DNA of 64,000 nt from Flexilinea sp. (GTDB lineage: Bacteria > Chloroflexota > Anaerolineae > Anaerolineales > Anaerolineaceae): the NCBI GenBank assembly GCA_026645735.1, contig JAPKMT010000002.1, positions 1 through 64,000 of the forward strand. The letters run 5' to 3'. Shown here one piece after another: positions 1 through 64,000 of the stretch (position 1 is the first letter of the stretch; the number at the start of each line of letters is the position of its first letter). The notes under the pieces were generated by a model. It ran no database searches. It was not told where the DNA came from and worked only from the letters and a program-made list of their open reading frames with translations. The translations under genes were made by a program, and so were the position numbers.

Positions 1-674
1 CTGTCATAGATTTCTTTGTTATTTGTCGCAATGACACCACCGAAAGCCATACCGCCTATCGGTTTGGTCGCAGCCGTGCTGAAAGCAACCGCATCTGCAT
101 AAAAACCAAGGGGGGAACCATAATCTGTTGAACAAGTAGACAAAGCAGCATCTTCAAGAATTTTTATTCCGTAGCGATCAGCAATCGGACGCAAACGTTT
201 CACATCTGCAGGGTTACCAAACAAGCTGATAGCGAGAATGGCTTTTGTTTTATCAGTAATCAAAGCTTCAACCTTATCCACATCGATATTGTAGTCGTTT
301 TCTCTGATATCACATAAGACCACATCCGCACCACAGACTTCAATAGCGTTTGTGTCAGCCATATCTGAATTGGCTGCCGTTATAACCTCATCACCGCGTC
401 CTACACCAATCGCGTGCAGGCCAACAGAAAGAGATGCTGATCCGCTCGAAACTGCAGCGGCATAAGAATAACCTCGCCATGCGCAGAATGCTTTTTCGAA
501 TCTTTCAACGATTTCAAAATTCTTCTCGAATCCGCCAAATAAAATTGGTTCGACCGCCGCCATCAATTCATCTTGAATTTGCTCATGAAATTTATAGAGC
601 CGATTTCGTGGTACAACCCAATTGGAACCTTGACGCTTCAAGGAATCTGGTTTCTCGTTTCCAATGTTAGTCAT
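1..674 (-). CDS. DegT/DnrJ/EryC1/StrS-family PLP aminotransferase, partial (C-terminus beyond window edge)
   Basis: Own translation of the minus strand from ATG at 674: MTNIGNEKPDSLKRQGSNWVVPRNRLYKFHEQIQDELMAAVEPILFGGFEKN...AAAVSSGSASLSVGLHAIGVGRGDEVI...; typical N-terminal half of the DegT family. Absent from the ORF track because it runs off the window. Confidence 0.8.
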   Translation of the reverse strand, partial: MTNIGNEKPDSLKRQGSNWVVPRNRLYKFHEQIQDELMAAVEPILFGGFEKNFEIVERFEKAFCAWRGYSYAAAVSSGSASLSVGLHAIGVGRGDEVITAANSDMADTNAIEVCGADVVLCDIRENDYNIDVDKVEALITDKTKAILAISLFGNPADVKRLRPIADRYGIKILEDAALSTCSTDYGSPLGFYADAVAFSTAATKPIGGMAFGGVIATNNKEIYD

Positions 675-2097
675 TAGAGAATATTCCCAATTCCTTTAAT
701 GCTTGTGCACCACCGTCCAGGTTTTCGAGTTTCATTGCTGCGTAAGAAGGTGAGTAGACCACGCCTTTACCTCCAGCGTTATAGGTTGCCAAAACACTTC
801 TTCGGACAATATCAGGTGTACAAACAGCTTGATTTGCCGCACTACGCGGTGCGTCAACACCTATGCCCATATAAACAGGGACTTTTCCATTTACACCGCG
901 AACTGCATCCGCACATTGTCCATAGACATATGTATCCGGATCGAGTCCTTTCTCGAAGATCTGATCCCACGGGGCTTCCTTCAAACCAAGAAACTTGTAC
1001 ATAATTGGGGTCATTTCTTCTGGAGCAATATCACGTAGGATTGATTTATGCAGATTTGTCATTTCGTTGCGATAGATACCACCTGACTGGTGTTGATAGG
1101 TGATCGGTTTTACCCAATCTGACCATGTTGCCATCTCTGCCCATGGCCATTGAGCCTTGCGGAGTGGATTGAAATGGTTGCGATTCCAAACATTTAAACC
1201 AAATTCAAGCTCACTATTGCACCATTTTGTAATCCCATAGAGCTCTCGATCCATATCTTTGTTACGTTCTACCCAATATCGCTCCCAGAGCATTACTTCC
1301 GGATAATAATACAGTACGCGCATAAATTCAATGAGCGCTCCATCAACAAATGTCTCACCCGCACGTGCGCGTTGAGCAACTTCAAAAAGCTTTCCAAATG
1401 CTTCACGAACACGTTCGACATCGATACCACGTTCAATCGCTTCATGACGGCAATGCGGACAAAAACAATTCGCTGCGTTCCCTGAAAGGATATTATCAAT
1501 CGGGCTGCGTCGTTCGTTGCACCACATAATACCATCGATATCATAATTGCGAGCATAATCTTCGATGATCGAATGCCACCAGCTGCGATAGCCGGGGTTG
1601 TTGATACACGGTTCCTGTCCCACACGACCAAACTGGTCAACTTCCAACATCTGTGGCATATTGGGGATAAAGACATTGTTCGCCGAACCATGTCCAGCAT
1701 ACTTAAAGAGAGGTTCCATAACTTCAGGGTAAATTTTCATACCACGTTTTCGAGCTTCTGGAATCACTTTTTCAAGAACATCCTCACCAGCTAACTGGTC
1801 ATCCTTTGTCTGGAAGTTCGTAACCATTGTATTTTTGTAGAATTCCGCATGTTCTTTGATATAAGAACCGCCCTTCAATTCATAGTCCGGAGCTTGTACA
1901 CCATGATCCGGCCAACCATCAAATTTCCAATTGATACTGCGGCCAACTTTCAAACCAAGCCACGACAGTGTACCTACCAACAATGTATTAATTCCAAATC
2001 GATTTTCGAAGCTGTCAAGCATCGGAATTACACCTTCATCTAACACATTGAATGGACTGATTTGGATTCCCACAAACTTTTCACTTTTATTTGCCAT
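667..2097 (-). CDS. Putative TIM-barrel glycoside-hydrolase-like protein with CxCxxC motif
   Basis: ORF 667..2121; AAGGAG ribosome-binding site precedes ATG at 2097 (MANKSEKF...). Motifs DGIMWCNERRSP and CFCPHC resemble hypothetical glycoside hydrolase-like TIM barrels. Confidence 0.55.
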   Translation of the reverse strand: MANKSEKFVGIQISPFNVLDEGVIPMLDSFENRFGINTLLVGTLSWLGLKVGRSINWKFDGWPDHGVQAPDYELKGGSYIKEHAEFYKNTMVTNFQTKDDQLAGEDVLEKVIPEARKRGMKIYPEVMEPLFKYAGHGSANNVFIPNMPQMLEVDQFGRVGQEPCINNPGYRSWWHSIIEDYARNYDIDGIMWCNERRSPIDNILSGNAANCFCPHCRHEAIERGIDVERVREAFGKLFEVAQRARAGETFVDGALIEFMRVLYYYPEVMLWERYWVERNKDMDRELYGITKWCNSELEFGLNVWNRNHFNPLRKAQWPWAEMATWSDWVKPITYQHQSGGIYRNEMTNLHKSILRDIAPEEMTPIMYKFLGLKEAPWDQIFEKGLDPDTYVYGQCADAVRGVNGKVPVYMGIGVDAPRSAANQAVCTPDIVRRSVLATYNAGGKGVVYSPSYAAMKLENLDGGAQALKELGIFSND

Positions 2098-2126
2098 AAA
2101 TTCTCCTTGAGTAATAATCACACTGA

Positions 2127-3221
2127 TTAATCAATCCAGCGTGACGGAATTCCGTTTCGTTTATAAAAATCATACATTTCGATGCGATTTCCTGAGAGCG
2201 AGGATTCAATGCATGCAAGCGTTAAACCCAATGTTTTAAGATGATCCCTACCCGATGTTATCAATGGCTTTCTGCCATTGACTGCGTCAGAGAATTCATT
2301 AATTAAGCCATAAGTATCATCAATAAATGCAATGCAATAAGGGATATCCACTTGTGTCCAAGGTTCAACATCTGAACTGTACTTAAAATTTGGACCTGTC
2401 ATTGATAATTCTGGAATCATAGTCGATGAATACAGTTGTTCAAATTGATGACATTGGCGCAATGTCCCTTCAGAAAAATCAGTTCTCCATTCATACTGTA
2501 AACGATTGCAGCCTGAAGTCCAGGTACCGATATAATTCGCACGAAAACCATTGCGGAAATGCAACAGCGCAGAAACGCAACAATCATCATCATAAGTGCT
2601 CCACATCGGCCGCCAGGTGTCTGCAGAAACACTGATCACATCATCAGCGTAGCAATAACGCATCAGATCAAGATGATGAACGGATTGCTCAAGTAACATA
2701 GGTTGTTTCATAGACAACGGATACTTATTCAAATCTTTGCGATTGCCATTTCGATTGCGAATATAAGTAAAATGCCCATATCCTGGAGTTCCTAAGACTT
2801 TCTCCTGAACCATTTTTCGATAGACTTGTGTCACAGAAAGATATCGGAAGTTCATTCCCGCCATAAGCTGCAAACCGGCATTATCAGCCAGACGAACCAT
2901 CTCAATGCATTCTTCTAAGTTTTCAGAAAGTGGCTTTTCACAAATGACATGACATCCATGCGATATTGCAGTTTTTACTTCTTCGAAATGAACTTCAGGA
3001 GGAGTGACTAAAACAACTGCATCCGCCTTAACTGAGGAAAAAGCTTCCTCAAGTGTTGCAAAACATGGTGTTGAATCGCCCCATTCCGCCACTTGTTTCT
3101 GCGCTAACGCTACTCTGGAACGGACATAGGCGACAACTTCGGTATCCGGATGTTTTTTAATTACTTCCGCCCATTGGACACCACGCACACCCAGTCCAAC
3201 CTGAATAATTTTTATCGACAT
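2127..3221 (-). CDS. Gfo/Idh/MocA family oxidoreductase
   Basis: N-terminal Rossmann GLGVRG and the HVICEKPLSEN motif typical of the family. Confidence 0.85.
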   Translation of the reverse strand: MSIKIIQVGLGVRGVQWAEVIKKHPDTEVVAYVRSRVALAQKQVAEWGDSTPCFATLEEAFSSVKADAVVLVTPPEVHFEEVKTAISHGCHVICEKPLSENLEECIEMVRLADNAGLQLMAGMNFRYLSVTQVYRKMVQEKVLGTPGYGHFTYIRNRNGNRKDLNKYPLSMKQPMLLEQSVHHLDLMRYCYADDVISVSADTWRPMWSTYDDDCCVSALLHFRNGFRANYIGTWTSGCNRLQYEWRTDFSEGTLRQCHQFEQLYSSTMIPELSMTGPNFKYSSDVEPWTQVDIPYCIAFIDDTYGLINEFSDAVNGRKPLITSGRDHLKTLGLTLACIESSLSGNRIEMYDFYKRNGIPSRWID

Positions 3222-3245
3222 ACTATTTTTTCTTAATCCTTTCGC

Positions 3246-4262
3246 TCAATTTTTCGACGTTGTGTTCAAAAATTTATTGAGGGGTATGATTTTCTTGGTT
3301 GCAGAAGCTTCGTAACAGGCCAGGCAGACTGCCAGGCTATGCAATCCATCTGCCATCGTAATCCAAGGCGAACGATCCTCACGGATTGCCGCCGCGAATT
3401 CTTGTATCTGCTTTTGAAAGGGATTATCCTTGATGGTCTTTTCTTCATACACAGTATCATGACCGTTATAGTAGAAGGATTCGCCTGTTGTAACACGCAG
3501 CATCGCATCCGTTCCATAGATATCCATGGATCGAGTCTTATTGATCATCATGTAATCTGTATTTCCTGCGGTAAGCGAATCGATGACGCCATTTTCAAAA
3601 TAAAGCGTACAAATCGCTGCCTTTTCCGTTCCATGGCCAATTTCTGATGGAATCGTTTCACAATATACTTCTTTAACACGTGAATTGAGCAGCCATGAAG
3701 TCCAGTCGAAATCATGAATTGCTCCGTACATCAAAACGCCGCCTCCTGATAATTCTTTTTCATAAACCCATGAGGGAATATGTGTTCCGCCAGTAATCCC
3801 GAAAAAGTCCATCACCAGATACGGATTACCCAGACGTCCTTCCAGGATACATTTTTTTGCAGACTGCAATTCCTGGCGAAAACGATGGACATGGCTGATG
3901 CTTACCTTGACATTATTTTTTTTGCACGCTTCGGCAATTTTATATGCATCTTCAATGTTTGTAGCTACCGGTTTTTCAAGCAACAGATTGAAGCCCTGGT
4001 TGACAACATTGAGCGCTTGTTCGCAATGTAATGAATGTGGCGTAGCAACAATCACAACATCCATTTTTTCTTTTTTCAACATTTCCAAATAATCGGTATA
4101 AACCGCCGCGTTCGATGGTTTGGCTAATGTCTCGGCTCTTTCCCTGACGATATCCGACACTGCAGTCAGTTTTATTCCGTTACCAGCAATAGCTATTCCA
4201 TTTGCATGAGAAAGGCCAACTTTATTCGCGCCGATTAATCCAACCCTGATCTCTTCCTTCAT
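3246..4262 (-). CDS. Gfo/Idh/MocA family oxidoreductase
   Basis: MKEEIRVGLIGANKVG... and NLLLEKPVATN motif; GGAGAAATAAA upstream of ATG at 4262. Confidence 0.85.
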   Translation of the reverse strand: MKEEIRVGLIGANKVGLSHANGIAIAGNGIKLTAVSDIVRERAETLAKPSNAAVYTDYLEMLKKEKMDVVIVATPHSLHCEQALNVVNQGFNLLLEKPVATNIEDAYKIAEACKKNNVKVSISHVHRFRQELQSAKKCILEGRLGNPYLVMDFFGITGGTHIPSWVYEKELSGGGVLMYGAIHDFDWTSWLLNSRVKEVYCETIPSEIGHGTEKAAICTLYFENGVIDSLTAGNTDYMMINKTRSMDIYGTDAMLRVTTGESFYYNGHDTVYEEKTIKDNPFQKQIQEFAAAIREDRSPWITMADGLHSLAVCLACYEASATKKIIPLNKFLNTTSKN

Positions 4263-4263
4263 T

Positions 4264-5532
4264 TTATTTCTCCATAATTTTTGTTTTTTTAAATCCAGTA
4301 ATAATATGTCCATCTTTAATAACCATTTCAATATTGTCTTTGTCCTGAAGAACTTTTATATCTTGAATGGGGTCTTTTCGAAGGACAACCAAATCCGCTA
4401 ATAATCCTTCCTTAATATCTCCAGCACAATCACCCATGCCCACATTTTCCGCAGCCAGTTTTGTTGCGGAAAGCAGAGCCAGCTTATTCGATAATCCGGC
4501 TCGTGTTAAAGCTTCCATTTCATATGCGACACCGCCATGTGGAACATAAGGCATTCCAGCATCAGAACCGGTTGATATTTTTACACCTATCGAAGAAGCC
4601 CTTTGAACTTCGTCATACATAATGCTTCGCAGATTGTCCAGCCAGGCTTGACTCATAGAAGATCTTCCAGGTACTTTTGCAGGAGATCGAAACTCTGGAG
4701 AAAGGGTTGGCGTCAAATAAGTTCCTTTTGCTGCCATTTTTTCGAACTGTTTGTCAGTGTAGAAACGACCATGTTCCAAGGAGTCAATTCCAGCCTCAAT
4801 CGCGTTATCAACCGCTTCACCACCATGGCTATGCCCAACGACTTTCCTCATGTTAAGATGGGCAAAATCACAAATAGCATGCAACATCGCTTCTGTCATT
4901 TCAGGAGCGTACGTCTTGTTAAAATGTCTTACGGGTTCGCTGTAGGAGACGTTGATCTTTATGACATCCGATCCGTCCAGTATACATTGACGCACTGCTT
5001 TAACGGCTTCTTCCGGTGTATCAGCAATAACACCCATATTTGCAATGGAATCATATGGAATGTTGTTACGAATATAGCGGGATCCGTCCATATGCCCGGC
5101 AGTTGTTGTTATTGCGTGTCCCCCGGCAATGATTCGAGAACCAATAAACAAGCCTGCATTAATCACATCGCGAGCACAAATATCAGCGAAATCCCGTGAC
5201 CCGACGTCTCGGACGGTTGTGACGCCATTCAGCAGGCTTTTTTGAGCATTTTCTAGCGCTTGTAAACTCAGGTCACCAGGTTGTGTCGTAACAGGGTCAA
5301 GCGCCCAGGATTCATCAGGGCGGCCTTGATGGGATAAGTGAACGTGTGTATCAATAAGTCCGGGTATAACAATGCTATTTCGAAATTTTGCAATCACACT
5401 ACCACTATTGGGTTCCCAATCAAGATCGTTATATACGATCGTTTGGATTCTTTCATTTTCAATCTCAATCCAAACATCCTTTTTCACTTCCCCATCGATG
5501 AACGCTTTTCCTGTATAAAACCATTTACTCAT
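4264..5532 (-). CDS. Metal-dependent amidohydrolase (imidazolonepropionase/prolidase-like)
   Basis: DTHVHL, IKINVS, GHSHGG, EHGRF and GSDAGMP metal-ligand motifs. Confidence 0.85.
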   Translation of the reverse strand: MSKWFYTGKAFIDGEVKKDVWIEIENERIQTIVYNDLDWEPNSGSVIAKFRNSIVIPGLIDTHVHLSHQGRPDESWALDPVTTQPGDLSLQALENAQKSLLNGVTTVRDVGSRDFADICARDVINAGLFIGSRIIAGGHAITTTAGHMDGSRYIRNNIPYDSIANMGVIADTPEEAVKAVRQCILDGSDVIKINVSYSEPVRHFNKTYAPEMTEAMLHAICDFAHLNMRKVVGHSHGGEAVDNAIEAGIDSLEHGRFYTDKQFEKMAAKGTYLTPTLSPEFRSPAKVPGRSSMSQAWLDNLRSIMYDEVQRASSIGVKISTGSDAGMPYVPHGGVAYEMEALTRAGLSNKLALLSATKLAAENVGMGDCAGDIKEGLLADLVVLRKDPIQDIKVLQDKDNIEMVIKDGHIITGFKKTKIMEK

Positions 5533-5583
5533 GACCACATTTCCTTTTTTTCAGTCCTTAATACCCCTAAGAAAAGCTTAGGA

Positions 5584-6822
5584 TTATTGAATTCTCTGAC
5601 CTTCTTTCATAATCAAATCAAAGTTCTCTTTGTCTTTTAGAACTGTGACGTCATTCAATGGATTCTTATTCAGGATCAACAAATCAGCATAGAGGCCAGC
5701 TTTGATAGACCCCGTAGTATCTGAAATTCCCAGATTTTCCGCTGCGTAGGTTGTTGCAGCCAAAATAGATTTTATCGAGGAGAGTCCGGCTTTTGAAATT
5801 TCCTCAATTTCGTAAGCCGTTTGCCCATGTTCAACAAATGCCATCCCTGCATCAGAACCGGCAGTTATTTTTACGCCGATGGCATCCGCCCGCTTAACCG
5901 CATCATACATAACATTTCGCGCTTTCCTTGTCCATTCTACGTCCGTCGGTTTACGCTTTTTACTTTCCAGGGGAGGTCTTGCATCCGGGGAAAGTGTCGG
6001 GGTAAGATAGATACTTTTTTCTGCCATTTTTTCCATTTGGATATCTGTCAGAAAACGGCCATGTTCCAATGAATCAATTCCTGCTTCTATCGCATTATCA
6101 ATCGCAATGCCACCATGCGAATGACCGGTTACTCTTCTAATATTAAGATGGGCTAATTCACAAATCGCATCAAGCATTTCTTTCGTCATTTCAGGTGCAT
6201 AAAGGCCATATAGCTTTCTAACCGGCTCGCTGATCGAAACATTGATCTTGATTACATCAGATCCTTCCAATAGACAGCGGCGAACAGCTTTTTGGGCTTC
6301 ACCCGGAGTATCGGCAATAATTCCCATATACGCTATGGATTCATAAGGAATGCCTGGTCGTATGTATCTGGATGAATCCATGTGACCAGCTGTAGTCGTG
6401 ATTGGATGACCTGCAGCAATGATGCGCGACCCAATAAATTTACCTTCATTGATCGCATTTCTGACACAAATATCAGCCAGATCGCGTGACCCTAAGTCAC
6501 GAACTGTTATAACACCATGGCTAAGGCTCTTTTGTGCATTGAACAGAGCCCTCAAGCTTAAGGCTCCAGGAGCCATTGTTACGGGATCCAGTTCCCATGA
6601 CTCATCAGGAAGACCCATATGTACCAAATGTACATGCGTATCGATCAAACCAGGCAGCAAAAATCCTTCAGGATATTTGCAGAGAATAGAACCAACTTCT
6701 GGAATCCAATTTATATTTTGTTGATAAACTGAAGAAATTTTTCCATCACTAATATTGATCCAGATATCTTTTTTCATTCTTGCTTCGATTAACGCATGCC
6801 CGACAAAAAGCCATTCTGACAT
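5584..6822 (-). CDS. Metal-dependent amidohydrolase, tandem paralog of 4264..5532
   Basis: Same motif set (DTHVHL, IKINVS, GHSHGG, EHGRF, GSDAGMA) and long near-identical stretches with the neighbouring gene. Confidence 0.85.
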   Translation of the reverse strand: MSEWLFVGHALIEARMKKDIWINISDGKISSVYQQNINWIPEVGSILCKYPEGFLLPGLIDTHVHLVHMGLPDESWELDPVTMAPGALSLRALFNAQKSLSHGVITVRDLGSRDLADICVRNAINEGKFIGSRIIAAGHPITTTAGHMDSSRYIRPGIPYESIAYMGIIADTPGEAQKAVRRCLLEGSDVIKINVSISEPVRKLYGLYAPEMTKEMLDAICELAHLNIRRVTGHSHGGIAIDNAIEAGIDSLEHGRFLTDIQMEKMAEKSIYLTPTLSPDARPPLESKKRKPTDVEWTRKARNVMYDAVKRADAIGVKITAGSDAGMAFVEHGQTAYEIEEISKAGLSSIKSILAATTYAAENLGISDTTGSIKAGLYADLLILNKNPLNDVTVLKDKENFDLIMKEGQRIQ

Positions 6823-6859
6823 TTTTCCGCCTTATAATTCTTAAGAAAAAAATTAGTGT

Positions 6860-7711
6860 TTACTCATACTTCATTCTTGGGTCCAACGCTGTACGTAATC
6901 CGTCACCAATCAAATTCGAAGACATAACTACAGTTAATACCGCGATTCCAGGAAAAGTGGATATCCACCACGCTTTTTTGAGTGCTTCACGACCCTGAGC
7001 TGTTGCCAAGCCCCATTCTGGTGAGGGTGGCTGTGAACCCATCCCAAGGAAACTCAGACCAGCACCAACAAGAATCGCATTCCCAACCTGTAGCGTCGCG
7101 AGCACGATCAGGGATGAGACAATGTTAGGAAATATATGTTTATAAATAATTCGAAAATCAGTTGCGCCGATAACACGCGATGCCTCTACATAAGTCATTT
7201 CTTTTATTGAGAGAACAGAAGCACGAGTTAATCGCGAAAATTGTGGAACAGTAGAAATACCCACTGCAATCATTACATTTTGAATGCTTGGTCCCAGAGA
7301 GGCAATAATGATTAGAGCTAACAACATTCCAGGAAAAGCCAATAACGCGTCCATAAAACGCATTATTGCCGTATCAATCCATGTGCCGCTGTTATATCCA
7401 GAGATTAATCCGAGAATAATTCCAAAAAAAGAACCGAAAGAAACACTTATTAAACCCAACACCAAAGAAGTTCTTGATCCATACAAGACTCTTGTGAAAA
7501 CATCACGGCCAATAACATCCGTTCCCATGATAAATTCACTTGATGGAGCCAAACGTGCTTTTCCAACACGTTCATATGGATCATAAGGTGCAATAAAGTC
7601 AGTAAATATCGCGATTATTATCCATATCAGCATGATCGTTAATCCCAAAACAGCCCCTTTATTCTTAAGAAACAGATGCACACCAAATTTGAGTCGATCT
7701 TTATTCATCAT
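6860..7711 (-). CDS. Peptide-type ABC transporter permease (DppC-like)
   Basis: Multi-TM protein; APYDPYERVGKARLAPSSEFIMGTDVIGRDVFTRVLYGSR and EAS/ASRVIGATDFRIIYKHIFPN motif. Confidence 0.9.
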   Translation of the reverse strand: MMNKDRLKFGVHLFLKNKGAVLGLTIMLIWIIIAIFTDFIAPYDPYERVGKARLAPSSEFIMGTDVIGRDVFTRVLYGSRTSLVLGLISVSFGSFFGIILGLISGYNSGTWIDTAIMRFMDALLAFPGMLLALIIIASLGPSIQNVMIAVGISTVPQFSRLTRASVLSIKEMTYVEASRVIGATDFRIIYKHIFPNIVSSLIVLATLQVGNAILVGAGLSFLGMGSQPPSPEWGLATAQGREALKKAWWISTFPGIAVLTVVMSSNLIGDGLRTALDPRMKYE

Positions 7712-7732
7712 AATTAATACTCCAAGGTGATT

Positions 7733-8665
7733 TTAGCTATAGCGGATTCTGGGATCAATAAAGCAATAAGAAATATCTACGAGTAAATTCGTACTCATAT
7801 ATACAACAGCCAGGAATAAAATGATTCCTTGTACCAAAGGGTAATCCATCCATAAAACACCATTTACTAATACTTTTCCCAATCCCGGTCGACTAAATAC
7901 TGTTTCAGTAACAACTGCCCCTGCCATCATGCCACCAAATTGAAGGCCAACCATTGTGACAACAGGAATCATGGCATTTTTCATCGCGTGTCCCATAACT
8001 ACAGCTTGTTCTTTTAAACCCTTCGATCTTGCTGTACGAATATAATCTTCGTTCAATATTTCAATCAGTGAAGAACGAGTTAACCGGCTGATAAGTCCAG
8101 CCGAGGATAATCCTAGTGTCAAACCCGGAAGAACAAGAGATCTTAATCCTTCTCCTCCCGCTGAAGGAAACCATTTTACTTCGAAGGAAAATGCAAGAAT
8201 AAGTACAAGTCCTAACCAAAATATCGGCATAGAGATTCCGACATAAGCCAAACCCATTGAAAGAAAGTCAAACCAACTGTCCTTTTTCAAGGCCGCAATA
8301 ATACCAGTTGAAAGCCCAATCGATAAAGAGAAGAATAATCCAACGAGACTTAGTTCAAAAGTTGAAGCAAAAAATTCACCAATCAGTTTCGAAACCGACT
8401 CTCTCATTCTAATCGATTCGCCGAGGTCACCACGAAGCGCTGATGTAATCCAATCAAAGTATTGAACAATGAGAGGATCATTTAGCCCCATAGACTCTGC
8501 TAATTCAGCCCTTCTTTCAGCCGAAATTGCTCCGCCCTCAGCCCCAGCCAGCATTAAGGATATTGGATCGCCAGGCAACAGACGCATAACAAAAAAGATA
8601 ATGATTGAAACCAAAATCAATACCGGTATCATTTGTCCCAATCGTTTTAAGATATAGTTTCGCAT
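7733..8665 (-). CDS. Peptide-type ABC transporter permease (DppB-like)
   Basis: MRNYILKRLGQMIPVLILVSIIIFFVMRLLPGDP; ARSKGLKEQAVVMGHAMKNAMIPV. Confidence 0.9.
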   Translation of the reverse strand: MRNYILKRLGQMIPVLILVSIIIFFVMRLLPGDPISLMLAGAEGGAISAERRAELAESMGLNDPLIVQYFDWITSALRGDLGESIRMRESVSKLIGEFFASTFELSLVGLFFSLSIGLSTGIIAALKKDSWFDFLSMGLAYVGISMPIFWLGLVLILAFSFEVKWFPSAGGEGLRSLVLPGLTLGLSSAGLISRLTRSSLIEILNEDYIRTARSKGLKEQAVVMGHAMKNAMIPVVTMVGLQFGGMMAGAVVTETVFSRPGLGKVLVNGVLWMDYPLVQGIILFLAVVYMSTNLLVDISYCFIDPRIRYS

Positions 8666-8802
8666 AATAATGGCGCTCCTTATATAGACCAAACACGATA
8701 GAAAGTTTTTATATCTATCCGAATTGGTATGCATTTCCTGTCCATATTTGTAGGCTGAAAATGCATACCGTGTCAATTAATTTATTTTCCGGTGATAAAC
8801 TT

Positions 8803-10407
8803 TTATTCTTCGATCCAAGTATTGTTTAAGAACCACCAGTTGCCCTCTGAACCAAGCTGGAAGTTATGGACTGAATTGCTCACTGCATAGAAGTTCGGAG
8901 CACTGACAGTCGGCAACATTCCAACATTCTGCATGATGATTTCTTGAGCTGCCTTTGCGTAAGCGCAGCGTTCTTCGAGAACAGAATTTTCAGCGATCTT
9001 GTTTAGAGCCTCATCGAGTTCAGGAATCTTCAAGCCGCTCCATGCCCATCCACCAGGATAATCGTTTTTGGAATTCCAAACCATATCCAAAACACGCGGA
9101 TCAGGAGTGCGTTGTCGTTCATACATCAAATCAAAATCTTTATTCTGAACCTTTTCAATCTGAATCGGACCAGCAATGACTTCTACTTTAAGATCCACAC
9201 CAATCGGTGCCCACTGAAGTTGAAGAATTTCACCAATACGTGCGCGCTCTTCACCCAGAGCTGAGAAGACAAAAGTTAAAACAGTACCATCCTCAACGCC
9301 TTCAACACCCTTCGCTACACGAAAAGCGCCGCCATCATACACCCAACCAGCAGTTTCAAGCAATTCATTCGCTTTATCAAGATCGTAAGGATACATCTCT
9401 TCAACTCCGTCCCAATAGCAAGGGTGAACTTTGTTCAATGGTCCTTTTTGAGTCAGATAACGGCCATCAAAAACTGATTCATTGATATCGTCCTGATCGG
9501 TTGCATAAAGAAGAGCCTGACGAACTTCAACCTGATTGAGAGGGGCTTTAAGTGTATTGAAGACCCACTGTAAACCGGTACCAGCCTGATAGCCAGTAAG
9601 GAGAGTTGCATCTTCGTTATTTTCATAATCTTCACAGGAAGTCGCCGGAATATCTTGTGCGATATGCGCTTCACCACTATCGACCATATTACCAAGTACA
9701 AGTTGTTCACCTATGTAACGAATTGTAACTTTCTCAAGGTACGCAGGGCCTTCATGGTCATGAATTGGATTCCATCCGCCATAATCTTCCCAGCGTTCAT
9801 ATGAAATGTGATCACCTGCAACTGCACCCTTGTAGATAAACGGACCGGTTCCAATCAAGTGTTTTTCGAAATCCGCAAGGCCATATTTCTCAAATGCGGT
9901 AGGAGACCAAATCGGTAATCGGCGAAGGCCATCCAATAGTGCCGGCCACGGGGAATCATACTTCACAATAAATGTATATTCATCCGGGGTTTCATATCCA
10001 GCAATTGGACCGAGTTCATCTGCCATCTGAACAGAAGCGGTTTCTGGTGCTTTGACTCGTTCAAAGTTCTTCTGCAACGCTTCTGCATTGAATGGCGTTC
10101 CATCCTGGAAAAAGACATCATTACGAAGATGGAAAATCCAACTGAAGCCATCTTCCGCCATTTCCCAGCTTTCAGCAAGACAAGGTAAATATTCACCAGA
10201 AGGGCTAAGAATTAGCAGCGGATCTGCTGAAAACGAGTTAAAAAGCCAAGTGTTCTGATAAGGATCGATATGTCCATCCATAGTACCTGGTTCTTGGCTC
10301 GCGGGGACTGCGATAATAAGTTCACCACCTGATTGCTGTGCAGAGACGGTGACTGGTATTATCATTAGGAAAGATACCAGTAATAAAATAATTGTAAATT
10401 TCTTCAT
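8803..10407 (-). CDS. ABC transporter substrate-binding protein, family 5 (SBP_bac_5)
   Basis: Signal peptide MKKFTIILLLVSFLMIIPVTVSA; SBP_bac_5-type fold sequence (LAESWEMAEDGFSWIFHLRNDVFFQDGTPF). Confidence 0.9.
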   Translation of the reverse strand: MKKFTIILLLVSFLMIIPVTVSAQQSGGELIIAVPASQEPGTMDGHIDPYQNTWLFNSFSADPLLILSPSGEYLPCLAESWEMAEDGFSWIFHLRNDVFFQDGTPFNAEALQKNFERVKAPETASVQMADELGPIAGYETPDEYTFIVKYDSPWPALLDGLRRLPIWSPTAFEKYGLADFEKHLIGTGPFIYKGAVAGDHISYERWEDYGGWNPIHDHEGPAYLEKVTIRYIGEQLVLGNMVDSGEAHIAQDIPATSCEDYENNEDATLLTGYQAGTGLQWVFNTLKAPLNQVEVRQALLYATDQDDINESVFDGRYLTQKGPLNKVHPCYWDGVEEMYPYDLDKANELLETAGWVYDGGAFRVAKGVEGVEDGTVLTFVFSALGEERARIGEILQLQWAPIGVDLKVEVIAGPIQIEKVQNKDFDLMYERQRTPDPRVLDMVWNSKNDYPGGWAWSGLKIPELDEALNKIAENSVLEERCAYAKAAQEIIMQNVGMLPTVSAPNFYAVSNSVHNFQLGSEGNWWFLNNTWIEE

Positions 10408-10464
10408 CCTTTTTCTCCTTCATAATAATTCCGTAATCGCTTACGGTTAGAACAAAAAATATAA

Positions 10465-11481
10465 TTACAGCTTTACTAGCTGTTTTATTGGTTTTCCATC
10501 AAAGAAATTATTGATATTTTCAAGGATAGAACGAGTTTGCCTTTCTCTTCCGCCGCCTTTACCACCTGCGATATGCGGAGTGAAAGTAACATTTTCCAGT
10601 GTCAGATAAGGATGGTCGAAGGGTATCGGTTCTTCAACAAAGACATCAAGTCCAGCGCCATAAATCTTCTTGGTTTTAATAGCTTCAACAAGAGCTGACT
10701 CATCCACAACACCACCTCGGCAAACGTTGATAAAATAGGCAGTTGGTTTCATCAGATCAAACTCAACTGCACCAACAATTTTCTCCGTTTCGTCCGTAAG
10801 AGGTACAACAACGATAATGAAATCGGACTTTTTGAACAATTCTTCTTTGGAAACATAAGTTACATCAAAATCCTGTTCCATTTTTTCAGGCAGACGAGAA
10901 CGTTTGTAATACAGGATGTCCATATTAAAGGCTTTCGCTCGTTTGGCTATTTCTTGTCCAATAGTGCCAAAGCCTAAAATACCAAGCGTCATACCATCTA
11001 ATTCCTGCAAGCCGGGAATTTTCATCCACTGGAAATAGTGGGATCGTTGCGTCGTAATCATCGGTTCTATACCTAGCTCACGATATGAGCCTTTAACAGT
11101 CATGTCATGAGCAGTAACTAGTTTCTTGGCACATGCTAACATCAAGGTCATGGCATGCTCTGAAACAGCCACTGAACTGGGTAGCGAATATGCAGCTATC
11201 GTGAGGTTTTTCTCTTTTGCCATGTCAAGATCAATACCTTCCGGGTAGAGTCCCATTTTTTGAACCATTTTTAATTTGGGGCACATGGAAAGCAAATTAC
11301 TATCTACAACCGTCGATTTGACAACCAATGCTTCAGCATCTTTAAGAAGCTCCTCTAAATCTTCTTTTAAGTTTGTAGAGGGTGCTGTTATTTCAATATT
11401 GTATTCTGGCGCCAACTCCTGCCAATAAGCAAGCGTATCTGCGGGTTGCGGTTCTGCAATCACTACTTTTCGTTTTTGCAT
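10465..11481 (-). CDS. D-isomer-specific 2-hydroxyacid dehydrogenase family protein
   Basis: GILGFGTIGQEIAKRAKAF NAD-binding motif, NVCRGGVVDESAL, TPHIAGG. Confidence 0.85.
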   Translation of the reverse strand: MQKRKVVIAEPQPADTLAYWQELAPEYNIEITAPSTNLKEDLEELLKDAEALVVKSTVVDSNLLSMCPKLKMVQKMGLYPEGIDLDMAKEKNLTIAAYSLPSSVAVSEHAMTLMLACAKKLVTAHDMTVKGSYRELGIEPMITTQRSHYFQWMKIPGLQELDGMTLGILGFGTIGQEIAKRAKAFNMDILYYKRSRLPEKMEQDFDVTYVSKEELFKKSDFIIVVVPLTDETEKIVGAVEFDLMKPTAYFINVCRGGVVDESALVEAIKTKKIYGAGLDVFVEEPIPFDHPYLTLENVTFTPHIAGGKGGGRERQTRSILENINNFFDGKPIKQLVKL

Positions 11482-11555
11482 CCGTTCTTCTCCATTATTC
11501 TGCATTATTCAACACTATTTTTTGGATAATAAAATGTTAATTTCAAAAAAGACAT

Positions 11556-11594
11556 AGTGTATCGCTCATTCTTACAATCGATGAGCGATACACT
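11556..11594 (-). terminator. Rho-independent terminator on minus strand
   Basis: AGTGTATCGCTCAT-(11 nt)-ATGAGCGATACACT, minus-strand downstream ATGTCTTTTTT; follows amidohydrolase 11611..12843. Confidence 0.75.
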
Positions 11595-11610
11595 TTATTT
11601 ACAACATAGA

Positions 11611-12843
11611 TTACAACATTGATCGGCCTTCTTTAAAGGTATAACGAATCTTTGTTAAAGATGAAAGATCTTCGAGCGGGTTCCCTTCCATGACAATAAT
11701 ATCTGCGAGTTTGCCAACTTCAAGAGTTCCCAATTTCGAATCCAGTTTGTTAATTTTCGCTGAGACACTACTCGCACTTCGCAGCGCACCATAGTTATCA
11801 TCAACAACGCCTAATTTGACCATAAATTCCATTTCAGGAACGATCATATTGTGCTGAACACAAGGGCTTCCCGCATCGGTACCAAAGGCAATTGTGACAC
11901 CGGCATTCTTTGCATCAACAATATTTTGATACTTTGCCTTATCTGCAGCCTGACGTTGACGTTCTTCGATTTTCCACTCAGGAATGTTATATTTGCGGGC
12001 GATTTCAGGTTTAGATTGAATCACAACTGCTGAGAATGTCGTAATGATCGGGATGTTCTTGTCAACAAGGAGTTTGATAGTTTCTTCTGACATATTGCCG
12101 GCATGTTCAATTGTGTCTATTCCAAATTTCGCAACTCGATTGATAGCTGCATCAAATGTTGCATGGGCAGTGATTGGAAGTCCATTACGATGTGCTTCAT
12201 CAATAACAGCATCGAGTTCAGCATCGGTAAACTCAAGGCGATCATGACATGCCATGATTTTTATCAGATCAGCTCCGCTACGAACCTGATCACGTACAGC
12301 ACGACGCATCTCATCGGCACCAGAAGCTTCTCGGCAAACCCAATAAGTATGTCCGCCAGTTTGAACGATCGATTCTCCGGTAATCAACAATCGCGGTCCA
12401 GGGAAAATACCTTGCTCAACTGCTTCTTTGGTTGTAATATTTGCTTTATTCACACCAAGATCGCGAACGGTTGTAATACCTGAACGTAGGCTCAACAACA
12501 TATTTGCACAAGCTTTATATGCATTAATTTCAGGACTATCATTCATTGACTGATCAGCTAAATCGTGAATTCCATCCCATGAAAGATGAGCATGATTGTT
12601 AAAAAGGGCAGGCATAATAGTCCCGTTAGGAACTTCAATTTCATGGGTACCTTCAACATTTCCCATTTCAGATTGTTTTCCTACACGAGTAATTTTTGAA
12701 TCTTTAAATTCAACAAAACCATTTTCAATAACTTCATTACCGACACAGGTAAGGATACGCCCTTTTAATATGACATGTTCCTTCTCTAAATCTATGATCG
12801 GCTTTAGGACTTTCTTAAATTTCCAAGCAACTGGTTCTGGCAT
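11611..12843 (-). CDS. Metal-dependent amidohydrolase
   Basis: NNHAHL, IKIMACH, AHATF, EHAGN, FGTDAGSP motifs. Confidence 0.85.
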   Translation of the reverse strand: MPEPVAWKFKKVLKPIIDLEKEHVILKGRILTCVGNEVIENGFVEFKDSKITRVGKQSEMGNVEGTHEIEVPNGTIMPALFNNHAHLSWDGIHDLADQSMNDSPEINAYKACANMLLSLRSGITTVRDLGVNKANITTKEAVEQGIFPGPRLLITGESIVQTGGHTYWVCREASGADEMRRAVRDQVRSGADLIKIMACHDRLEFTDAELDAVIDEAHRNGLPITAHATFDAAINRVAKFGIDTIEHAGNMSEETIKLLVDKNIPIITTFSAVVIQSKPEIARKYNIPEWKIEERQRQAADKAKYQNIVDAKNAGVTIAFGTDAGSPCVQHNMIVPEMEFMVKLGVVDDNYGALRSASSVSAKINKLDSKLGTLEVGKLADIIVMEGNPLEDLSSLTKIRYTFKEGRSML

Positions 12844-12874
12844 TTCCTCTATCTCCTTTTTGATATAGGATAAT

Positions 12875-13846
12875 TTATTTTGATCTCAACCAGGTCAGAT
12901 ATTTCCGTATCCCACTTTCGAGATCATAGAGGGGTTGATAACCCGTGTCATTTCGTAGATGAGAAATATCTAAAATTCCTCGTTGTTGATTCACATCATA
13001 AGCAATATCGGCCGCTTCATTTTCAGAAACGACTTGGTATCGAAAGCTTGGTTCAACTTTCAAGAAAACATCTAAAACTTCCTTCAGCGAATATACAGCA
13101 CCATAGGATAAGTTATATGCTGGATAAGTAAGTTTTTTTGCTTTAGACAATGCCACAAAAGCACAGGCAATATCATCTATATAGGTCCAATTTCGACCTA
13201 TTTCAAGACCTCTGACTCGTAGAATTTTTCCTTTAAGAACAGCGTCCGCCATTATATGAATCGCCGACATATGTGCTCGTGAAGTCGTCGGACGCTCCAT
13301 CGGGCCATACGCTGCGCATACGCGTCCTGAACAAGTTTCAATTCCGGTAAGGTTTTGCATTCTACGACAAAAAGCTTCGCTTCCACTTTTGGCTATTCCA
13401 TAAAGGTTTTTTAACTCAGCAGGATGTTCCTCACTGACAATTTCTTGAACAGAAGAAACCGGCCCATACATTCCATCTGAACCAACATAAATCACACGCT
13501 GGATATTATGTTCGATGGCAGCGGTAACAATTCGTACCGTTCCCATCAGATTAATGTCCATAATTCGACAAGGCTGACTTTTCTCTTCCGATTGAGAAGG
13601 CGTCAATCCTGCTGCATGGATGATTTGAGTGATGTTATTTTCTTCTAACAATTTGTTAATTTCAGATGAATCCGTAACATCCAATTTTTCAATCCGGAGT
13701 GAGGGACCCAAACCACCCAAAAAATCTTTTGAAACTTGATCAAAATTAGATCGATAGGTACAAACAACATCATAGCCAGTAAGCAACAACTGCTTAACAA
13801 TGTTTATTCCAACAAATCCGTTTGCACCAGTTACTAAAACCTGCAT
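12875..13846 (-). CDS. NAD-dependent epimerase/dehydratase family protein
   Basis: VTGANGFVGINIVKQL; YGIAKSGSEAF active-site YxxxK. Confidence 0.85.
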   Translation of the reverse strand: MQVLVTGANGFVGINIVKQLLLTGYDVVCTYRSNFDQVSKDFLGGLGPSLRIEKLDVTDSSEINKLLEENNITQIIHAAGLTPSQSEEKSQPCRIMDINLMGTVRIVTAAIEHNIQRVIYVGSDGMYGPVSSVQEIVSEEHPAELKNLYGIAKSGSEAFCRRMQNLTGIETCSGRVCAAYGPMERPTTSRAHMSAIHIMADAVLKGKILRVRGLEIGRNWTYIDDIACAFVALSKAKKLTYPAYNLSYGAVYSLKEVLDVFLKVEPSFRYQVVSENEAADIAYDVNQQRGILDISHLRNDTGYQPLYDLESGIRKYLTWLRSK

Positions 13847-13862
13847 CGTAATTATCAGCCTT

Positions 13863-14567
13863 TCAATTTATCTTCTGTTCCACAGGCATTGAATACAATC
13901 CGATTTTTGATTGAGTCAAACCGGTTTCAACAAGACCTTCTACCAGTTTAAAAGTTACAACGGTGGGATCGATAATGGGAACACCTAATTCTCTTTCCAA
14001 ATCCGCCGCATAACCCGCCATTGAAGCACAACCCATGATAATGACTTCTGCTCCCATGCTAATCAGGTTTTTCGCTACTTCGATCCCTCGTTCTTTAACT
14101 TTCGCTGGATCATTGGCAATCTCGATAACACCCATACCCAATGCACGAACCCCTGCAAACCTTGATTCCAGACCATGTTTACGAACTTCACGCGCTTTAA
14201 CTGCTTCTTTATGTCTCTTCTCTGTAATGATGCCAAATTTATTACCGAAAAGCAGGGAAACAGAAAAAGCACATTCTTCTGATCCAAAAACAGGTATTGT
14301 GGATATTTCTTTTGCTGCCTCTATTGCTGGATCACAGAATGCTGCAAGAATTATTGCATCGAAATCTTCACTTTGTGCCGCTTTTATCGCCTCAATAATA
14401 TATGGCGCGGCAAGTGCTTCATCATGAAATGATTCCAACGATTCAGGGCCATGGGCGACACTCTTAACAACAGTAATCGTTTCAGGCCTTGCAATTTTTT
14501 CTATAACAGAAGCAACCTTCGCTGTTACAATCTCTGATGTATTCGGATTTAGAACCAGTATTTTCAT
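13863..14567 (-). CDS. Aspartate/glutamate (hydantoin) racemase family protein
   Basis: MKILVLNPNTSEIVTAKV; LAAFCDPAI and MGCASMAGYA catalytic Cys motifs. Confidence 0.8.
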   Translation of the reverse strand: MKILVLNPNTSEIVTAKVASVIEKIARPETITVVKSVAHGPESLESFHDEALAAPYIIEAIKAAQSEDFDAIILAAFCDPAIEAAKEISTIPVFGSEECAFSVSLLFGNKFGIITEKRHKEAVKAREVRKHGLESRFAGVRALGMGVIEIANDPAKVKERGIEVAKNLISMGAEVIIMGCASMAGYAADLERELGVPIIDPTVVTFKLVEGLVETGLTQSKIGLYSMPVEQKIN

Positions 14568-14660
14568 CATTTCCTTATTCAAATTTTCTATGATCAAACT
14601 ACACATAGCCTATATTATTGAAGTGCAGACGATTTTTTGTTACATCTTGATTCCTCAGGA

Positions 14661-15554
14661 TTAAAAATCTTCACACTTGTATCGGTAGCCACGGCTTGTG
14701 ATATAGGGTTCAATTAATTCAACAGTAACACCGTGGTTATACTCTGGGTAAACGAACGCTTCAAAACCATCATCGCGATCAAGGAAAATCTTGTGCATAA
14801 AAAGAGGTACACCTGCTTTTTTAACTGTCTTGATCGCACGACGAATATCATCAATTTCAATAGCCAAGTGTTCAAGACCTTCGCCGTGTTTCGCCATATA
14901 TTGTGTAACGCGATTTTCCGGATCTGTACTTTCCACAAGATGAAACCAAAGTCGATCATTACCTGGTTCAATCATCATATCAAGTTGCGTTCCGTAATGT
15001 TGATCGGTTCGCAAACCACCCGCTTTAATTCGGAAAAGATCACGGAATTTAGCAGTAGATTCTTTGACGTTAGTGACTGCAACACCAATGTGCTGTAAAC
15101 CTTTTAAATTTGGGTTGGAAATTTTATTTGGATCCCAGCAAAACGCGTTTTTTGAAGGTTGAATTAGTTCTACGTTGAAACCAATTCCGTCTTGAGCCAG
15201 AACATAAGCATGTTTGCCTTCTGTTGTTTCAAATATTTGATTTTTATAAACACTCACACCAAGGGAATTAAGGTGATCAATTTCGGAGTTGATGTCATCT
15301 GTCTCAAGCGCAGCATGCTCCAATCCCTCACCATGCTTTTGTAAGTATTGGCTGACAAAGGAATTGCTATCACGGCTTTCGATCAAATGAAGCCAAGTTT
15401 GATTTGGCATCATTATTCGAGCATCAGACTGCATTCCATTTTCTTGATCGTTCCGAATATCAGTAGCAATATACCCAAAAACTTTAGTATAAGTAGAAAT
15501 CGCATTATCCAAATTTTCAACCGCAAGTCCAATGTGGTTTAACTTAGTAATCAT
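14661..15554 (-). CDS. VOC (glyoxalase-fold) protein with two VOC domains
   Basis: Internal duplication: TKLNHIGLAVENLDNAISTYTKVFGY and GLQHIGVAVTNVKESTAKFRDLF; both halves end with HGEGLEH(A/L)A(L/I)E.. motifs. GGAG upstream of ATG 15554. Confidence 0.8.
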   Translation of the reverse strand: MITKLNHIGLAVENLDNAISTYTKVFGYIATDIRNDQENGMQSDARIMMPNQTWLHLIESRDSNSFVSQYLQKHGEGLEHAALETDDINSEIDHLNSLGVSVYKNQIFETTEGKHAYVLAQDGIGFNVELIQPSKNAFCWDPNKISNPNLKGLQHIGVAVTNVKESTAKFRDLFRIKAGGLRTDQHYGTQLDMMIEPGNDRLWFHLVESTDPENRVTQYMAKHGEGLEHLAIEIDDIRRAIKTVKKAGVPLFMHKIFLDRDDGFEAFVYPEYNHGVTVELIEPYITSRGYRYKCEDF

Positions 15555-15903
15555 AGACATCTCCATAAATATTAATATTCCTAGACTTCAGAGTAATTGT
15601 AAATGAAGATAAAGCAGCTTCAGACAGTAATCTAACATGACTATAAAAAACGAATATCATGCTTTGACCATAACTAATTACCTTTTTTGACTATTACTTT
15701 TACATTAATTGTCGCGGTTTTTTGTTTAGGTTGTTTCCCTATTACTGGTTTGGTTGAGTAATTAGTTAAAGAATGCCACCAAAACGACCATGGCTGGATG
15801 TTGACGAAAGGCAAATAAATGAATACTATATAATCTGGTTGTTTGTAATGCTTCACTCAATAATAAGATATAAAACCAATTCCAAAGGAGAAGAAAACCA
15901 TTT

Positions 15904-17286
15904 ATGGAAGAAAAACTATTTCAGTGGGTCGATCAGAATCAGAATAAACTGATTTCTATCCTTCAGTCACTGTTGCGTCAACCTAGTATCGCTTCAACTA
16001 ATACAGGAATTGAAGAATGTGCTCAGTTGATGATGAGAATAATGCAAGATGCTGGAATAGAGACCAATCTTTATAGGACTGATGGATCACCAATTTTGAT
16101 AGGTACGATTCAAGGTAAAAGTGACAAGACAATTTTGGTTTATGGACATTATGATGTTCAACCACCTGATCCTGTTGAGTTATGGGAACATGATCCATTC
16201 GGTGCAGAGATTGTCGATGGTAAAATTTTCTCACGTGGCGCAATTGATGACAAAGGGAATATCATGTGCGCTATTAACGCAGTTCGTTCTTTTAAAGCAT
16301 GTGGCAAAGAGTTTCCAGTCAATGCTATCTTTTTAATTGAAGGTGAAGAAGAAGTCTCCAGTCCCAGCTTGCCCAAGTTTTTAATAGATCACAAGGATCT
16401 TTTAAAGGCAGATGCTTTGCTTGGAATCGATGATGCTGTACAACCAGATGGGAAAATCGGACGACCGAAAGTTGTTACTGGAGAAAAGGGAAATTGTGGT
16501 GTAGAGCTGGTCTGCAAAATCAATCGGGAATTTCATTCAATGTATGCACCTTTGATTGTCAATCCCGCATGGCGTCTTGTTTGGGCGTTGTCAACAATCA
16601 AAGATCAGAATGAAAAAATCCTGATCGATAATTTTTATGACACTATTCGTGAAAACACTCCTGAAGAACATAAAATCATCGAAATGATGGATGAATACTG
16701 GAATGGCGATGATTGGTTAATAGAGAGTGGACAAAGCGAATATCTTGGTGGCGTTACAGGAATAAAAGCTCTTAAACGCTTATATTTTGAGCCTACATGC
16801 AACATCCAAGGTATTAAGGGTGGTTATATCGGAGAAGGTCGAAAAACCATCATTCCAGAAAAATGTAGTGTGAAGATCGATTTTCGCACTGTTCCAGGTC
16901 AGACATCTGAGCAAATCGTTGATTTACTCAGGAGACATCTTGATCGACGAGGATTTCATGATATTGAAGTCGTTTATACTGGTGGAAGCCGTTGGTTCCG
17001 CAGCCCTGTTGATCATCCAGCAGCGCTGGCGCTTAGAAAAGCCATTGAAAATGGCTTTGGAACTCCACCTTCTGTCATGGTCACATTCCCCGGTTCAGGT
17101 CCGGGCGATACATTTGAAGAAATTCTGAATATTCCTCAAGTGTTTACAGGATTTGGGCCACTAGGAGAACGCGCGCATGCTCCCAATGAATTCATCAGTA
17201 TAGATTTCTATCTCAAAGGGACAAAGACGATTATTTGTTTCTTCGAAGAGTTTGCTCGTGTGCAGGAAAAAGGAGACAGAAGTTGA
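15904..17286 (+). CDS. M20-family dipeptidase
   Basis: YGHYDVQPPDPVELWEHDPF, RGAIDDKGN, EGEEEVSSPSL. Confidence 0.88.
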   Translation: MEEKLFQWVDQNQNKLISILQSLLRQPSIASTNTGIEECAQLMMRIMQDAGIETNLYRTDGSPILIGTIQGKSDKTILVYGHYDVQPPDPVELWEHDPFGAEIVDGKIFSRGAIDDKGNIMCAINAVRSFKACGKEFPVNAIFLIEGEEEVSSPSLPKFLIDHKDLLKADALLGIDDAVQPDGKIGRPKVVTGEKGNCGVELVCKINREFHSMYAPLIVNPAWRLVWALSTIKDQNEKILIDNFYDTIRENTPEEHKIIEMMDEYWNGDDWLIESGQSEYLGGVTGIKALKRLYFEPTCNIQGIKGGYIGEGRKTIIPEKCSVKIDFRTVPGQTSEQIVDLLRRHLDRRGFHDIEVVYTGGSRWFRSPVDHPAALALRKAIENGFGTPPSVMVTFPGSGPGDTFEEILNIPQVFTGFGPLGERAHAPNEFISIDFYLKGTKTIICFFEEFARVQEKGDRS

Positions 17287-17316
17287 AGAGATCAAATCAT
17301 CACTAATTGAAGTACC

Positions 17317-17361
17317 GATTTATCTCAAAGTGGCGCATTTCGTACCACTCTGGGATAAATC
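17317..17361 (+). other. Imperfect inverted repeat (about 17-bp stem) in intergenic region
   Basis: GATTTATCTCAAAGTGG ... CCACTCTGGGATAAATC; one mismatch and one G-T wobble. Confidence 0.5.
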
Positions 17362-17405
17362 TTAGAGTATTTTGTAATAAATTGTACGGCGTATCTTTTT
17401 CAAGT

Positions 17406-17441
17406 AGCGATTCGAAATACAAACATGTGTTTCGAATCGCT
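17406..17441 (+). other. Perfect 12-bp stem-loop upstream of the signal-less SBP gene
   Basis: AGCGATTCGAAA-(12 nt)-TTTCGAATCGCT. Confidence 0.6.
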
Positions 17442-17493
17442 GTGTTTCAAGACGTCGACTTTTTTATAGATTATAATGATCTCAAGGTGCTTG

Positions 17494-18894
17494 ATGCAAA
17501 ATACTATTCGAATTGGAATCCCATATTATAAAAATATTTTACCTTGGACCCACACAAGCAATTGGAATACTCTTAGCGTTTTAAACCTATTTGCAGAACC
17601 GCTTACCCGATCTTTTGATGGAAAAATTTGGCCAGCACTAGCAAAAAGTTGGCAAGTATATGACCACGGCAAACGTTGGGTTTTTAGTTTACGTCCAAAA
17701 GCTACATTCCATGATAATTCACCGTGCACATCAATGGATGTACTTGCAAGTATCGAAACAGCCAAGACTCAAGTCGATGAGATGGGCATGCCGAGTCCAC
17801 TGCCTAGCTATTTACGAAAGGTTGAATTTAATCTTATTGATCGGCAAACAATTGAGGCAGTCAGTGAAGAACCTAACGGCGATATCTCTGATTACCTTAG
17901 CGAAATTCTAATATCGAAAGCAAATCGATCTGGTGAATTTGTAATCGGCACTGGTGATTATGAATTCGTCGATTATGTTCCCAGGCGTTCTTTACGTCTA
18001 AAAAAAATTGGTGATACAAAGCGATTTTCCGCATACAAAGAAATTTCTTATAAAGTAATTCCTGATGCAGGAGAACGATTAGATGCTCTAAAAAATGGAA
18101 TTATTGATTACGCAACCGACATACAAAATTTGGATCATATACCTGTTATAGAAGGCTATAATTGGTTTCGGACAATCAGTGCTTTGTCAATTATTGGGCT
18201 ATTAAATGGGAAGAAAGAACCATTCTGCTATCCTGATGCCAGACGTGCAATCAATATGGCAATCAACACATCCAAAATGATTGACGAGATTTTTCAAGGG
18301 AATGGAATTCGCGCTGCCACAGTTGTAAGCCCTTTTCATTGTGGTTTTGAAAGTTCGATTAAACCAATCGCATATGATCCAGACGAAGCAAAACGTCTGT
18401 TTAGTAATGTTAATATGCCGGATGAACTGGTAATCAGAGCACCAACTAATACACCAATAAATGGCGATAAAATAGCATACTTCATTAAAGATCAGCTAGC
18501 TTCAATCGGAATTAAAGCACACGTAGATGTTCAGCCAAATCGACTTCAATACGCTTTAGATATCGCTCGAAAAGATATTGGTGATATCGCAATAGCAAAT
18601 GCGCTTCCGCATAGCACTTTTAGGACTCTTTCAGACTGCATTTCATCTGAAGAAAGAGGCGCCAGTTGGCAATCCATTGAAGATTCAACATGTGATCAAT
18701 TAATTAAGATGGCTAATACAGAACCAGATATTACAACAAGAGAAAGAAAATACGCAACAGTTTTAGAGTATCTCGGGAAAAATCCTCCCTGGCTCTATTT
18801 ATTACATCCTGTATTAATAAATGTAAGCATTCCCTCAATCAATGATATTCAGTTACTTCATAGCGGAATCATGCGTTTTCCTGGTTCCTGGTAA
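17494..18894 (+). CDS. SBP_bac_5-like solute-binding protein without apparent signal peptide
   Basis: AAGGTG RBS before ATG 17494; begins MQNTIRIGIPYYKNILPWTHTSNWNTLSVLNLFAEPL, directly in the mature SBP fold; no hydrophobic leader or lipobox. Confidence 0.75.
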   Translation: MQNTIRIGIPYYKNILPWTHTSNWNTLSVLNLFAEPLTRSFDGKIWPALAKSWQVYDHGKRWVFSLRPKATFHDNSPCTSMDVLASIETAKTQVDEMGMPSPLPSYLRKVEFNLIDRQTIEAVSEEPNGDISDYLSEILISKANRSGEFVIGTGDYEFVDYVPRRSLRLKKIGDTKRFSAYKEISYKVIPDAGERLDALKNGIIDYATDIQNLDHIPVIEGYNWFRTISALSIIGLLNGKKEPFCYPDARRAINMAINTSKMIDEIFQGNGIRAATVVSPFHCGFESSIKPIAYDPDEAKRLFSNVNMPDELVIRAPTNTPINGDKIAYFIKDQLASIGIKAHVDVQPNRLQYALDIARKDIGDIAIANALPHSTFRTLSDCISSEERGASWQSIEDSTCDQLIKMANTEPDITTRERKYATVLEYLGKNPPWLYLLHPVLINVSIPSINDIQLLHSGIMRFPGSW

Positions 18895-18954
18895 GCGAAG
18901 CTTTTCTGGCAGTACATTTTTTTACTTTCTAATTGGATTTTTTTATTTCAATAT

Positions 18955-18992
18955 ATAACGGATACTTCCACAAAAGAAAGTATCCGTTTTGT
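18955..18992 (+). terminator. Rho-independent terminator
   Basis: AACGGATACTT-(10 nt)-AAGTATCCGTT followed by TTGTTT, 60 bp after the SBP stop. Confidence 0.8.
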
Positions 18993-19039
18993 TTAAGTTA
19001 CTGCTTTACGAGTATAAATGATTCGTAAAATTTATACCT

Positions 19040-20020
19040 TTAGGCGAGATGGCAAGCTACAAAATGTTCGGGATCCACTTCCCTAAATTCAGGAATTTCT
19101 TGTGCACAAATCTCTTTTGCATAAGTACATCTCGTTCTAAATCGGCAGCCAGAGGGAGGATTGATAGGAGATGGTACATCCCCTTCAAGGATAATTCTTT
19201 TTCGGTTCTCCTCAATGAACGGATCCGGGAAAGGAACCGCAGATAATAAAGCCTTTGAATATGGATGAAGAGGATTTGAATAAAGTTCATTACTGTTAGC
19301 TAATTCCATGATCACGCCTAAATACATAACTGCAATTCGATCACTAATGTGGCGTACCATAGATAAATCGTGGGCAATAAAAAGATATGTCAATCCTATT
19401 TGATCTTGAAGATCTTCCAACAAGTTTATCACCTGTGCTTGGATTGAAACATCAAGCGCAGAGATCGGTTCATCGCAAACAATGAGTTTAGGATCCAGAG
19501 CAAGTGCGCGCGCAACACCGACTCTCTGTCGTTGGCCTCCTGAAAACTCGTGCGGATAACGATTGATAAATGCATGATTCAAACCTACTAATGCGAGTAA
19601 ATCTCGCACCCGATCTTGCTGTTCTTTTCCCACATATGTACGATGAATTTCCATAGGTTCACTAATAATTTGACCAATTGTCATCCGAGGATTAAGACTC
19701 GCATATGGGTCCTGAAAAATCATCTGAATATTACGACGCATAAGACGAAGTTTTTCACCGGACAACTTTGTCAGGTCTTCACCATTATAGTAAACGGATC
19801 CGCGAGTCGCTTTATGGAGTTGTACGATTGTTCTGCCGGTTGTGGATTTTCCGCATCCTGATTCACCCACCAAACCAAGTGTTTCACCATCGTAGATGTT
19901 GAAACTAATCCCATCTACCGCATGGACCACACCAGTTTTTTTGGAAAATAAAACGCCCTTGCTAAATGGGAATTCCTTAACCAAATTGTCAACTTTCAAC
20001 AATATTTTTTTCTGGGCCAT
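19040..20020 (-). CDS. Oligo/dipeptide ABC transporter ATP-binding protein (DppF/OppF-like)
   Basis: Walker A GESGCGKSTTGRT, signature SGGQRQRVGVARAL, C-terminal Cys-rich GCRFRTRCTYAKEIC. Confidence 0.92.
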   Translation of the reverse strand: MAQKKILLKVDNLVKEFPFSKGVLFSKKTGVVHAVDGISFNIYDGETLGLVGESGCGKSTTGRTIVQLHKATRGSVYYNGEDLTKLSGEKLRLMRRNIQMIFQDPYASLNPRMTIGQIISEPMEIHRTYVGKEQQDRVRDLLALVGLNHAFINRYPHEFSGGQRQRVGVARALALDPKLIVCDEPISALDVSIQAQVINLLEDLQDQIGLTYLFIAHDLSMVRHISDRIAVMYLGVIMELANSNELYSNPLHPYSKALLSAVPFPDPFIEENRKRIILEGDVPSPINPPSGCRFRTRCTYAKEICAQEIPEFREVDPEHFVACHLA

Positions 20021-21009
20021 CAATATTCCTTTCTGGTTTTGGTGTTGATCCAACAGGCAACATGGTGTTCTTCACATTCTTCAGCCCTTAATAAAGGATT
20101 TTCTTGACGGCATTTTTCAATGGCATATTGACATCGGGATTCGAATGGACAATAATGCGGCGTTTCTAATAAAACAGGAGGCAGACCTTCAATCGAAGTC
20201 AGGCGACGATATGCCGTTTCATTCATGCGTGGGAGGCTTCCAAGCAATCCAATTGTATAAGGGTGCATTGGATTTTTATAAAGCTCTTTCACCGGAGCAG
20301 TTTCGATGATGAAACCCCCATACATCACATTGACTCGATCAGCCAAACCAGCAATAATACCTAAATCATGCGTAATCCAAATGATTGTCATTCCCAATTC
20401 GGCCTGTAAACGATTCACCAGATCAACAATCTGAGCTTGAATCGTAACATCCAAGGCTGTTGTAGGTTCATCAGCAATCAAGATCTGTGGTTCACAAATC
20501 AATCCCATTGCAATCATTACACGCTGACGCATGCCGCCAGAAAACTGATGTGGGTAATCATTAACTCTTTCGCGCGCATTTGGAATACCAACCAAGTCAA
20601 GATATTTAATCGCCCGTTCAAGCCCTTCAGACTTACTCGCGCCAAAATGAACACGATATGGTTCTGCAACTTGTTCCCCGATTGTAAGAACCGGATTGAA
20701 TGAAGTCATCGGATCTTGGAATACAAAGCTGATTTTTGACCCGCGAATTTTCCGAATATTATCATCACTAATCTTAAGTAAATCTTGTCCGCAGAAAAGG
20801 ACTTCTCCAGCAACAACTTTTCCCGGCGGATCAGGGATCAATCGAAGCATTGACATCATAGAGACGCTTTTGCCACATCCACTTTCCCCAACAACGCCCA
20901 ATGTTTCACCTTTTCTAAGAAAGAAAGAAATTCCATTAACTGCATGAACGACACCTTCTCTGGTACGAAATTGCGTTTCTAGTCCTTTAACATCTAATAA
21001 TTTGTCCAT
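20020..21009 (-). CDS. Oligo/dipeptide ABC transporter ATP-binding protein (DppD/OppD-like)
   Basis: Walker A GESGCGKSVSM, signature SGGMRQRVMIAM; stop overlaps start of the downstream ATPase (TGATG). Confidence 0.92.
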   Translation of the reverse strand: MDKLLDVKGLETQFRTREGVVHAVNGISFFLRKGETLGVVGESGCGKSVSMMSMLRLIPDPPGKVVAGEVLFCGQDLLKISDDNIRKIRGSKISFVFQDPMTSFNPVLTIGEQVAEPYRVHFGASKSEGLERAIKYLDLVGIPNARERVNDYPHQFSGGMRQRVMIAMGLICEPQILIADEPTTALDVTIQAQIVDLVNRLQAELGMTIIWITHDLGIIAGLADRVNVMYGGFIIETAPVKELYKNPMHPYTIGLLGSLPRMNETAYRRLTSIEGLPPVLLETPHYCPFESRCQYAIEKCRQENPLLRAEECEEHHVACWINTKTRKEY

Positions 21010-21029
21010 CGTCCCTTTTCCTGTGAAAC

Positions 21030-22412
21030 CTACATCTTCCCGTACGCCCACATGATTGCAGCCGCAAATTTGATTCCTTGAATATATGTAGAAATCGAAA
21101 CACTTTCATTTGGCGCATGAAGATTACAATCTGGTTGTGCAAAACCAGTTAACACAGTCGGCATCCAAACATGACGAAGAATGGTACCTTCAGCACTAAC
21201 TCCATTAACGATTGGTGGGTAACCATAAACCAGTTCTGCAGCCTCAATAACAGCCTGACTTATGTCCTCTTTCACGCTAATTTTATACGGTGGTTCAATA
21301 TCGTCACCAAGGACAGAACGAACTTCAATATCAGAAAAGCCATGCTCCGCCAAATGTTTCTTGAGTTTCCCTAAAGCTTTTGAGGCATCAATTAATGGAG
21401 GTAGACGAAAATCAATTTTCGCGCTTGCTTCACACGGAACAATTGTTTTATCACCAGGTCCCTGATAACCGGCTGTAAGTCCCGCGATATTGCAGGTCGG
21501 CTCATAGGAACGGGCTTTCATCGCTTCAAAATTGTCACGTCCCAAGGCAAATTCTTTAATCCCAAAATCTTCTTTCATCGCGTCAACATCAACACGACAA
21601 ACCTTATCTTTAAGTTGAGCGATTTCTTCTTCGCCAAGTTGCCACAATCCATCATACCAACCTTCGATCAGAATATGTCGATTTTCATCAACCAGCGTAT
21701 TTAACGCGCGAACCAATTCCCAAGCGGGTTGTGGAACTAATGGCGCATTCAGACTGTGAACGTCCGACTTTGCACCATGAGCTATTAGTTCCACGTACAG
21801 AATACTTTTTAGGCCTAAGTCAATTTCTGGAACCGGTACGCTAAGGTTCATGCCACCATCAAGACAATGTGCCGCGTCGCAACGAAACAGATCTGGGTTA
21901 TCACGAACAAATGGACCAAGATGTGTTGATCCGACTTCCTCTTCGCCTTCAAACATAAATTTTATGCTTACCGGTAAGTCATCCGCTATAGCCTTCCACG
22001 CTTTGACAGCTTTCATAAATGATAGTACGCCGCTTTTATTATCCGTTGCTCCACGTCCCCAAATCCTACCTTCCGATCTTGTTGCGCTGAATGGTGGAAA
22101 AATCCACTTGTCGAGGGGTTCAGGTGGTTGAACATCATAATGCGCATAGCACATAAGTTTTTTAGGATTTTTCGAGCTTGGAACATCTCCAAGTATCACT
22201 GGTGGACCGCCAGGCAATTCATATTTATCACACGGTAATCCATCATTTTTCATCATTTTTTGCAGCAGATCGGCACACTCAAATAAACCAAGGTTTTGAG
22301 CAGAAACACTTGGTTGTTGAACTAGTGTCTGTAAATCGGCAATGAACTCTTCCTGATTCTTGTCGATCCAATCAAATACTTGCTTTAATTCAGATGCAAT
22401 TTCTTTACTCAC
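21030..22412 (-). CDS. M20-family dipeptidase
   Basis: CYAHYDVQPPEPLDKWIFPPF, RGATDNKSG, EGEEEVGSTHL. Confidence 0.88.
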   Translation of the reverse strand: MSKEIASELKQVFDWIDKNQEEFIADLQTLVQQPSVSAQNLGLFECADLLQKMMKNDGLPCDKYELPGGPPVILGDVPSSKNPKKLMCYAHYDVQPPEPLDKWIFPPFSATRSEGRIWGRGATDNKSGVLSFMKAVKAWKAIADDLPVSIKFMFEGEEEVGSTHLGPFVRDNPDLFRCDAAHCLDGGMNLSVPVPEIDLGLKSILYVELIAHGAKSDVHSLNAPLVPQPAWELVRALNTLVDENRHILIEGWYDGLWQLGEEEIAQLKDKVCRVDVDAMKEDFGIKEFALGRDNFEAMKARSYEPTCNIAGLTAGYQGPGDKTIVPCEASAKIDFRLPPLIDASKALGKLKKHLAEHGFSDIEVRSVLGDDIEPPYKISVKEDISQAVIEAAELVYGYPPIVNGVSAEGTILRHVWMPTVLTGFAQPDCNLHAPNESVSISTYIQGIKFAAAIMWAYGKM

Positions 22413-22427
22413 AATTTTTTCCTCTGA

Positions 22428-23375
22428 TTATGCCAAAATTGAAGCGATATCTTCGATAATTTCTTTTGAAGATTCTTCCCATGCTTCTTCCATAAAAGTC
22501 CCCGCGATATGAGGCGTAAGAATCAAGTTGTATCCAGCCAAGGGAAGCAATGCAGAATCAGGTTTTAAAGGTTCGTATTCAAACACATCCAAGCCAGCTC
22601 CAGCAATTTTATGCGTCCGGATAGCTTCTGCCAAATCAGCTTCATCAACCATTCGACCACGAGAGGTATTAATAAAATAGGCGGTAGACTTCATTAAGGC
22701 AAATTTTTCTTTATTGAACATCTTCTCATTTTCCCCTTCAGCAAAACGCAGATGAAGCGTAACAAAATCAGCTTCTCCCAGCAATTGCTCAAGCGGCATA
22801 TAAGTCGCATGATATTTTTCCTCTATTTCCTTCGGTTTGCGCATCAAATCATAATAAAGGACCTTTGCGTTAAAGGCATTCAAGCGTTTCGCAAGGTCTT
22901 GGCCAATAAATCCGAATCCAACAATTCCAACCTTTTTACCGTGAAGTTGCCCTGATTTTGGCAAACCGATCCAATTATAGGTATAGTTTTTCTGATCTGT
23001 AAATACTGGTGTTTCCTTTCCTTTTGCCCATTCCTGTCTTTTTGTTTTATCGGCAGCAAAAAGCATCTGGCGACCAAGCATCAACATTAAAGCCATAGCA
23101 TGCTCAGCTACTGCTGTGGCACCAGTATCATAAATGGTGAATATCGATACATTCGTTTCTGCAATATCCGCTTTTCCAGGTTGAATTTTTATAATAGCTT
23201 TTAATGAGGATGTTGCTTTTTGGATCATCTCTTCAGTCACATCAACGCTGGCAGTAATAATCACAGTCGTACCTTCCAACTCTGACGTAATCTCCCAACC
23301 TTCTGGCAGCTGTTTTACTAATGCCGATTTTTGACCGTCCCGAATTCCCTGATCTGCAAAAAATATTTTGATCAT
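22428..23375 (-). CDS. D-isomer-specific 2-hydroxyacid dehydrogenase family protein
   Basis: GIVGFGFIGQDLAKRL, NTSRGRMVDEADLAEAI, TPHIAGT. Confidence 0.85.
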   Translation of the reverse strand: MIKIFFADQGIRDGQKSALVKQLPEGWEITSELEGTTVIITASVDVTEEMIQKATSSLKAIIKIQPGKADIAETNVSIFTIYDTGATAVAEHAMALMLMLGRQMLFAADKTKRQEWAKGKETPVFTDQKNYTYNWIGLPKSGQLHGKKVGIVGFGFIGQDLAKRLNAFNAKVLYYDLMRKPKEIEEKYHATYMPLEQLLGEADFVTLHLRFAEGENEKMFNKEKFALMKSTAYFINTSRGRMVDEADLAEAIRTHKIAGAGLDVFEYEPLKPDSALLPLAGYNLILTPHIAGTFMEEAWEESSKEIIEDIASILA

Positions 23376-23414
23376 TATTATTTTTCCTTTACTGCATTTT
23401 TATTTTTTTCTAAA

Positions 23415-23451
23415 ACAAAAAAGCGCAGAAACTACAAAAATAAATCTGCAC
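23415..23451 (-). terminator. Rho-independent terminator on minus strand
   Basis: Minus strand GTGCAGA-(15 nt)-TCTGCGC followed by TTTTTT, between the Gfo/Idh/MocA gene and the dehydrogenase gene. Confidence 0.6.
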
Positions 23452-23464
23452 TAATCGGTAAGAT

Positions 23465-24571
23465 TTAGAGCCATTTAGTAGGGATTCCATTCTTCTTATA
23501 AAAGTCATCCATCACAACACGTTGTCCAGTTTTCGAAGATTTGACACAGGCCAAAGTAACCCCAAGCGTTTTCAGATGGTCAACTCCTGATGTTTCAAGT
23601 TCACATTTTCCATTTATAGCATTTATAAAATGATCCAAAAGCCGGTAAGTATCATCATGAAAAGCCACGTCAGGATCAACAGGAATTTCAATAAGTGGTT
23701 CAAAACGTTTTTCATTATCAATCATCCAAGATGCACGTTCAAGACGAATCGCCAAATCTGGCGTGTAGAAGGTCCGATAGAGATCACTATGTAACTCTTT
23801 TTGTAGTAGGACGCCATTAGTACAATCTGTTCGCCAGGAAAAATATGGGACATTCCATGCAGTGGTCCAAGTTCCATGATAATTAAGGTGAAGCCCATGC
23901 TCAAACTCAAATAAAGCCGCTACACACGGATCATCATTATAAGTACTCCATTCTGGACGCCAAGTATCGCAACGTACTGCCTTAATTTCATCATTGTAAC
24001 AATAACGCATTAAGTCGAAGTGATGTACAGACTGCTCAAGCAACATTGGTTGTTCCATGGCGATTGGGTATTTATTAAGATCTCGACGTCGTGCATCTCG
24101 GTTACGTTCATAAAGGAAAACACTGAAAGAAGGTCTTCCCATCGTTCCATCAGTAATTAGTCGACGAAAAGTTTGCGAAACATTCAGATATCGAAATTGC
24201 ATACTAACGCCTAAAAAGGCACTTGCTTTTTCAGCCAAACGTACAATCTCAATAGACTCGTCATAAGACTCGGTTAACGGTTTTTCGCAAATCACATGAA
24301 TTCCATGTTTAAAAACTTTACGGCATTGTTCCAAGTGAAATTCGGGAGGAGTAGCAATAATGACAAGGTCAGGTTTGACTTTAATTAAAGCTTCATCCAA
24401 ATCTATGAAACAGGGAATATTCTGTTCATTCCATTTGGCAAGTTGTCTCTCCGCCAAAAGAAGATTTGTTTCCACATAACCGCTCATTTCGATTCCTGGA
24501 TAGGCACGAACCACTGCAGCCCATTGCTCCCCGCGAACGCCCATTCCTAACTGTAATACTTTCATACTCAT
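23465..24571 (-). CDS. Gfo/Idh/MocA family oxidoreductase, paralog of 2127..3221
   Basis: MKVLQLGMGVRGEQWAAVV, HVICEKPLTES, shared LNKYP.AM.QPMLLEQSVHH.DLMRYCY and NGIP..W C-terminus with 2127..3221. Confidence 0.87.
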   Translation of the reverse strand: MSMKVLQLGMGVRGEQWAAVVRAYPGIEMSGYVETNLLLAERQLAKWNEQNIPCFIDLDEALIKVKPDLVIIATPPEFHLEQCRKVFKHGIHVICEKPLTESYDESIEIVRLAEKASAFLGVSMQFRYLNVSQTFRRLITDGTMGRPSFSVFLYERNRDARRRDLNKYPIAMEQPMLLEQSVHHFDLMRYCYNDEIKAVRCDTWRPEWSTYNDDPCVAALFEFEHGLHLNYHGTWTTAWNVPYFSWRTDCTNGVLLQKELHSDLYRTFYTPDLAIRLERASWMIDNEKRFEPLIEIPVDPDVAFHDDTYRLLDHFINAINGKCELETSGVDHLKTLGVTLACVKSSKTGQRVVMDDFYKKNGIPTKWL

Positions 24572-24584
24572 CGTCACCTCTTGT

Positions 24585-25493
24585 TCAATCTATTTGCATC
24601 CGCGGGTCGATAATATCACGCAGCCAATCGCCAAGAATGTTGATCGAAAGTACTGTCAGTGCAATTGCAGAGCCGGGAAGTATCATCAGCCACCAACCTC
24701 TTGTGATGTAGGAGCGACCTTCTGACAAAATTGTTCCCCACGTAGGGACGGACGCCGGTACACCAAGTCCAAGGAAACTGAGAGTAGCTTCGGAAATGAT
24801 TGCGCTTGCCACAGAAAATGATGCAATGACAATGATCGAACTCAAAACATTCGGTAGGATATGTTTAAAAATGATATGCTTATGCGGTGCACCAATTTCT
24901 CTCGCTGCATCAACAAATTCCTTTTCACGAATTGAAAGAACCTGTCCCCGCACTACACGAGCATAACTCACCCAATTCGTTATTCCTAGAACCATTATCA
25001 GATTCCATAATCCGGCACCAATCACTGCTAAAACAGCAAGCATCAGTAACATAAAAGGAAAAGCTAGTTGAATATCAGCCAAACGCATTATGATGTCATC
25101 AGTTTTTCCACCGAAATAACCAGCTAAAAGACCCAATACCGTACCAAGCGTTCCTGAAATAAGTACTACAGAAAATCCAACTAATAGTGAAACCCTGGTG
25201 CCAAAAACCATACGAGAAAACACATCTCTGCCTAAAGCATCTGTCCCAAAGAAAAAACTCGGTTCATATTTATCAAAACCAAATGGAGGACGAAGTCTCA
25301 GACTTAGGTTAGTATTAATGGGATCATTTGTTGCTATCAATGGAGCAAAAACCGCTACTAATACAAGAAATATAAGAAAAGCTAAGCTAATGATGGCTTG
25401 CGGAGAACGTTTAAAATCATAAACGACTCTGCTCCACATTCGAATATTTTTTGACTGAACTGCTTGATGATTAGATTTCATATTCATACGCAT
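24585..25493 (-). CDS. Peptide-type ABC transporter permease (DppC-like)
   Basis: FGTDALGRDVFSRMVFGTRVSLLVG; DAAREIGAPHKHIIFKHILPN. Confidence 0.9.
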   Translation of the reverse strand: MRMNMKSNHQAVQSKNIRMWSRVVYDFKRSPQAIISLAFLIFLVLVAVFAPLIATNDPINTNLSLRLRPPFGFDKYEPSFFFGTDALGRDVFSRMVFGTRVSLLVGFSVVLISGTLGTVLGLLAGYFGGKTDDIIMRLADIQLAFPFMLLMLAVLAVIGAGLWNLIMVLGITNWVSYARVVRGQVLSIREKEFVDAAREIGAPHKHIIFKHILPNVLSSIIVIASFSVASAIISEATLSFLGLGVPASVPTWGTILSEGRSYITRGWWLMILPGSAIALTVLSINILGDWLRDIIDPRMQID

Positions 25494-25495
25494 CT

Positions 25496-26434
25496 TTACC
25501 TAAGTCTTACACGAGGATCAAGCACAACATAAACAAAATCAACTATAAAATTAATAGCAACGAAAATTACTGCAAGAAATACAACACACGCCTGAACAAG
25601 CGGGAGATCTTTTGCAAAAATTGAATTTACAGTCAAGGTTCCCATGCCCGGCCATGCAAAAATTGTTTCAACAACCATCGCACCGCCTAATAAACTTCCA
25701 AAATCTATGGCTATCAAGGTAATTACAGGGATTAACGCATTTCTTAAAGCATGACGTAATAGAACAGCTCCTGGTTTAAGACCTTTTGCCCGAGCAGTCC
25801 GAATAAAATCTTCTCCCAGAACCTCAAGTAATGTCGATCGGATCATTCTTGTGTTCCGAGCCAGCGGATAAAGTGATAAGGTAACTGAAGGTAAAATCAA
25901 TTGTCGAAATGTTCCTCTCCCAGAGACCGGAAGCCATTTCAACCAAACAGAAAAAACCAAGATACTCATCAAGCCAACCCAAAAAGTAGGAAGGGATTGT
26001 CCAATCAGAGCAATAACCATACTGATTCGATCCCAAAATGAATTTCGGTGCGTTGCCGCCACAATACCCAATGGAATTGCGATTAATAAGGATAAAACCA
26101 ATGCAAAAATAGCAATTTCAACTGTTGCGGGAAAACGTTGCGAAATAATTTCAGTATTGGGCTTACTGTAATAAATCGATTTTCCTAAATCACCTTTAAA
26201 TGCTTTTGATAACCAATCCAGGTATTGGATCGGAACGGGTCGATCAAATCCCATCGTATGACGAAAAGCATCCACTTGCTCCTGCGTCATTCCCTGTGCC
26301 TCACCGATGATTGCATATGTAGGATCACCAGACAAGAATTGAAAGCCAAATGAGACAATCGTCACGCCAAAAACAACGATAATCGATTGGAGTAGTCTTC
26401 GAATTATATAGTCCAACCGTTCTTTCCTTTCCAA
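25496..26434 (-). CDS. Peptide-type ABC transporter permease (DppB-like)
   Basis: IIRRLLQSIIVVFGVTIVSFGFQFLSGDP; ARAKGLKPGAVLLRHALRNALIPVI. Confidence 0.9.
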   Translation of the reverse strand: MERKERLDYIIRRLLQSIIVVFGVTIVSFGFQFLSGDPTYAIIGEAQGMTQEQVDAFRHTMGFDRPVPIQYLDWLSKAFKGDLGKSIYYSKPNTEIISQRFPATVEIAIFALVLSLLIAIPLGIVAATHRNSFWDRISMVIALIGQSLPTFWVGLMSILVFSVWLKWLPVSGRGTFRQLILPSVTLSLYPLARNTRMIRSTLLEVLGEDFIRTARAKGLKPGAVLLRHALRNALIPVITLIAIDFGSLLGGAMVVETIFAWPGMGTLTVNSIFAKDLPLVQACVVFLAVIFVAINFIVDFVYVVLDPRVRLR

Positions 26435-26485
26435 TAATTCATTTTGCTAATCAGAGCCATATTTCTGATCGGAAATCATTTTTTC

Positions 26486-26522
26486 AAATTCTCCTGGGAA
26501 CTAAAATTTCCCAGGAGAATTT
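26486..26522 (-). other. Perfect 15-bp stem-loop between SBP gene and permease gene
   Basis: AAATTCTCCTGGGAA-(7 nt)-TTCCCAGGAGAATTT; no U-tract following on the transcribed strand. Confidence 0.75.
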
Positions 26523-26557
26523 AACGTTATTTCAGTATCTGAAATATACACAACTTT

Positions 26558-28123
26558 TTATTTAAGGACATATGCCCCACGGAAATTGCAACGACCATCC
26601 GGGCTCGGTTCCCAAACCAGTTTCTCATTCAATGCCCACAGTTCGAGTGAACGGGTCAGGAAAACAATTGGAGCCTCTTCGTAGTTGTACTGTTGCAATT
26701 CGTAGAAAATCTCTTTTGCTTTAGCAGCATCCATTTCGGTACGAAAAGCCTTGTAGAGTTCCATCCACTTTGCATCATTCCAACGGCCATAGTTTGATGT
26801 GTTGCCTGCAGCCAAGTGAGCAATATCGCCCAAACCATCAAAGGTTGAACAATCACGCTTGTAGAAGAAGTCATCCCATTCCATGTTTGCCAGTTTCGTT
26901 GTGTAATTATTGGATTCCTGATAAACAGGTTCTAAGAGAATCCCTTGCTTCCGATACTGGTCGGCTATCGCGAAAATCATTTCTGTGTAGACGCTGGTTT
27001 GCGGATAGGAGAAATACGCGCTTCCCCCCAATACTTCCCCATCTTTTTCATAATAATTGTCCGCATTCAATGTGTAGCCTTCACCTTCGATAAGGCTTTT
27101 AGCCTTTTCAGGGTCATACTGATAGGCAATAATTGAAGGATCGTTCCATGGCGGATTGACATCGATTTCAAGACGCGGTGAACCATTGGCAAACAAAGCC
27201 TCATTGATGGAATTCCAATCAACAGCAAAGTTCAAAGCCTGGCGGATATTCTTGTTTTGCCATTTCGGATTTTCATGATTGAAACCAATGAAATAGCGGC
27301 AACCACCGCTCTTATGAATAATCTTGACGTTATCCCATGCATCAATTTCTTCAATGCGTGATGGGCTGAAGTCTTTTACTGCATCAACGCCACCGGTTTC
27401 CAATTCAAAGAGGCGTGTATCGACATCTTTTATTTCACGGAAAGTGATGGTCTTAATCTTCTGAGGGCCCATCCAGTAATCATCAAAGCGCTCTAGAGTA
27501 ATATGATCGTCAAGTACATACTCTGAAACATAGTAAGGCCCCGTTCCCATTATCTTTTCACGAGCAGCTTCTTTTGAAGGAAGCGCTTCGTAGAAGGATT
27601 TATCCATAACATAAACCCCTGCAAGAACATAGGGAAGACCCGGGGTTGGGCTCTTTGTATAAAGTTTCCAAGTATAGTCATCAATGATTTCTGACTTATC
27701 ATATTCAATCTGAGAGCTAAGGAAGGACATGAATGAACCAGGGATGGCAATCTCAACATCATAGATGCGTTCAAAAGAATAAACAAGATCTTCAGCCGTG
27801 ATTTTTTCACCAGCTTGTGTAACAACATCATCACGAATAATAAAGGTCCAAACCAAACCACTCTCATCACAACTATATTCTTTAATTACATGAGGCTGAA
27901 GCAGCATTGTGGCAGGATCCTGGATAAACATGGTATCAAAAATGTTTCGGAAGGCGCCATCAGCATTCAACGCAGACGACCACATTGGATCCAATGTAGA
28001 AGGAATGTCATCCGTTGTAAAGACAATTGATGCATCCGGATCATAGTCTTGTGCACAAACAGCAAAAGACACGCTCATAAAGAGAGCAAGAACCAGACAA
28101 AAAACTACAGGAAATCTTTTCAT
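26558..28123 (-). CDS. ABC transporter substrate-binding protein, family 5
   Basis: Signal peptide MKRFPVVFCLVLALFMSVSFAVCAQ; SBP_bac_5 sequence. Confidence 0.9.
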   Translation of the reverse strand: MKRFPVVFCLVLALFMSVSFAVCAQDYDPDASIVFTTDDIPSTLDPMWSSALNADGAFRNIFDTMFIQDPATMLLQPHVIKEYSCDESGLVWTFIIRDDVVTQAGEKITAEDLVYSFERIYDVEIAIPGSFMSFLSSQIEYDKSEIIDDYTWKLYTKSPTPGLPYVLAGVYVMDKSFYEALPSKEAAREKIMGTGPYYVSEYVLDDHITLERFDDYWMGPQKIKTITFREIKDVDTRLFELETGGVDAVKDFSPSRIEEIDAWDNVKIIHKSGGCRYFIGFNHENPKWQNKNIRQALNFAVDWNSINEALFANGSPRLEIDVNPPWNDPSIIAYQYDPEKAKSLIEGEGYTLNADNYYEKDGEVLGGSAYFSYPQTSVYTEMIFAIADQYRKQGILLEPVYQESNNYTTKLANMEWDDFFYKRDCSTFDGLGDIAHLAAGNTSNYGRWNDAKWMELYKAFRTEMDAAKAKEIFYELQQYNYEEAPIVFLTRSLELWALNEKLVWEPSPDGRCNFRGAYVLK

Positions 28124-28197
28124 ATTTTTCTCCTTTGATTGATTACTTATAATTGGCGTAATGATTTCAGCCAATTTTTCCACAATATTTCAGTTTT

Positions 28198-29442
28198 TCA
28201 AGACAAAATTCCTTCTTGATATAAACATCTGCCGCCAACAAATGTGAGTCGAACACGTTTCAAGTTATCTAAATCCTCAAGCGGATTTCCGTGGACAACA
28301 ACTAAATCAGCCAGTTTACCTTCTTCAACAGTCCCCAGGATATCCATTTGATTATTTATCTGTGCTGAAACGCTCGTTGCAGAGCGTATTGCGCCATAAT
28401 TGTCAGTATATAAACCTAATTCCACACCAAATTTCATTTCAGGGACAATCACATCATGTTGTACTGCCGGGCTTCCAGCATCTGTCCCAAATGCAATCGG
28501 AACACCGGCTTTTGCAGCTCGAACAACGCCATCAAATCTTGATCCATCTTTTCGTTGTTTCTGACGCGCTTCGATTCGCCAGGGTTGAATATGGTATTTT
28601 GGCGCAATATCTGGATCGCCTTGAACAATCATCACCGCATACGTCGCTACAATCGGAAGCTTCTTCTCGAGAAGGATCTGAATGGTTTCATCTGTCATAT
28701 CTCCGCCATGTTCAATCACATCGGCTCCGAATAACGCCATCCGGGCAATACCTTCGTTCGTAGTGGCATGTGCAGTCACTTGAAGCTTATGACGATGTGC
28801 TTCATCAATTAATGCATGAAGTTCTTCATCTGTGTATTCAAGCGTATCATGAGAAGCCATAAGCTTAATCAAATCGGCACCATCCATGATTTGTTCCCGA
28901 ACCGCCCGCCGCATTTCATCAGGCCCGCTCGCCTGGCGACAAGCCCAATATGTATGTCCGCCCGTCATTACGATTGCGCGCCCGGCGATTCGGAGTCGTG
29001 GTCCGGGAATAATTCCCTGTTCAACTGCTTGTTTTGCATAGATATTTACAGCATTTACACCCAAATCACGAACCGTAGTGACTCCGGCACGTAAGCTCAA
29101 CATCATATTCGCACATGCTTTGTAAGCACCAATTTCCGGTCGATCGTGAATAGATTGCGTTGCCAGGTCATGGACACCATCCCACCCCAAATGTGCATGG
29201 TTATTATATAATCCGGGGATAATAGTTCCTTCTGTTTCAAAAACACGAACTCCTTTGCTGAGCGAATATTTGTCTTTTGTAACAGTTTTTATCTTCCCAT
29301 TTTCAAGCTCAACATACCCATTATCAATAATTTCATCACCAACACAAGTCAAAATACGCCCATGTAATGCCACATTGACAACAGGATATTCAATAATCGG
29401 TTTAATAATCGTCTGGTATTTCCACTCTGGTAATTCCGGCAT
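28198..29442 (-). CDS. Metal-dependent amidohydrolase, paralog of 11611..12843
   Basis: NNHAHLGWDGVHDLA, IKLMASHD, AHATT, EHGGD, FGTDAGSP; extended similarity to 11611..12843. Confidence 0.87.
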   Translation of the reverse strand: MPELPEWKYQTIIKPIIEYPVVNVALHGRILTCVGDEIIDNGYVELENGKIKTVTKDKYSLSKGVRVFETEGTIIPGLYNNHAHLGWDGVHDLATQSIHDRPEIGAYKACANMMLSLRAGVTTVRDLGVNAVNIYAKQAVEQGIIPGPRLRIAGRAIVMTGGHTYWACRQASGPDEMRRAVREQIMDGADLIKLMASHDTLEYTDEELHALIDEAHRHKLQVTAHATTNEGIARMALFGADVIEHGGDMTDETIQILLEKKLPIVATYAVMIVQGDPDIAPKYHIQPWRIEARQKQRKDGSRFDGVVRAAKAGVPIAFGTDAGSPAVQHDVIVPEMKFGVELGLYTDNYGAIRSATSVSAQINNQMDILGTVEEGKLADLVVVHGNPLEDLDNLKRVRLTFVGGRCLYQEGILS

Positions 29443-29799
29443 TTTTTTCTCCTAATATTTACAGAATATCAATTTTCGAATTTTTTTACAAATTTTTATT
29501 TAATCCAAATAAATATTTAAATAGAAAACTGAAAGAGATTGATTAATAAAATAGTAATGGTTTTTGAGTATACCAAACCTCCAACTTTATGCGCAGGTAT
29601 GGTTTTTCAAAAAAAGATTTGCAATTATACTTTCGGTTTTATGCATTATGTCACTCGTCAACTATAACATTCCGCCTGTCTTACCTATGACTATTGACTT
29701 TAATTCCGATATTGGCTTTTTTGCTTTCAAGCCAAAATATCGATCACACACTACTTTTTCAAGCCTAGTGTAATTCCTACTAAATACCTGTATGAAGGT

Positions 29800-29827
29800 T
29801 TGACAAGTTTTTCAAAAACACTATAAT
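29800..29827 (+). promoter_or_regulatory. Consensus sigma70/sigmaA-type promoter
   Basis: TTGACA - 16 bp - TATAAT, about 145 bp upstream of the aminotransferase start at 29971. Confidence 0.6.
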
Positions 29828-29970
29828 TTTTTCGGGGAATAACATAGTCCCAAAACACTTAGATTTTGGAGACAGGAAATCGGATGAATCAACCGAAGTC
29901 ATTATCCTCCATAAAGTTGCGGAAAAAAACAGATAGAATATCCACCAAAAAATTGAAAAAGGAATGATTC

Positions 29971-31152
29971 ATGGGAAAAACTGTTATTGAACAAAAAATG
30001 TCCAGCAAAATCGGCGAAATTGGCCAGGTTACCGCACGTACAAAATTAATGGCTATCGCAGCTACACTTGATGATGTTATTTTGTTGGGTAGAGGTGATC
30101 CTGATTTGGATACTCCTAAACACATCAAGGAAGCCGGAAAAAAAGCTATCGATAATAACCAGACACATTATACGGAAATTCGTGGACTATTATCGCTGCG
30201 CGAAGCAATTGCCGTGAAATATAAGCGTGATAACAACGTTGAATATGATCCCAAAAATGAAATCATGGTCACGGTTGGAGCACAGGAGTCCTTATTCCTG
30301 ACCATGTATGCGCTTCTTGATCCCGGTGATGAGGTTTTAATCGGTGAACCGCGTTACAATGCCTATGATGATGCAATCGAAATGGTCGGTGGGAAAGTTC
30401 GTGTTATACCCTGCAAAGCCGAAGAAGATTTTCTTATTACCCCGGAACGCTTGGAAGCAGCAATTTCACCAAAGACAAAAGCAGTCGTTATCGTAAATCC
30501 TGGCAATCCGGTCGGTTTTTATGGCCCAAACGAGATTCGTGCATTGGCTGAAGTCATTAAAAAACATGATCTAATCGTTATTAGCGACGAAATCTATGAA
30601 CATATCATATTTGACGGAACTCCTTTTCTCAGCTTTGCATCCATCCCCGGCATGAAAGAGCGTACAATTACGCTGAATGGTATGTCAAAAGCTTATGCAA
30701 TGACAGGTTGGCGATGTGGTTATTTATGTGCCCCTGCACCTTTCTGCGAAAAAATTACTGAATATGCCCACACTCTGTGCATATGTGCTCCGACGCCAAC
30801 ACAATTCGCAGCGCTTGAGGCTTATACCGGCCCTCAAGATTCTGTAGATGAATATCGTGAGATTTATCGAAGTCGTCTTAACTTCATGAAGAAGATTCTT
30901 GATGATCTTGGGTTCAAGTATATTGCACCACGCGCAGGCTTCTATCTGTTCACCGATGTTCATAGTATCGGTATGGATACATATGAATTCTGTGAGAGTT
31001 TATTGAAAGAACAAAAAGTTTTAGTTTTCCCTGGCGAATTATACATGGATCCAACAAACCATCATATCCGAATTTCTCTACAAACGCCTACAGATCGCTT
31101 GGAAGAAGCTGGCCGAAGAATCACTGCTTTTGTGAAGTCACGCCGTAAGTAA
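29971..31152 (+). CDS. Class I/II PLP-dependent aminotransferase (aspartate aminotransferase-like)
   Basis: TVGAQESLFLTMYALLDPGDEVLIGEP; LNGMSKAYAMTGWRCGYLCAP (PLP-lysine motif SKAYAMTGWR). Confidence 0.9.
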   Translation: MGKTVIEQKMSSKIGEIGQVTARTKLMAIAATLDDVILLGRGDPDLDTPKHIKEAGKKAIDNNQTHYTEIRGLLSLREAIAVKYKRDNNVEYDPKNEIMVTVGAQESLFLTMYALLDPGDEVLIGEPRYNAYDDAIEMVGGKVRVIPCKAEEDFLITPERLEAAISPKTKAVVIVNPGNPVGFYGPNEIRALAEVIKKHDLIVISDEIYEHIIFDGTPFLSFASIPGMKERTITLNGMSKAYAMTGWRCGYLCAPAPFCEKITEYAHTLCICAPTPTQFAALEAYTGPQDSVDEYREIYRSRLNFMKKILDDLGFKYIAPRAGFYLFTDVHSIGMDTYEFCESLLKEQKVLVFPGELYMDPTNHHIRISLQTPTDRLEEAGRRITAFVKSRRK

Positions 31153-31167
31153 CTCATTACACAAAAT

Positions 31168-31206
31168 AAAAAATCGGCTTTCTATTATTCTGAAAGCCGA
31201 TTTTTA
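31168..31206 (+). terminator. Rho-independent terminator
   Basis: AAATCGGCTTTC-(9 nt)-GAAAGCCGATTT followed by TTATTTTT just after the aminotransferase gene. Confidence 0.85.
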
Positions 31207-31648
31207 TTTTTCGACAGGAAACCTAAATTTTAAACTGAAGCCAAACCATGATACATCTTAGGAAATTAACCAATACTTAAACATAAAGATCTATATCGAT
31301 TTAGCAAACAAATGACTCACATCCTTATCGCTGTTACGTCGTGGTAACCAAACATTAAGTATCTTTTCCATGTACTTATTTTCGATTTTCACTGATGTAT
31401 TTTTCATATTTTTTTTACTTTTAAGGATTTTTTTCAAGATGTAAAAATTATAGTCATTCTTCTCGTTATTGAAACGATGTTCTGCCACCTATTCTGGCTT
31501 CTTTGTGTTGATCAGTGCAATATTTTTTTCCACAAATTACAAAGCTTATCCAAAAATAGAAAGTCGGAAATATAAGTAACATATCTAAACAGAAAAGAAG
31601 AAAAATGAAAATTAATTGTATGTTATTCTTTTATAATAATTATGATAT

Positions 31649-32824
31649 TTATTTTTTATTAATCAGATTTGTAAAAAGTATTGCATTCCAATATGGTTTA
31701 TAAGCCACAATGGATGTGCTTAATGAAAGAGCAATAAATCCGAATAAACAGGATAATATGAACCACTCTTTGCTTTTATAAGCCTTTAACAAACAAGAAA
31801 CAACAAAAAATCCATACAGAAGAAAAGAGAGTAAACCTCCCTCTAATAATTGTTGAATGAAGACATTGTGAGCAACCACCCTCTTAAAATTGTGCTTTTC
31901 AAAAATGGTTAAAATCGAACCGGCTCCATAACCAAAAATTTTATGAAAAAGATTTGACTCTGAAAATATTTTGACTGATTCTTCCCAGATCATCAATCGA
32001 CCAGTTCCTTTTGATGCAATGATTTCGTTCCAATAGAATCTGTTGACGAGTTCTGGTGGGATCATTCCACCTACGATATATAGTATGATCATGATGATGA
32101 TGATTGATAATAGAATACGTGTCTTTTTTGTGTTTTTCTTATCCAGTATCTCGAAAAATGTGATGGATATGACTGCGACGATCATCGAAATCAGACCACC
32201 TCGAGAACCGGTCAAGATGGAAGCATAGATATAGAAAAACATCTCCATCATGGAAATCAACAGATTCCCTTTTTTCAGATCAGATAAAAACACCTGGACT
32301 GCGCTCACAATGCCAAAAAGCAAGTATCCATTCAGATAATTCGGATCTTCTGAAAGAGTTCCGGACAGACCCAGCCGATTTTCTTCCAAAATTCCAAAAA
32401 AAAGTAAAAGAATACAAGTAATCCGGGAAGACCAAACAAGCCCTTTCCTGATTTGAATTACTTCCGAAGTATGGAAATTCGCACAACCGGTGACCATCAA
32501 CAAAATACAAAAAAGGATTTCTGTTTTAATTTTTGACAGGGACACAAGCCGGTCCACCGAATAAAACATGCTTATGATATACGCATAAATGATGAGTAAC
32601 TGGATAATGATTATTTTGCTTAATTTAAAACTTCGGTATTGCAATAGATAGATGATGATTGGAAGTATCGCGATATATTTTAACAAGGATCCGAAAGATC
32701 CCAATGACATCGTCCCCAAAGGGAGCATCAATAAATAGAGAACGATACTAATCGTAAAAATTTTATTCGTTTCAGTAGCTGATTTATTATCAAAATTACT
32801 CATTATGTAAAATTGCCCAGACAA
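31649..32824 (-). CDS. O-antigen ligase / Wzy-type polymerase family membrane protein
   Basis: Multi-TM protein with GSRGGLISM and W.E..K.F.....HKIFGYGAGS motif region typical of the O-antigen ligase family. Confidence 0.7.
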   Translation of the reverse strand: MSGQFYIMSNFDNKSATETNKIFTISIVLYLLMLPLGTMSLGSFGSLLKYIAILPIIIYLLQYRSFKLSKIIIIQLLIIYAYIISMFYSVDRLVSLSKIKTEILFCILLMVTGCANFHTSEVIQIRKGLVWSSRITCILLLFFGILEENRLGLSGTLSEDPNYLNGYLLFGIVSAVQVFLSDLKKGNLLISMMEMFFYIYASILTGSRGGLISMIVAVISITFFEILDKKNTKKTRILLSIIIIMIILYIVGGMIPPELVNRFYWNEIIASKGTGRLMIWEESVKIFSESNLFHKIFGYGAGSILTIFEKHNFKRVVAHNVFIQQLLEGGLLSFLLYGFFVVSCLLKAYKSKEWFILSCLFGFIALSLSTSIVAYKPYWNAILFTNLINKK

Positions 32825-33236
32825 TTTTTCTGGAAACTCGAATCAGAGAAATCCATGCTTCTGTAATCATTCGTCAACTTCCCAACACGATATTCTTTTT
32901 CGCTCCGCTGCCCCTTACTGATTCCCTTGCGTCATGCCACCCCCTTATTTAATCCATGCAACTGCATCTGGGGAAAAATATGCTTGGAAACCTGTGAATT
33001 TCCAGGCGGGCTATCTCCGGGCTTTTAGTTTTCCCTATCCTTCTACTGTGTTTCTACAAAAAAAACAGAAGGTCATCGTCAAACCAGTCTGCTATATCCT
33101 GACCAGAACTAACATGCATCTGTTTTTCTGAAATTTCATCATGCTTTCAGTTTCTAATAAATAACGCTCTTTTCAGGCATATTCTCTGATTTCCAGCGAT
33201 TCGAATTATGGAGAGAATTATTTGTTCTGTTTCTGG

Positions 33237-34508
33237 CTATTTTTTTACAAATTCCGATATTTCTTTTTTACTGCCAGTCTTTTTATCGATCAGGTTGATG
33301 ATGGATGGCCAACGAGATGTGAATTTTTTTAAATAAAAAATGATTCTTTTTCGATATAATTGAGGAATGGAAACACAGATTGAAAAATAAATCTTCATTA
33401 AGAAAGAATCATTTTTAGAAATCTCTCTTGCAATTTCCTGAAACTGGCTGGAATTTAACATTTCAAGTCTTCTTTTACAGGCTTTTTGATATTCACATGG
33501 GCGATTTAGCTGACGATTCTTTTTAATTTCTTCTTCAAGATCAATTTCCATAGAATCAAACTGATCCAATACAGCAGCCCACAGGGTTTCGCCATTCAAA
33601 TTGTTGACGATGATGCTTGATACTGCAGGAAATGGAAGAAATTTTGAATACAAAGACCGAGTGCTGCAATCGCCTGTCGTTATGTCACTGATCCGGTTGG
33701 GTTGAGAAAAAGGACAGTTGTAGCAAGAGGTCCGGAAAGATAAACCGTCCAGGAAACTCCTGTAATAAATATCTTTCATAGGATTCTTATAGAGAATCTT
33801 TCCATCTTGAAAGACGATTTTTATAATATAACTACCGCCATAAATCGTTTTATTTCTAAATCGATACGATTTTATTTTTCTATGATATTGGCAACCCAAC
33901 CAGTTGATATAGCGTGTAAAAACAATTGGACTGGGCACCCCATGACAAATAATATCTACAGTAAACAGATTCGGATAAGGTTTTTCCAAATAACACTTCA
34001 ATCCTGCAATTTGACAAGGTGTCCCGGTATATAAAACATATCTTCCTGATTCAAGAAAATTTCTTGCCTCAGTATACGTTTTCTTGACATCACTTTGTAC
34101 GTACTTGGAGCCTTGCATTTCTGAAAGTCCTTCAATCGCTTCGGTAGAACAATGAAACACTTGAAAATCGCTGTCCATCACACAGCCAAATACAATCCCA
34201 TTCATTTTTTCAATAATCCAACTGGCAAAAACCACAAAACCGCCACCCGATGCACTTAAAAATGAAATCTGTTGATCTCTGGCGACTGAAATATAGCCAT
34301 TTTCCGGATAGCTTCCTTTAGCTGCCACATCAGAAAGAACAGGACATATTTGAGCGCATTTGCCACAATTAACACAGGTTGTGTTCACAAATGGATATAG
34401 AAACCCTTCATCATCGTAAAGCATCTGAATGCTTCTGGTTGGGCAACATTCAGCACAAGCAGAACAACCCGTACATTTTTCTTTTTGCAACCGGTTAATA
34501 TTTTCCAT
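33237..34508 (-). CDS. Coenzyme F420 hydrogenase/dehydrogenase beta-subunit-like Fe-S protein of polysaccharide loci
   Basis: Two 4Fe-4S clusters CTGCSACAECCP and CVNCGKCAQICP; FSASGGGF and TGTPCQIAGLK motifs. Confidence 0.8.
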   Translation of the reverse strand: MENINRLQKEKCTGCSACAECCPTRSIQMLYDDEGFLYPFVNTTCVNCGKCAQICPVLSDVAAKGSYPENGYISVARDQQISFLSASGGGFVVFASWIIEKMNGIVFGCVMDSDFQVFHCSTEAIEGLSEMQGSKYVQSDVKKTYTEARNFLESGRYVLYTGTPCQIAGLKCYLEKPYPNLFTVDIICHGVPSPIVFTRYINWLGCQYHRKIKSYRFRNKTIYGGSYIIKIVFQDGKILYKNPMKDIYYRSFLDGLSFRTSCYNCPFSQPNRISDITTGDCSTRSLYSKFLPFPAVSSIIVNNLNGETLWAAVLDQFDSMEIDLEEEIKKNRQLNRPCEYQKACKRRLEMLNSSQFQEIAREISKNDSFLMKIYFSICVSIPQLYRKRIIFYLKKFTSRWPSIINLIDKKTGSKKEISEFVKK

Positions 34509-35613
34509 TACGCAGTGCATTTGTCAGAAATTGTGTTGCTTTAACACGTTCGATTTCCAGAATCTGATCAATACCATCATATTTTTCATAAAGCTGGTTC
34601 CAATCCCGTTGGGAATAATCATTGATTGAAGTGACCTGAATGTCATTGAGATGAAGAAGTCGTAAAAGACTATCGATGCGGCAATTTCTCTCTTCGCGTT
34701 TATATGAAATTAATCTCTTTTTGAATAACAAACTAAAAACCACTCCATGAAATGAGTTCGTTAATACAAGTTTAGCGTTGTCAATCAACGATAAAAATAG
34801 CAAAGGATCAAACAACGAAATCTGAATGTCAGTACCTCCGGGCTTTCGAAGACCCGTTGAAACGGTAACGCATTTAAGCCCTGTCTTCTTTTTTATCCTC
34901 TTGATAATTCCTTCTGTGATCGGATTCGGTGTCAACGGATAAAATAAAAAATAGTCTCCAATTTGTTGGTTCTGAACAGGAGTTGAGAGAGTTCTCCAAT
35001 AATTGCTGTCAAATAAAAGGGTAGGATCGATGTTTTGTTCGACATTCATAATTTTCAGCTCATTGCATAAGAGTGAAACTGCCGTATCCTCACGAACACT
35101 AATATAATTTAGATTTGTAATCATTTTTTTTAAGAAATTTTTTCCTGTTTCATCTAAATGATCCTGTCCAAGACTGGCTGCAAAAGATATTTTTACAGAT
35201 TCCAGGTGTGTTATAAAATTAAAAAAATAAGCTCCATCATAATGGATATGACCGGGATTCCATATTTGATCGCTCCCACACACATAACCGTCAAAGATTG
35301 GAGGATCCTTGATTAAGTCATCTGCTGTGTCGTATCTTTTTGTTTTCCTGGGGTAATAATTACTTTCAAAAGCCATAAATTTGTCATGTTTCGCATTAAG
35401 AATATTCCCTAAAAAAAATAGCTTCAACCTGTTATGAAGTATTTTTCGTTCGATTGCTTTTTTTTCATCCATTAAATCAATAAAATACCATGGACGATAA
35501 TCAATAATCGTAGGATCATGTCCTATTTCAATCATTTTTTTATATAAGGCATGAGTCTGTAAGGAAGCGCCAACATTATTCGAACAATGGATGGTGATAA
35601 TCCCAATTTTCAA
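34495..35613 (-). CDS. Polysaccharide pyruvyl transferase family protein
   Basis: GIITIHCSNNVGASLQTHAL, VCGSDQIWNPGH, TNSFHGVVFSLLF. Confidence 0.85.
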   Translation of the reverse strand: MKIGIITIHCSNNVGASLQTHALYKKMIEIGHDPTIIDYRPWYFIDLMDEKKAIERKILHNRLKLFFLGNILNAKHDKFMAFESNYYPRKTKRYDTADDLIKDPPIFDGYVCGSDQIWNPGHIHYDGAYFFNFITHLESVKISFAASLGQDHLDETGKNFLKKMITNLNYISVREDTAVSLLCNELKIMNVEQNIDPTLLFDSNYWRTLSTPVQNQQIGDYFLFYPLTPNPITEGIIKRIKKKTGLKCVTVSTGLRKPGGTDIQISLFDPLLFLSLIDNAKLVLTNSFHGVVFSLLFKKRLISYKREERNCRIDSLLRLLHLNDIQVTSINDYSQRDWNQLYEKYDGIDQILEIERVKATQFLTNALRNGKY

Positions 35614-36875
35614 TACAGCTCCATTCCTGACGGAACAGTATTGAGAAGACTACGATATTTGATGATCAGTCCAATACGGAATAATAAAATAATTGATTCA
35701 GTAATCGATGCTAAAACAGCAACAGAAATGATTGAAATATGTCCTCGGAAGTACAAAATGAACAGTCCCACAATATGGAATCCTGCGCCAATCAAATTAG
35801 CATAATTGGAGAGCTTTCCTAATCCCATCGGAACAAGAACTGGAAATGCAATAATATAATTTGGCAAAGCAACCACAATCAAAGGCATCAAAGCGCGCAG
35901 AACATTGCTTGATTGTGCATATCGCGACCCAAAAATGCAAACGACAATTTGTTCCGCATAAACAGTGCCGATTATGGCTCCAAATAATAAAAATGGAAAA
36001 AAGGTTTTTAATAATTTCCAGGCTGTCTTAAAATCTCTGGTATGTACCATATACGGGAACAGACTATCTGCGATCGGTGAACTAATAGCCATTCCTGTAT
36101 TTACTATTTTTTCAACAGACGTGTACAGTGCTAAAGTGGCTGTCGGTGAAATGAGTCCCAACACAATCGTATTGCAGCCCCGATAAAAAAAACTTGCAAG
36201 ACGCGAAAAAAAATAACCAGAAGATTTCTTAATCCTCTTTAAAACCTCAAAAAATGGAACACGGGTCAGACTTATTTGATATTTTTTCCCAATAATTCCA
36301 TAAGCAATGAAAAGGGAAATAAAAGCCCCTGCAACACGAAGCCATGGCACGAATAGATAATCGGAATCTGATCGGATAATTTTAAACATGAGGATCGTTG
36401 TAAAAGCTTTACTAAGAAATGTAACCATCGCAATGGTTTGCATATCTTCCATGCCTCGTAAGAAAAAAACCGGAAGAAGAGATTCAAGCGCAGTTGCAAA
36501 GAAAAAAATATAAAAAATGTTAGACGATTCGGAAAATTTCGGAATGATTTGTAACAAAATGAGCAGGAATAAAAAAGAAAGAAGTATTAATACAAGTCTG
36601 ACCAAGAAAACGCTGGTCACAATCTCGTTCAAACATTTGTGGTTATCGCGATTCAATGAAACTTCTTCCGTTGCAGAAAGCATAAATCCAAAATTTATAA
36701 ACAATTGAAAATAGTTCATAATTCCAACAGCAAATGATAATAAGCCAAAATGGGATATGCTCAGGACTCGTGTCTGATAGGGAACAGTTATTAAACTGAA
36801 GAAATATCCGGAAAAATTCATTAGATAAAGCATGATTGTATTTTTAAATAATTTTTTCTTAATCATTGATAACAT
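35610..36875 (-). CDS. Oligosaccharide flippase (Wzx-like)
   Basis: Multi-TM; NFSGYFFSLITVPYQTRVLSISHFGLLSFA typical MATE/Wzx N-terminus. Confidence 0.8.
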   Translation of the reverse strand: MLSMIKKKLFKNTIMLYLMNFSGYFFSLITVPYQTRVLSISHFGLLSFAVGIMNYFQLFINFGFMLSATEEVSLNRDNHKCLNEIVTSVFLVRLVLILLSFLFLLILLQIIPKFSESSNIFYIFFFATALESLLPVFFLRGMEDMQTIAMVTFLSKAFTTILMFKIIRSDSDYLFVPWLRVAGAFISLFIAYGIIGKKYQISLTRVPFFEVLKRIKKSSGYFFSRLASFFYRGCNTIVLGLISPTATLALYTSVEKIVNTGMAISSPIADSLFPYMVHTRDFKTAWKLLKTFFPFLLFGAIIGTVYAEQIVVCIFGSRYAQSSNVLRALMPLIVVALPNYIIAFPVLVPMGLGKLSNYANLIGAGFHIVGLFILYFRGHISIISVAVLASITESIILLFRIGLIIKYRSLLNTVPSGMELY

Positions 36876-37034
36876 TTCTTTAAAGTTGATTCAAAGGCTA
36901 TCTTTATTTTTTTTCTTTTTATGGGAAACATGATTATCAAATGTCTTTTCAGTTCAGTTTATCGAAAAAAAACTTAACAATATTTTCCTCAAGCCAGGCC
37001 GATTGACGAGGGGAAGAAACGGAATACTTGCAGT

Positions 37035-37745
37035 CTACTCTTCCGGAAGAAATTGATCGCGCATCGCTTCAAAATCCATATTCGCCCTTTCATAGTCATT
37101 CGGATGACCTAAATCTTCCCAATAGCCTTGGAAAGGGAAACTGCTGACCTTTTCTCCGGCATCAAACAGTTTGAGCACCAGATCAGGAAAATCGAGATAT
37201 TGATTTCTGGGGATATAATCGAGCACACGTGGTTCAAAAACATATATACCCATACTTACCAGGTATTCATAACTCGGTTTTTCAAGGTATCCGGTGATCC
37301 GATGATCCTCATTTGACTGGACGACACCCATATCAATATGAACGCTGCGATAGTGGGAAGCAACAGTCGCAATGGCATCCTGCGCATGATGAAAAGCAAT
37401 CAGGTCCTTCAGGTTGAGCGTGGTCAATACATCACCATTGCAAACCAGGAATGTCTCCTCCAAACCGCCCACACTGGCAATTCCTCCTGAAGTTCCCAAG
37501 GGTGTCTTTTCATAGCAATAGGTAATTTGCATTCCCAGATGCTCACCGTTTTGAAAGAACAGGCGAACAAGATCTGCCAGGTAACTGACGGTCAGTACCA
37601 CATCGGTAATCCCCGCAGCTTTCATCTGTCGCAGCAGTATTTCCAAAATCGGTTTTTCTCCAACTGGCATCAAAGGTTTTGGAATAATCCGCGTATATGG
37701 ATCCAACCGGCGCCCTTTTCCGCCGGCTAAAATGACTGCTTTCAT
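37035..37745 (-). CDS. Sugar-phosphate nucleotidyltransferase
   Basis: MKAVILAGGKGRRLDPYTRIIPKPLMPVGEKPILE. Confidence 0.9.
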   Translation of the reverse strand: MKAVILAGGKGRRLDPYTRIIPKPLMPVGEKPILEILLRQMKAAGITDVVLTVSYLADLVRLFFQNGEHLGMQITYCYEKTPLGTSGGIASVGGLEETFLVCNGDVLTTLNLKDLIAFHHAQDAIATVASHYRSVHIDMGVVQSNEDHRITGYLEKPSYEYLVSMGIYVFEPRVLDYIPRNQYLDFPDLVLKLFDAGEKVSSFPFQGYWEDLGHPNDYERANMDFEAMRDQFLPEE

Positions 37746-37754
37746 TTTTTCCCT

Positions 37755-38768
37755 CTATAATTCATAGGTACCGATGCGATACAAATTCAGATGTGTTTTG
37801 ATCCATTCGATCGTCAGATCCAATCCCTGGTCCAGCGAAACCTGCGGCTGCCATCCAAGTATTTCTCTGGCGGATGAATTGTCGGAGATCAGACGGAAAA
37901 CTTCAGATTGCTTTGGCCGCAGCCGCTGTGAATCCACGCACAACTGGACCGGACGACCCATCTTTTGAATGATCCTTCCGGCAAGATTACCGATTTGAAT
38001 TTCAACACCCGTACCGAGATTGAACACCGATCCTAGACCTTCTTCCGATTGAGCGGCTTTGATAAAACCCTCAACTGTATCCTGCACGAAGGTGAAGTCC
38101 CGCGTCGTTTCCAAATTGCCCAACTGAATCTGATTACACGTCAGGGCTTGCGTGATTATCGTCGGAATCACCGCTCTGGCAGACTGGCGCGGTCCAAAAG
38201 TGTTGAAAGGGCGGATCGTTATTACCGGCAGCCCATAAGCACAGAAGAAACTTTCCGACAGCTTATCGGCACCAATTTTACTGGCAGCATAGGGAGACTG
38301 CCCCTGAAGAGGGTGGCTCTCATCAACAGGCACCTGTTGTGCGGTTCCATAGACCTCGCTGGTAGAAGTGTGGATCATGCGTTCCACCCCCAAATCACGG
38401 CAGGCCAGAAGGACATTCAACGTTCCCATTACGTTCGTGGAAACAACTTCCATAGGATGCACATAAGAATAAGGGATCGAAATCAAAGCGCCCAGATGAA
38501 AAACAATCTGGCAACCCTGAACAGCGCTGCGAATGGCGTCCTGGTCTCGCAAATCGCCACGGATGATCTCCACTTCATTCATAATTTCCGGAGATACAAG
38601 TTTCAGTAAACCGGAATCGGCGTGAGCGTTATAACGCACAAAAGCTCTCACATTGGCGCCTTGCCGGACCAGTGCTTCGACCAGATGGCTGCCGATAAAG
38701 CCCCCGGCACCAGTAACCAGTACTTTCTTTCCAGACAACGTCAGCAATATTTCAAATTCTCTCTTCAC
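37755..38768 (-). CDS. NAD-dependent sugar epimerase/4,6-dehydratase (extended SDR)
   Basis: KKVLVTGAGGFIGSHLVEALVRQGA; TSEVYGTAQ; YAASKIGADKL. Probable GTG (38768) or TTG start; the ORF-track ATG at 38888 lies inside the upstream gene. Confidence 0.8.
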   Translation of the reverse strand: MKREFEILLTLSGKKVLVTGAGGFIGSHLVEALVRQGANVRAFVRYNAHADSGLLKLVSPEIMNEVEIIRGDLRDQDAIRSAVQGCQIVFHLGALISIPYSYVHPMEVVSTNVMGTLNVLLACRDLGVERMIHTSTSEVYGTAQQVPVDESHPLQGQSPYAASKIGADKLSESFFCAYGLPVITIRPFNTFGPRQSARAVIPTIITQALTCNQIQLGNLETTRDFTFVQDTVEGFIKAAQSEEGLGSVFNLGTGVEIQIGNLAGRIIQKMGRPVQLCVDSQRLRPKQSEVFRLISDNSSAREILGWQPQVSLDQGLDLTIEWIKTHLNLYRIGTYEL

Positions 38769-40374
38769 CTTTATCCATAGTGTAATATTCCTGATATGCC
38801 GAATATTTACGATAATCACGGTAGTAATACGCATAGGATTTGTCTCGCAGATCCACATCATTGATGACCACGCCCAAAACATTTGCATTGACTTGTTTTA
38901 ATTGCGCAATCGCCAGCCGCAGGGTATGAATCCGGGTTTTTCCGGGGCGAACCACCAATAGAACACCATCCAAAATCGGCGCCAACACTGCAGCATCCGT
39001 TACCGCCAAAACAGGTGGTGTATCGATCAGAATCACATCCGAAGCTTGTCGGATACCTTTCAGAATCGACTGCATCTTCTGGGAGCTGAGCAATTCTGCC
39101 GGATTGGGGGGCAGCGGTCCGGTGGTAATGACCGACAAATTTTCCATTTTCAAGATTTGGTGATAACTATAAGGCACCTCTCCTGACTGGAAAAACAGAT
39201 TGCTCATCCCGGAATTGTTGGATATTCCAAAATAGGTATGGAGCTTTGGATGGCGCAAATCACAATCGATTGTGAAAACCCGCATGCCATTTTGCGCCAT
39301 TACTACGCTTAAATTGGCAGTTACTGTGGTTTTTCCTTCACCAGGATCCGGGCTGGTTATCATTATTGTATGAAGCGGTTTGTCCCCACTGGCGTAGTTG
39401 ATGTTCGTACGAAGCATCCGGTACGCCTCAGAAGTCGGTGAACGCGGCTCGCTCATCGTGATCGGATTGTCCATTTTCGTTGTTTTGTGATTGATAATGC
39501 CCAAAACCGGCAAATGAAATTTTTTATTGATTTCATCAGGTGTTTTAATGGTGTCATCCAGCACTTCACGGACAAAGATGATACCGGTTATCAATAAAAA
39601 CCCTATCACGGCTGCCAACGAGGAGTTTTGATAAATGCGCGGTCTGACCGGAGTATCCTTTGGCTTTGCTACTTCTACCTGAACTAACGAGGATACAGAT
39701 TGTGCCTCAGAAAGACGTACTTTTTCGTAGGATAACAGGAGATTTGAGTAAATCTCCCGATATTGTGTTACCTTGTTTTCCATCCGATCTTTTTGATCTG
39801 AATTGGAAGTGATATTTGCATGTTCCATATAAATCGTGATTTCCTTTTCGAGTTCAGCCATCTGGTCTTCCAGTGTTTTCTTTGATGTAGAAAAACGTTG
39901 TGACTGGATTCCTTCGATCTGCTTTGCAGATACGGAAGCAATTGAATTCGCAATATTTGCGGAAAGTTCCGGATCAGTCGATTCGACGGTAATTTGAATG
40001 AGCTGGGTATCGCGGACCACTGTCATCGTGATCATTTTTTTCAGCTCTTCTGTAGAAAAGACCAACTGCAACTGGTTAATTACTTCCGTTAATACCGGGT
40101 CCTTTGCCATCATTTGCGAATAGGTGCTGGTAAGTTGCTTTGACATCATCACAGATGAATAATCGGTAGCCTGCGTGGCAGGGGCTGCATTGACTAAAAC
40201 GGTTGCAATGGATTGGTAATAAGGTGTCGCCCGCTTACTGAAATAAAAAACGGCTGATGCCGAGATGAAAGCAAATAATAGAATTAACCATAACCAGTGG
40301 AACCACAAATTCGCATATTGCCGTAAATCGACCATTTCTACTATCTGTACATCGGATGAACCGTTGTTTTCCAT
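38752..40374 (-). CDS. Wzz-domain polysaccharide co-polymerase fused to BY-type tyrosine autokinase
   Basis: N-terminal Wzz-like membrane domain, Walker A TSPDPGEGKTTVTANL, LIDTPP, C-terminal Tyr cluster YAYYYRDYRKYSAYQEYY. Confidence 0.9.
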   Translation of the reverse strand: MENNGSSDVQIVEMVDLRQYANLWFHWLWLILLFAFISASAVFYFSKRATPYYQSIATVLVNAAPATQATDYSSVMMSKQLTSTYSQMMAKDPVLTEVINQLQLVFSTEELKKMITMTVVRDTQLIQITVESTDPELSANIANSIASVSAKQIEGIQSQRFSTSKKTLEDQMAELEKEITIYMEHANITSNSDQKDRMENKVTQYREIYSNLLLSYEKVRLSEAQSVSSLVQVEVAKPKDTPVRPRIYQNSSLAAVIGFLLITGIIFVREVLDDTIKTPDEINKKFHLPVLGIINHKTTKMDNPITMSEPRSPTSEAYRMLRTNINYASGDKPLHTIMITSPDPGEGKTTVTANLSVVMAQNGMRVFTIDCDLRHPKLHTYFGISNNSGMSNLFFQSGEVPYSYHQILKMENLSVITTGPLPPNPAELLSSQKMQSILKGIRQASDVILIDTPPVLAVTDAAVLAPILDGVLLVVRPGKTRIHTLRLAIAQLKQVNANVLGVVINDVDLRDKSYAYYYRDYRKYSAYQEYYTMDKGEERI

Positions 40375-40485
40375 GAAGCATCCTTTTTTTTCTGGCATTT
40401 GTTTTCCACACCAAAACAAACTGCAAACAATAAAACTATCCAGTCTTTTGAACAGCATTCCAAAGAAATTGCTTGTTCCTGGTTC

Positions 40486-40500
40486 GTCTGATTCTCAGAC
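40486..40500 (-). other. Small hairpin in the leader between the NusG-like gene and the tyrosine kinase gene
   Basis: GTCTGA-TTC-TCAGAC. Confidence 0.35.
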
Positions 40501-40578
40501 TCCGTCCTTATGACATCCATGCGATATCATTGACCATTCAATAAATTATGGAAAATTTGATTCCGTTTTTTGATGAAA

Positions 40579-41091
40579 TCAAATTGTCTTTTGTAAACTG
40601 ATCGAATTTTCAGATAACTCGATTGGCAGCAATCTTTTTTGCAGCATGGTTAAAAAAATTCTGACACGGTCCGTTCCCGATATGCGTGAATCAAATATCG
40701 CCTCATATCCGGCAAAGGGTCCGGTCTCGATTTTGATCAAATCACCTTTTTTCAATTTATCAGGAACCAATGCATTGCATCCATTAATTCGTTCCATCTT
40801 AATCCGCATGATTTGGATAAAATAATCCGGTACACTGGCAATTTCTCCACCGATAGAAACCAGTCCAATGGCACCGGGTATACGATTGAAAAAAGCTTCG
40901 CAATTTTTCTCCGCAACATCCCGAATAAACAAGTATCCGGGGAAATAGGGCAGCGTCTTACGACATCGTGGATTGACCGGATGAACAATTACCTGCGGAA
41001 AATAGGATTCAATGTGGCAGAATTCCAGTTGTTTTCTCAGAAATATTTCTTTATTGGGTTTACTTTGCATTACGTACCAAAGTTTATTCAT
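40579..41091 (-). CDS. Specialised NusG paralog (RfaH/LoaP/UpxY-like antiterminator)
   Basis: MNKLWYVMQSKPNKEIFLRKQL...PYFPGYLFIRDV; C-terminal KOW-like KKGDLIKIETGPFAGYEAIF. Confidence 0.85.
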   Translation of the reverse strand: MNKLWYVMQSKPNKEIFLRKQLEFCHIESYFPQVIVHPVNPRCRKTLPYFPGYLFIRDVAEKNCEAFFNRIPGAIGLVSIGGEIASVPDYFIQIMRIKMERINGCNALVPDKLKKGDLIKIETGPFAGYEAIFDSRISGTDRVRIFLTMLQKRLLPIELSENSISLQKTI

Positions 41092-41487
41092 CGATCTTTT
41101 GTCTACTCTGTTGTCACATCATTATGAAAGCGCAGAAGACGCTATTTTTTCATTAATATGATTCAACGATCTTTTCAATCACATTATTAACATTGTATTG
41201 CATGAATATTTTATTGTAATATTAATGTTTTTTTATTTATTATATATTGCTTATTATATTATAGATCAATTCAATATTATTACAATATTAATCCACTATT
41301 TATTAATAATCATTGTAGGCTTAGTAGACAAACAAATTTCTGATTTATTGAATCGATTACTTGAATTTTGAAATCGTCAATCATTGAATCGATCGTCATG
41401 TATGCTTCCAGAGGTTCGAAATAAGAAAACCTTTATTTTTCTTGTTTCAGTATTAGAAAAATTAATTTATATTTCGTTATATTTCGA

Positions 41488-43668
41488 ATGGCTGCGTCAA
41501 ATCACGCATTAAACCTCACGAATCTCATAAATGGTAAAATCAAGAGCATGACTGAGACATTACAACCTGCTGCAAAATCAGGAAAAAAATTCTTTATTTC
41601 ATATCAGGAAAGATGGATTCCAATTATCCTGCTCCTATTCACGATTTTCACCTATGTTCCACTCATCCATACACTCGGATTCTATTGGGATGACTGGCCG
41701 ATGCTGTGGTTTGATGTGACGCAAGGGCCGCAAGGCTTTGCGGATGCCTTCACTTCAGACAGGCCGTTTTTAGGGTATCTGTATCAACTAACCGGGGCTG
41801 TCATCGGCACAGAACCGCTGTACTGGCAGATGCTGACGGTCGTCTTTCGCTGGCTTGTCTCCTGCGCATTCTGGTGGATGCTGAAACTGCTCTGGCCGGA
41901 GCATAAGGAGACTTCTTTTTGGGCAGCCGTTTTGCTGACGGTCTATTCCGGTTTCAAACAGATGCCGATCGCCTATGTCTGGGGAAACGCGCTGATTATG
42001 CTGTTTGCCTATGTGCTATCCTACGGCATGATGCTCAAAGCGATTGCTTTCGCTGAAAAGGCGTATTGGAAACGGTATCTGGCCTGGACGGTTCCAGGCG
42101 TAGTCTGCTACACCTTCTGCACCATTTCCACAGAATACTATACAGGACTGGATCTTATCCGGATCGTGATGATCTGGATTTTCCTGGACCAGATCGATTC
42201 ATCCCGCAAGTTATCCATCCCAAAAAGAATTATTAAATCGCTGCTGCACTGGGTTCCGTATCTGCTGCCCTTGGCTGTTTTCATGTTCTGGCGTGTTTTC
42301 ATTTTCCAGTTTCCATCGTATCAGCCTGTTTTAATAAGTCAACTGCAAACCGAACCGTTCAGAGCAATTCTTGGCGTTCTGATCCGTGCAATCGAGGATG
42401 CCTATACAGCAACCTGGGGTGCCTGGACTGAGTTTTTCTCCTTTCCAAAAATAAACGATTTTGCCACCATTTCAGGAAAACTTTTCTGGATCTTTACTGC
42501 AGCAGGTTTTCTGCTGTCGCTACTGGCTCTGCATGGGCTTAAATCTTCCAGTTTGCAGCATCCTGATTCTGGACCGGAAAGCAAAAAAAGACAGTCCAGA
42601 TGGATCGTCAGCCTGTTTGTTTTAGGAATCGCGGCTGTGATTTTTCCCGGTCTTCCCTATTGGGTGACTTCGCTATCGCCTTCTCTGGAGTTTCCAAAAG
42701 AACGCTGGCTTTCCGCTTATATGTTTGGCAGTTGTATGCTGATAGCCGGATTTATCACTCATATCATTCGGACGAGAAAACAACAGATTGTCTTCATCAG
42801 CCTGTTCATCGCCATGGCAATCGGAGGGAACGTCCTGAATGCCAACAGTTTCCGCAGAGACTGGCAAAACCAGCGGGAATTCATCAATCAGTTGTACACA
42901 AGAATTCCCGGTTTTAGAGCGCCGATGTATCTGCTGACCGATTTCAATTCACTATCGTATGAAACGGACAATTCGCTGACTGGCATGGTCAATCTTGCAT
43001 TGGCATCAGAGTCAACGTCCTTAAATTTGCCGCTCAGCGTCGGATTTTATGATGTCCGTTTTAAGTCCTCCAATGAAAAACTGGAAGCCGGGGAACCCAT
43101 TTATCAGGGGTTCCGAAGCGCCAATTTCAGCGGCAGCGCCTCGGATGTTGTAGCCTATTTTTACTCTCCCCCTGGCTGCTTGCGCATTTTGGATCCCCAA
43201 CAGCATGAAGATCTGCCCATTTTCCCCGACAGTTTTTATGAATTCATCAAGTTCTCCAACCCGTCAAAAATCCTGTCCAGCGGCAATACGCTTCGGTTTG
43301 TGCAGGAAAAGATTTTCAAACAGCCGATTGAAGAAAATTGGTGTTATTATTTTGAATTAGCAGATTTAGCCCGTCAGAATGAAAAATGGGAAGAAATTAC
43401 AGCGCTTGGTGATCAGGCAATTCCATATTTTTCTGCAGGAGATGCATCGGAGTATATTCCCTTCATCGAAGCCTATGCGCGCCTCGATCAGTGGGAGAAA
43501 GTCATTCCGCTCATCGATCTGATCCATCAGAAAGATCAGAAACTGGATGGACCGTTGTGTCCGATTTTGCAGCGCTTGTTCTCAGAATACCTGCCGATCG
43601 ATCCATCCAATCGCAATAATGTCGCAACAGCTATCAACAAAATTGGGTGCAATGCATATACACAATGA
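41488..43668 (+). CDS. Large multi-TM membrane protein with C-terminal repeat-like region; possible polyprenyl-linked glycosyltransferase
   Basis: Continuous ORF with many hydrophobic segments and a soluble C-terminus. Start uncertain (41488 or ATG 41548). Coupled by ATGA to the next GT2 gene. Confidence 0.6.
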   Translation: MAASNHALNLTNLINGKIKSMTETLQPAAKSGKKFFISYQERWIPIILLLFTIFTYVPLIHTLGFYWDDWPMLWFDVTQGPQGFADAFTSDRPFLGYLYQLTGAVIGTEPLYWQMLTVVFRWLVSCAFWWMLKLLWPEHKETSFWAAVLLTVYSGFKQMPIAYVWGNALIMLFAYVLSYGMMLKAIAFAEKAYWKRYLAWTVPGVVCYTFCTISTEYYTGLDLIRIVMIWIFLDQIDSSRKLSIPKRIIKSLLHWVPYLLPLAVFMFWRVFIFQFPSYQPVLISQLQTEPFRAILGVLIRAIEDAYTATWGAWTEFFSFPKINDFATISGKLFWIFTAAGFLLSLLALHGLKSSSLQHPDSGPESKKRQSRWIVSLFVLGIAAVIFPGLPYWVTSLSPSLEFPKERWLSAYMFGSCMLIAGFITHIIRTRKQQIVFISLFIAMAIGGNVLNANSFRRDWQNQREFINQLYTRIPGFRAPMYLLTDFNSLSYETDNSLTGMVNLALASESTSLNLPLSVGFYDVRFKSSNEKLEAGEPIYQGFRSANFSGSASDVVAYFYSPPGCLRILDPQQHEDLPIFPDSFYEFIKFSNPSKILSSGNTLRFVQEKIFKQPIEENWCYYFELADLARQNEKWEEITALGDQAIPYFSAGDASEYIPFIEAYARLDQWEKVIPLIDLIHQKDQKLDGPLCPILQRLFSEYLPIDPSNRNNVATAINKIGCNAYTQ

Positions 43669-44642
43669 ACAAACAATTTGAAGAACATGACCATCTTATG
43701 AAACTAAAAAGCGGTGTTTCCGTCGTGATTCCAGTATATAATGCCGAAGGGACTATTGAGGAACTGACAACACGGCTGCATACTGTTTTACCACGGTTGT
43801 TTACGGATTATGAAATAATCCTGATTAACGATGGCAGTCATGACTACAGTTGGAAATCCATCCAGTCGTTATGTCAGTATCCCGGAGTGCGCGGTTTTAA
43901 CCTCATGCGCAATTTCGGACAGCATAATGCTCTGCTGTGCGGGATTCGCAACGCTAAATTCGAAACTACCATCACAATGGATGATGATCTCCAGCATCCA
44001 CCGGAACAGCTGCCGCTATTGGTTGAAGAATTCAAAAAAGGGTATGATGTCGTTTACGCCGTACCAAAAAAATTGCCTCACGCATGGTGGAGAAATTTGG
44101 GCTCCAAATTGACAAAATTCACCTTGAGTAAATTTATGCGAATACCCATACAGGAAATTGGAGCCTTTCGAATCTTTCGGACCGATCTTCGTAACGCCTT
44201 TGCAAACTATCAAAGCCCGGATGTCTACATTGATCCCCTTTTATCCTGGGGAACTACCAACTTCGGGCATGTGTTCGTAGATGAAGACCAAAGGAAAGTT
44301 GGTACCTCCAATTACACATTTCGAAAATTAGTGCACGCCGGTTTACTGATTTTAACCGGTTACAGTACAATTCCCCTGCGCCTTGCCAGTACCCTGGGTT
44401 TCATTTTTATGCTGGTGGGTATTCTTATTTTATTCTATGTATTGTTCATTAAAATCGTCTTCGATTCAGTCAGCGGTTTTCCATTTCTGGCATCCATCAT
44501 CGCCTTATTCTCCGGAGTTCAATTATTCACACTCGGAATCATCGGAGAATACCTGGCGAGAATGTACGATCGTTCCACAGACCGTCCGCCTTTCATTGTT
44601 AAGGATGAAATAACAGCCAAGAAAGATGATCTGCAATCCTGA
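43665..44642 (+). CDS. Family 2 glycosyltransferase with C-terminal TM helices (GtrB/polyprenyl-phosphate type)
   Basis: VSVVIPVYNAEGTIEEL, LINDGSHD, DDDLQHPPEQ, two C-terminal TM segments. Confidence 0.9.
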   Translation: MNKQFEEHDHLMKLKSGVSVVIPVYNAEGTIEELTTRLHTVLPRLFTDYEIILINDGSHDYSWKSIQSLCQYPGVRGFNLMRNFGQHNALLCGIRNAKFETTITMDDDLQHPPEQLPLLVEEFKKGYDVVYAVPKKLPHAWWRNLGSKLTKFTLSKFMRIPIQEIGAFRIFRTDLRNAFANYQSPDVYIDPLLSWGTTNFGHVFVDEDQRKVGTSNYTFRKLVHAGLLILTGYSTIPLRLASTLGFIFMLVGILILFYVLFIKIVFDSVSGFPFLASIIALFSGVQLFTLGIIGEYLARMYDRSTDRPPFIVKDEITAKKDDLQS

Positions 44643-44710
44643 GATCGAAACCTTGAAATACCACCGGAATAAAAATAAACTGTAAAGCAGAAATAAGGAA
44701 TGGATTAATC

Positions 44711-45343
44711 GTGGATCAACTGGATAATGTCCGCAATTTTTTTAAGAATTGTTTTCAGGAACATGGTGAAACAGCGGAAGGTGTTGGATGGAATTCAACC
44801 TACGCGCAGGAAACACGCTTTGACCAGTTATTAAAAATTATTGATACGGAAAAACCTTTTACCTTTCTGGAATTTGGCTGCGGGTATGGTTATTTGATCG
44901 ATTATATGCGGTCCAAAGGCTTCTTTCCCGCTCATTTCTATGGATATGACATTCTTCCGGAAGCAATCCAAAAAGGGACACAGCGTCATGCAAATGATGG
45001 ACAGGTTTCTTTTCATGCAACGCTGGATGAAATCCCTGTGACGGATTATTTATCAGCATCCGGTGTTTTTAATATCAAGCTGGATCATTCCCGCGAAGCA
45101 TGGACTGATCATATCTTAAAATCACTGCATCAGTTTGATGAGCATACCACGCGCGGTTTTTCAGTGAATTTTCTGACTACATATTCCGACCAGGATCGGA
45201 TGGAAACAAGACCCGACCTCTATTATGCGGATCCTTGTTTTCTTTTCGATTACTGCAAAAAACATTTTTCAAAGAATGTGGCGTTGCTGCATGACTATAA
45301 AATATTTGATTTTACATTGTTGGTGAGAAAAGAATTCGATTAA
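44711..45343 (+). CDS. Class I SAM-dependent methyltransferase-like protein
   Basis: GTG start; FLEFGCGYGYLIDYM SAM-binding motif I, FYGYDILPEAI. Confidence 0.8.
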   Translation: MDQLDNVRNFFKNCFQEHGETAEGVGWNSTYAQETRFDQLLKIIDTEKPFTFLEFGCGYGYLIDYMRSKGFFPAHFYGYDILPEAIQKGTQRHANDGQVSFHATLDEIPVTDYLSASGVFNIKLDHSREAWTDHILKSLHQFDEHTTRGFSVNFLTTYSDQDRMETRPDLYYADPCFLFDYCKKHFSKNVALLHDYKIFDFTLLVRKEFD

Positions 45344-45479
45344 TATACTGCCTGGTTATCGTATCTGAGTTTCTCGAATTAGTGTCCTGGAAATTCCAAA
45401 TTTGAGCGTAAAACGTGACAATTTTTTTTTCAAAAAGTGAGAAAATCAGGTTCAAAAAAAAACTTTCGATCAGTACCAA

Positions 45480-45526
45480 TAAAAAAGCATCTCCGTTCTA
45501 TCCGAACAGAGATGCTTCTTTTTTTA
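45480..45526. terminator. Bidirectional terminator between convergent genes
   Basis: AAGCATCTC-C-GTTC-TATCC-GAAC-A-GAGATGCTT flanked by A-tract and T-tract. Confidence 0.8.
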
Positions 45527-45539
45527 AAAATAATTTGTT

Positions 45540-46007
45540 TTACTCTTCGATGACGGAAACTTCATAGCCCAATGACCGCAGTTTCTTTTTGAGGTCGATC
45601 AATGATTTTTGTCCAAAGCCATGAATATCAAGCAATCCTGCATCGCCGGATTCGGCTAATTTTTCCAGAACATCTGCAATTTTTACAAAACCTGCTTCAG
45701 CAAGAATTTCAGTTGGACGTTTACCCAGATCGAGTTCAGCAATCAGACGATCAGGAGAAGTTTTTGCTTCTTCACGGGTTTTCTTGTCTTCTAAAAATTC
45801 CTGGCGTGCCTGTAAACGACGATAGAAGCGATCAACCTGACCTTCCATATCCAGCATACGAGACTGCTGGCCAGTAAAGAATGGGTGACATGCTGAACAA
45901 ACTTCAGTACGAATTTCTGCTTTAATGGATCCTGTTGTCCATGTATTGCCACAAGCGCAAATAACTTTTGCATCCGGGTAATACTTTGGGTGAATATTTT
46001 TTTTCAT
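45540..46007 (-). CDS. rpmE: 50S ribosomal protein L31 fused to RNA-polymerase alpha-CTD-like domain
   Basis: N-terminus MKKNIHPKYYPDAKVICACGNTWTTGSIKAEIRTEVCSACHPFFTGQQSRMLD is L31; C-terminus IAELDLGKRPTEILAEAGFVKIADVLEKL...GLLDIHGFGQKSLIDLKKKLRSLGY resembles RpoA CTD. Confidence 0.9.
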   Translation of the reverse strand: MKKNIHPKYYPDAKVICACGNTWTTGSIKAEIRTEVCSACHPFFTGQQSRMLDMEGQVDRFYRRLQARQEFLEDKKTREEAKTSPDRLIAELDLGKRPTEILAEAGFVKIADVLEKLAESGDAGLLDIHGFGQKSLIDLKKKLRSLGYEVSVIEE

Positions 46008-46068
46008 TTTCTTTTCGTTCCTTCCACAACTCGTTTCCTATTTTACTTCGGAAACGGATAAGTGATCA

Positions 46069-46341
46069 CTACTCGGCTTCCGGCATAGTCTCAGGAGCAA
46101 TGTTGACGCGCTTTTGTCCTGATGGAAGTGTTTCATAAACAACCTGTCCATCCGCTTTTGCAAACAAAGTATAATCTTTGCCCACTCCCACATTCAGACC
46201 CGGTTTAATTTTTGTGCCATGTTGGCGCACGAGAATGCTTCCGGCTGGAACAGTCTGTCCGCCATAGCATTTTACGCCTAAACGTTGTGAATTACTGTCT
46301 CGTCCGTTACGGCTGGAACCGCCACCTTTTTTGTGTGCCAT
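46069..46341 (-). CDS. rpmA: 50S ribosomal protein L27
   Basis: [48 protein letters not shown]. Confidence 0.97.
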
Positions 46342-46347
46342 TATTCT

Positions 46348-46662
46348 TTACCCCTCAATCGCTTCAATTTTTATACGTGTATAAACCTGACGATGTCCGG
46401 TCTTCACACGATAATGTTTTTTCTGGCGATACTTGAATATGATCAGCTTCGGCCCTTTTTCTTCACCCACAACAGTCGCTTTAACAGTAGCGCCTTTTAC
46501 AACAGGAGTTCCGACTGCAACTGAATCTTCATTGACCAGAAGCAGAACCTGATTGAGATCGATCTGCTGTCCTGCTTCGACATCTAATCGGTCGATCACA
46601 ATACTGGAACCTTCGACGGCTTTATATTGTTTTCCGCCGCTTTCAATAATTGCATATTTCAT
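46348..46662 (-). CDS. rplU: 50S ribosomal protein L21
   Basis: MKYAIIESGGKQYKAVEGSSIVIDRL...KGPKLIIFKYRQKKHYRVKTGHRQVYTRIKI. Confidence 0.97.
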   Translation of the reverse strand: MKYAIIESGGKQYKAVEGSSIVIDRLDVEAGQQIDLNQVLLLVNEDSVAVGTPVVKGATVKATVVGEEKGPKLIIFKYRQKKHYRVKTGHRQVYTRIKIEAIEG

Positions 46663-46703
46663 TCTTTTTCTCCAATCTTCACTTCACCATGTCAAACGCG
46701 TCA

Positions 46704-46723
46704 TTCCGCCTTCGCAAGGGGAA
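46704..46723 (-). promoter_or_regulatory. Stem-loop in rplU 5' leader
   Basis: Minus strand TTCCCCTT-GCG-AAGG(C)GGAA, about 40 nt upstream of the rplU start. Confidence 0.4.
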
Positions 46724-46778
46724 GTTGGCTTTCGTTATATTTTCGGATTGTAAAGTTATCCAAAAATAAGCGTTGACA

Positions 46779-46806
46779 ATTATACCGCATGTTCGAACGC
46801 TGTCAA
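46779..46806 (-). promoter_or_regulatory. Consensus promoter of rplU-rpmA-rpmE operon
   Basis: Minus strand TTGACA - 16 bp - TATAAT (plus-strand ATTATA 46779-46784, TGTCAA 46801-46806). Confidence 0.75.
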
Positions 46807-46870
46807 ACAAGACGTTACGAGTTAGCAATTCAAAATATAGACCATGCGTTACAAATAGAGAGAGGAAATA

Positions 46871-46917
46871 AGTTGTTGTGGTGTATTTGCGCGAAGCGCA
46901 AATACACCACAACAACT
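46871..46917. repeat. 47-bp perfect palindrome (22-bp stem, 3-nt loop), element A
   Basis: AGTTGTTGTGGTGTATTTGCGC-GAA-GCGCAAATACACCACAACAACT. Confidence 0.95.
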
Positions 46918-46964
46918 ATTATTTTTTTCCATATTTCGAATCGTTGATTGCAAGGCAATGAATC

Positions 46965-48155
46965 TTAGAACATTTTTCGTTCTGACCCGGTATCCATCTT
47001 CCGCAATGCAGCGACAGGATCCTGTACTTTGGAAGTCAGGATCATCGCTGCGATGACATAAGGCTTATAAGACGCTTGTTTGTACAGCGGATTGATATAA
47101 CGCTCAAAAACTGAGTTCTCAACCTCGCCTTCCTTACAGGAAAGGCCGCTGATATCGGCAGGCAGGCAGTGCATATACAACGCTGTGCCATTTTTTGTGC
47201 GTTTCATAAGATCTTCAGTGCAGGTCCAATCCTTATGTTCCGCATTTTGCGCCAGCAATTTCTTCTCCAATTGATCAATGCCATCTTTATCGCCAGCCTG
47301 GTAACGTTTGGTACGTTCTTCCATCGCTGCAAACGGCGCCCAGGATTTCGGATAAACTATGTCAGCATCTTCGAAAGCTTCTGCCATCGAACTGACTTTG
47401 CGGAAAGAACCGCCGCTACCTTTTGCGTTCTTCTGCGCGATGTCTTCAATATCCGGCATGATTTCATAGCCTTCCGGATGCGCTAACACCACTTCCATTC
47501 CGAAGCGGGTCATCAATCCAACCACACCCTGCGGGACAGAGAGCGGTTTTCCATACGAAGGGGAATAAGCCCAACTCATGGCGATCTTCTTGCCCTTCAG
47601 ATTCTCAACGCCGCCAAAATAGTGGATGATGTGATCCATGTCCGCCATGGATTGTGTCGGATGATCCACATCGCATTGTAAATTGACGAGCATCGGCCGC
47701 TGTTCCAGAATACCTTTTTCATAGCCCTCAGTCACTGCATCCATGAAAGTTTTCATGTATTTGTGGCCCTCGCCGATGAACATATCGTCACGAATGCCAA
47801 TCACGTCAGCCATGAAAGAAATCATATTGGCAGTTTCACGGACGGTTTCACCATGGGCGATCTGGGATTTCTTCTCATCCAGGTCCTTCACATCCAATCC
47901 CAGTAAATTACAGGCAGAAGCATAGGAGAATCGAGTACGGGTTGAATTATCGCGAAATACGGAGATGCCAAGACCGGAATCAAATACACGACAGGACCGG
48001 TTTCGTTCCCGCAGATCACGCAACGCGTCCGCTACAGTAAAGATTGCGGCGATTTCATCATCAGTCTTGTCCCAGGTCCAATAAAAATCACTGTTATATA
48101 AGTTTTTTATCTGAAGCTTCTCCAGATGACTTGCAAGCTCGGTTGCTTTTGACAT
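46965..48155 (-). CDS. ygeW: Knotted carbamoyltransferase YgeW
   Basis: FRDNSTRTRFSYASACNLLGL, MHCLPADISG; full-length match to the YgeW-type transcarbamylase pattern. Confidence 0.88.
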   Translation of the reverse strand: MSKATELASHLEKLQIKNLYNSDFYWTWDKTDDEIAAIFTVADALRDLRERNRSCRVFDSGLGISVFRDNSTRTRFSYASACNLLGLDVKDLDEKKSQIAHGETVRETANMISFMADVIGIRDDMFIGEGHKYMKTFMDAVTEGYEKGILEQRPMLVNLQCDVDHPTQSMADMDHIIHYFGGVENLKGKKIAMSWAYSPSYGKPLSVPQGVVGLMTRFGMEVVLAHPEGYEIMPDIEDIAQKNAKGSGGSFRKVSSMAEAFEDADIVYPKSWAPFAAMEERTKRYQAGDKDGIDQLEKKLLAQNAEHKDWTCTEDLMKRTKNGTALYMHCLPADISGLSCKEGEVENSVFERYINPLYKQASYKPYVIAAMILTSKVQDPVAALRKMDTGSERKMF

Positions 48156-48178
48156 TTTTTCTCCTTATTATCTGCCAA

Positions 48179-49546
48179 TTACTTAATAATGTTGTTCGTT
48201 TTTCCACCGCGATATTCGCTGACATCTTCCGTTCCCTTGCCTTTATAAAGGCTTGGAACAGCCGCATATAATGCTGCGCAAGAAACCAGATCCTGCTTCC
48301 AGGTAATTTCGTTCGGGGCATGAGCCTGAGATTCTGCACCCGGACCAAATCCAACACAGGGGATCCCATACCGTCCCTGAATGGAAACGCCATTGGTAGA
48401 GAATGTCCACTTGTCAATCAGCGGACGCTTGCGCAGGTGCATCGTTTTTTCATCACCAATGCGCTCTTCACCGAACAGCTTCTTATGGGCATCTACTAAC
48501 GCCTGAACATGAGGGGCGTTTTCCCGGTTGATCCAGGTCGGAAAATAACATTCAGTTTTATAAACCAATCCAGTCCAAGCCGGACGATCATACATGTACA
48601 TGGATACTTTTACATCATCGCCATATTTTTTACAGGCTGGTAACTGACGGATTTCATCCAGACAATAATCCCATGTTTCACCGGCAGTCATCCGACGGTC
48701 AATCGAAATCGAGCAGGAATCCGCTACTGCGCAGCGAGACGGAGAGGTGTAAAAAATTTCCGAAACAGTGCAGGTACCACGTCCAAGGAATCGGGCATCT
48801 TCATAATGATCGGGATTGTATTTCGGGTTGAGCATCTTTGCCAGGCCTTTGATTTCATTCCCATCCGCGTCATCATTTTCATTCAATGACCGAATATTTT
48901 GAAGGATATCCGCCATTTTATAAATGGCATTGTCACCACGCTCCGGAGCAGAACCATGACAGGACACTCCGCGAACATCCACACGGATTTCCATGCGTCC
49001 GCGATGTCCGCGATAAATGCCGCCATCCGTCGGTTCAGTGGAAATGACAAATTCAGGAGTGATTTTGTCCTCATTATGTATGAACTGCCAGCATAAACCG
49101 TCACAGTCCTCTTCCTGAACCGTTCCGGCAACCAGAATCTTTGTATCGGCAGGAATTAAATTCAGCTCTTTCATGATCTTCGCGCCGTACACGGATGAGA
49201 CGATACCGCCTTCCTGGTCAGAACCGCCGCGTCCGCCGATTTCTGTTTCCGATTCAAACCCCTTATAAGGATCAAATTTCCAGTTGTCAATGTTACCGAT
49301 TCCAACTGTGTCGATATGGCTATCATAAGCGATAATCTTATCGCCCTTTCCCATCCAGCCGAGTACATTTCCTTCCGGATCAATCTCGACTTTGTCGAAT
49401 CCGACTTTTTCCATTTCCAACGCAATACGCCGAATAACACCTTCCTCATTCGCACTCTCGCTGGGAATTGCTATCAGATCGCGTAAGAATCTGGTCATAT
49501 CAGCTTCGTAACTTTTCGCAGCCTTTTTAATCGCTTCAAAGTCCAT
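48179..49546 (-). CDS. ygeY: YgeY-family selenium-metabolism-linked M20 hydrolase
   Basis: M20 motifs [30 protein letters not shown]; adjacent to ygeW. Confidence 0.85.
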
Positions 49547-49984
49547 GTCAAATCCTCCTGTTTTTTACATGAAGATTGTTCTTGATGTGCTATATCACAC
49601 AGCTATCAAAATCAATTGTCATACAACTTGAAATTATAACAAAAATGTTTGAATTTACAAGAAAACTCACGCAGTATTTGGCATTCCATATTTCGGTCAG
49701 TTGCGCATCCAATATCGGGACAAATCTGCTTTTCAATTCCTGTTTTCAAAATCATTCCTATGTTTAAGTAAAGGAATGAATCATTGAAATTTTCCATACA
49801 AAAAATATTGTCTGCATTATCCAATGTCCTGAATGAAAATTTTTGTTACCATTTATGGGAGAAACCTATTTTTCAATCTCTGTCAAAATTAGGACCAGCT
49901 TGTGAAATGAAGTGAAGTACCTTCCCGTATTTTTCAATATTGTGCTCTGATTAACCAGTAATTCAAAATATGAAAAGAATTCTA

Positions 49985-50031
49985 TGTTGTTCTTATGGTT
50001 TTGCGCTACGCGCAAAACCATAAGAACAACA
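49985..50031. repeat. 47-bp perfect palindrome (22-bp stem, 3-nt loop), element B
   Basis: TGTTGTTCTTATGGTTTTGCGC-TAC-GCGCAAAACCATAAGAACAACA. Confidence 0.95.
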
Positions 50032-50142
50032 AATTTTCTTGATTGATTCGAAAAGCCAATCCATATTGCGAATTGCTGCTGATCAACGAAATTAAAATAA
50101 AGATACAATCATAAATAGAAAAAAGATTGGCAGGAGAAAAAA

Positions 50143-51216
50143 ATGAATAGGAAAGTCTGGATCATAATCTTTGTTGTTTTTTGTTCCTTATTCCAAACCA
50201 TGTATGTTTTTGCAGGTTCGGAGAATCCGCTCCTCAAGGTGGAAGGGAAGTCACTTGATACCGAGGCAATCATTGAAAATGGAGCGCCTAAATTACCCCT
50301 GGAAGCAGTCACTGCGGCACTTGGTTTCAGCATCGATGCATCAAATCAGGACCAGCTCATCATCACGACAACCGATGGCAAAATTATTAAGATCAGTCTC
50401 TCAGATGCGAAGGTTTCCAAAAAAGACCATGAATATTATTTAAACGAGATTCCCGCATTAATTAACGGCATGCATTATTTGAATGTCGATTTTTATTCTG
50501 ATACGATGAACTTGCGGGTTTATTGGGATCAATCGGATAACACTGTAAAGATTGGAAAGATCAAAGAAAATGAAATTGAAATAAATACCATCCAATATTC
50601 TTTTGAAACCGATATTCTTAAAGTGACCGTTCAATATCCGGTTGTTGAAGGTTTGGAAGATCAGAGTATTCAAGATCAAATCAATAATACATTTAAACAA
50701 CTGGCGGATCTGGCAATTCAGGAAGGTGAGAAAAATGCAAAAGAATTGGCTTCCTACACCAAAGATTTTCCAGAAATGCCCAGACATTGTGAGACGTATT
50801 TCAATTATCAGATCAAGTACAATCAGAATGGTCTGCTAAGTCTTATCTTTTTAAATTACCAGTTTGCAGGTGGTGCTCACGGCGGAACAATCCAAACTGC
50901 ATTCACCTTTGATCTGAAATCTGGTGAACTATTCAAACTGCAGGAATTTTTTAAAGAGAACACAGATTACCTGACAATTTTCAACCATCAGATCGAGAGC
51001 GACTTAACGCGAAGAGGACTATTATCGCTGCTATTTGAACCTTTTGCAGGTATGAAACAGAGTCAGCCTTTTTACCTCTCCAGAAACGGATTTGTCATTT
51101 TCTATCAGCAATATGAAATTCTCCCTTATTCTGCGGGAATCCAGGAATTTTTGATCGATTTCAATCAATTGGAAGGCATCCTAAAAGAAACGAATATGGG
51201 GATAACGAACGAATAG
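50143..51216 (+). CDS. Secreted protein with copper-amine-oxidase-N-like domain and DUF3298/RsiV-like C-terminal domain
   Basis: Signal peptide; LPLEAVTAALGFSIDAS; NYQFAGGAHGG and FVIFYQQYEILPYSAGI signatures. Confidence 0.75.
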   Translation: MNRKVWIIIFVVFCSLFQTMYVFAGSENPLLKVEGKSLDTEAIIENGAPKLPLEAVTAALGFSIDASNQDQLIITTTDGKIIKISLSDAKVSKKDHEYYLNEIPALINGMHYLNVDFYSDTMNLRVYWDQSDNTVKIGKIKENEIEINTIQYSFETDILKVTVQYPVVEGLEDQSIQDQINNTFKQLADLAIQEGEKNAKELASYTKDFPEMPRHCETYFNYQIKYNQNGLLSLIFLNYQFAGGAHGGTIQTAFTFDLKSGELFKLQEFFKENTDYLTIFNHQIESDLTRRGLLSLLFEPFAGMKQSQPFYLSRNGFVIFYQQYEILPYSAGIQEFLIDFNQLEGILKETNMGITNE

Positions 51217-51267
51217 AAAAACAGATCGAGCTCTGTTCCAGCAGAAATCGGATAGGATATTCGACCT

Positions 51268-51310
51268 TTCGAATCAATCGAGAAAATTTGATGTTCTCGA
51301 TTGATTCGAA
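51268..51310. terminator. Bidirectional stem-loop terminator between convergent genes
   Basis: TTCGAATCAATCGAGAA-(9 nt)-TTCTCGATTGATTCGAA, perfect 17-bp stem between 51216 stop and 51323 stop; U-richness weak. Confidence 0.6.
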
Positions 51311-51322
51311 TAACTGGAATTT

Positions 51323-52174
51323 TTACTTTTTCCTTGAAATAAGTAGAATAGATAATCCATAAAACAGGATTGCGGTAAAGAATATAATCCCAAGACTTGT
51401 GATAGTATTTACCGGTTTGTCTCCAATCATCAAGGTAACTCCCATCATCTGTTGAAATTGGTTCAACACACTGTCGGGTGCTCCTGCAAACGTTGCAGCC
51501 ATCGGCTCAGCCATCATGATCTGTCGAAATAATGCAGCAGAATGGGAAACTGGAAATAATTTGACGACCCACTGAACTGCCTCCGGCAATTGGCCGATAG
51601 GTAAGTAGATTCCGGTTAAAAATCCAATAATCGTTCCGATAATGGTACTTGCCGTCGCAAAAGCATTGCTGCTTGTAAAAAAGGAAACAACAAGAAAAAT
51701 AATTGCTGTATTCATGAAAGTAGAAATGATGATCATGCCAAAAATCTTCAGCAAGCTTATCATAGAGACGATTTCTCCGCCACTCGTAAGGATATACAAT
51801 TCTGCCAAAACCAATGTAACCAGACTCATTAAAACACCGGTAGCAAAAGCGCCGAGTGCATATCCACCAACTAATTTACTGCGTTTAATGGGCGAGGAGA
51901 TAAAGTCCTTCAGGATTTTTTTGGATTTATCCTCAACCATAATTCCAAAAGCTCCCATTGTCGTCGTAACAGACGTAACGGATAGCAGTCCTGCCATGAT
52001 CCAACTGTCCATCAGAAATCGGGTGCCTTTCATATCTCGCATACTCCCCACCCAGACGTCACCAAGGAATAAAGCATACATTCCAATAATGATAAAAACC
52101 GCTAACAAAGAAAAGAAAACAGATGCTTTGTCGCGGAAAAAAATCTTCAGATTACGAACAGCAAATTGGATCAT
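51323..52174 (-). CDS. ABC-2 type transporter permease
   Basis: Multi-TM; GAFGIMVEDKSKKILKDFISSPIKRSKLVGGY. Confidence 0.85.
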   Translation of the reverse strand: MIQFAVRNLKIFFRDKASVFFSLLAVFIIIGMYALFLGDVWVGSMRDMKGTRFLMDSWIMAGLLSVTSVTTTMGAFGIMVEDKSKKILKDFISSPIKRSKLVGGYALGAFATGVLMSLVTLVLAELYILTSGGEIVSMISLLKIFGMIIISTFMNTAIIFLVVSFFTSSNAFATASTIIGTIIGFLTGIYLPIGQLPEAVQWVVKLFPVSHSAALFRQIMMAEPMAATFAGAPDSVLNQFQQMMGVTLMIGDKPVNTITSLGIIFFTAILFYGLSILLISRKK

Positions 52175-53088
52175 TGGCGAATTTCCCTCCCTGTTACCGC
52201 AATAAAAACGTCATCCATCGTTCCATTTTCAACTTCAAAACCAGAAATCGAATCTTTGCATTTCTCCAAAATTGGCAAAGCAGACATCGTAGTCGGGATC
52301 TGAACGATGACACGATTGGAAACATTCTCATATTGGATGTCTTCTTCTTTTAATAACTGAGAAATTCTGGGAAAGTCGGTGCAAATAAGAGAAAGCCGGT
52401 CTGTGGTATAAGCTTCTTTTAAAGCGGATGGCGTACCTTTTGCAGCAATTTCCCCTTCATCGATAATGATGACATAATCTGCTCCTGACGCTTCTTCCAT
52501 GTAATGTGTGGTCATAAAAACGGTCATTTCTGTCTTTTTCTGAAGGTTGGTAATCGTTTCCCACACGTTTTTTCTGGTTTGTGGATCTAAACCAGTCGTT
52601 GGTTCATCCAGAAAGAGAATTTTAGGAGTATTAATTAATGCTCTGGCGATATCACATCTCCGACGCTGTCCACCTGAAAGCTTACCATATTGTCGTTTTA
52701 GCAGAGCAGTAACATCCGTTGCCGCAGTTGCATAATTCAGCGCCTGATCTAAATTTTTTCCCTTCAACCCGTAGAAACTTCCTCGTATCTTAAGATTTTC
52801 TTCCACTGTCAACAGATTATCCAATAATCCATCCTGAAAAACTGCTCCAATGATAGATCGGATGGAATTATCCTCTTTTCCAAGCTCGTATCCATCCACA
52901 ACGACTTTCCCCTGATCCTGTTTTAAAAATGTACAAATGATATCAATCGTCGTGGATTTTCCAGCGCCATTAGGCCCCAGAAATGCAAAAAGCTTTCCAC
53001 TTTCGACATAAAAATCGATCCCTTTTACAGCGCGGACATTTCCATAGGATTTATGAAGATTTGTTACTTCAATAATTTTATGGTTCAA
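52171..53088 (-). CDS. ABC transporter ATP-binding protein (DrrA-like)
   Basis: Walker A GPNGAGKSTTI, signature LSGGQRRRCDIARAL; probable TTG start at 53088 preceded by AAAGGAA. Confidence 0.9.
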   Translation of the reverse strand: MNHKIIEVTNLHKSYGNVRAVKGIDFYVESGKLFAFLGPNGAGKSTTIDIICTFLKQDQGKVVVDGYELGKEDNSIRSIIGAVFQDGLLDNLLTVEENLKIRGSFYGLKGKNLDQALNYATAATDVTALLKRQYGKLSGGQRRRCDIARALINTPKILFLDEPTTGLDPQTRKNVWETITNLQKKTEMTVFMTTHYMEEASGADYVIIIDEGEIAAKGTPSALKEAYTTDRLSLICTDFPRISQLLKEEDIQYENVSNRVIVQIPTTMSALPILEKCKDSISGFEVENGTMDDVFIAVTGREIRQ

Positions 53089-53486
53089 TGAACAATTCCT
53101 TTCTGCAAACCTATCACTTTCTGCATTCAATAATACATGGAACACAAATTATTTCATCTGTTAAATTACATATTTATGTTATTTTATTATAAAGATATAT
53201 TTGTGAAAATATAATTACAATATTTTATATTTTTGTTCATTTTACGAACTTTTACCAGTTGCGTTTTAGTATCTTAACTATCACCTGTAATGAATACCGG
53301 AATAGCTCGGTATCATAATTCATAATCGTATTAATCATCTCATTTGTTTTCGAAAATATTTTCGGAAATTATAGATTTCACTTTTTTTAACTCGCTAGGA
53401 AATAAATTTCGCTTTGAATAGAATAAGGATTACAAAATCCCTTATCAGTACTTGGAATCTATGATGAAAAAAAGTTGTATATAAAT

Positions 53487-53530
53487 AAAAAGACTGCAGT
53501 AGCATATCTTTCGCTGCAGCCTTTTTTTTT
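53487..53530 (-). terminator. Terminator hairpin at the end of the sugar catabolism operon
   Basis: AAAG-A-CTGCAG ... CTGCAG-C-CTTTTTTTTT with A-tract on the other side, just beyond the stop at 53558. Confidence 0.65.
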
Positions 53531-53557
53531 ACCTATGTTCTTATTTTTCAAAGAAAA

Positions 53558-54439
53558 TCAGCAAATCGATTTACCTGTTATTTTTTCATAGAATTTTGCA
53601 ATTGCGCTGTGATCATTTTGGCCGCAACCATCCGCATGCAGCATTTGGAGCATTTCAAAGACAAGAGCAGTCAATGGCAGCGGCGATCCGACAGCATGGC
53701 CGGTATCAAGTGCATTTTTTAAGTCTTTAATATGCAAATCAACTTTGAAACCTGGTTTGAAATTATGATCAAAGATCATTGGACTCTTTGCATTCATCAC
53801 CGTCGATCCGGCCAGGCCGCCTTTAATGGCTTCAAACACTAATTTTGGATCAACACCCGCCTGTGTACTGAGCATATAGGCTTCGGACAAGGCAGCGATA
53901 TTACAGGCAACAATAACCTGGTTGGCCAGTTTTGTCGTATTTCCCGCTCCGATTTCACCGCAATAGACTGCACTGTTTCCCATTTGGAGTAAAATCGCAT
54001 GAACCTGTTCAAATACCTGTTTTTCACCGCCTACCATAATCGACAGTGTTCCATCAACTGCTTTTGGTTCACCGCCACTGACCGGTGCATCGATCATTCG
54101 AACACCTTTCTCAGCGCAAACTTTAAAGACTTCCTGGGAAGCCTGCGGTGCAATTGAACTCATGTCGATTAAGATGGTACCCGGCTGCGCACCCTCTAGC
54201 ACTCCATTTTTACCCAATACAACTTCTTTGACCTCCGGAGAATTCGGAAGCATGGTAATGATCAGATCAGCAGACCCGGCAACTTCTTTTGAAGACGATG
54301 CCTTCTTGGCCCCGGATTTTTCAACCTCCTCAATATTGGAGGGAATCACATCATAAACGACCAGCTCATGTCCCGCTTTCAGCAAATTTCGTACCATGGG
54401 CTTCCCCATGATACCTAATCCAATAAAACCGATTTTCAT
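53558..54439 (-). CDS. 2-hydroxy-3-oxopropionate reductase / beta-hydroxyacid dehydrogenase family (GarR-like)
   Basis: MKIGFIGLGIMGKPMVRNLLKAGH; DAPVSGGEPKA; GNTTKLANQ. Confidence 0.88.
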   Translation of the reverse strand: MKIGFIGLGIMGKPMVRNLLKAGHELVVYDVIPSNIEEVEKSGAKKASSSKEVAGSADLIITMLPNSPEVKEVVLGKNGVLEGAQPGTILIDMSSIAPQASQEVFKVCAEKGVRMIDAPVSGGEPKAVDGTLSIMVGGEKQVFEQVHAILLQMGNSAVYCGEIGAGNTTKLANQVIVACNIAALSEAYMLSTQAGVDPKLVFEAIKGGLAGSTVMNAKSPMIFDHNFKPGFKVDLHIKDLKNALDTGHAVGSPLPLTALVFEMLQMLHADGCGQNDHSAIAKFYEKITGKSIC

Positions 54440-54441
54440 TT

Positions 54442-55368
54442 TCAGATCCTTTCAAAACTTTCTATCGCTTCGATAATATGTCCTTCAGTCAAGCCATAAT
54501 GAGCCAGTAACTCAGGGTAATTATGACCGCTGCAGCCAAATTTATCCTCGATTCCAACGAACTCAATCGGTTTGCATTCTCGTCGCAGTGCTTCAGCAAT
54601 CGCGCTGCCGAGACCGCCAATAATCGAATGTTCTTCTGCGCAGACTACTCCTTTCATATCCCGTGCAAATTCGATCACAGCAGCCTGATCTAAAGGTTTA
54701 ATCGTGCTGACATTGACAACCCGAACTGAATGATTTTTCATACTTTCAGCGGCTTTCAATGCAACAGAACACATAACACCTGTTGCGAAAATCACATAGT
54801 CGGTGCCATCTCTTAAAAGAGATGGCTTTCCAAGAACAAATGGATCATCTTCGCTGGTAATATTCTCAAAATCATTGCGACAGATTCGAATGTAGCATGG
54901 ACCTAGTACTGACGCAATCGCTCTGGTAATCTTCTCAGTTTCAATTGCGTCCGCCGGACATACAACAGTCATATTCGGAATTGCCCGCATAATGGCGATA
55001 TCCTCAACCGCCTGATGAGTTGATCCATCACCAAAATCGGATAAGCCGGCGGAAGATCCGCAAATCTTTACATTAAGGCATCCAATCGCAATCGTTTGAC
55101 GAATTTGATCATAGGATCGTCCTGCTGCAAAAACTGCAAAAGAATTTGTGAACGGAATAAAGCCCATCTGAGCAAGCCCGGCGGCAGTTGAAGTCATATT
55201 TGCTTCTGCGATACCCATCTCAAAATGCCTCTCGGGAAAAGCTGCTTCAAATAACTTCCCCATGGTAGAAGCCGCCAGATCAGCATCCAGAACAACAATT
55301 CGATCGTTTTCTTTCCCTAATGCAACCAGCGTATTTCCGTATGCAAGTCTTTGATTTGTATAAGTCAT
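54442..55368 (-). CDS. Transketolase, C-terminal subunit (split)
   Basis: FEMGIAEANMTSTAAGLA, FAAGRSYDQIRQTIA, GDGSTHQAVEDIAIMRAIPNM. Confidence 0.9.
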   Translation of the reverse strand: MTYTNQRLAYGNTLVALGKENDRIVVLDADLAASTMGKLFEAAFPERHFEMGIAEANMTSTAAGLAQMGFIPFTNSFAVFAAGRSYDQIRQTIAIGCLNVKICGSSAGLSDFGDGSTHQAVEDIAIMRAIPNMTVVCPADAIETEKITRAIASVLGPCYIRICRNDFENITSEDDPFVLGKPSLLRDGTDYVIFATGVMCSVALKAAESMKNHSVRVVNVSTIKPLDQAAVIEFARDMKGVVCAEEHSIIGGLGSAIAEALRRECKPIEFVGIEDKFGCSGHNYPELLAHYGLTEGHIIEAIESFERI

Positions 55369-55379
55369 TTCTTTCCTCC

Positions 55380-56204
55380 TTAGGACAGCTCTATCAACGC
55401 TTGACGGTATTGTTCTTCAGACAGGAGTCCGTTATGGAAACTGACCACATTTTCAGCAAAGCTGACTCCTTTGCCTTTGATTGTATTGGCAATAATTACG
55501 GTCGGTTTATCCTTAACCGAATCCGATTTATCAAGAGCATCAATGATCTCGCCAATATTATGCCCGTCGATTTCGATTACATTCCACCCAAAAGCCTCAA
55601 ATTTTTTATCAATCGGTTCAATTGGAAAACGTTCGCCAATTTTTCCGGTTGCCTGCAGCCTGTTTCGATCTACAATCGCACATACATTATCCGCTTTGTG
55701 GGCAGCGCAAGCCATGGCAGCTTCCCAATTCTGTCCTTCATCCAATTCGCCATCACCGATCAAAACATACACTTTTCGATTTTCGATTCGATCCAATTTC
55801 ATACCGAATGACATACCCAATGCGATCGACAATCCTTGTCCCAGAGAACCAGTACCTGCTTCAATTCCCGGGGTTTTTTGAACATCGGGATGACCTTGTA
55901 ACATCGAACCGATTTCCTTTGTATGGGCTAATTCCTCGTAGGGGAAAAACCCTGCTTCAGCCAATGCAGTATATTGCAGAATTGCGACATGACCTTTACT
56001 TAAAAGAAAACGATCACGATCTTTCATTTTCGGATTTTTTGGGTCATAATGCATTTTATAAAAATATAAGGCAGAAACAATATCTGCCGATGAACACGAC
56101 CCGCCGACATGTCCTGCAAGTCCAACACCGATACTGACAATCACTCCTCTGCGTAATTTTTTAGCTTTTGCTTCCAACATTGAAATTAATTCATTTCTGT
56201 CCAT
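55380..56204 (-). CDS. Transketolase, N-terminal subunit (split)
   Basis: GHVGGSCSSADIVSALYF, ThDP motif GDGELDEGQNWEAAMAC...DRNRLQATG. Confidence 0.9.
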   Translation of the reverse strand: MDRNELISMLEAKAKKLRRGVIVSIGVGLAGHVGGSCSSADIVSALYFYKMHYDPKNPKMKDRDRFLLSKGHVAILQYTALAEAGFFPYEELAHTKEIGSMLQGHPDVQKTPGIEAGTGSLGQGLSIALGMSFGMKLDRIENRKVYVLIGDGELDEGQNWEAAMACAAHKADNVCAIVDRNRLQATGKIGERFPIEPIDKKFEAFGWNVIEIDGHNIGEIIDALDKSDSVKDKPTVIIANTIKGKGVSFAENVVSFHNGLLSEEQYRQALIELS

Positions 56205-56227
56205 CAGAATGTTCTCCTTAATATTCT

Positions 56228-57028
56228 TTATTCGAAATTTTCCTTAAAAAACATCAGCGTTCTCTCTGCGTCCTTGATAAAATTTGTAGAATACGCTTCA
56301 CAACTGATTCTTTCGTTGTAACCGATTTCTTTTAATACATTTATGAACGGCAAATAATCGTCTTCTTGAATTCTTACCGGATAGTTTCTTCCATTCGTTT
56401 GAGCAAAATGAACATGCCTTAAATACTCTTTTCCTAATTCTGCAATATGCTGGACGGGTTCATCCTCCACGCGCATATGATAATAATCAACCAGAACCTT
56501 AACCGCCGGATCATTTACATCCCGCGCAAGCTGACAGCCCTCTTTAAAATTATTGATCAGGTTGCATTCCATCTTCCTCAGAGGTTCGATGACAATCGAA
56601 ATATTGTGACGAAAAGAAATCGGTGCAATTCGCTTTAATAAAGAAACAATCTGCCAATATCCATCCTCTATCGGAAATCCCTGAGGGACATTTTTCGCTC
56701 CGCCACTGCCAAATACTACATTGCTGACATTTAATTCAGATGCCCGCGCCAATGATTTCTCTACATATAATAAAATTCCTTCAATATCGATTTCAGGTCC
56801 TGTAAGGCGAACCGTTTTTGGAAAAAAATTATTACAGCATTCACAATGAATATTATTTTCCCTTAACTCGGTTTTCACAAAATCAAAATCCTCGTCAGAC
56901 AAAACCGTCATTTCAGCCAAAGGTAATTCAGCATAATCAAAACCAATTTCAGCGAGTGATTTTATAAACTCGAAACCTGTTCCATCCGATTTAGTCGAAA
57001 CCATATTTAAGCAGCAGCCAAATCTCAT
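56228..57028 (-). CDS. Sugar phosphate isomerase/epimerase (AP endonuclease-2-like TIM barrel)
   Basis: MRFGCCLNMVS; VIEPLRKMECNL; VLVDYYHMRVEDE; HVHFAQTNGR. Confidence 0.85.
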   Translation of the reverse strand: MRFGCCLNMVSTKSDGTGFEFIKSLAEIGFDYAELPLAEMTVLSDEDFDFVKTELRENNIHCECCNNFFPKTVRLTGPEIDIEGILLYVEKSLARASELNVSNVVFGSGGAKNVPQGFPIEDGYWQIVSLLKRIAPISFRHNISIVIEPLRKMECNLINNFKEGCQLARDVNDPAVKVLVDYYHMRVEDEPVQHIAELGKEYLRHVHFAQTNGRNYPVRIQEDDYLPFINVLKEIGYNERISCEAYSTNFIKDAERTLMFFKENFE

Positions 57029-57090
57029 TTCTGTGCCTTTCCTTTTATTTTTTATTTGCTTTTTTCCAACCAGTTCTGGAAATATTCTGA

Positions 57091-57780
57091 TTACTCTAAC
57101 TGATATAGTTCAATCGTCTTCATAAGATGTTCTTTCATATATTTTCTCGCAGCTTCTCCATCTTTTTGTTCAATCGCACGAATGATTAAGGCGTGATATT
57201 CGATACCATTACTTGGTCCGATTTTTTTTGTCAGATTCAAAATCACATCTTGCAATACGTTCCGTAACAGATAGTGAACCTGTATTACGATTGAATTTCC
57301 TGCAATGCTGCAAATCAGGCGATGAAAATGAAAATCAAGTTTTACATATTCCTCAATATTATCAACGTTGTTCATCATTTTTTCATAACATTTCTTAAGA
57401 TGAGCAACATCTTCTTCCGTGGCAATTTCAGCAGCGATCCCGGCAGTTTCCACTTCAGTCATAATTCGAAATTCCATCGCATCCAGTACTGATCGGTCGC
57501 TCAGATAAAGAGCGGGAATCATTCCATTGACATAACTTGTTGCGAAAGAAAGTTCTTTTACATAAGACCCTTCTCCAATTTTTGTCTCCACGAGACCGAT
57601 CGCAACCAGTTTTTGAAGTTCCTGACGAATTGTCATGCGACTGACACCAAAGGATTCTGCAAGCACGTTTTCAGAAGGCAATTTATCACCACTTTTCCAA
57701 TTTCCGTCGAATATCATTTTTTGCAACTTTTCATAAACCTGATCTCCGATATTGACGCGCTTAATTTTCTCAATTTCCAT
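57091..57780 (-). CDS. GntR/FadR-family transcriptional regulator (FCD domain)
   Basis: GDKLPSENVLAESFGVSRMTIRQELQKLVAIGLVETKIGEGSYV wHTH plus FCD-type C-terminus. Confidence 0.92.
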   Translation of the reverse strand: MEIEKIKRVNIGDQVYEKLQKMIFDGNWKSGDKLPSENVLAESFGVSRMTIRQELQKLVAIGLVETKIGEGSYVKELSFATSYVNGMIPALYLSDRSVLDAMEFRIMTEVETAGIAAEIATEEDVAHLKKCYEKMMNNVDNIEEYVKLDFHFHRLICSIAGNSIVIQVHYLLRNVLQDVILNLTKKIGPSNGIEYHALIIRAIEQKDGEAARKYMKEHLMKTIELYQLE

Positions 57781-57905
57781 TTATCTGTACCATTCTTTTA
57801 ATGTTTTTCGTTTATTGTATAGGAAAAAGGATGCTTTCCAAGATTCTGATGCAATAATTCTTCCTATTTAATTCTGATCTCTCCTTAACAATTTGAAAAA
57901 ATACA

Positions 57906-58937
57906 TTAAGAAAGCGTTGGATCAATAATAATTTTCATCAAGGTTTCCGGATGATCATGCAATCGATTGAATGCATCCGGAGCATCAGCCAGAGAAACAA
58001 TTTCAGAAATGAGCGCATCCGTAGTCAATTTGCCATTACTCATCAAATTTACGACTTCGCCAAATTCTTCATGAGTATAGTTAAAAGATCCAATGATATT
58101 TCGCGCTGAACAGACAATATCCTGCATGTTAATCACCATTTCTTTTTGGCACATTCCAACCCACACAGCAGAACCGCCAATTTTCAATGATTTTATACTT
58201 AGGTTGGCAGTCGGCTCTATTCCGACAGCCTCAAACGAAAAATCAATCATTTTACCATTCGTAAGAGCACGAATTTTTTCAATCGAATCTCCTGATGCGG
58301 TGTTGATGACATCCGAAGCGCCTAATGTAAGCGCTCTTTCCAATCGCTTGCTGTTCAGATCTGCCATGAAAATTCGGTTGGGGTTTTGTAGTTTGATATT
58401 CTGAAGAATGCATAAACCAATCATTCCCGCACCGATGATCAAAACATCTTTTCCCTCCAAATTACCAGCTTTCTTTACACTTCCGTAAGCGACTGCATAA
58501 GGCTCTGTCAAAGCGCCGTCATAATAATTGCATGAATCAGGAAGCTTGTAAAGCAATTTTTCTGGGACTGCCAAGTATTCGGCCATAGCGCCGTTATCGG
58601 AAAGAACTCCAAAAAAATGCTTATTCAAACACATGTTTGTAAGTCCTTTTTGACAATTTTCGCAGGTTCCACAAAAATTAATCGGCTGAACAATTACACT
58701 GTCACCAATCTGAAATCGATTTGCACCTGGTCCGCGTGAAATAATTTCGGCAGAGAATTCATGCCCCATAGTCATCACAGGAATTCTTCTTCCTGTTTTT
58801 CCCAAATAACCTTCCACATCGCTGCCACAAATTCCACAAGCATGAATTTTCAGAAGAACCTCCCCCTCTTTCATTACGGGAATTGGTTCATCATGAATTT
58901 CAAGTGTTTTAATATCAACAAATTTCAAAGCTCTCAT
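57906..58937 (-). CDS. Zinc-dependent alcohol/polyol dehydrogenase (MDR)
   Basis: HACGICGSDVEGYLG, GHEFSAEI, CGTCENCQKGLTNMC structural zinc motif. Confidence 0.9.
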   Translation of the reverse strand: MRALKFVDIKTLEIHDEPIPVMKEGEVLLKIHACGICGSDVEGYLGKTGRRIPVMTMGHEFSAEIISRGPGANRFQIGDSVIVQPINFCGTCENCQKGLTNMCLNKHFFGVLSDNGAMAEYLAVPEKLLYKLPDSCNYYDGALTEPYAVAYGSVKKAGNLEGKDVLIIGAGMIGLCILQNIKLQNPNRIFMADLNSKRLERALTLGASDVINTASGDSIEKIRALTNGKMIDFSFEAVGIEPTANLSIKSLKIGGSAVWVGMCQKEMVINMQDIVCSARNIIGSFNYTHEEFGEVVNLMSNGKLTTDALISEIVSLADAPDAFNRLHDHPETLMKIIIDPTLS

Positions 58938-58962
58938 CGATTTGATCTTCTTTCGTTGTTTT

Positions 58963-59625
58963 TTATACAGCAACAACTGCTCGGGCAGGCGCTCCCGAAA
59001 AGCCTCTGAGTTTTATCGGAAAAGCAAACAACCAGCATTTTTCATATTGATTCAATTCTTCCGGTATATTGATTTCCTCTAAAATCCAAATATTTGCAGG
59101 AAGCAGCACTTCATGACAAGGTCGGCCAGTACCTTCATACCATCCGCCCATGCTCATACAATCAATCCCCACTCCCTTTACTCTTTTTTCTAATAACCAT
59201 TCTGCGCCATCTTTGGCCAGATAAGGCCAGTCGTGAAAGTACTCCAATGAATATCCCCGTTTTTGGCTCCAGCCAGTATTAAAAAGGACAATCATTCCCG
59301 AATTGATCCTGTCTGAATAGGGTTCAAGATGATCCTTTCCGATACCCTCCTTCTTATGGATTTTTTTCCGCAAATCGATGATTATTGCCTCGCCGCAAAA
59401 TGTATCGACCGAAAATTCATCAATAGTTTTTCCAGAAGGATCAAAATGAAATGGAGCATCGACATGTGTCCCTGTGTGACTGTTCATCGTGATTTGTTCT
59501 GCGGTATAACCATCGTTCGGATAAAAAGCCTCATATCGAAATGTTGTCATTTCATATGTCGGCCAACCGGGACATTTTTCAAAAACTGGCTGAGACAGAT
59601 CAAAAAACTTTTTGAATTCAATCAT
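58963..59625 (-). CDS. Cyclase family protein (kynurenine-formamidase-like fold)
   Basis: NSHTGTHVDAPFHFDPSGKTIDEF metal-binding HxGTHxDxPxHF motif. Confidence 0.88.
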   Translation of the reverse strand: MIEFKKFFDLSQPVFEKCPGWPTYEMTTFRYEAFYPNDGYTAEQITMNSHTGTHVDAPFHFDPSGKTIDEFSVDTFCGEAIIIDLRKKIHKKEGIGKDHLEPYSDRINSGMIVLFNTGWSQKRGYSLEYFHDWPYLAKDGAEWLLEKRVKGVGIDCMSMGGWYEGTGRPCHEVLLPANIWILEEINIPEELNQYEKCWLFAFPIKLRGFSGAPARAVVAV

Positions 59626-59648
59626 GAGTCTTTCCTTTGAGATTCTTT

Positions 59649-59683
59649 ACCGATTCTGTTCCTTTATCAGGAGCAGAATCGGT
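59649..59683 (-). other. Stem-loop downstream of periplasmic SBP gene
   Basis: ACCGATTCTGTTCCT-TTATC-AGGAGCAGAATCGGT, 15-bp stem with one wobble; no U-tract. Confidence 0.65.
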
Positions 59684-59718
59684 ATCGATTATTTCTAATT
59701 AGAAGCCGTTATCGAAAA

Positions 59719-60672
59719 TTACTTCTCAGTTAATGCAACTTCAACCAGTGTGTCATACACATCATTGATGTTATCTTTTGTTACTAAGAGAGTACCAAGC
59801 TGAATTTCTTTTTCAACTGTTTCACCCTTTAGTATTTTATCAACAGCCTGTGAAGCGTAACGACCCATTAATACGGGTTGCTGCGCTGCAGTTGCTGCAA
59901 TTTTGCCAGCTTTAATAGCATCAACAACTTCCGGTGAGCAGTCAAAACCTGCGATCAGTACATCAGTTCTGCCGGCAGATTCAATAGCCGACAAAGCTCC
60001 CATAGAGGGATCTTCTGAATGGCAGAAGAGTGCTTTGATTTCCGGATGAGCGGTAATCAGATCTTGTGCAAAGCGTTCACCCTCTTCACGGTTGACTTTT
60101 TCCATTTGTTTGAAATCAACATCAACCAATTCATTGGCTGCAATACCTGCATCAAATCCATCTTTCCGCTTTACGCCATTAATTCGAGCCTGGTTTAATG
60201 TAATCTGAGCAACTTCGCTGCCTTTTTCAAGTTTTGTAGCAATATATTCACCCAATTCTTTTGCACCATCGAAGTTGTTGGTTGAAATAAAAGCTGCATA
60301 GGTACCGGAATCTGCGCCAATATCACAGATGACGACAGGAACACCAGCTTCTTCTGCTATGGAAAGTACTGCAATGATGGATGCACTGTCTGTAGGAGAA
60401 ATCACAATTGCATCAACTTTCTTCGTGATTGCATCCTGAGCATTGGCAAGCTGTGTGCTGGCATCATTTTTTGAATCATACGTTGTTACTTCTGCGCCTG
60501 GCACAAGCGTCGTCATCTCATTTTCGACTCCAAATTTAACATAGCGCCAAAATGGGACATCAAGTGATGGAGTGAGATAGGCGATTTTTACAGTATCAGC
60601 AGCAGAAACGATGCTGACCATCGCGGTTGTCGCAAGAATTACGACGAGCAATAAAACATATATCTTCTTCAT
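59719..60672 (-). CDS. Sugar ABC transporter substrate-binding protein (RbsB-like)
   Basis: Signal peptide; PSLDVPFWRYVKFGVENEM; ISPTDSASIIAVLSIAEEAGVPVVICD. Confidence 0.9.
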   Translation of the reverse strand: MKKIYVLLLVVILATTAMVSIVSAADTVKIAYLTPSLDVPFWRYVKFGVENEMTTLVPGAEVTTYDSKNDASTQLANAQDAITKKVDAIVISPTDSASIIAVLSIAEEAGVPVVICDIGADSGTYAAFISTNNFDGAKELGEYIATKLEKGSEVAQITLNQARINGVKRKDGFDAGIAANELVDVDFKQMEKVNREEGERFAQDLITAHPEIKALFCHSEDPSMGALSAIESAGRTDVLIAGFDCSPEVVDAIKAGKIAATAAQQPVLMGRYASQAVDKILKGETVEKEIQLGTLLVTKDNINDVYDTLVEVALTEK

Positions 60673-60719
60673 AACAATTCTCCTTTAAAAAATCTTAACA
60701 GCTTTCTTTTTTACTGCTG

Positions 60720-61691
60720 TTATTTCTTTATTCGTATTTGTGAGAGCTTTTCAGCCAACACCGCCACAATGATCACTGCGCCAATCGCCGTTCCCTGCCA
60801 GTATGGATTAACTCCAAGGATATTTAGTGCATTCCGTAAAAAGCCTACCAACAATACCCCAATAGCAGTTCCCATCAAAGTGCCCTTCCCTCCACTCATA
60901 CTGGTACCCCCAATAACCGTTGCTGCGATTGCATCCATTTCATTGCCATTTCCATAGGTAGGATCACATGCCATCAATCGGGAAGTCATAATCCATGCCC
61001 CGAATCCGCAGAGTAAGCCGCTGACAACATAGGCAAACATCGTACAAAGTTTTACATTGATTCCCGATAAACGAGCAGCTTCTTCATTGGATCCGATCGC
61101 ATAGAGGAATCGACCAAAACGAGTCTTTGCGAGAATCCAGATAAAAATCGAAAAAATCAGGATGATAAACACAATATAGAAAGGGAAGGATCCATTAATT
61201 TTTGCTTTACCCAAAAAGCTGTACGCTTCAGGAAATTTTGAAGCAGTGTTGGCATTGGAAATCACATAATCGAGACTGCGGCATATCTGCATCATTCCCA
61301 ATGTCACAATAAAAGCAGGCATCTTGCCATAACCGATCAGAAGACCGTTGACCGCTCCGACAAAAGTTGAAACAAGAAGCGTGACTGCAATTCCCAAAAA
61401 AACATTTTGTGTTTTCATTAAAACCATGCAGCCAATCATTCCGGAAAGGCCCAGGTTCGCACCGACAGAAAGATCAATTCCTGAAGTGATAATGACGACA
61501 GTCATTCCAATCGCCAGCATCGAGTTTGAAGAAATCTGAGACATTACATTCTTAATATTCTGGGAAGTAAAAAAATACTCAGAAGAAAAGCTAAGAATAA
61601 TGAAAAGTACGGCAAAAATGATGAGCATATTAAATTCAGTTTTATGCTCTTTGAAAAATCTCCGCCCTGCACTTTTTCGATAAAGTGTCAT
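60720..61691 (-). CDS. Sugar ABC transporter permease (RbsC-like)
   Basis: IGMTVVIITSGIDLSVGANLGLSG; IGSNEEAARLSGINV; GGTSMSGGKGTLMGTAIGV. Confidence 0.92.
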   Translation of the reverse strand: MTLYRKSAGRRFFKEHKTEFNMLIIFAVLFIILSFSSEYFFTSQNIKNVMSQISSNSMLAIGMTVVIITSGIDLSVGANLGLSGMIGCMVLMKTQNVFLGIAVTLLVSTFVGAVNGLLIGYGKMPAFIVTLGMMQICRSLDYVISNANTASKFPEAYSFLGKAKINGSFPFYIVFIILIFSIFIWILAKTRFGRFLYAIGSNEEAARLSGINVKLCTMFAYVVSGLLCGFGAWIMTSRLMACDPTYGNGNEMDAIAATVIGGTSMSGGKGTLMGTAIGVLLVGFLRNALNILGVNPYWQGTAIGAVIIVAVLAEKLSQIRIKK

Positions 61692-61709
61692 ATTCCCTTT
61701 TTCCACTGT

Positions 61710-63236
61710 TTATGCTCCTTTTCCTATCGTCGAATAATATCCAATCGTTTCTTCATCCGCTTCATCCACATTCAACTTAGCCGTTATTTGACCTTCGCGC
61801 ATTACGTAGATTGTGTCACAAATCCCAAGCACCTCAGGTAATTCAGATGAAACAACAATAATTGCTATGCCTTTTTCTGCCAATTTTCGCATAATTTCAT
61901 AGATATCAGCTTTTGCGCCGATATCGACTCCACGGGTTGGTTCATCGACAATAAGAACTGCAGGATCCAATAACAACCATTTAGCAAGAAGCAATTTTTG
62001 TTGATTACCGCCGCTCAGTTTTTTTACAGGATCATCAATATCCATCACTTTAATACTGAGCTGATTAATCATTTGATCGCAATTCTTTTCATCCCGCTTT
62101 TGGTCGATTAATATTCTTTCACCTGCAGCCAAATCCACTAAACAGATATTTTTTAAAACGCTGATTTCCTGCAAGACACCATCATTTTTACGATCTTCTG
62201 TAACAAAACCGATTTTCTTTTCAACACAAGCGCGAATATTATCAGGCCTAATTTCTTCACTGTTTAAGAAAACTTTTCCCTTTGCCCGTTTATTGGCACC
62301 AAAAATACATCGAACCAGTTCAGTTCTCCCTGCTCCGACCAAACCTGAGAAACCGGCAATTTCTCCTTTGGATACTGAAAATGAGATATCTCGAACATAA
62401 TGATTGATGTCCGTTAAATCTTGCACTTCAAGAACAACTTCGTTTTTATGAAATTGATGTTTGCCATTCTCGCCTTTTACACCGTATAAATCATTGATTT
62501 CACGGCCGACCATCGCTTTAATCAGATCCTTTTGTAGCAAATCCTTCGTCGCCACTCCGTTCAGAATGAGTAATCCATCCCGAAGAACAGTAATACGATC
62601 GGCAATCTCATAGATCTCACTGATCTTATGAGAAACAATGATGAAACCTACTCCTTCCGCCTTTAATTGACGGACTAAATCAAAAAGCATCTGAATTTCT
62701 TTATTTGAAAGAGAAGCAGTTGGTTCATCAAGGATGATCGCTTTGGCTTCTGTTGAGACCGCTTTCAAGATTTCAACGACCTGCATTTGTGCGACAGATA
62801 AGTTCATTACTTTTTCATATGGATCGATAAACGATTCCATGGCAAACAATTTCAAAAGGTTATATGTTTCTGCAGCCATTGCTTTATTATCGGAAATGAA
62901 TCCTTTTTTATAAAATCGTTTATCTGTCAGAAAAATATTCTCAGAAACAGAGAAATCCGGTAAAAGGCTGAATTCCTGAGTCACTATGGAAACTCCACTC
63001 GCAATTGCTTCTCTCGTATTGTTAAATTGAACTGGTTTCCCCTCTACAAAAACTTGTCCTTCGTCAGTCTGATAAATACCGGTAATAATTTTTGAGAGTG
63101 TTGATTTTCCTGCACCATTTTCACCCATTAATGCATGCACTTCCCCATGCAATAATTCAAATGAAACGTTCCTTAACACAGGAGCTCCTGAAAAAGCTTT
63201 TGTTATACCGATTGCTTCAATTAATTTCGATTCCAA
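61710..63236 (-). CDS. Sugar ABC transporter ATP-binding protein, duplicated NBD (RbsA-like)
   Basis: GENGAGKSTLSKIITG, LSGGNQQKLLLAKWLLLDPAVLIVDEPTRGVDIGAK. Confidence 0.93.
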   Translation of the reverse strand: MESKLIEAIGITKAFSGAPVLRNVSFELLHGEVHALMGENGAGKSTLSKIITGIYQTDEGQVFVEGKPVQFNNTREAIASGVSIVTQEFSLLPDFSVSENIFLTDKRFYKKGFISDNKAMAAETYNLLKLFAMESFIDPYEKVMNLSVAQMQVVEILKAVSTEAKAIILDEPTASLSNKEIQMLFDLVRQLKAEGVGFIIVSHKISEIYEIADRITVLRDGLLILNGVATKDLLQKDLIKAMVGREINDLYGVKGENGKHQFHKNEVVLEVQDLTDINHYVRDISFSVSKGEIAGFSGLVGAGRTELVRCIFGANKRAKGKVFLNSEEIRPDNIRACVEKKIGFVTEDRKNDGVLQEISVLKNICLVDLAAGERILIDQKRDEKNCDQMINQLSIKVMDIDDPVKKLSGGNQQKLLLAKWLLLDPAVLIVDEPTRGVDIGAKADIYEIMRKLAEKGIAIIVVSSELPEVLGICDTIYVMREGQITAKLNVDEADEETIGYYSTIGKGA

Positions 63237-63262
63237 GGATTCACTCTCCAGAATTAAACGCT

Positions 63263-64000
63263 TTACTTAGGTTCATCGATATTCCATGGCTGTCCGCCTG
63301 CCAGGCACCCGCCATCCACATGATATAACATTCCAGACATATAGGCAGATGCATCCGAAGCCAGTAATATGGTCATACCAATCAGATCCTGCGGAGTACC
63401 AGGCCGGGCCATTGCAATTCTGTCCAACATGTATTTTGATCGAACAGGATCATTCCACAATGGAGCAGTTAACGGGGTAGAGATATGTCCGGGGGAAATC
63501 GCATTGGATCGAATACCGTATTTTGCCCATTCGATTGCCTGAGCCCTGGTTATCGCCGCAACACCGCTTTTACTGGCTCCATAAATGCCGTTACCGCCAA
63601 GCATCATGACTGCGTTATAGGAACAGACATTAATAATGCTTCCTTTTTGTCGCTGAATCATATGTTTGGCTGTTTCCTGACTCATGAAGTACATTCCCTT
63701 GAGATTTACACCGATAATTCGATCGAACGTTTGCTCATCGGCATATAAACATCCCATTCTTTTATTGATTCCTGCGCAGTTGATCAAAACATCAATTTTG
63801 CCAAATCGTTCCATCGTTTTTTCAACACAGGAATGGATGGAATCAAGATTCAACAAATCTGTCTTGATGGAGATAACCTCACCGTCATCCTCAATAATTT
63901 CATCTGCAACTTTTTGCATTCCGTTCAGGTCCACATCCGACAAAGCTATCGCAGCTCCCGCCTGAGATAAGGATTTTGCCATTTCACCGCCAATAGCTCC
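63263..64000 (-). CDS. SDR-family oxidoreductase, partial (N-terminus beyond window edge)
   Basis: Reading frame remains open to 64000 (GAIGGEMAKSLSQAGAAIALSDVDLNGM...), so the ORF-track ATG at 63982 is internal to the Rossmann glycine motif; YGASKSGVAAITRAQAIEWA. Confidence 0.9.
   Translation of the reverse strand, partial: GAIGGEMAKSLSQAGAAIALSDVDLNGMQKVADEIIEDDGEVISIKTDLLNLDSIHSCVEKTMERFGKIDVLINCAGINKRMGCLYADEQTFDRIIGVNLKGMYFMSQETAKHMIQRQKGSIINVCSYNAVMMLGGNGIYGASKSGVAAITRAQAIEWAKYGIRSNAISPGHISTPLTAPLWNDPVRSKYMLDRIAMARPGTPQDLIGMTILLASDASAYMSGMLYHVDGGCLAGGQPWNIDEPK

Follow-up and report, generated by a model that had tools for sequence, protein, structure and literature searches.

The 47-bp palindrome at 46871-46917 of the 64,000-nucleotide stretch of Flexilinea sp. 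DNA analysed here (the window) almost certainly forms the centre of a MITE, a non-autonomous DNA transposon, and its perfection is likely maintained by a mechanism that copies one arm onto the other. The MITE reading, with arm copying as its best extension, is given a joint probability of roughly 0.85. The element is of an ordinary kind and newly described, and its copies provide a good natural record of template switching.

Element structure and genomic distribution

The palindrome is exact, with 22-nt arms (46871-46892 and 46896-46917) that are 100% complementary around the loop GAA, just as an earlier note made from the sequence had described it. Folded as single-stranded DNA, it reached -26.9 kcal/mol (z = -12.2), a value equalled by 0 of 200 shuffles, and the hairpin structure is far above chance expectation. 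A second palindrome of like design is present in the window at 49985-50031. Alignment of copies with those of the sister species revealed conserved sequence on both sides of the palindrome, and most palindrome cores are flanked, about 47 and 29 bp away, by 18-bp TIRs (CAGYAATTCGAAATATGG); the modal element length is 123 bp. The 9 bp outside each end match at 0.59 per base, compared to about 0.27 at neighbouring offsets, and this match peaks for a length of 9 bp only, with no signal at other duplication lengths. The fixed 9-bp flank match is therefore read as a target-site duplication. The unit proposed in the earlier note thus stands as a 47-bp palindrome, but the mobile unit is 123-124 bp long. 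The family members in the window and the parts of element A are as follows.

46823..46946, unstranded: element A, complete MITE of 124 bp, long side left; its TIRs, at 46823 and 46946, have 3 and 2 mismatches respectively and enclose the palindrome
46814..46822, + strand: left 9-bp flank of element A, GTTACGAGT, possibly a decayed target-site duplication (5/9 match with the right flank ATTGCAAGG)
46823..46840, + strand: left TIR of element A, TAGCAATTCAAAATATAG, 3 mismatches to CAG[CT]AATTCGAAATATGG
46871..46917, unstranded: central palindrome of element A, 22-bp arms and GAA triloop, from arm complementarity and folding
46929..46946, - strand: right TIR of element A, CAACGATTCGAAATATGG on the - strand, 2 mismatches to consensus
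46947..46955, + strand: right 9-bp flank of element A, ATTGCAAGG, paired with the left flank
49956..50078, unstranded: element B, complete MITE of 123 bp, palindrome 49985-50031, long side right; TIRs with 2 and 1 mismatches, duplication CTGATTAAC/CTGATCAAC (8/9)
17405..17442, unstranded: family remnant of 38 bp, two TIRs only with the core deleted, 9-bp duplication TTTTTCAAG/TGTTTCAAG (8/9)

Element A appears older or rearranged, since its duplication matches at 5/9 positions and that of element B at 8/9. Three other features of the window were recorded. A TIR-like end pair of 86 bp at 41409-41494 (5 and 3 mismatches) has no matching 9-bp duplication and is possibly an old deletion derivative. 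The near-perfect inverted repeat TTCGAATCAATCGAGAAAAT...ATGTTCTCGATTGATTCGAA at 51268-51310 resembles the sub-terminal long side of the MITE doubled head to head and has no recognisable TIRs. The imperfect hairpin at 45478-45524, which has A- and T-runs and lies between two convergent genes, is likely an ordinary bidirectional terminator.

A degenerate pattern for the core, put forward in the earlier note as a means of finding further copies, was run over the whole assembly from which the window comes (G000), and returned 272 matches at ≤3 mismatches and 0 for the reversed control pattern. The core was present in 4 of 121 neighbourhood genomes, all of one genus, with 272 matches in G000, 136 in Flexilinea flocculi (G010), 31 in G003 and 2 in G008, while a search of viral contigs gave no match. 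The intergenic bias that the same note had suggested counting was borne out: by the simple gene calls made in this analysis, about 90% of G000 copies lie outside called genes and 11 overlap them, and the 103 copies with two called neighbours fall between tandem (57), divergent (27) and convergent (19) genes. Element A itself is located between the stop of a ygeW-like gene (46965) and rplU on the minus strand, where the earlier note had placed it. A well-formed putative minus-strand rplU promoter, TTGACA-spacer-TATAAT, read by eye at about 46776-46805, lies next to element A, which is just upstream, and was left intact by the insertion.

Other repeats were also seen in these genomes. A long palindrome unlike that of the MITE, about ATATAGGATAATAGACA...TGTCTATTATCCTATAT, occurs twice at L033:15401-15628 (G000 C11:95401-95628) and perhaps represents a second palindromic family. 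A further dispersed repeat, of the CATTGCGAGGAGGGCATCAGCCCGACGAAGCAATCTC type, forms an array that fills an intergenic region of G010 C2 close to the ortholog of G000 C11:111922.

Mobility and a candidate autonomous partner

The joined flanks of several copies align to the other of the two species without the element; these cases are other family members, not element A, whose corresponding locus in G010 does not present a clean empty site. For the copy at G010 C2:99913-100020, the joined flanks form a gap-free alignment of 288 bp with G000 that contains a single GATTTTTAT, and an empty site with a single GGATAGTAT was also found for the copy at G010 C2:588122-588246. The family appears, from these alignments, to be mobile now or to have been so until recently. 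Many of the G000 and G010 copies that share an intergenic region are independent insertions or uncertain, and such pairs were left out of the statistics; the reading of the G010 copy at the element-B locus as a core-less form of element B itself was rejected because its duplication differs (TGAATTATC).

A complete insertion sequence with MITE-type ends was found only in F. flocculi, as one copy (L143:821-2452, 1,632 bp), with a perfect 9-bp duplication, GCATTCTGT, on both sides and one gene of 446 aa. Neither this autonomous insertion sequence nor its transposase gene was found in the G000 assembly (92% complete, 86 contigs), from which the gene may have been lost or in which it may lie in unassembled sequence. 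The 446-aa protein scored 19.2 bits against Pfam DDE_Tnp_1, below the curated cut-off of 23, had no match in NCBIfam, and its profile retrieved nothing meaningful among solved structures. Residues D128, D216 and E344 are invariant in four homologues, are shared by three plasmid homologues, and are read, by eye, as a putative DDE triad. The Gloeothece homologue is annotated as ISNCY family, and the Calothrix homologue has the TIR CAGCAATTCTCATTTT and a perfect 9-bp duplication, GAAATATAC. That Calothrix agrees in how the TIR starts and in how long the duplication is gives independent support that this transposase family serves the MITE ends, and we infer that the MITE is moved by the putative DDE transposase of the F. 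flocculi insertion sequence or by a close relative of it.

Other candidate partners were rejected. IS256 (Transposase_mut), with 12 matches in G010 and 1 in G000, has ends unrelated to those of the MITE; a DDE_Tnp_1 match at G000 C83 belongs to a different insertion sequence without MITE ends; and a 1,556-bp TIR pair in G010 C2 is really two MITEs flanking a chloride channel-like gene. By-eye inspection of ORFs near single TIRs recognised no transposase among them.

The earlier note had named a REP/MITE-like element, and it is the MITE that holds, with its TIRs, 9-bp duplication and candidate DDE-type partner. A REP sequence mobilised by a RAYT (Y1) transposase would account for a palindromic, intergenic sequence in hundreds of copies, but TIRs and a 9-bp duplication are present, the search of G000 with Y1_Tnp gave no match where controls, E. 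coli among them, are positive, and the chance of this explanation is practically nil. The GTAG tag beside the palindrome ends (GTTGTT...AACAAC) was absent at both window cores. Recognition of the hairpin as single-stranded DNA by a transposase, also raised earlier, is not needed with the mobile ends outside the hairpin, and the palindrome is probably not the part that the transposase recognises.

Arm coupling, loop turnover and the maintenance of the palindrome

Arms were compared in 120 copies from 1.23 Mb of G000 and in 78 copies from 0.79 Mb of G010, with stem positions counted from the outside, positions 3-14 taken as mid-stem and the four positions adjoining the loop as loop-proximal. In G000, 116 arm mismatches were observed compared to 378 after random left/right re-pairing (116 copies, two subfamilies). 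Changes in the mid-stem were predominantly matched between the arms (149 matched, 27 unmatched), whereas those in the loop-proximal 4 bp were predominantly unmatched (5 matched, 63 unmatched), and G010 gave 130:54 and 22:86 for the same regions; the copies are related, so that these counts are not independent events and Fisher values on them are descriptive only. A matched change can also have come down from a source copy that already carried it on both arms, a problem that is lessened, not removed, by the positional contrast and by nearest-neighbour pairs chosen by flanking sequence, which repeat that contrast in G000. It is also found in G000 copies picked blind to the core, by TIRs, 123-bp length and duplication (mid-stem 46:5, loop-proximal 0:20). 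In the TIRs of the same copies, which lie about 87 bp apart, no excess of matched changes was found (33 observed, 43-49 expected from re-pairing). An orthologous copy (C33:48869 and L066), with flanks 98-99% identical, differs by one matched change, T:A to A:T, with the loop unchanged. As a separate observation, L066 of G010 and G000 C33:47028-51237 are 96% identical over 4.2 kb, compared to mostly 80-88% elsewhere where the species were compared, possibly reflecting a recent exchange.

The GNA loop pointed out in the earlier note is present as GAA in element A but is not general to the family, in which nearly every loop triplet reads NNA on one strand (GAA, AAA, GGA, AGA, TAA, GTA), with TCA also seen. 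Loop orientation is even relative to the long and short sides of the element (51:45 and 28:28) and, by a gene call covering 74% of the DNA, relative to tandem transcription (21 same, 23 opposite). Among nearest-neighbour pairs, the loop was shared in 3/35 and inverted in 8/35. Turnover of the triloop is fast.

Derivatives that lack the palindrome but have recognisable duplications are common as well, with 33 short vs 68 full-length copies in G000, and 28 vs 45 in G010. Because their junctions differ, these derivatives resemble products of later deletion and are of little use for judging mobility. The varied junctions fit hairpin-driven deletion of the core, and an SbcD match was present in all four genomes tested.

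These patterns suggest a mechanism in which, during replication, one arm would fold into a hairpin and the polymerase would copy one arm onto the other via an intra- or inter-strand template switch, thereby transferring a mid-arm mutation to the opposite arm and often inverting the loop. Bases adjoining the loop would anneal, prime the switch and stay uncorrected, while the mid-stem would be rewritten and the outer end would be mixed; the same hairpins would drive frequent deletion of the core. Each of these steps is deduced from the sequences of the copies. An elevated mutation rate at the tip of the hairpin could account in part for the unmatched changes adjoining the loop.

Selection on an RNA hairpin, for mRNA processing, stability or termination, would also preserve pairing, and the long, perfect stem and intergenic location are in keeping with it. 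The loop-proximal pairs, however, are the most important for folding and the least maintained here, the opposite of what folding selection predicts, and on the transcript strand G.U mismatches, which RNA selection would favour, are hardly commoner than A.C (54 vs 48). An Rfam search of the window gave no match. At element A, the stem is not followed by a U-tract in the ygeW direction, and the earlier note was right that an ordinary terminator fits poorly. Its suggestion of an mRNA processing site for ygeW fares no better: a terminator or processing role is not supported, as the U-tract is absent, copies occur between divergent genes, and loop orientation is independent of transcription. Selection for an RNA hairpin is accordingly considered highly improbable. 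Arm-to-arm templating during replication fits better, since the mid-stem is matched, the loop-proximal pairs are unmatched, the TIRs are uncoupled and the loop occurs in both orientations.

The finding that G000 copies are mostly perfect or one mismatch off could alternatively reflect a filter at transposition, by which only copies with perfect hairpins transpose well and no copying between arms is needed. Such a filter should not spare loop-proximal mismatches, and the orthologous copy changed symmetrically in place, which makes this explanation unlikely. Returning to arm copying, we lean, on balance, towards a fuller picture of a transposon family whose core palindrome would be remade without pause by template switching, so that several hundred insertions would each serve as a natural replicate that records priming (the loop-proximal 4 to 7 bp), copying (about 12 bp of mid-stem) and the frequency of loop inversion. 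The loop in this picture is rapidly remodelled yet limited to triplets whose last base is A, and these would give a stable fold.

Significance and comparison with known systems

It is common practice to treat paired substitutions in a stem as proof that an RNA structure is under selection. Many copies of this genomic parasite carry such changes, bear the positional signature of DNA templating and give no hint of selection on RNA; they are a warning to users of covariation methods and a set on which to calibrate these. The family also offers natural data from which template switching and the loss of palindromes by deletion can be measured. No description of this family, or of any MITE in this bacterial group, was found in the open-licence papers searched.

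The bacterial MITEs Correia elements, RUP and Nezha are tied to IS630-like elements with TA duplications. The Flexilinea element is like bacterial MITEs in being short, non-coding, intergenic and of high copy number, with TIRs, a target-site duplication and the ends of a full insertion sequence, and differs from these three in its 9-bp duplications, ISNCY-type ends and 47-bp near-perfect palindromic core. The ISNCY-annotated cyanobacterial insertion sequences of Gloeothece and of Calothrix plasmids resemble the F. flocculi partner in their transposase (35-38% identity), TIR start CAGCAATTC and, in Calothrix, 9-bp duplication, whereas the MITE has no gene and only the ends in common with them. 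Copying of one arm onto the other, as a mutation process, is known mainly from laboratory reporters. REP and REPIN sequences with RAYT (PMC3733652, PMC3116915) are likewise palindromic, intergenic and present in hundreds of copies, but no Y1 transposase was found in the genome of the Flexilinea MITE, and outside its palindrome the MITE carries TIRs and a 9-bp duplication. When a polymerase switches template at an imperfect palindrome, the arms become perfect and the spacer can be inverted (PMC8604942, PMC7202029). The same process has been put forward as a source of RNA hairpins and as a means of keeping them, and inverted loops are seldom seen in rRNA (PMC8794818). Quasipalindrome correction and template-switch mutagenesis (PMC7202029, PMC8604942, PMC8794818) share with the present family the homogenisation of arms and the inversion of the loop, and the Flexilinea case differs in being deduced from natural copies of one sequence, hundreds in number, which give a profile along the stem and a loop orientation that is fully scrambled.

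Follow-up and report, generated by a model that had tools for sequence, protein, structure and literature searches.

A 47-bp perfect palindrome in a Flexilinea genome is very probably the interior of an abundant MITE mobilised in trans

The window analysed here, a 64,000-nucleotide stretch of a Flexilinea MAG (Anaerolineaceae; 3.35 Mb, 86 contigs, 92% complete), carries two long palindromes, A and B, and the second raises the question of what kind of element it belongs to and how its arms have come to match. Palindrome B, TGTTGTTCTTATGGTTTTGCGC-TAC-GCGCAAAACCATAAGAACAACA, occupies positions 49985-50031 and consists of 47 bp with a perfect 22-bp stem and a 3-nt loop, TAC, which reads GTA on the minus strand. 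This is as described in an earlier note on this DNA, and palindrome A (46871-46917) has the identical geometry that was also claimed for it. No other perfect hairpin in the window comes close to these two in length, the runner-up having 17 bp, and the chance of a perfect 22-bp stem within 64 kb would be ~1e-9. None of the Rfam covariance models matched anywhere in the window. The gene coordinates agree with the placement of palindrome B between two divergent genes:

48179-49546, minus strand: ygeY-like gene
50143-51216, plus strand: DUF3298-type gene

A scan of the genome and its relatives, as the earlier note had proposed, revealed further members: the family is dispersed, and its members share their ends but vary in a core that stays paired. 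The hairpin tip TTTGCGCNNNGCGCAAA has 162 exact copies in the 3.35-Mb genome (reversed control, 0), exact TIRs number 137+120 (control, 0), and hairpin elements occur roughly once in 10 kb. Counts made on individual copies rest on 0.79 Mb of sequence from the window's own genome and ~2 Mb from Flexilinea flocculi. Among 60 relatives, several tips were present in three genomes of the same genus (52, 30 and 7) and 0-1 in the others; the match in relative G008 (locus L039) was inspected and is unlike the element. In a scan of named genomes, the element was found in F. flocculi TC1 and one Anaerolineaceae MAG.

When 48 copies were compared, the conserved sequence was found to extend past the hairpin on both sides, and 45 copies have 18-bp TIRs, CAGYRATTCGAAATATGG, at both ends, with a typical element length of 123 bp. 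The palindrome, which had been taken for the whole element, is thus only its interior, as the TIRs and a 9-bp target duplication lie outside the hairpin. The family members in the window are as follows:

49956-50078, plus strand: element B, a full-length MITE of 123 bp with the short-arm (AATATGAAAAGAATTCTATG) side first; TIR pair and length as in the 45 aligned elements
49947-49955: left target-site duplication (TSD) of element B, CTGATTAAC
50079-50087: right TSD of element B, CTGATCAAC, 8/9 identical to the left
49956-49973, plus strand: left TIR of element B, CAGTAATTCAAAATATGA
50061-50078, minus strand: right TIR of element B, minus-strand reading CAGCAATTCGCAATATGG
49985-50031: central palindrome of element B, 22-bp stem, loop TAC, CTTATGGT subfamily
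46823-46946, minus strand: element A, same MITE family, 124 bp, GTG-type subfamily, plus-strand loop GAA, orientation opposite to B
46871-46917: palindrome of element A
17405-17442: minimal relative of 38 bp, two TIRs that face each other across 2 bp; TSD TTTTTCAAG/TGTTTCAAG, 8/9

Element B contains no ORF of at least 100 aa, and as DNA it folds as a whole at -35.7 kcal/mol (z -9.75). The flanks of element A, GTTACGAGT/ATTGCAAGG, match at 5/9 positions only, which suggests that this copy is old or rearranged. The minimal relative exemplifies shorter forms (38-75 bp) in the Flexilinea genome with the same ends and duplications. A near-perfect 20-bp hairpin, TTCGAATCAATCGAGAAAATTTGATGTTCTCGATTGATTCGAA, is located just beyond the DUF3298-type gene at 51268-51310; given the similarity of its arm to the MITE's long-arm side (TTTTCTTGATTGATTCGAA), it is possibly a terminator derived from the MITE.

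In the first set of elements, the 9-bp flanks are exact in 10/45, with an identity of 60% versus 27% at the 2-bp control. Among 79 elements of ~123 bp, a set picked solely by TIRs and an ungapped stem, 42 have flanks that agree at >=7/9 positions, and the only sequence motif in the TSDs is a weak AT bias. Comparison with element-free orthologous regions, suggested in the earlier note, showed that relatives carry a single copy of the target. L060, with 94% identical flanks, reads through the target of L031:14315-14438 with one target copy and a gap of -8. Further empty sites are L092:14005 versus L141 (gap -9), L085:7075 versus L128 and L089:4856 versus L046 (gap -10 in each) and L097:17391 versus L106. 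L060 itself (JAAYUI010000101.1) is filed as a Caldisericales MAG; it is probably mis-binned, since over 3.5 kb it shares 93-94% identity with the Flexilinea genome of the window and contains a copy of the element.

The two window copies, with identical ends and a variable paired interior, resemble what would be expected of a barcode or recombination-site array (attC-like, a DNA uptake site or a phase-variation site). However, the cores form two subfamilies, and the insertions are isolated and single, with TSDs and empty sites that refute such an array; we regard it as almost certainly wrong. Two arm types prevail, GTTGTTGTGTTGTTTTTGCGC and GTTGTTCTTATGGTTTTGCGC, with variants, and a third genome has its own arm version, GTTGTTCTTTTATTTTTGCGC. 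Most copies belong to the GTGTTGTT- or CTTATGGT-type subfamily, so the idea that the 8-bp core differs at every locus in a barcode-like manner does not hold.

A REP/BIME-type element, for which the mobilising enzyme would be a Y1 transposase (RAYT, IS200/IS605) that acts on hairpins in single-stranded DNA, would likewise be intergenic, palindromic and of high copy number with a GNA-type triloop, and GTAG-type REPs have been reported from Chloroflexi (PMC3733652). However, no match to Y1_Tnp (PF01797) was detected in the genome, controls being positive, and the foot of the palindrome lacks a GTAG/CGTC tag. Y1 elements make no target duplication. The TIRs and 9-bp duplications outside the hairpin refute a REP/RAYT identity, the probability of which we consider negligible, and a DDE insertion sequence with the same ends accounts for the element.

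This insertion sequence is present as a single copy of 1.6 kb in F. flocculi TC1 (L078:821-2452). It includes an ORF for a 446-aa DDE transposase and is bounded by the family TIRs, CAGCAATTCGAAATATGA and CAGTAATTCGAAAAATGA, and by an exact 9-bp TSD, GCATTCTGT. This transposase was found neither in the window's own assembly (92% complete) nor in 12 of 13 other genomes of the genus. Homologues, 28-38% identical over the alignment, were found in another Anaerolineaceae genus, in another Chloroflexota family and on cyanobacterial plasmids; one more, L211, was found by tblastn and lies outside that alignment. Four of the homologues have CAGCAATTC-type ends and an exact 9-bp TSD (L200, GGAATATAT; L210, GAAATATAC; L211, GGCAACGAC; L208, ATGTCGAGA); in the Gloeothece homologue, ends and duplication were looked for and not found. 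D128 and D216 are invariant in the aligned transposases, and RWxIE is present in 4/5, with RWKID in the fifth. The proteins match DDE_Tnp_1 weakly. For the F. flocculi enzyme, Pfam searches gave DDE_Tnp_1_assoc (PF13808) and DDE_Tnp_1 (PF01609) at 20.6 and 19.2 bits, both below cut-off, and NCBIfam gave no match; the label is therefore limited to ISAs1-like/ISNCY. Two members match an IS4 model under its cut-off, one homologue is annotated ISNCY by PGAP, and a PDB profile search returned nothing meaningful. The IS1634-type transposase genes in L076/L077 were rejected as a partner, there being no family TIRs around the gene. Beside the IS1634-type gene in F. flocculi, at L076 1-685, lies a long tandem-repeat coding stretch (NVNQRF.VVDKFADD repeats). 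Apart from the TIRs, the MITE interior has no match to the L078 insertion sequence, and the MITE is hence not a simple deletion derivative.

The element is thus short and non-coding, with TIRs and a fixed 9-bp TSD, is dispersed with empty sites, and shares its ends with a transposase-bearing insertion sequence. The ends, TSDs, empty sites and matching-ended insertion sequence in F. flocculi suggest mobilisation in trans. We consider it very probable that the palindrome forms the interior of a MITE which depends on an IS4-clan transposase, and that its hairpin is rewritten by template switching. The DDE transposase of a full-length insertion sequence with CAGCAATTCGAAATATG ends would have bound the short TIRs of the MITE and moved the 123-bp element, by cut-and-paste or by copying, to intergenic sites rich in AT, with a 9-bp duplication per insertion. 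During or after copying, template switches from one arm to the other would rewrite the central hairpin: the arms would be homogenised (matched double changes), the loop inverted and, occasionally, the whole hairpin deleted. An L078-type transposase would have moved the copies in the window's own genome. The element is explicable without any host function.

Some insertions are common to this genome and F. flocculi, which points to activity of the family both before their split and since; at most well-anchored sites, the insertion is not common to the two. The ygeW-ygeY-DUF3298 order is also found in F. flocculi, where identity is 89-90% and neither the A nor the B site holds a palindrome. The ygeW-ygeY genes therefore did not move with the elements, and the flanking of the pair by A and B is a coincidence of element density. 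The A site in F. flocculi was rejected as a clean empty site because it holds 52 bp of other sequence. The B site is occupied by a relative that lacks the hairpin and is flanked by a separate duplication, GATAATTCA; this relative could be a hairpin-deleted ortholog or an independent insertion. At two other loci, L016:16225 versus L120 and L033:2782 versus L113, the identity with F. flocculi is 99-100% amid surroundings of ~82-95%, as if sequence had recently been exchanged.

Strong folding and covarying arms would also be expected of hairpins kept paired by host selection, as bidirectional terminators, mRNA stabilisers or protein-binding sites. Coding calls cover about 87% of the bases, and only 11/89 elements overlap an ORF, some of these ORFs being short. 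The placement of the copies relative to genes argues against host selection: tandem, divergent and convergent neighbours (46/18/10) track the share of intergenic bases (57/28/15%), hence there is no preference for gene ends. The stem is not followed by a U tract, and a terminator role was rejected as there is no orientation bias. Moreover, stem mismatches climb from 3% to 13% as the TSDs decay, which shows that resident hairpins do decay with age; the insertions at most well-anchored sites are, as noted, not common to F. flocculi, and the hairpin has been deleted recurrently (L019:5913, L085:3308 and possibly F. flocculi site B). Host selection is accordingly a very unlikely explanation for the family, but single copies could have been co-opted by the host.

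The suggestion that the arms evolve as pairs, possibly via hairpin copying, is supported by matched changes and inverted loops, the footprints expected of it. Within copies, the arms pair in 1536/1584 cells, whereas an exchange of right arms among members of a subfamily leaves 1374 paired (sd 6). Near the common arms, compensated double changes number 63 versus 34 mismatches, and in copies with perfect duplications 19 versus 6. Only six pairs of orthologous insertions were examined, one of which is identical; four show 11 compensated doubles, as compared with 2.2 expected if the arms changed independently. At L017:2847 versus L121 of F. flocculi, where the flanks are 99% identical, one arm differs from its counterpart in such a way that it matches the other arm. 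The triloop occurs in both orientations relative to the fixed flanks, with GAA 13/TTC 15, GGA 9/TCC 7 and AAA 6/TTT 12 in the window's own genome and GAA 28/TTC 31 in F. flocculi, and in 71/76 copies it is purine-N-A on one strand. Template switching yields arm homogenisation and spacer inversion, GAA<->TTC included (PMC8604942), and is able to maintain hairpins (PMC8794818). From arm pairing, orthologous compensated doubles and loop inversion, we infer template switching as the mechanism.

Selection could also produce paired changes if these arose solely in source elements, among which a perfect hairpin would be favoured during transposition, with template switching playing no part in resident copies. 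As this would predict, there are several paired arm types that at least two copies have in common. However, paired changes also distinguish orthologous insertions that stayed put, including the arm difference at L017:2847, and a 50:50 inversion of the loop is not predicted by selection for pairing. Source-element selection is hence the less likely course of events, albeit one to be taken seriously, and template switching is preferred.

The hypervariability of the loop between paralogues outpaces what inversion alone explains. When closely related copies are compared, the difference is 0.49-0.78 in the loop columns, versus 0.09 elsewhere and 0.04 in the stem. The closest independent paralogue pairs (mean 90.7% identity elsewhere) keep the triloop in 1/14 cases, with ~10 expected at the flank rate, and orthologous resident pairs in 3/5 (L016, L017a and L097 the same; L018 and L017b different). 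On the basis of this difference it is proposed, as a rather doubtful possibility, that copying of the element entails a rewriting of its hairpin tip, by transposition-linked opening and refilling or by a template switch. If so, the loop sequence would be a mark of transposition events. Stem mismatches are most frequent in the CpG-rich tip (GCGC/GCGC), where positions 1, 2 and 4 are affected in 15, 13 and 15 of 79 elements, as expected from cytosine deamination.

In size class (70-300 bp), lack of coding capacity, TIRs and target duplication, the element resembles known bacterial MITEs such as RUP, NEMIS/Correia, ERIC, Nezha and Chunjie (PMC10969869, PMC3733652). These are likewise intergenic and of high copy number, with a long-stem fold and ends common to a transposase-bearing element. 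It differs from them in its own TIR (CAGYRATTCGAAATATGG) and 9-bp duplication, and in an interior made up of a 47-bp perfect palindrome with coevolving arms and a hypervariable triloop. The ISNCY/ISAs1-like IS4-clan insertion sequences (F. flocculi; Calothrix, Anabaena, Gloeothece) share CAGCAATTC termini and the 9-bp duplication with the MITE, neither of which was found for the Gloeothece copy, but are 1.4-1.9 kb long with a ~440-aa DDE transposase and an unrelated interior. Template-switched inverted repeats (PMC8604942, PMC8794818) show the same arm homogenisation, loop inversion and GAA<->TTC swap, whereas the Flexilinea element is a single mobile element in ~200 dispersed copies, the loop of which changes far faster than the remainder between paralogues. 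The MITE family is likely new, as a search of the open-access literature found no description of the element in Flexilinea.

Chloroflexota gain a well-defined, very abundant MITE, for which a probable source transposase can be named, and ISNCY, a transposase group that has been poorly classified, is linked to fixed CAGCAATTC ends and a 9-bp duplication across phyla. Hundreds of similar hairpins, aged by TSD decay, form a natural experiment on the upkeep of palindrome pairing, in which a single genome suffices for counting events of arm homogenisation, loop inversion, loop turnover and deletion.

Two further arrangements were observed in F. flocculi. The element at L113:3952-4053, the counterpart of L032:9502, is chimaeric, combining a CTTATGG-type left arm with a GTG-type right arm. 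In L067, at 4480-4800, successive MITEs almost abut, separated by copies of a single target (xGTAATTTC), which suggests repeated insertion at one spot.
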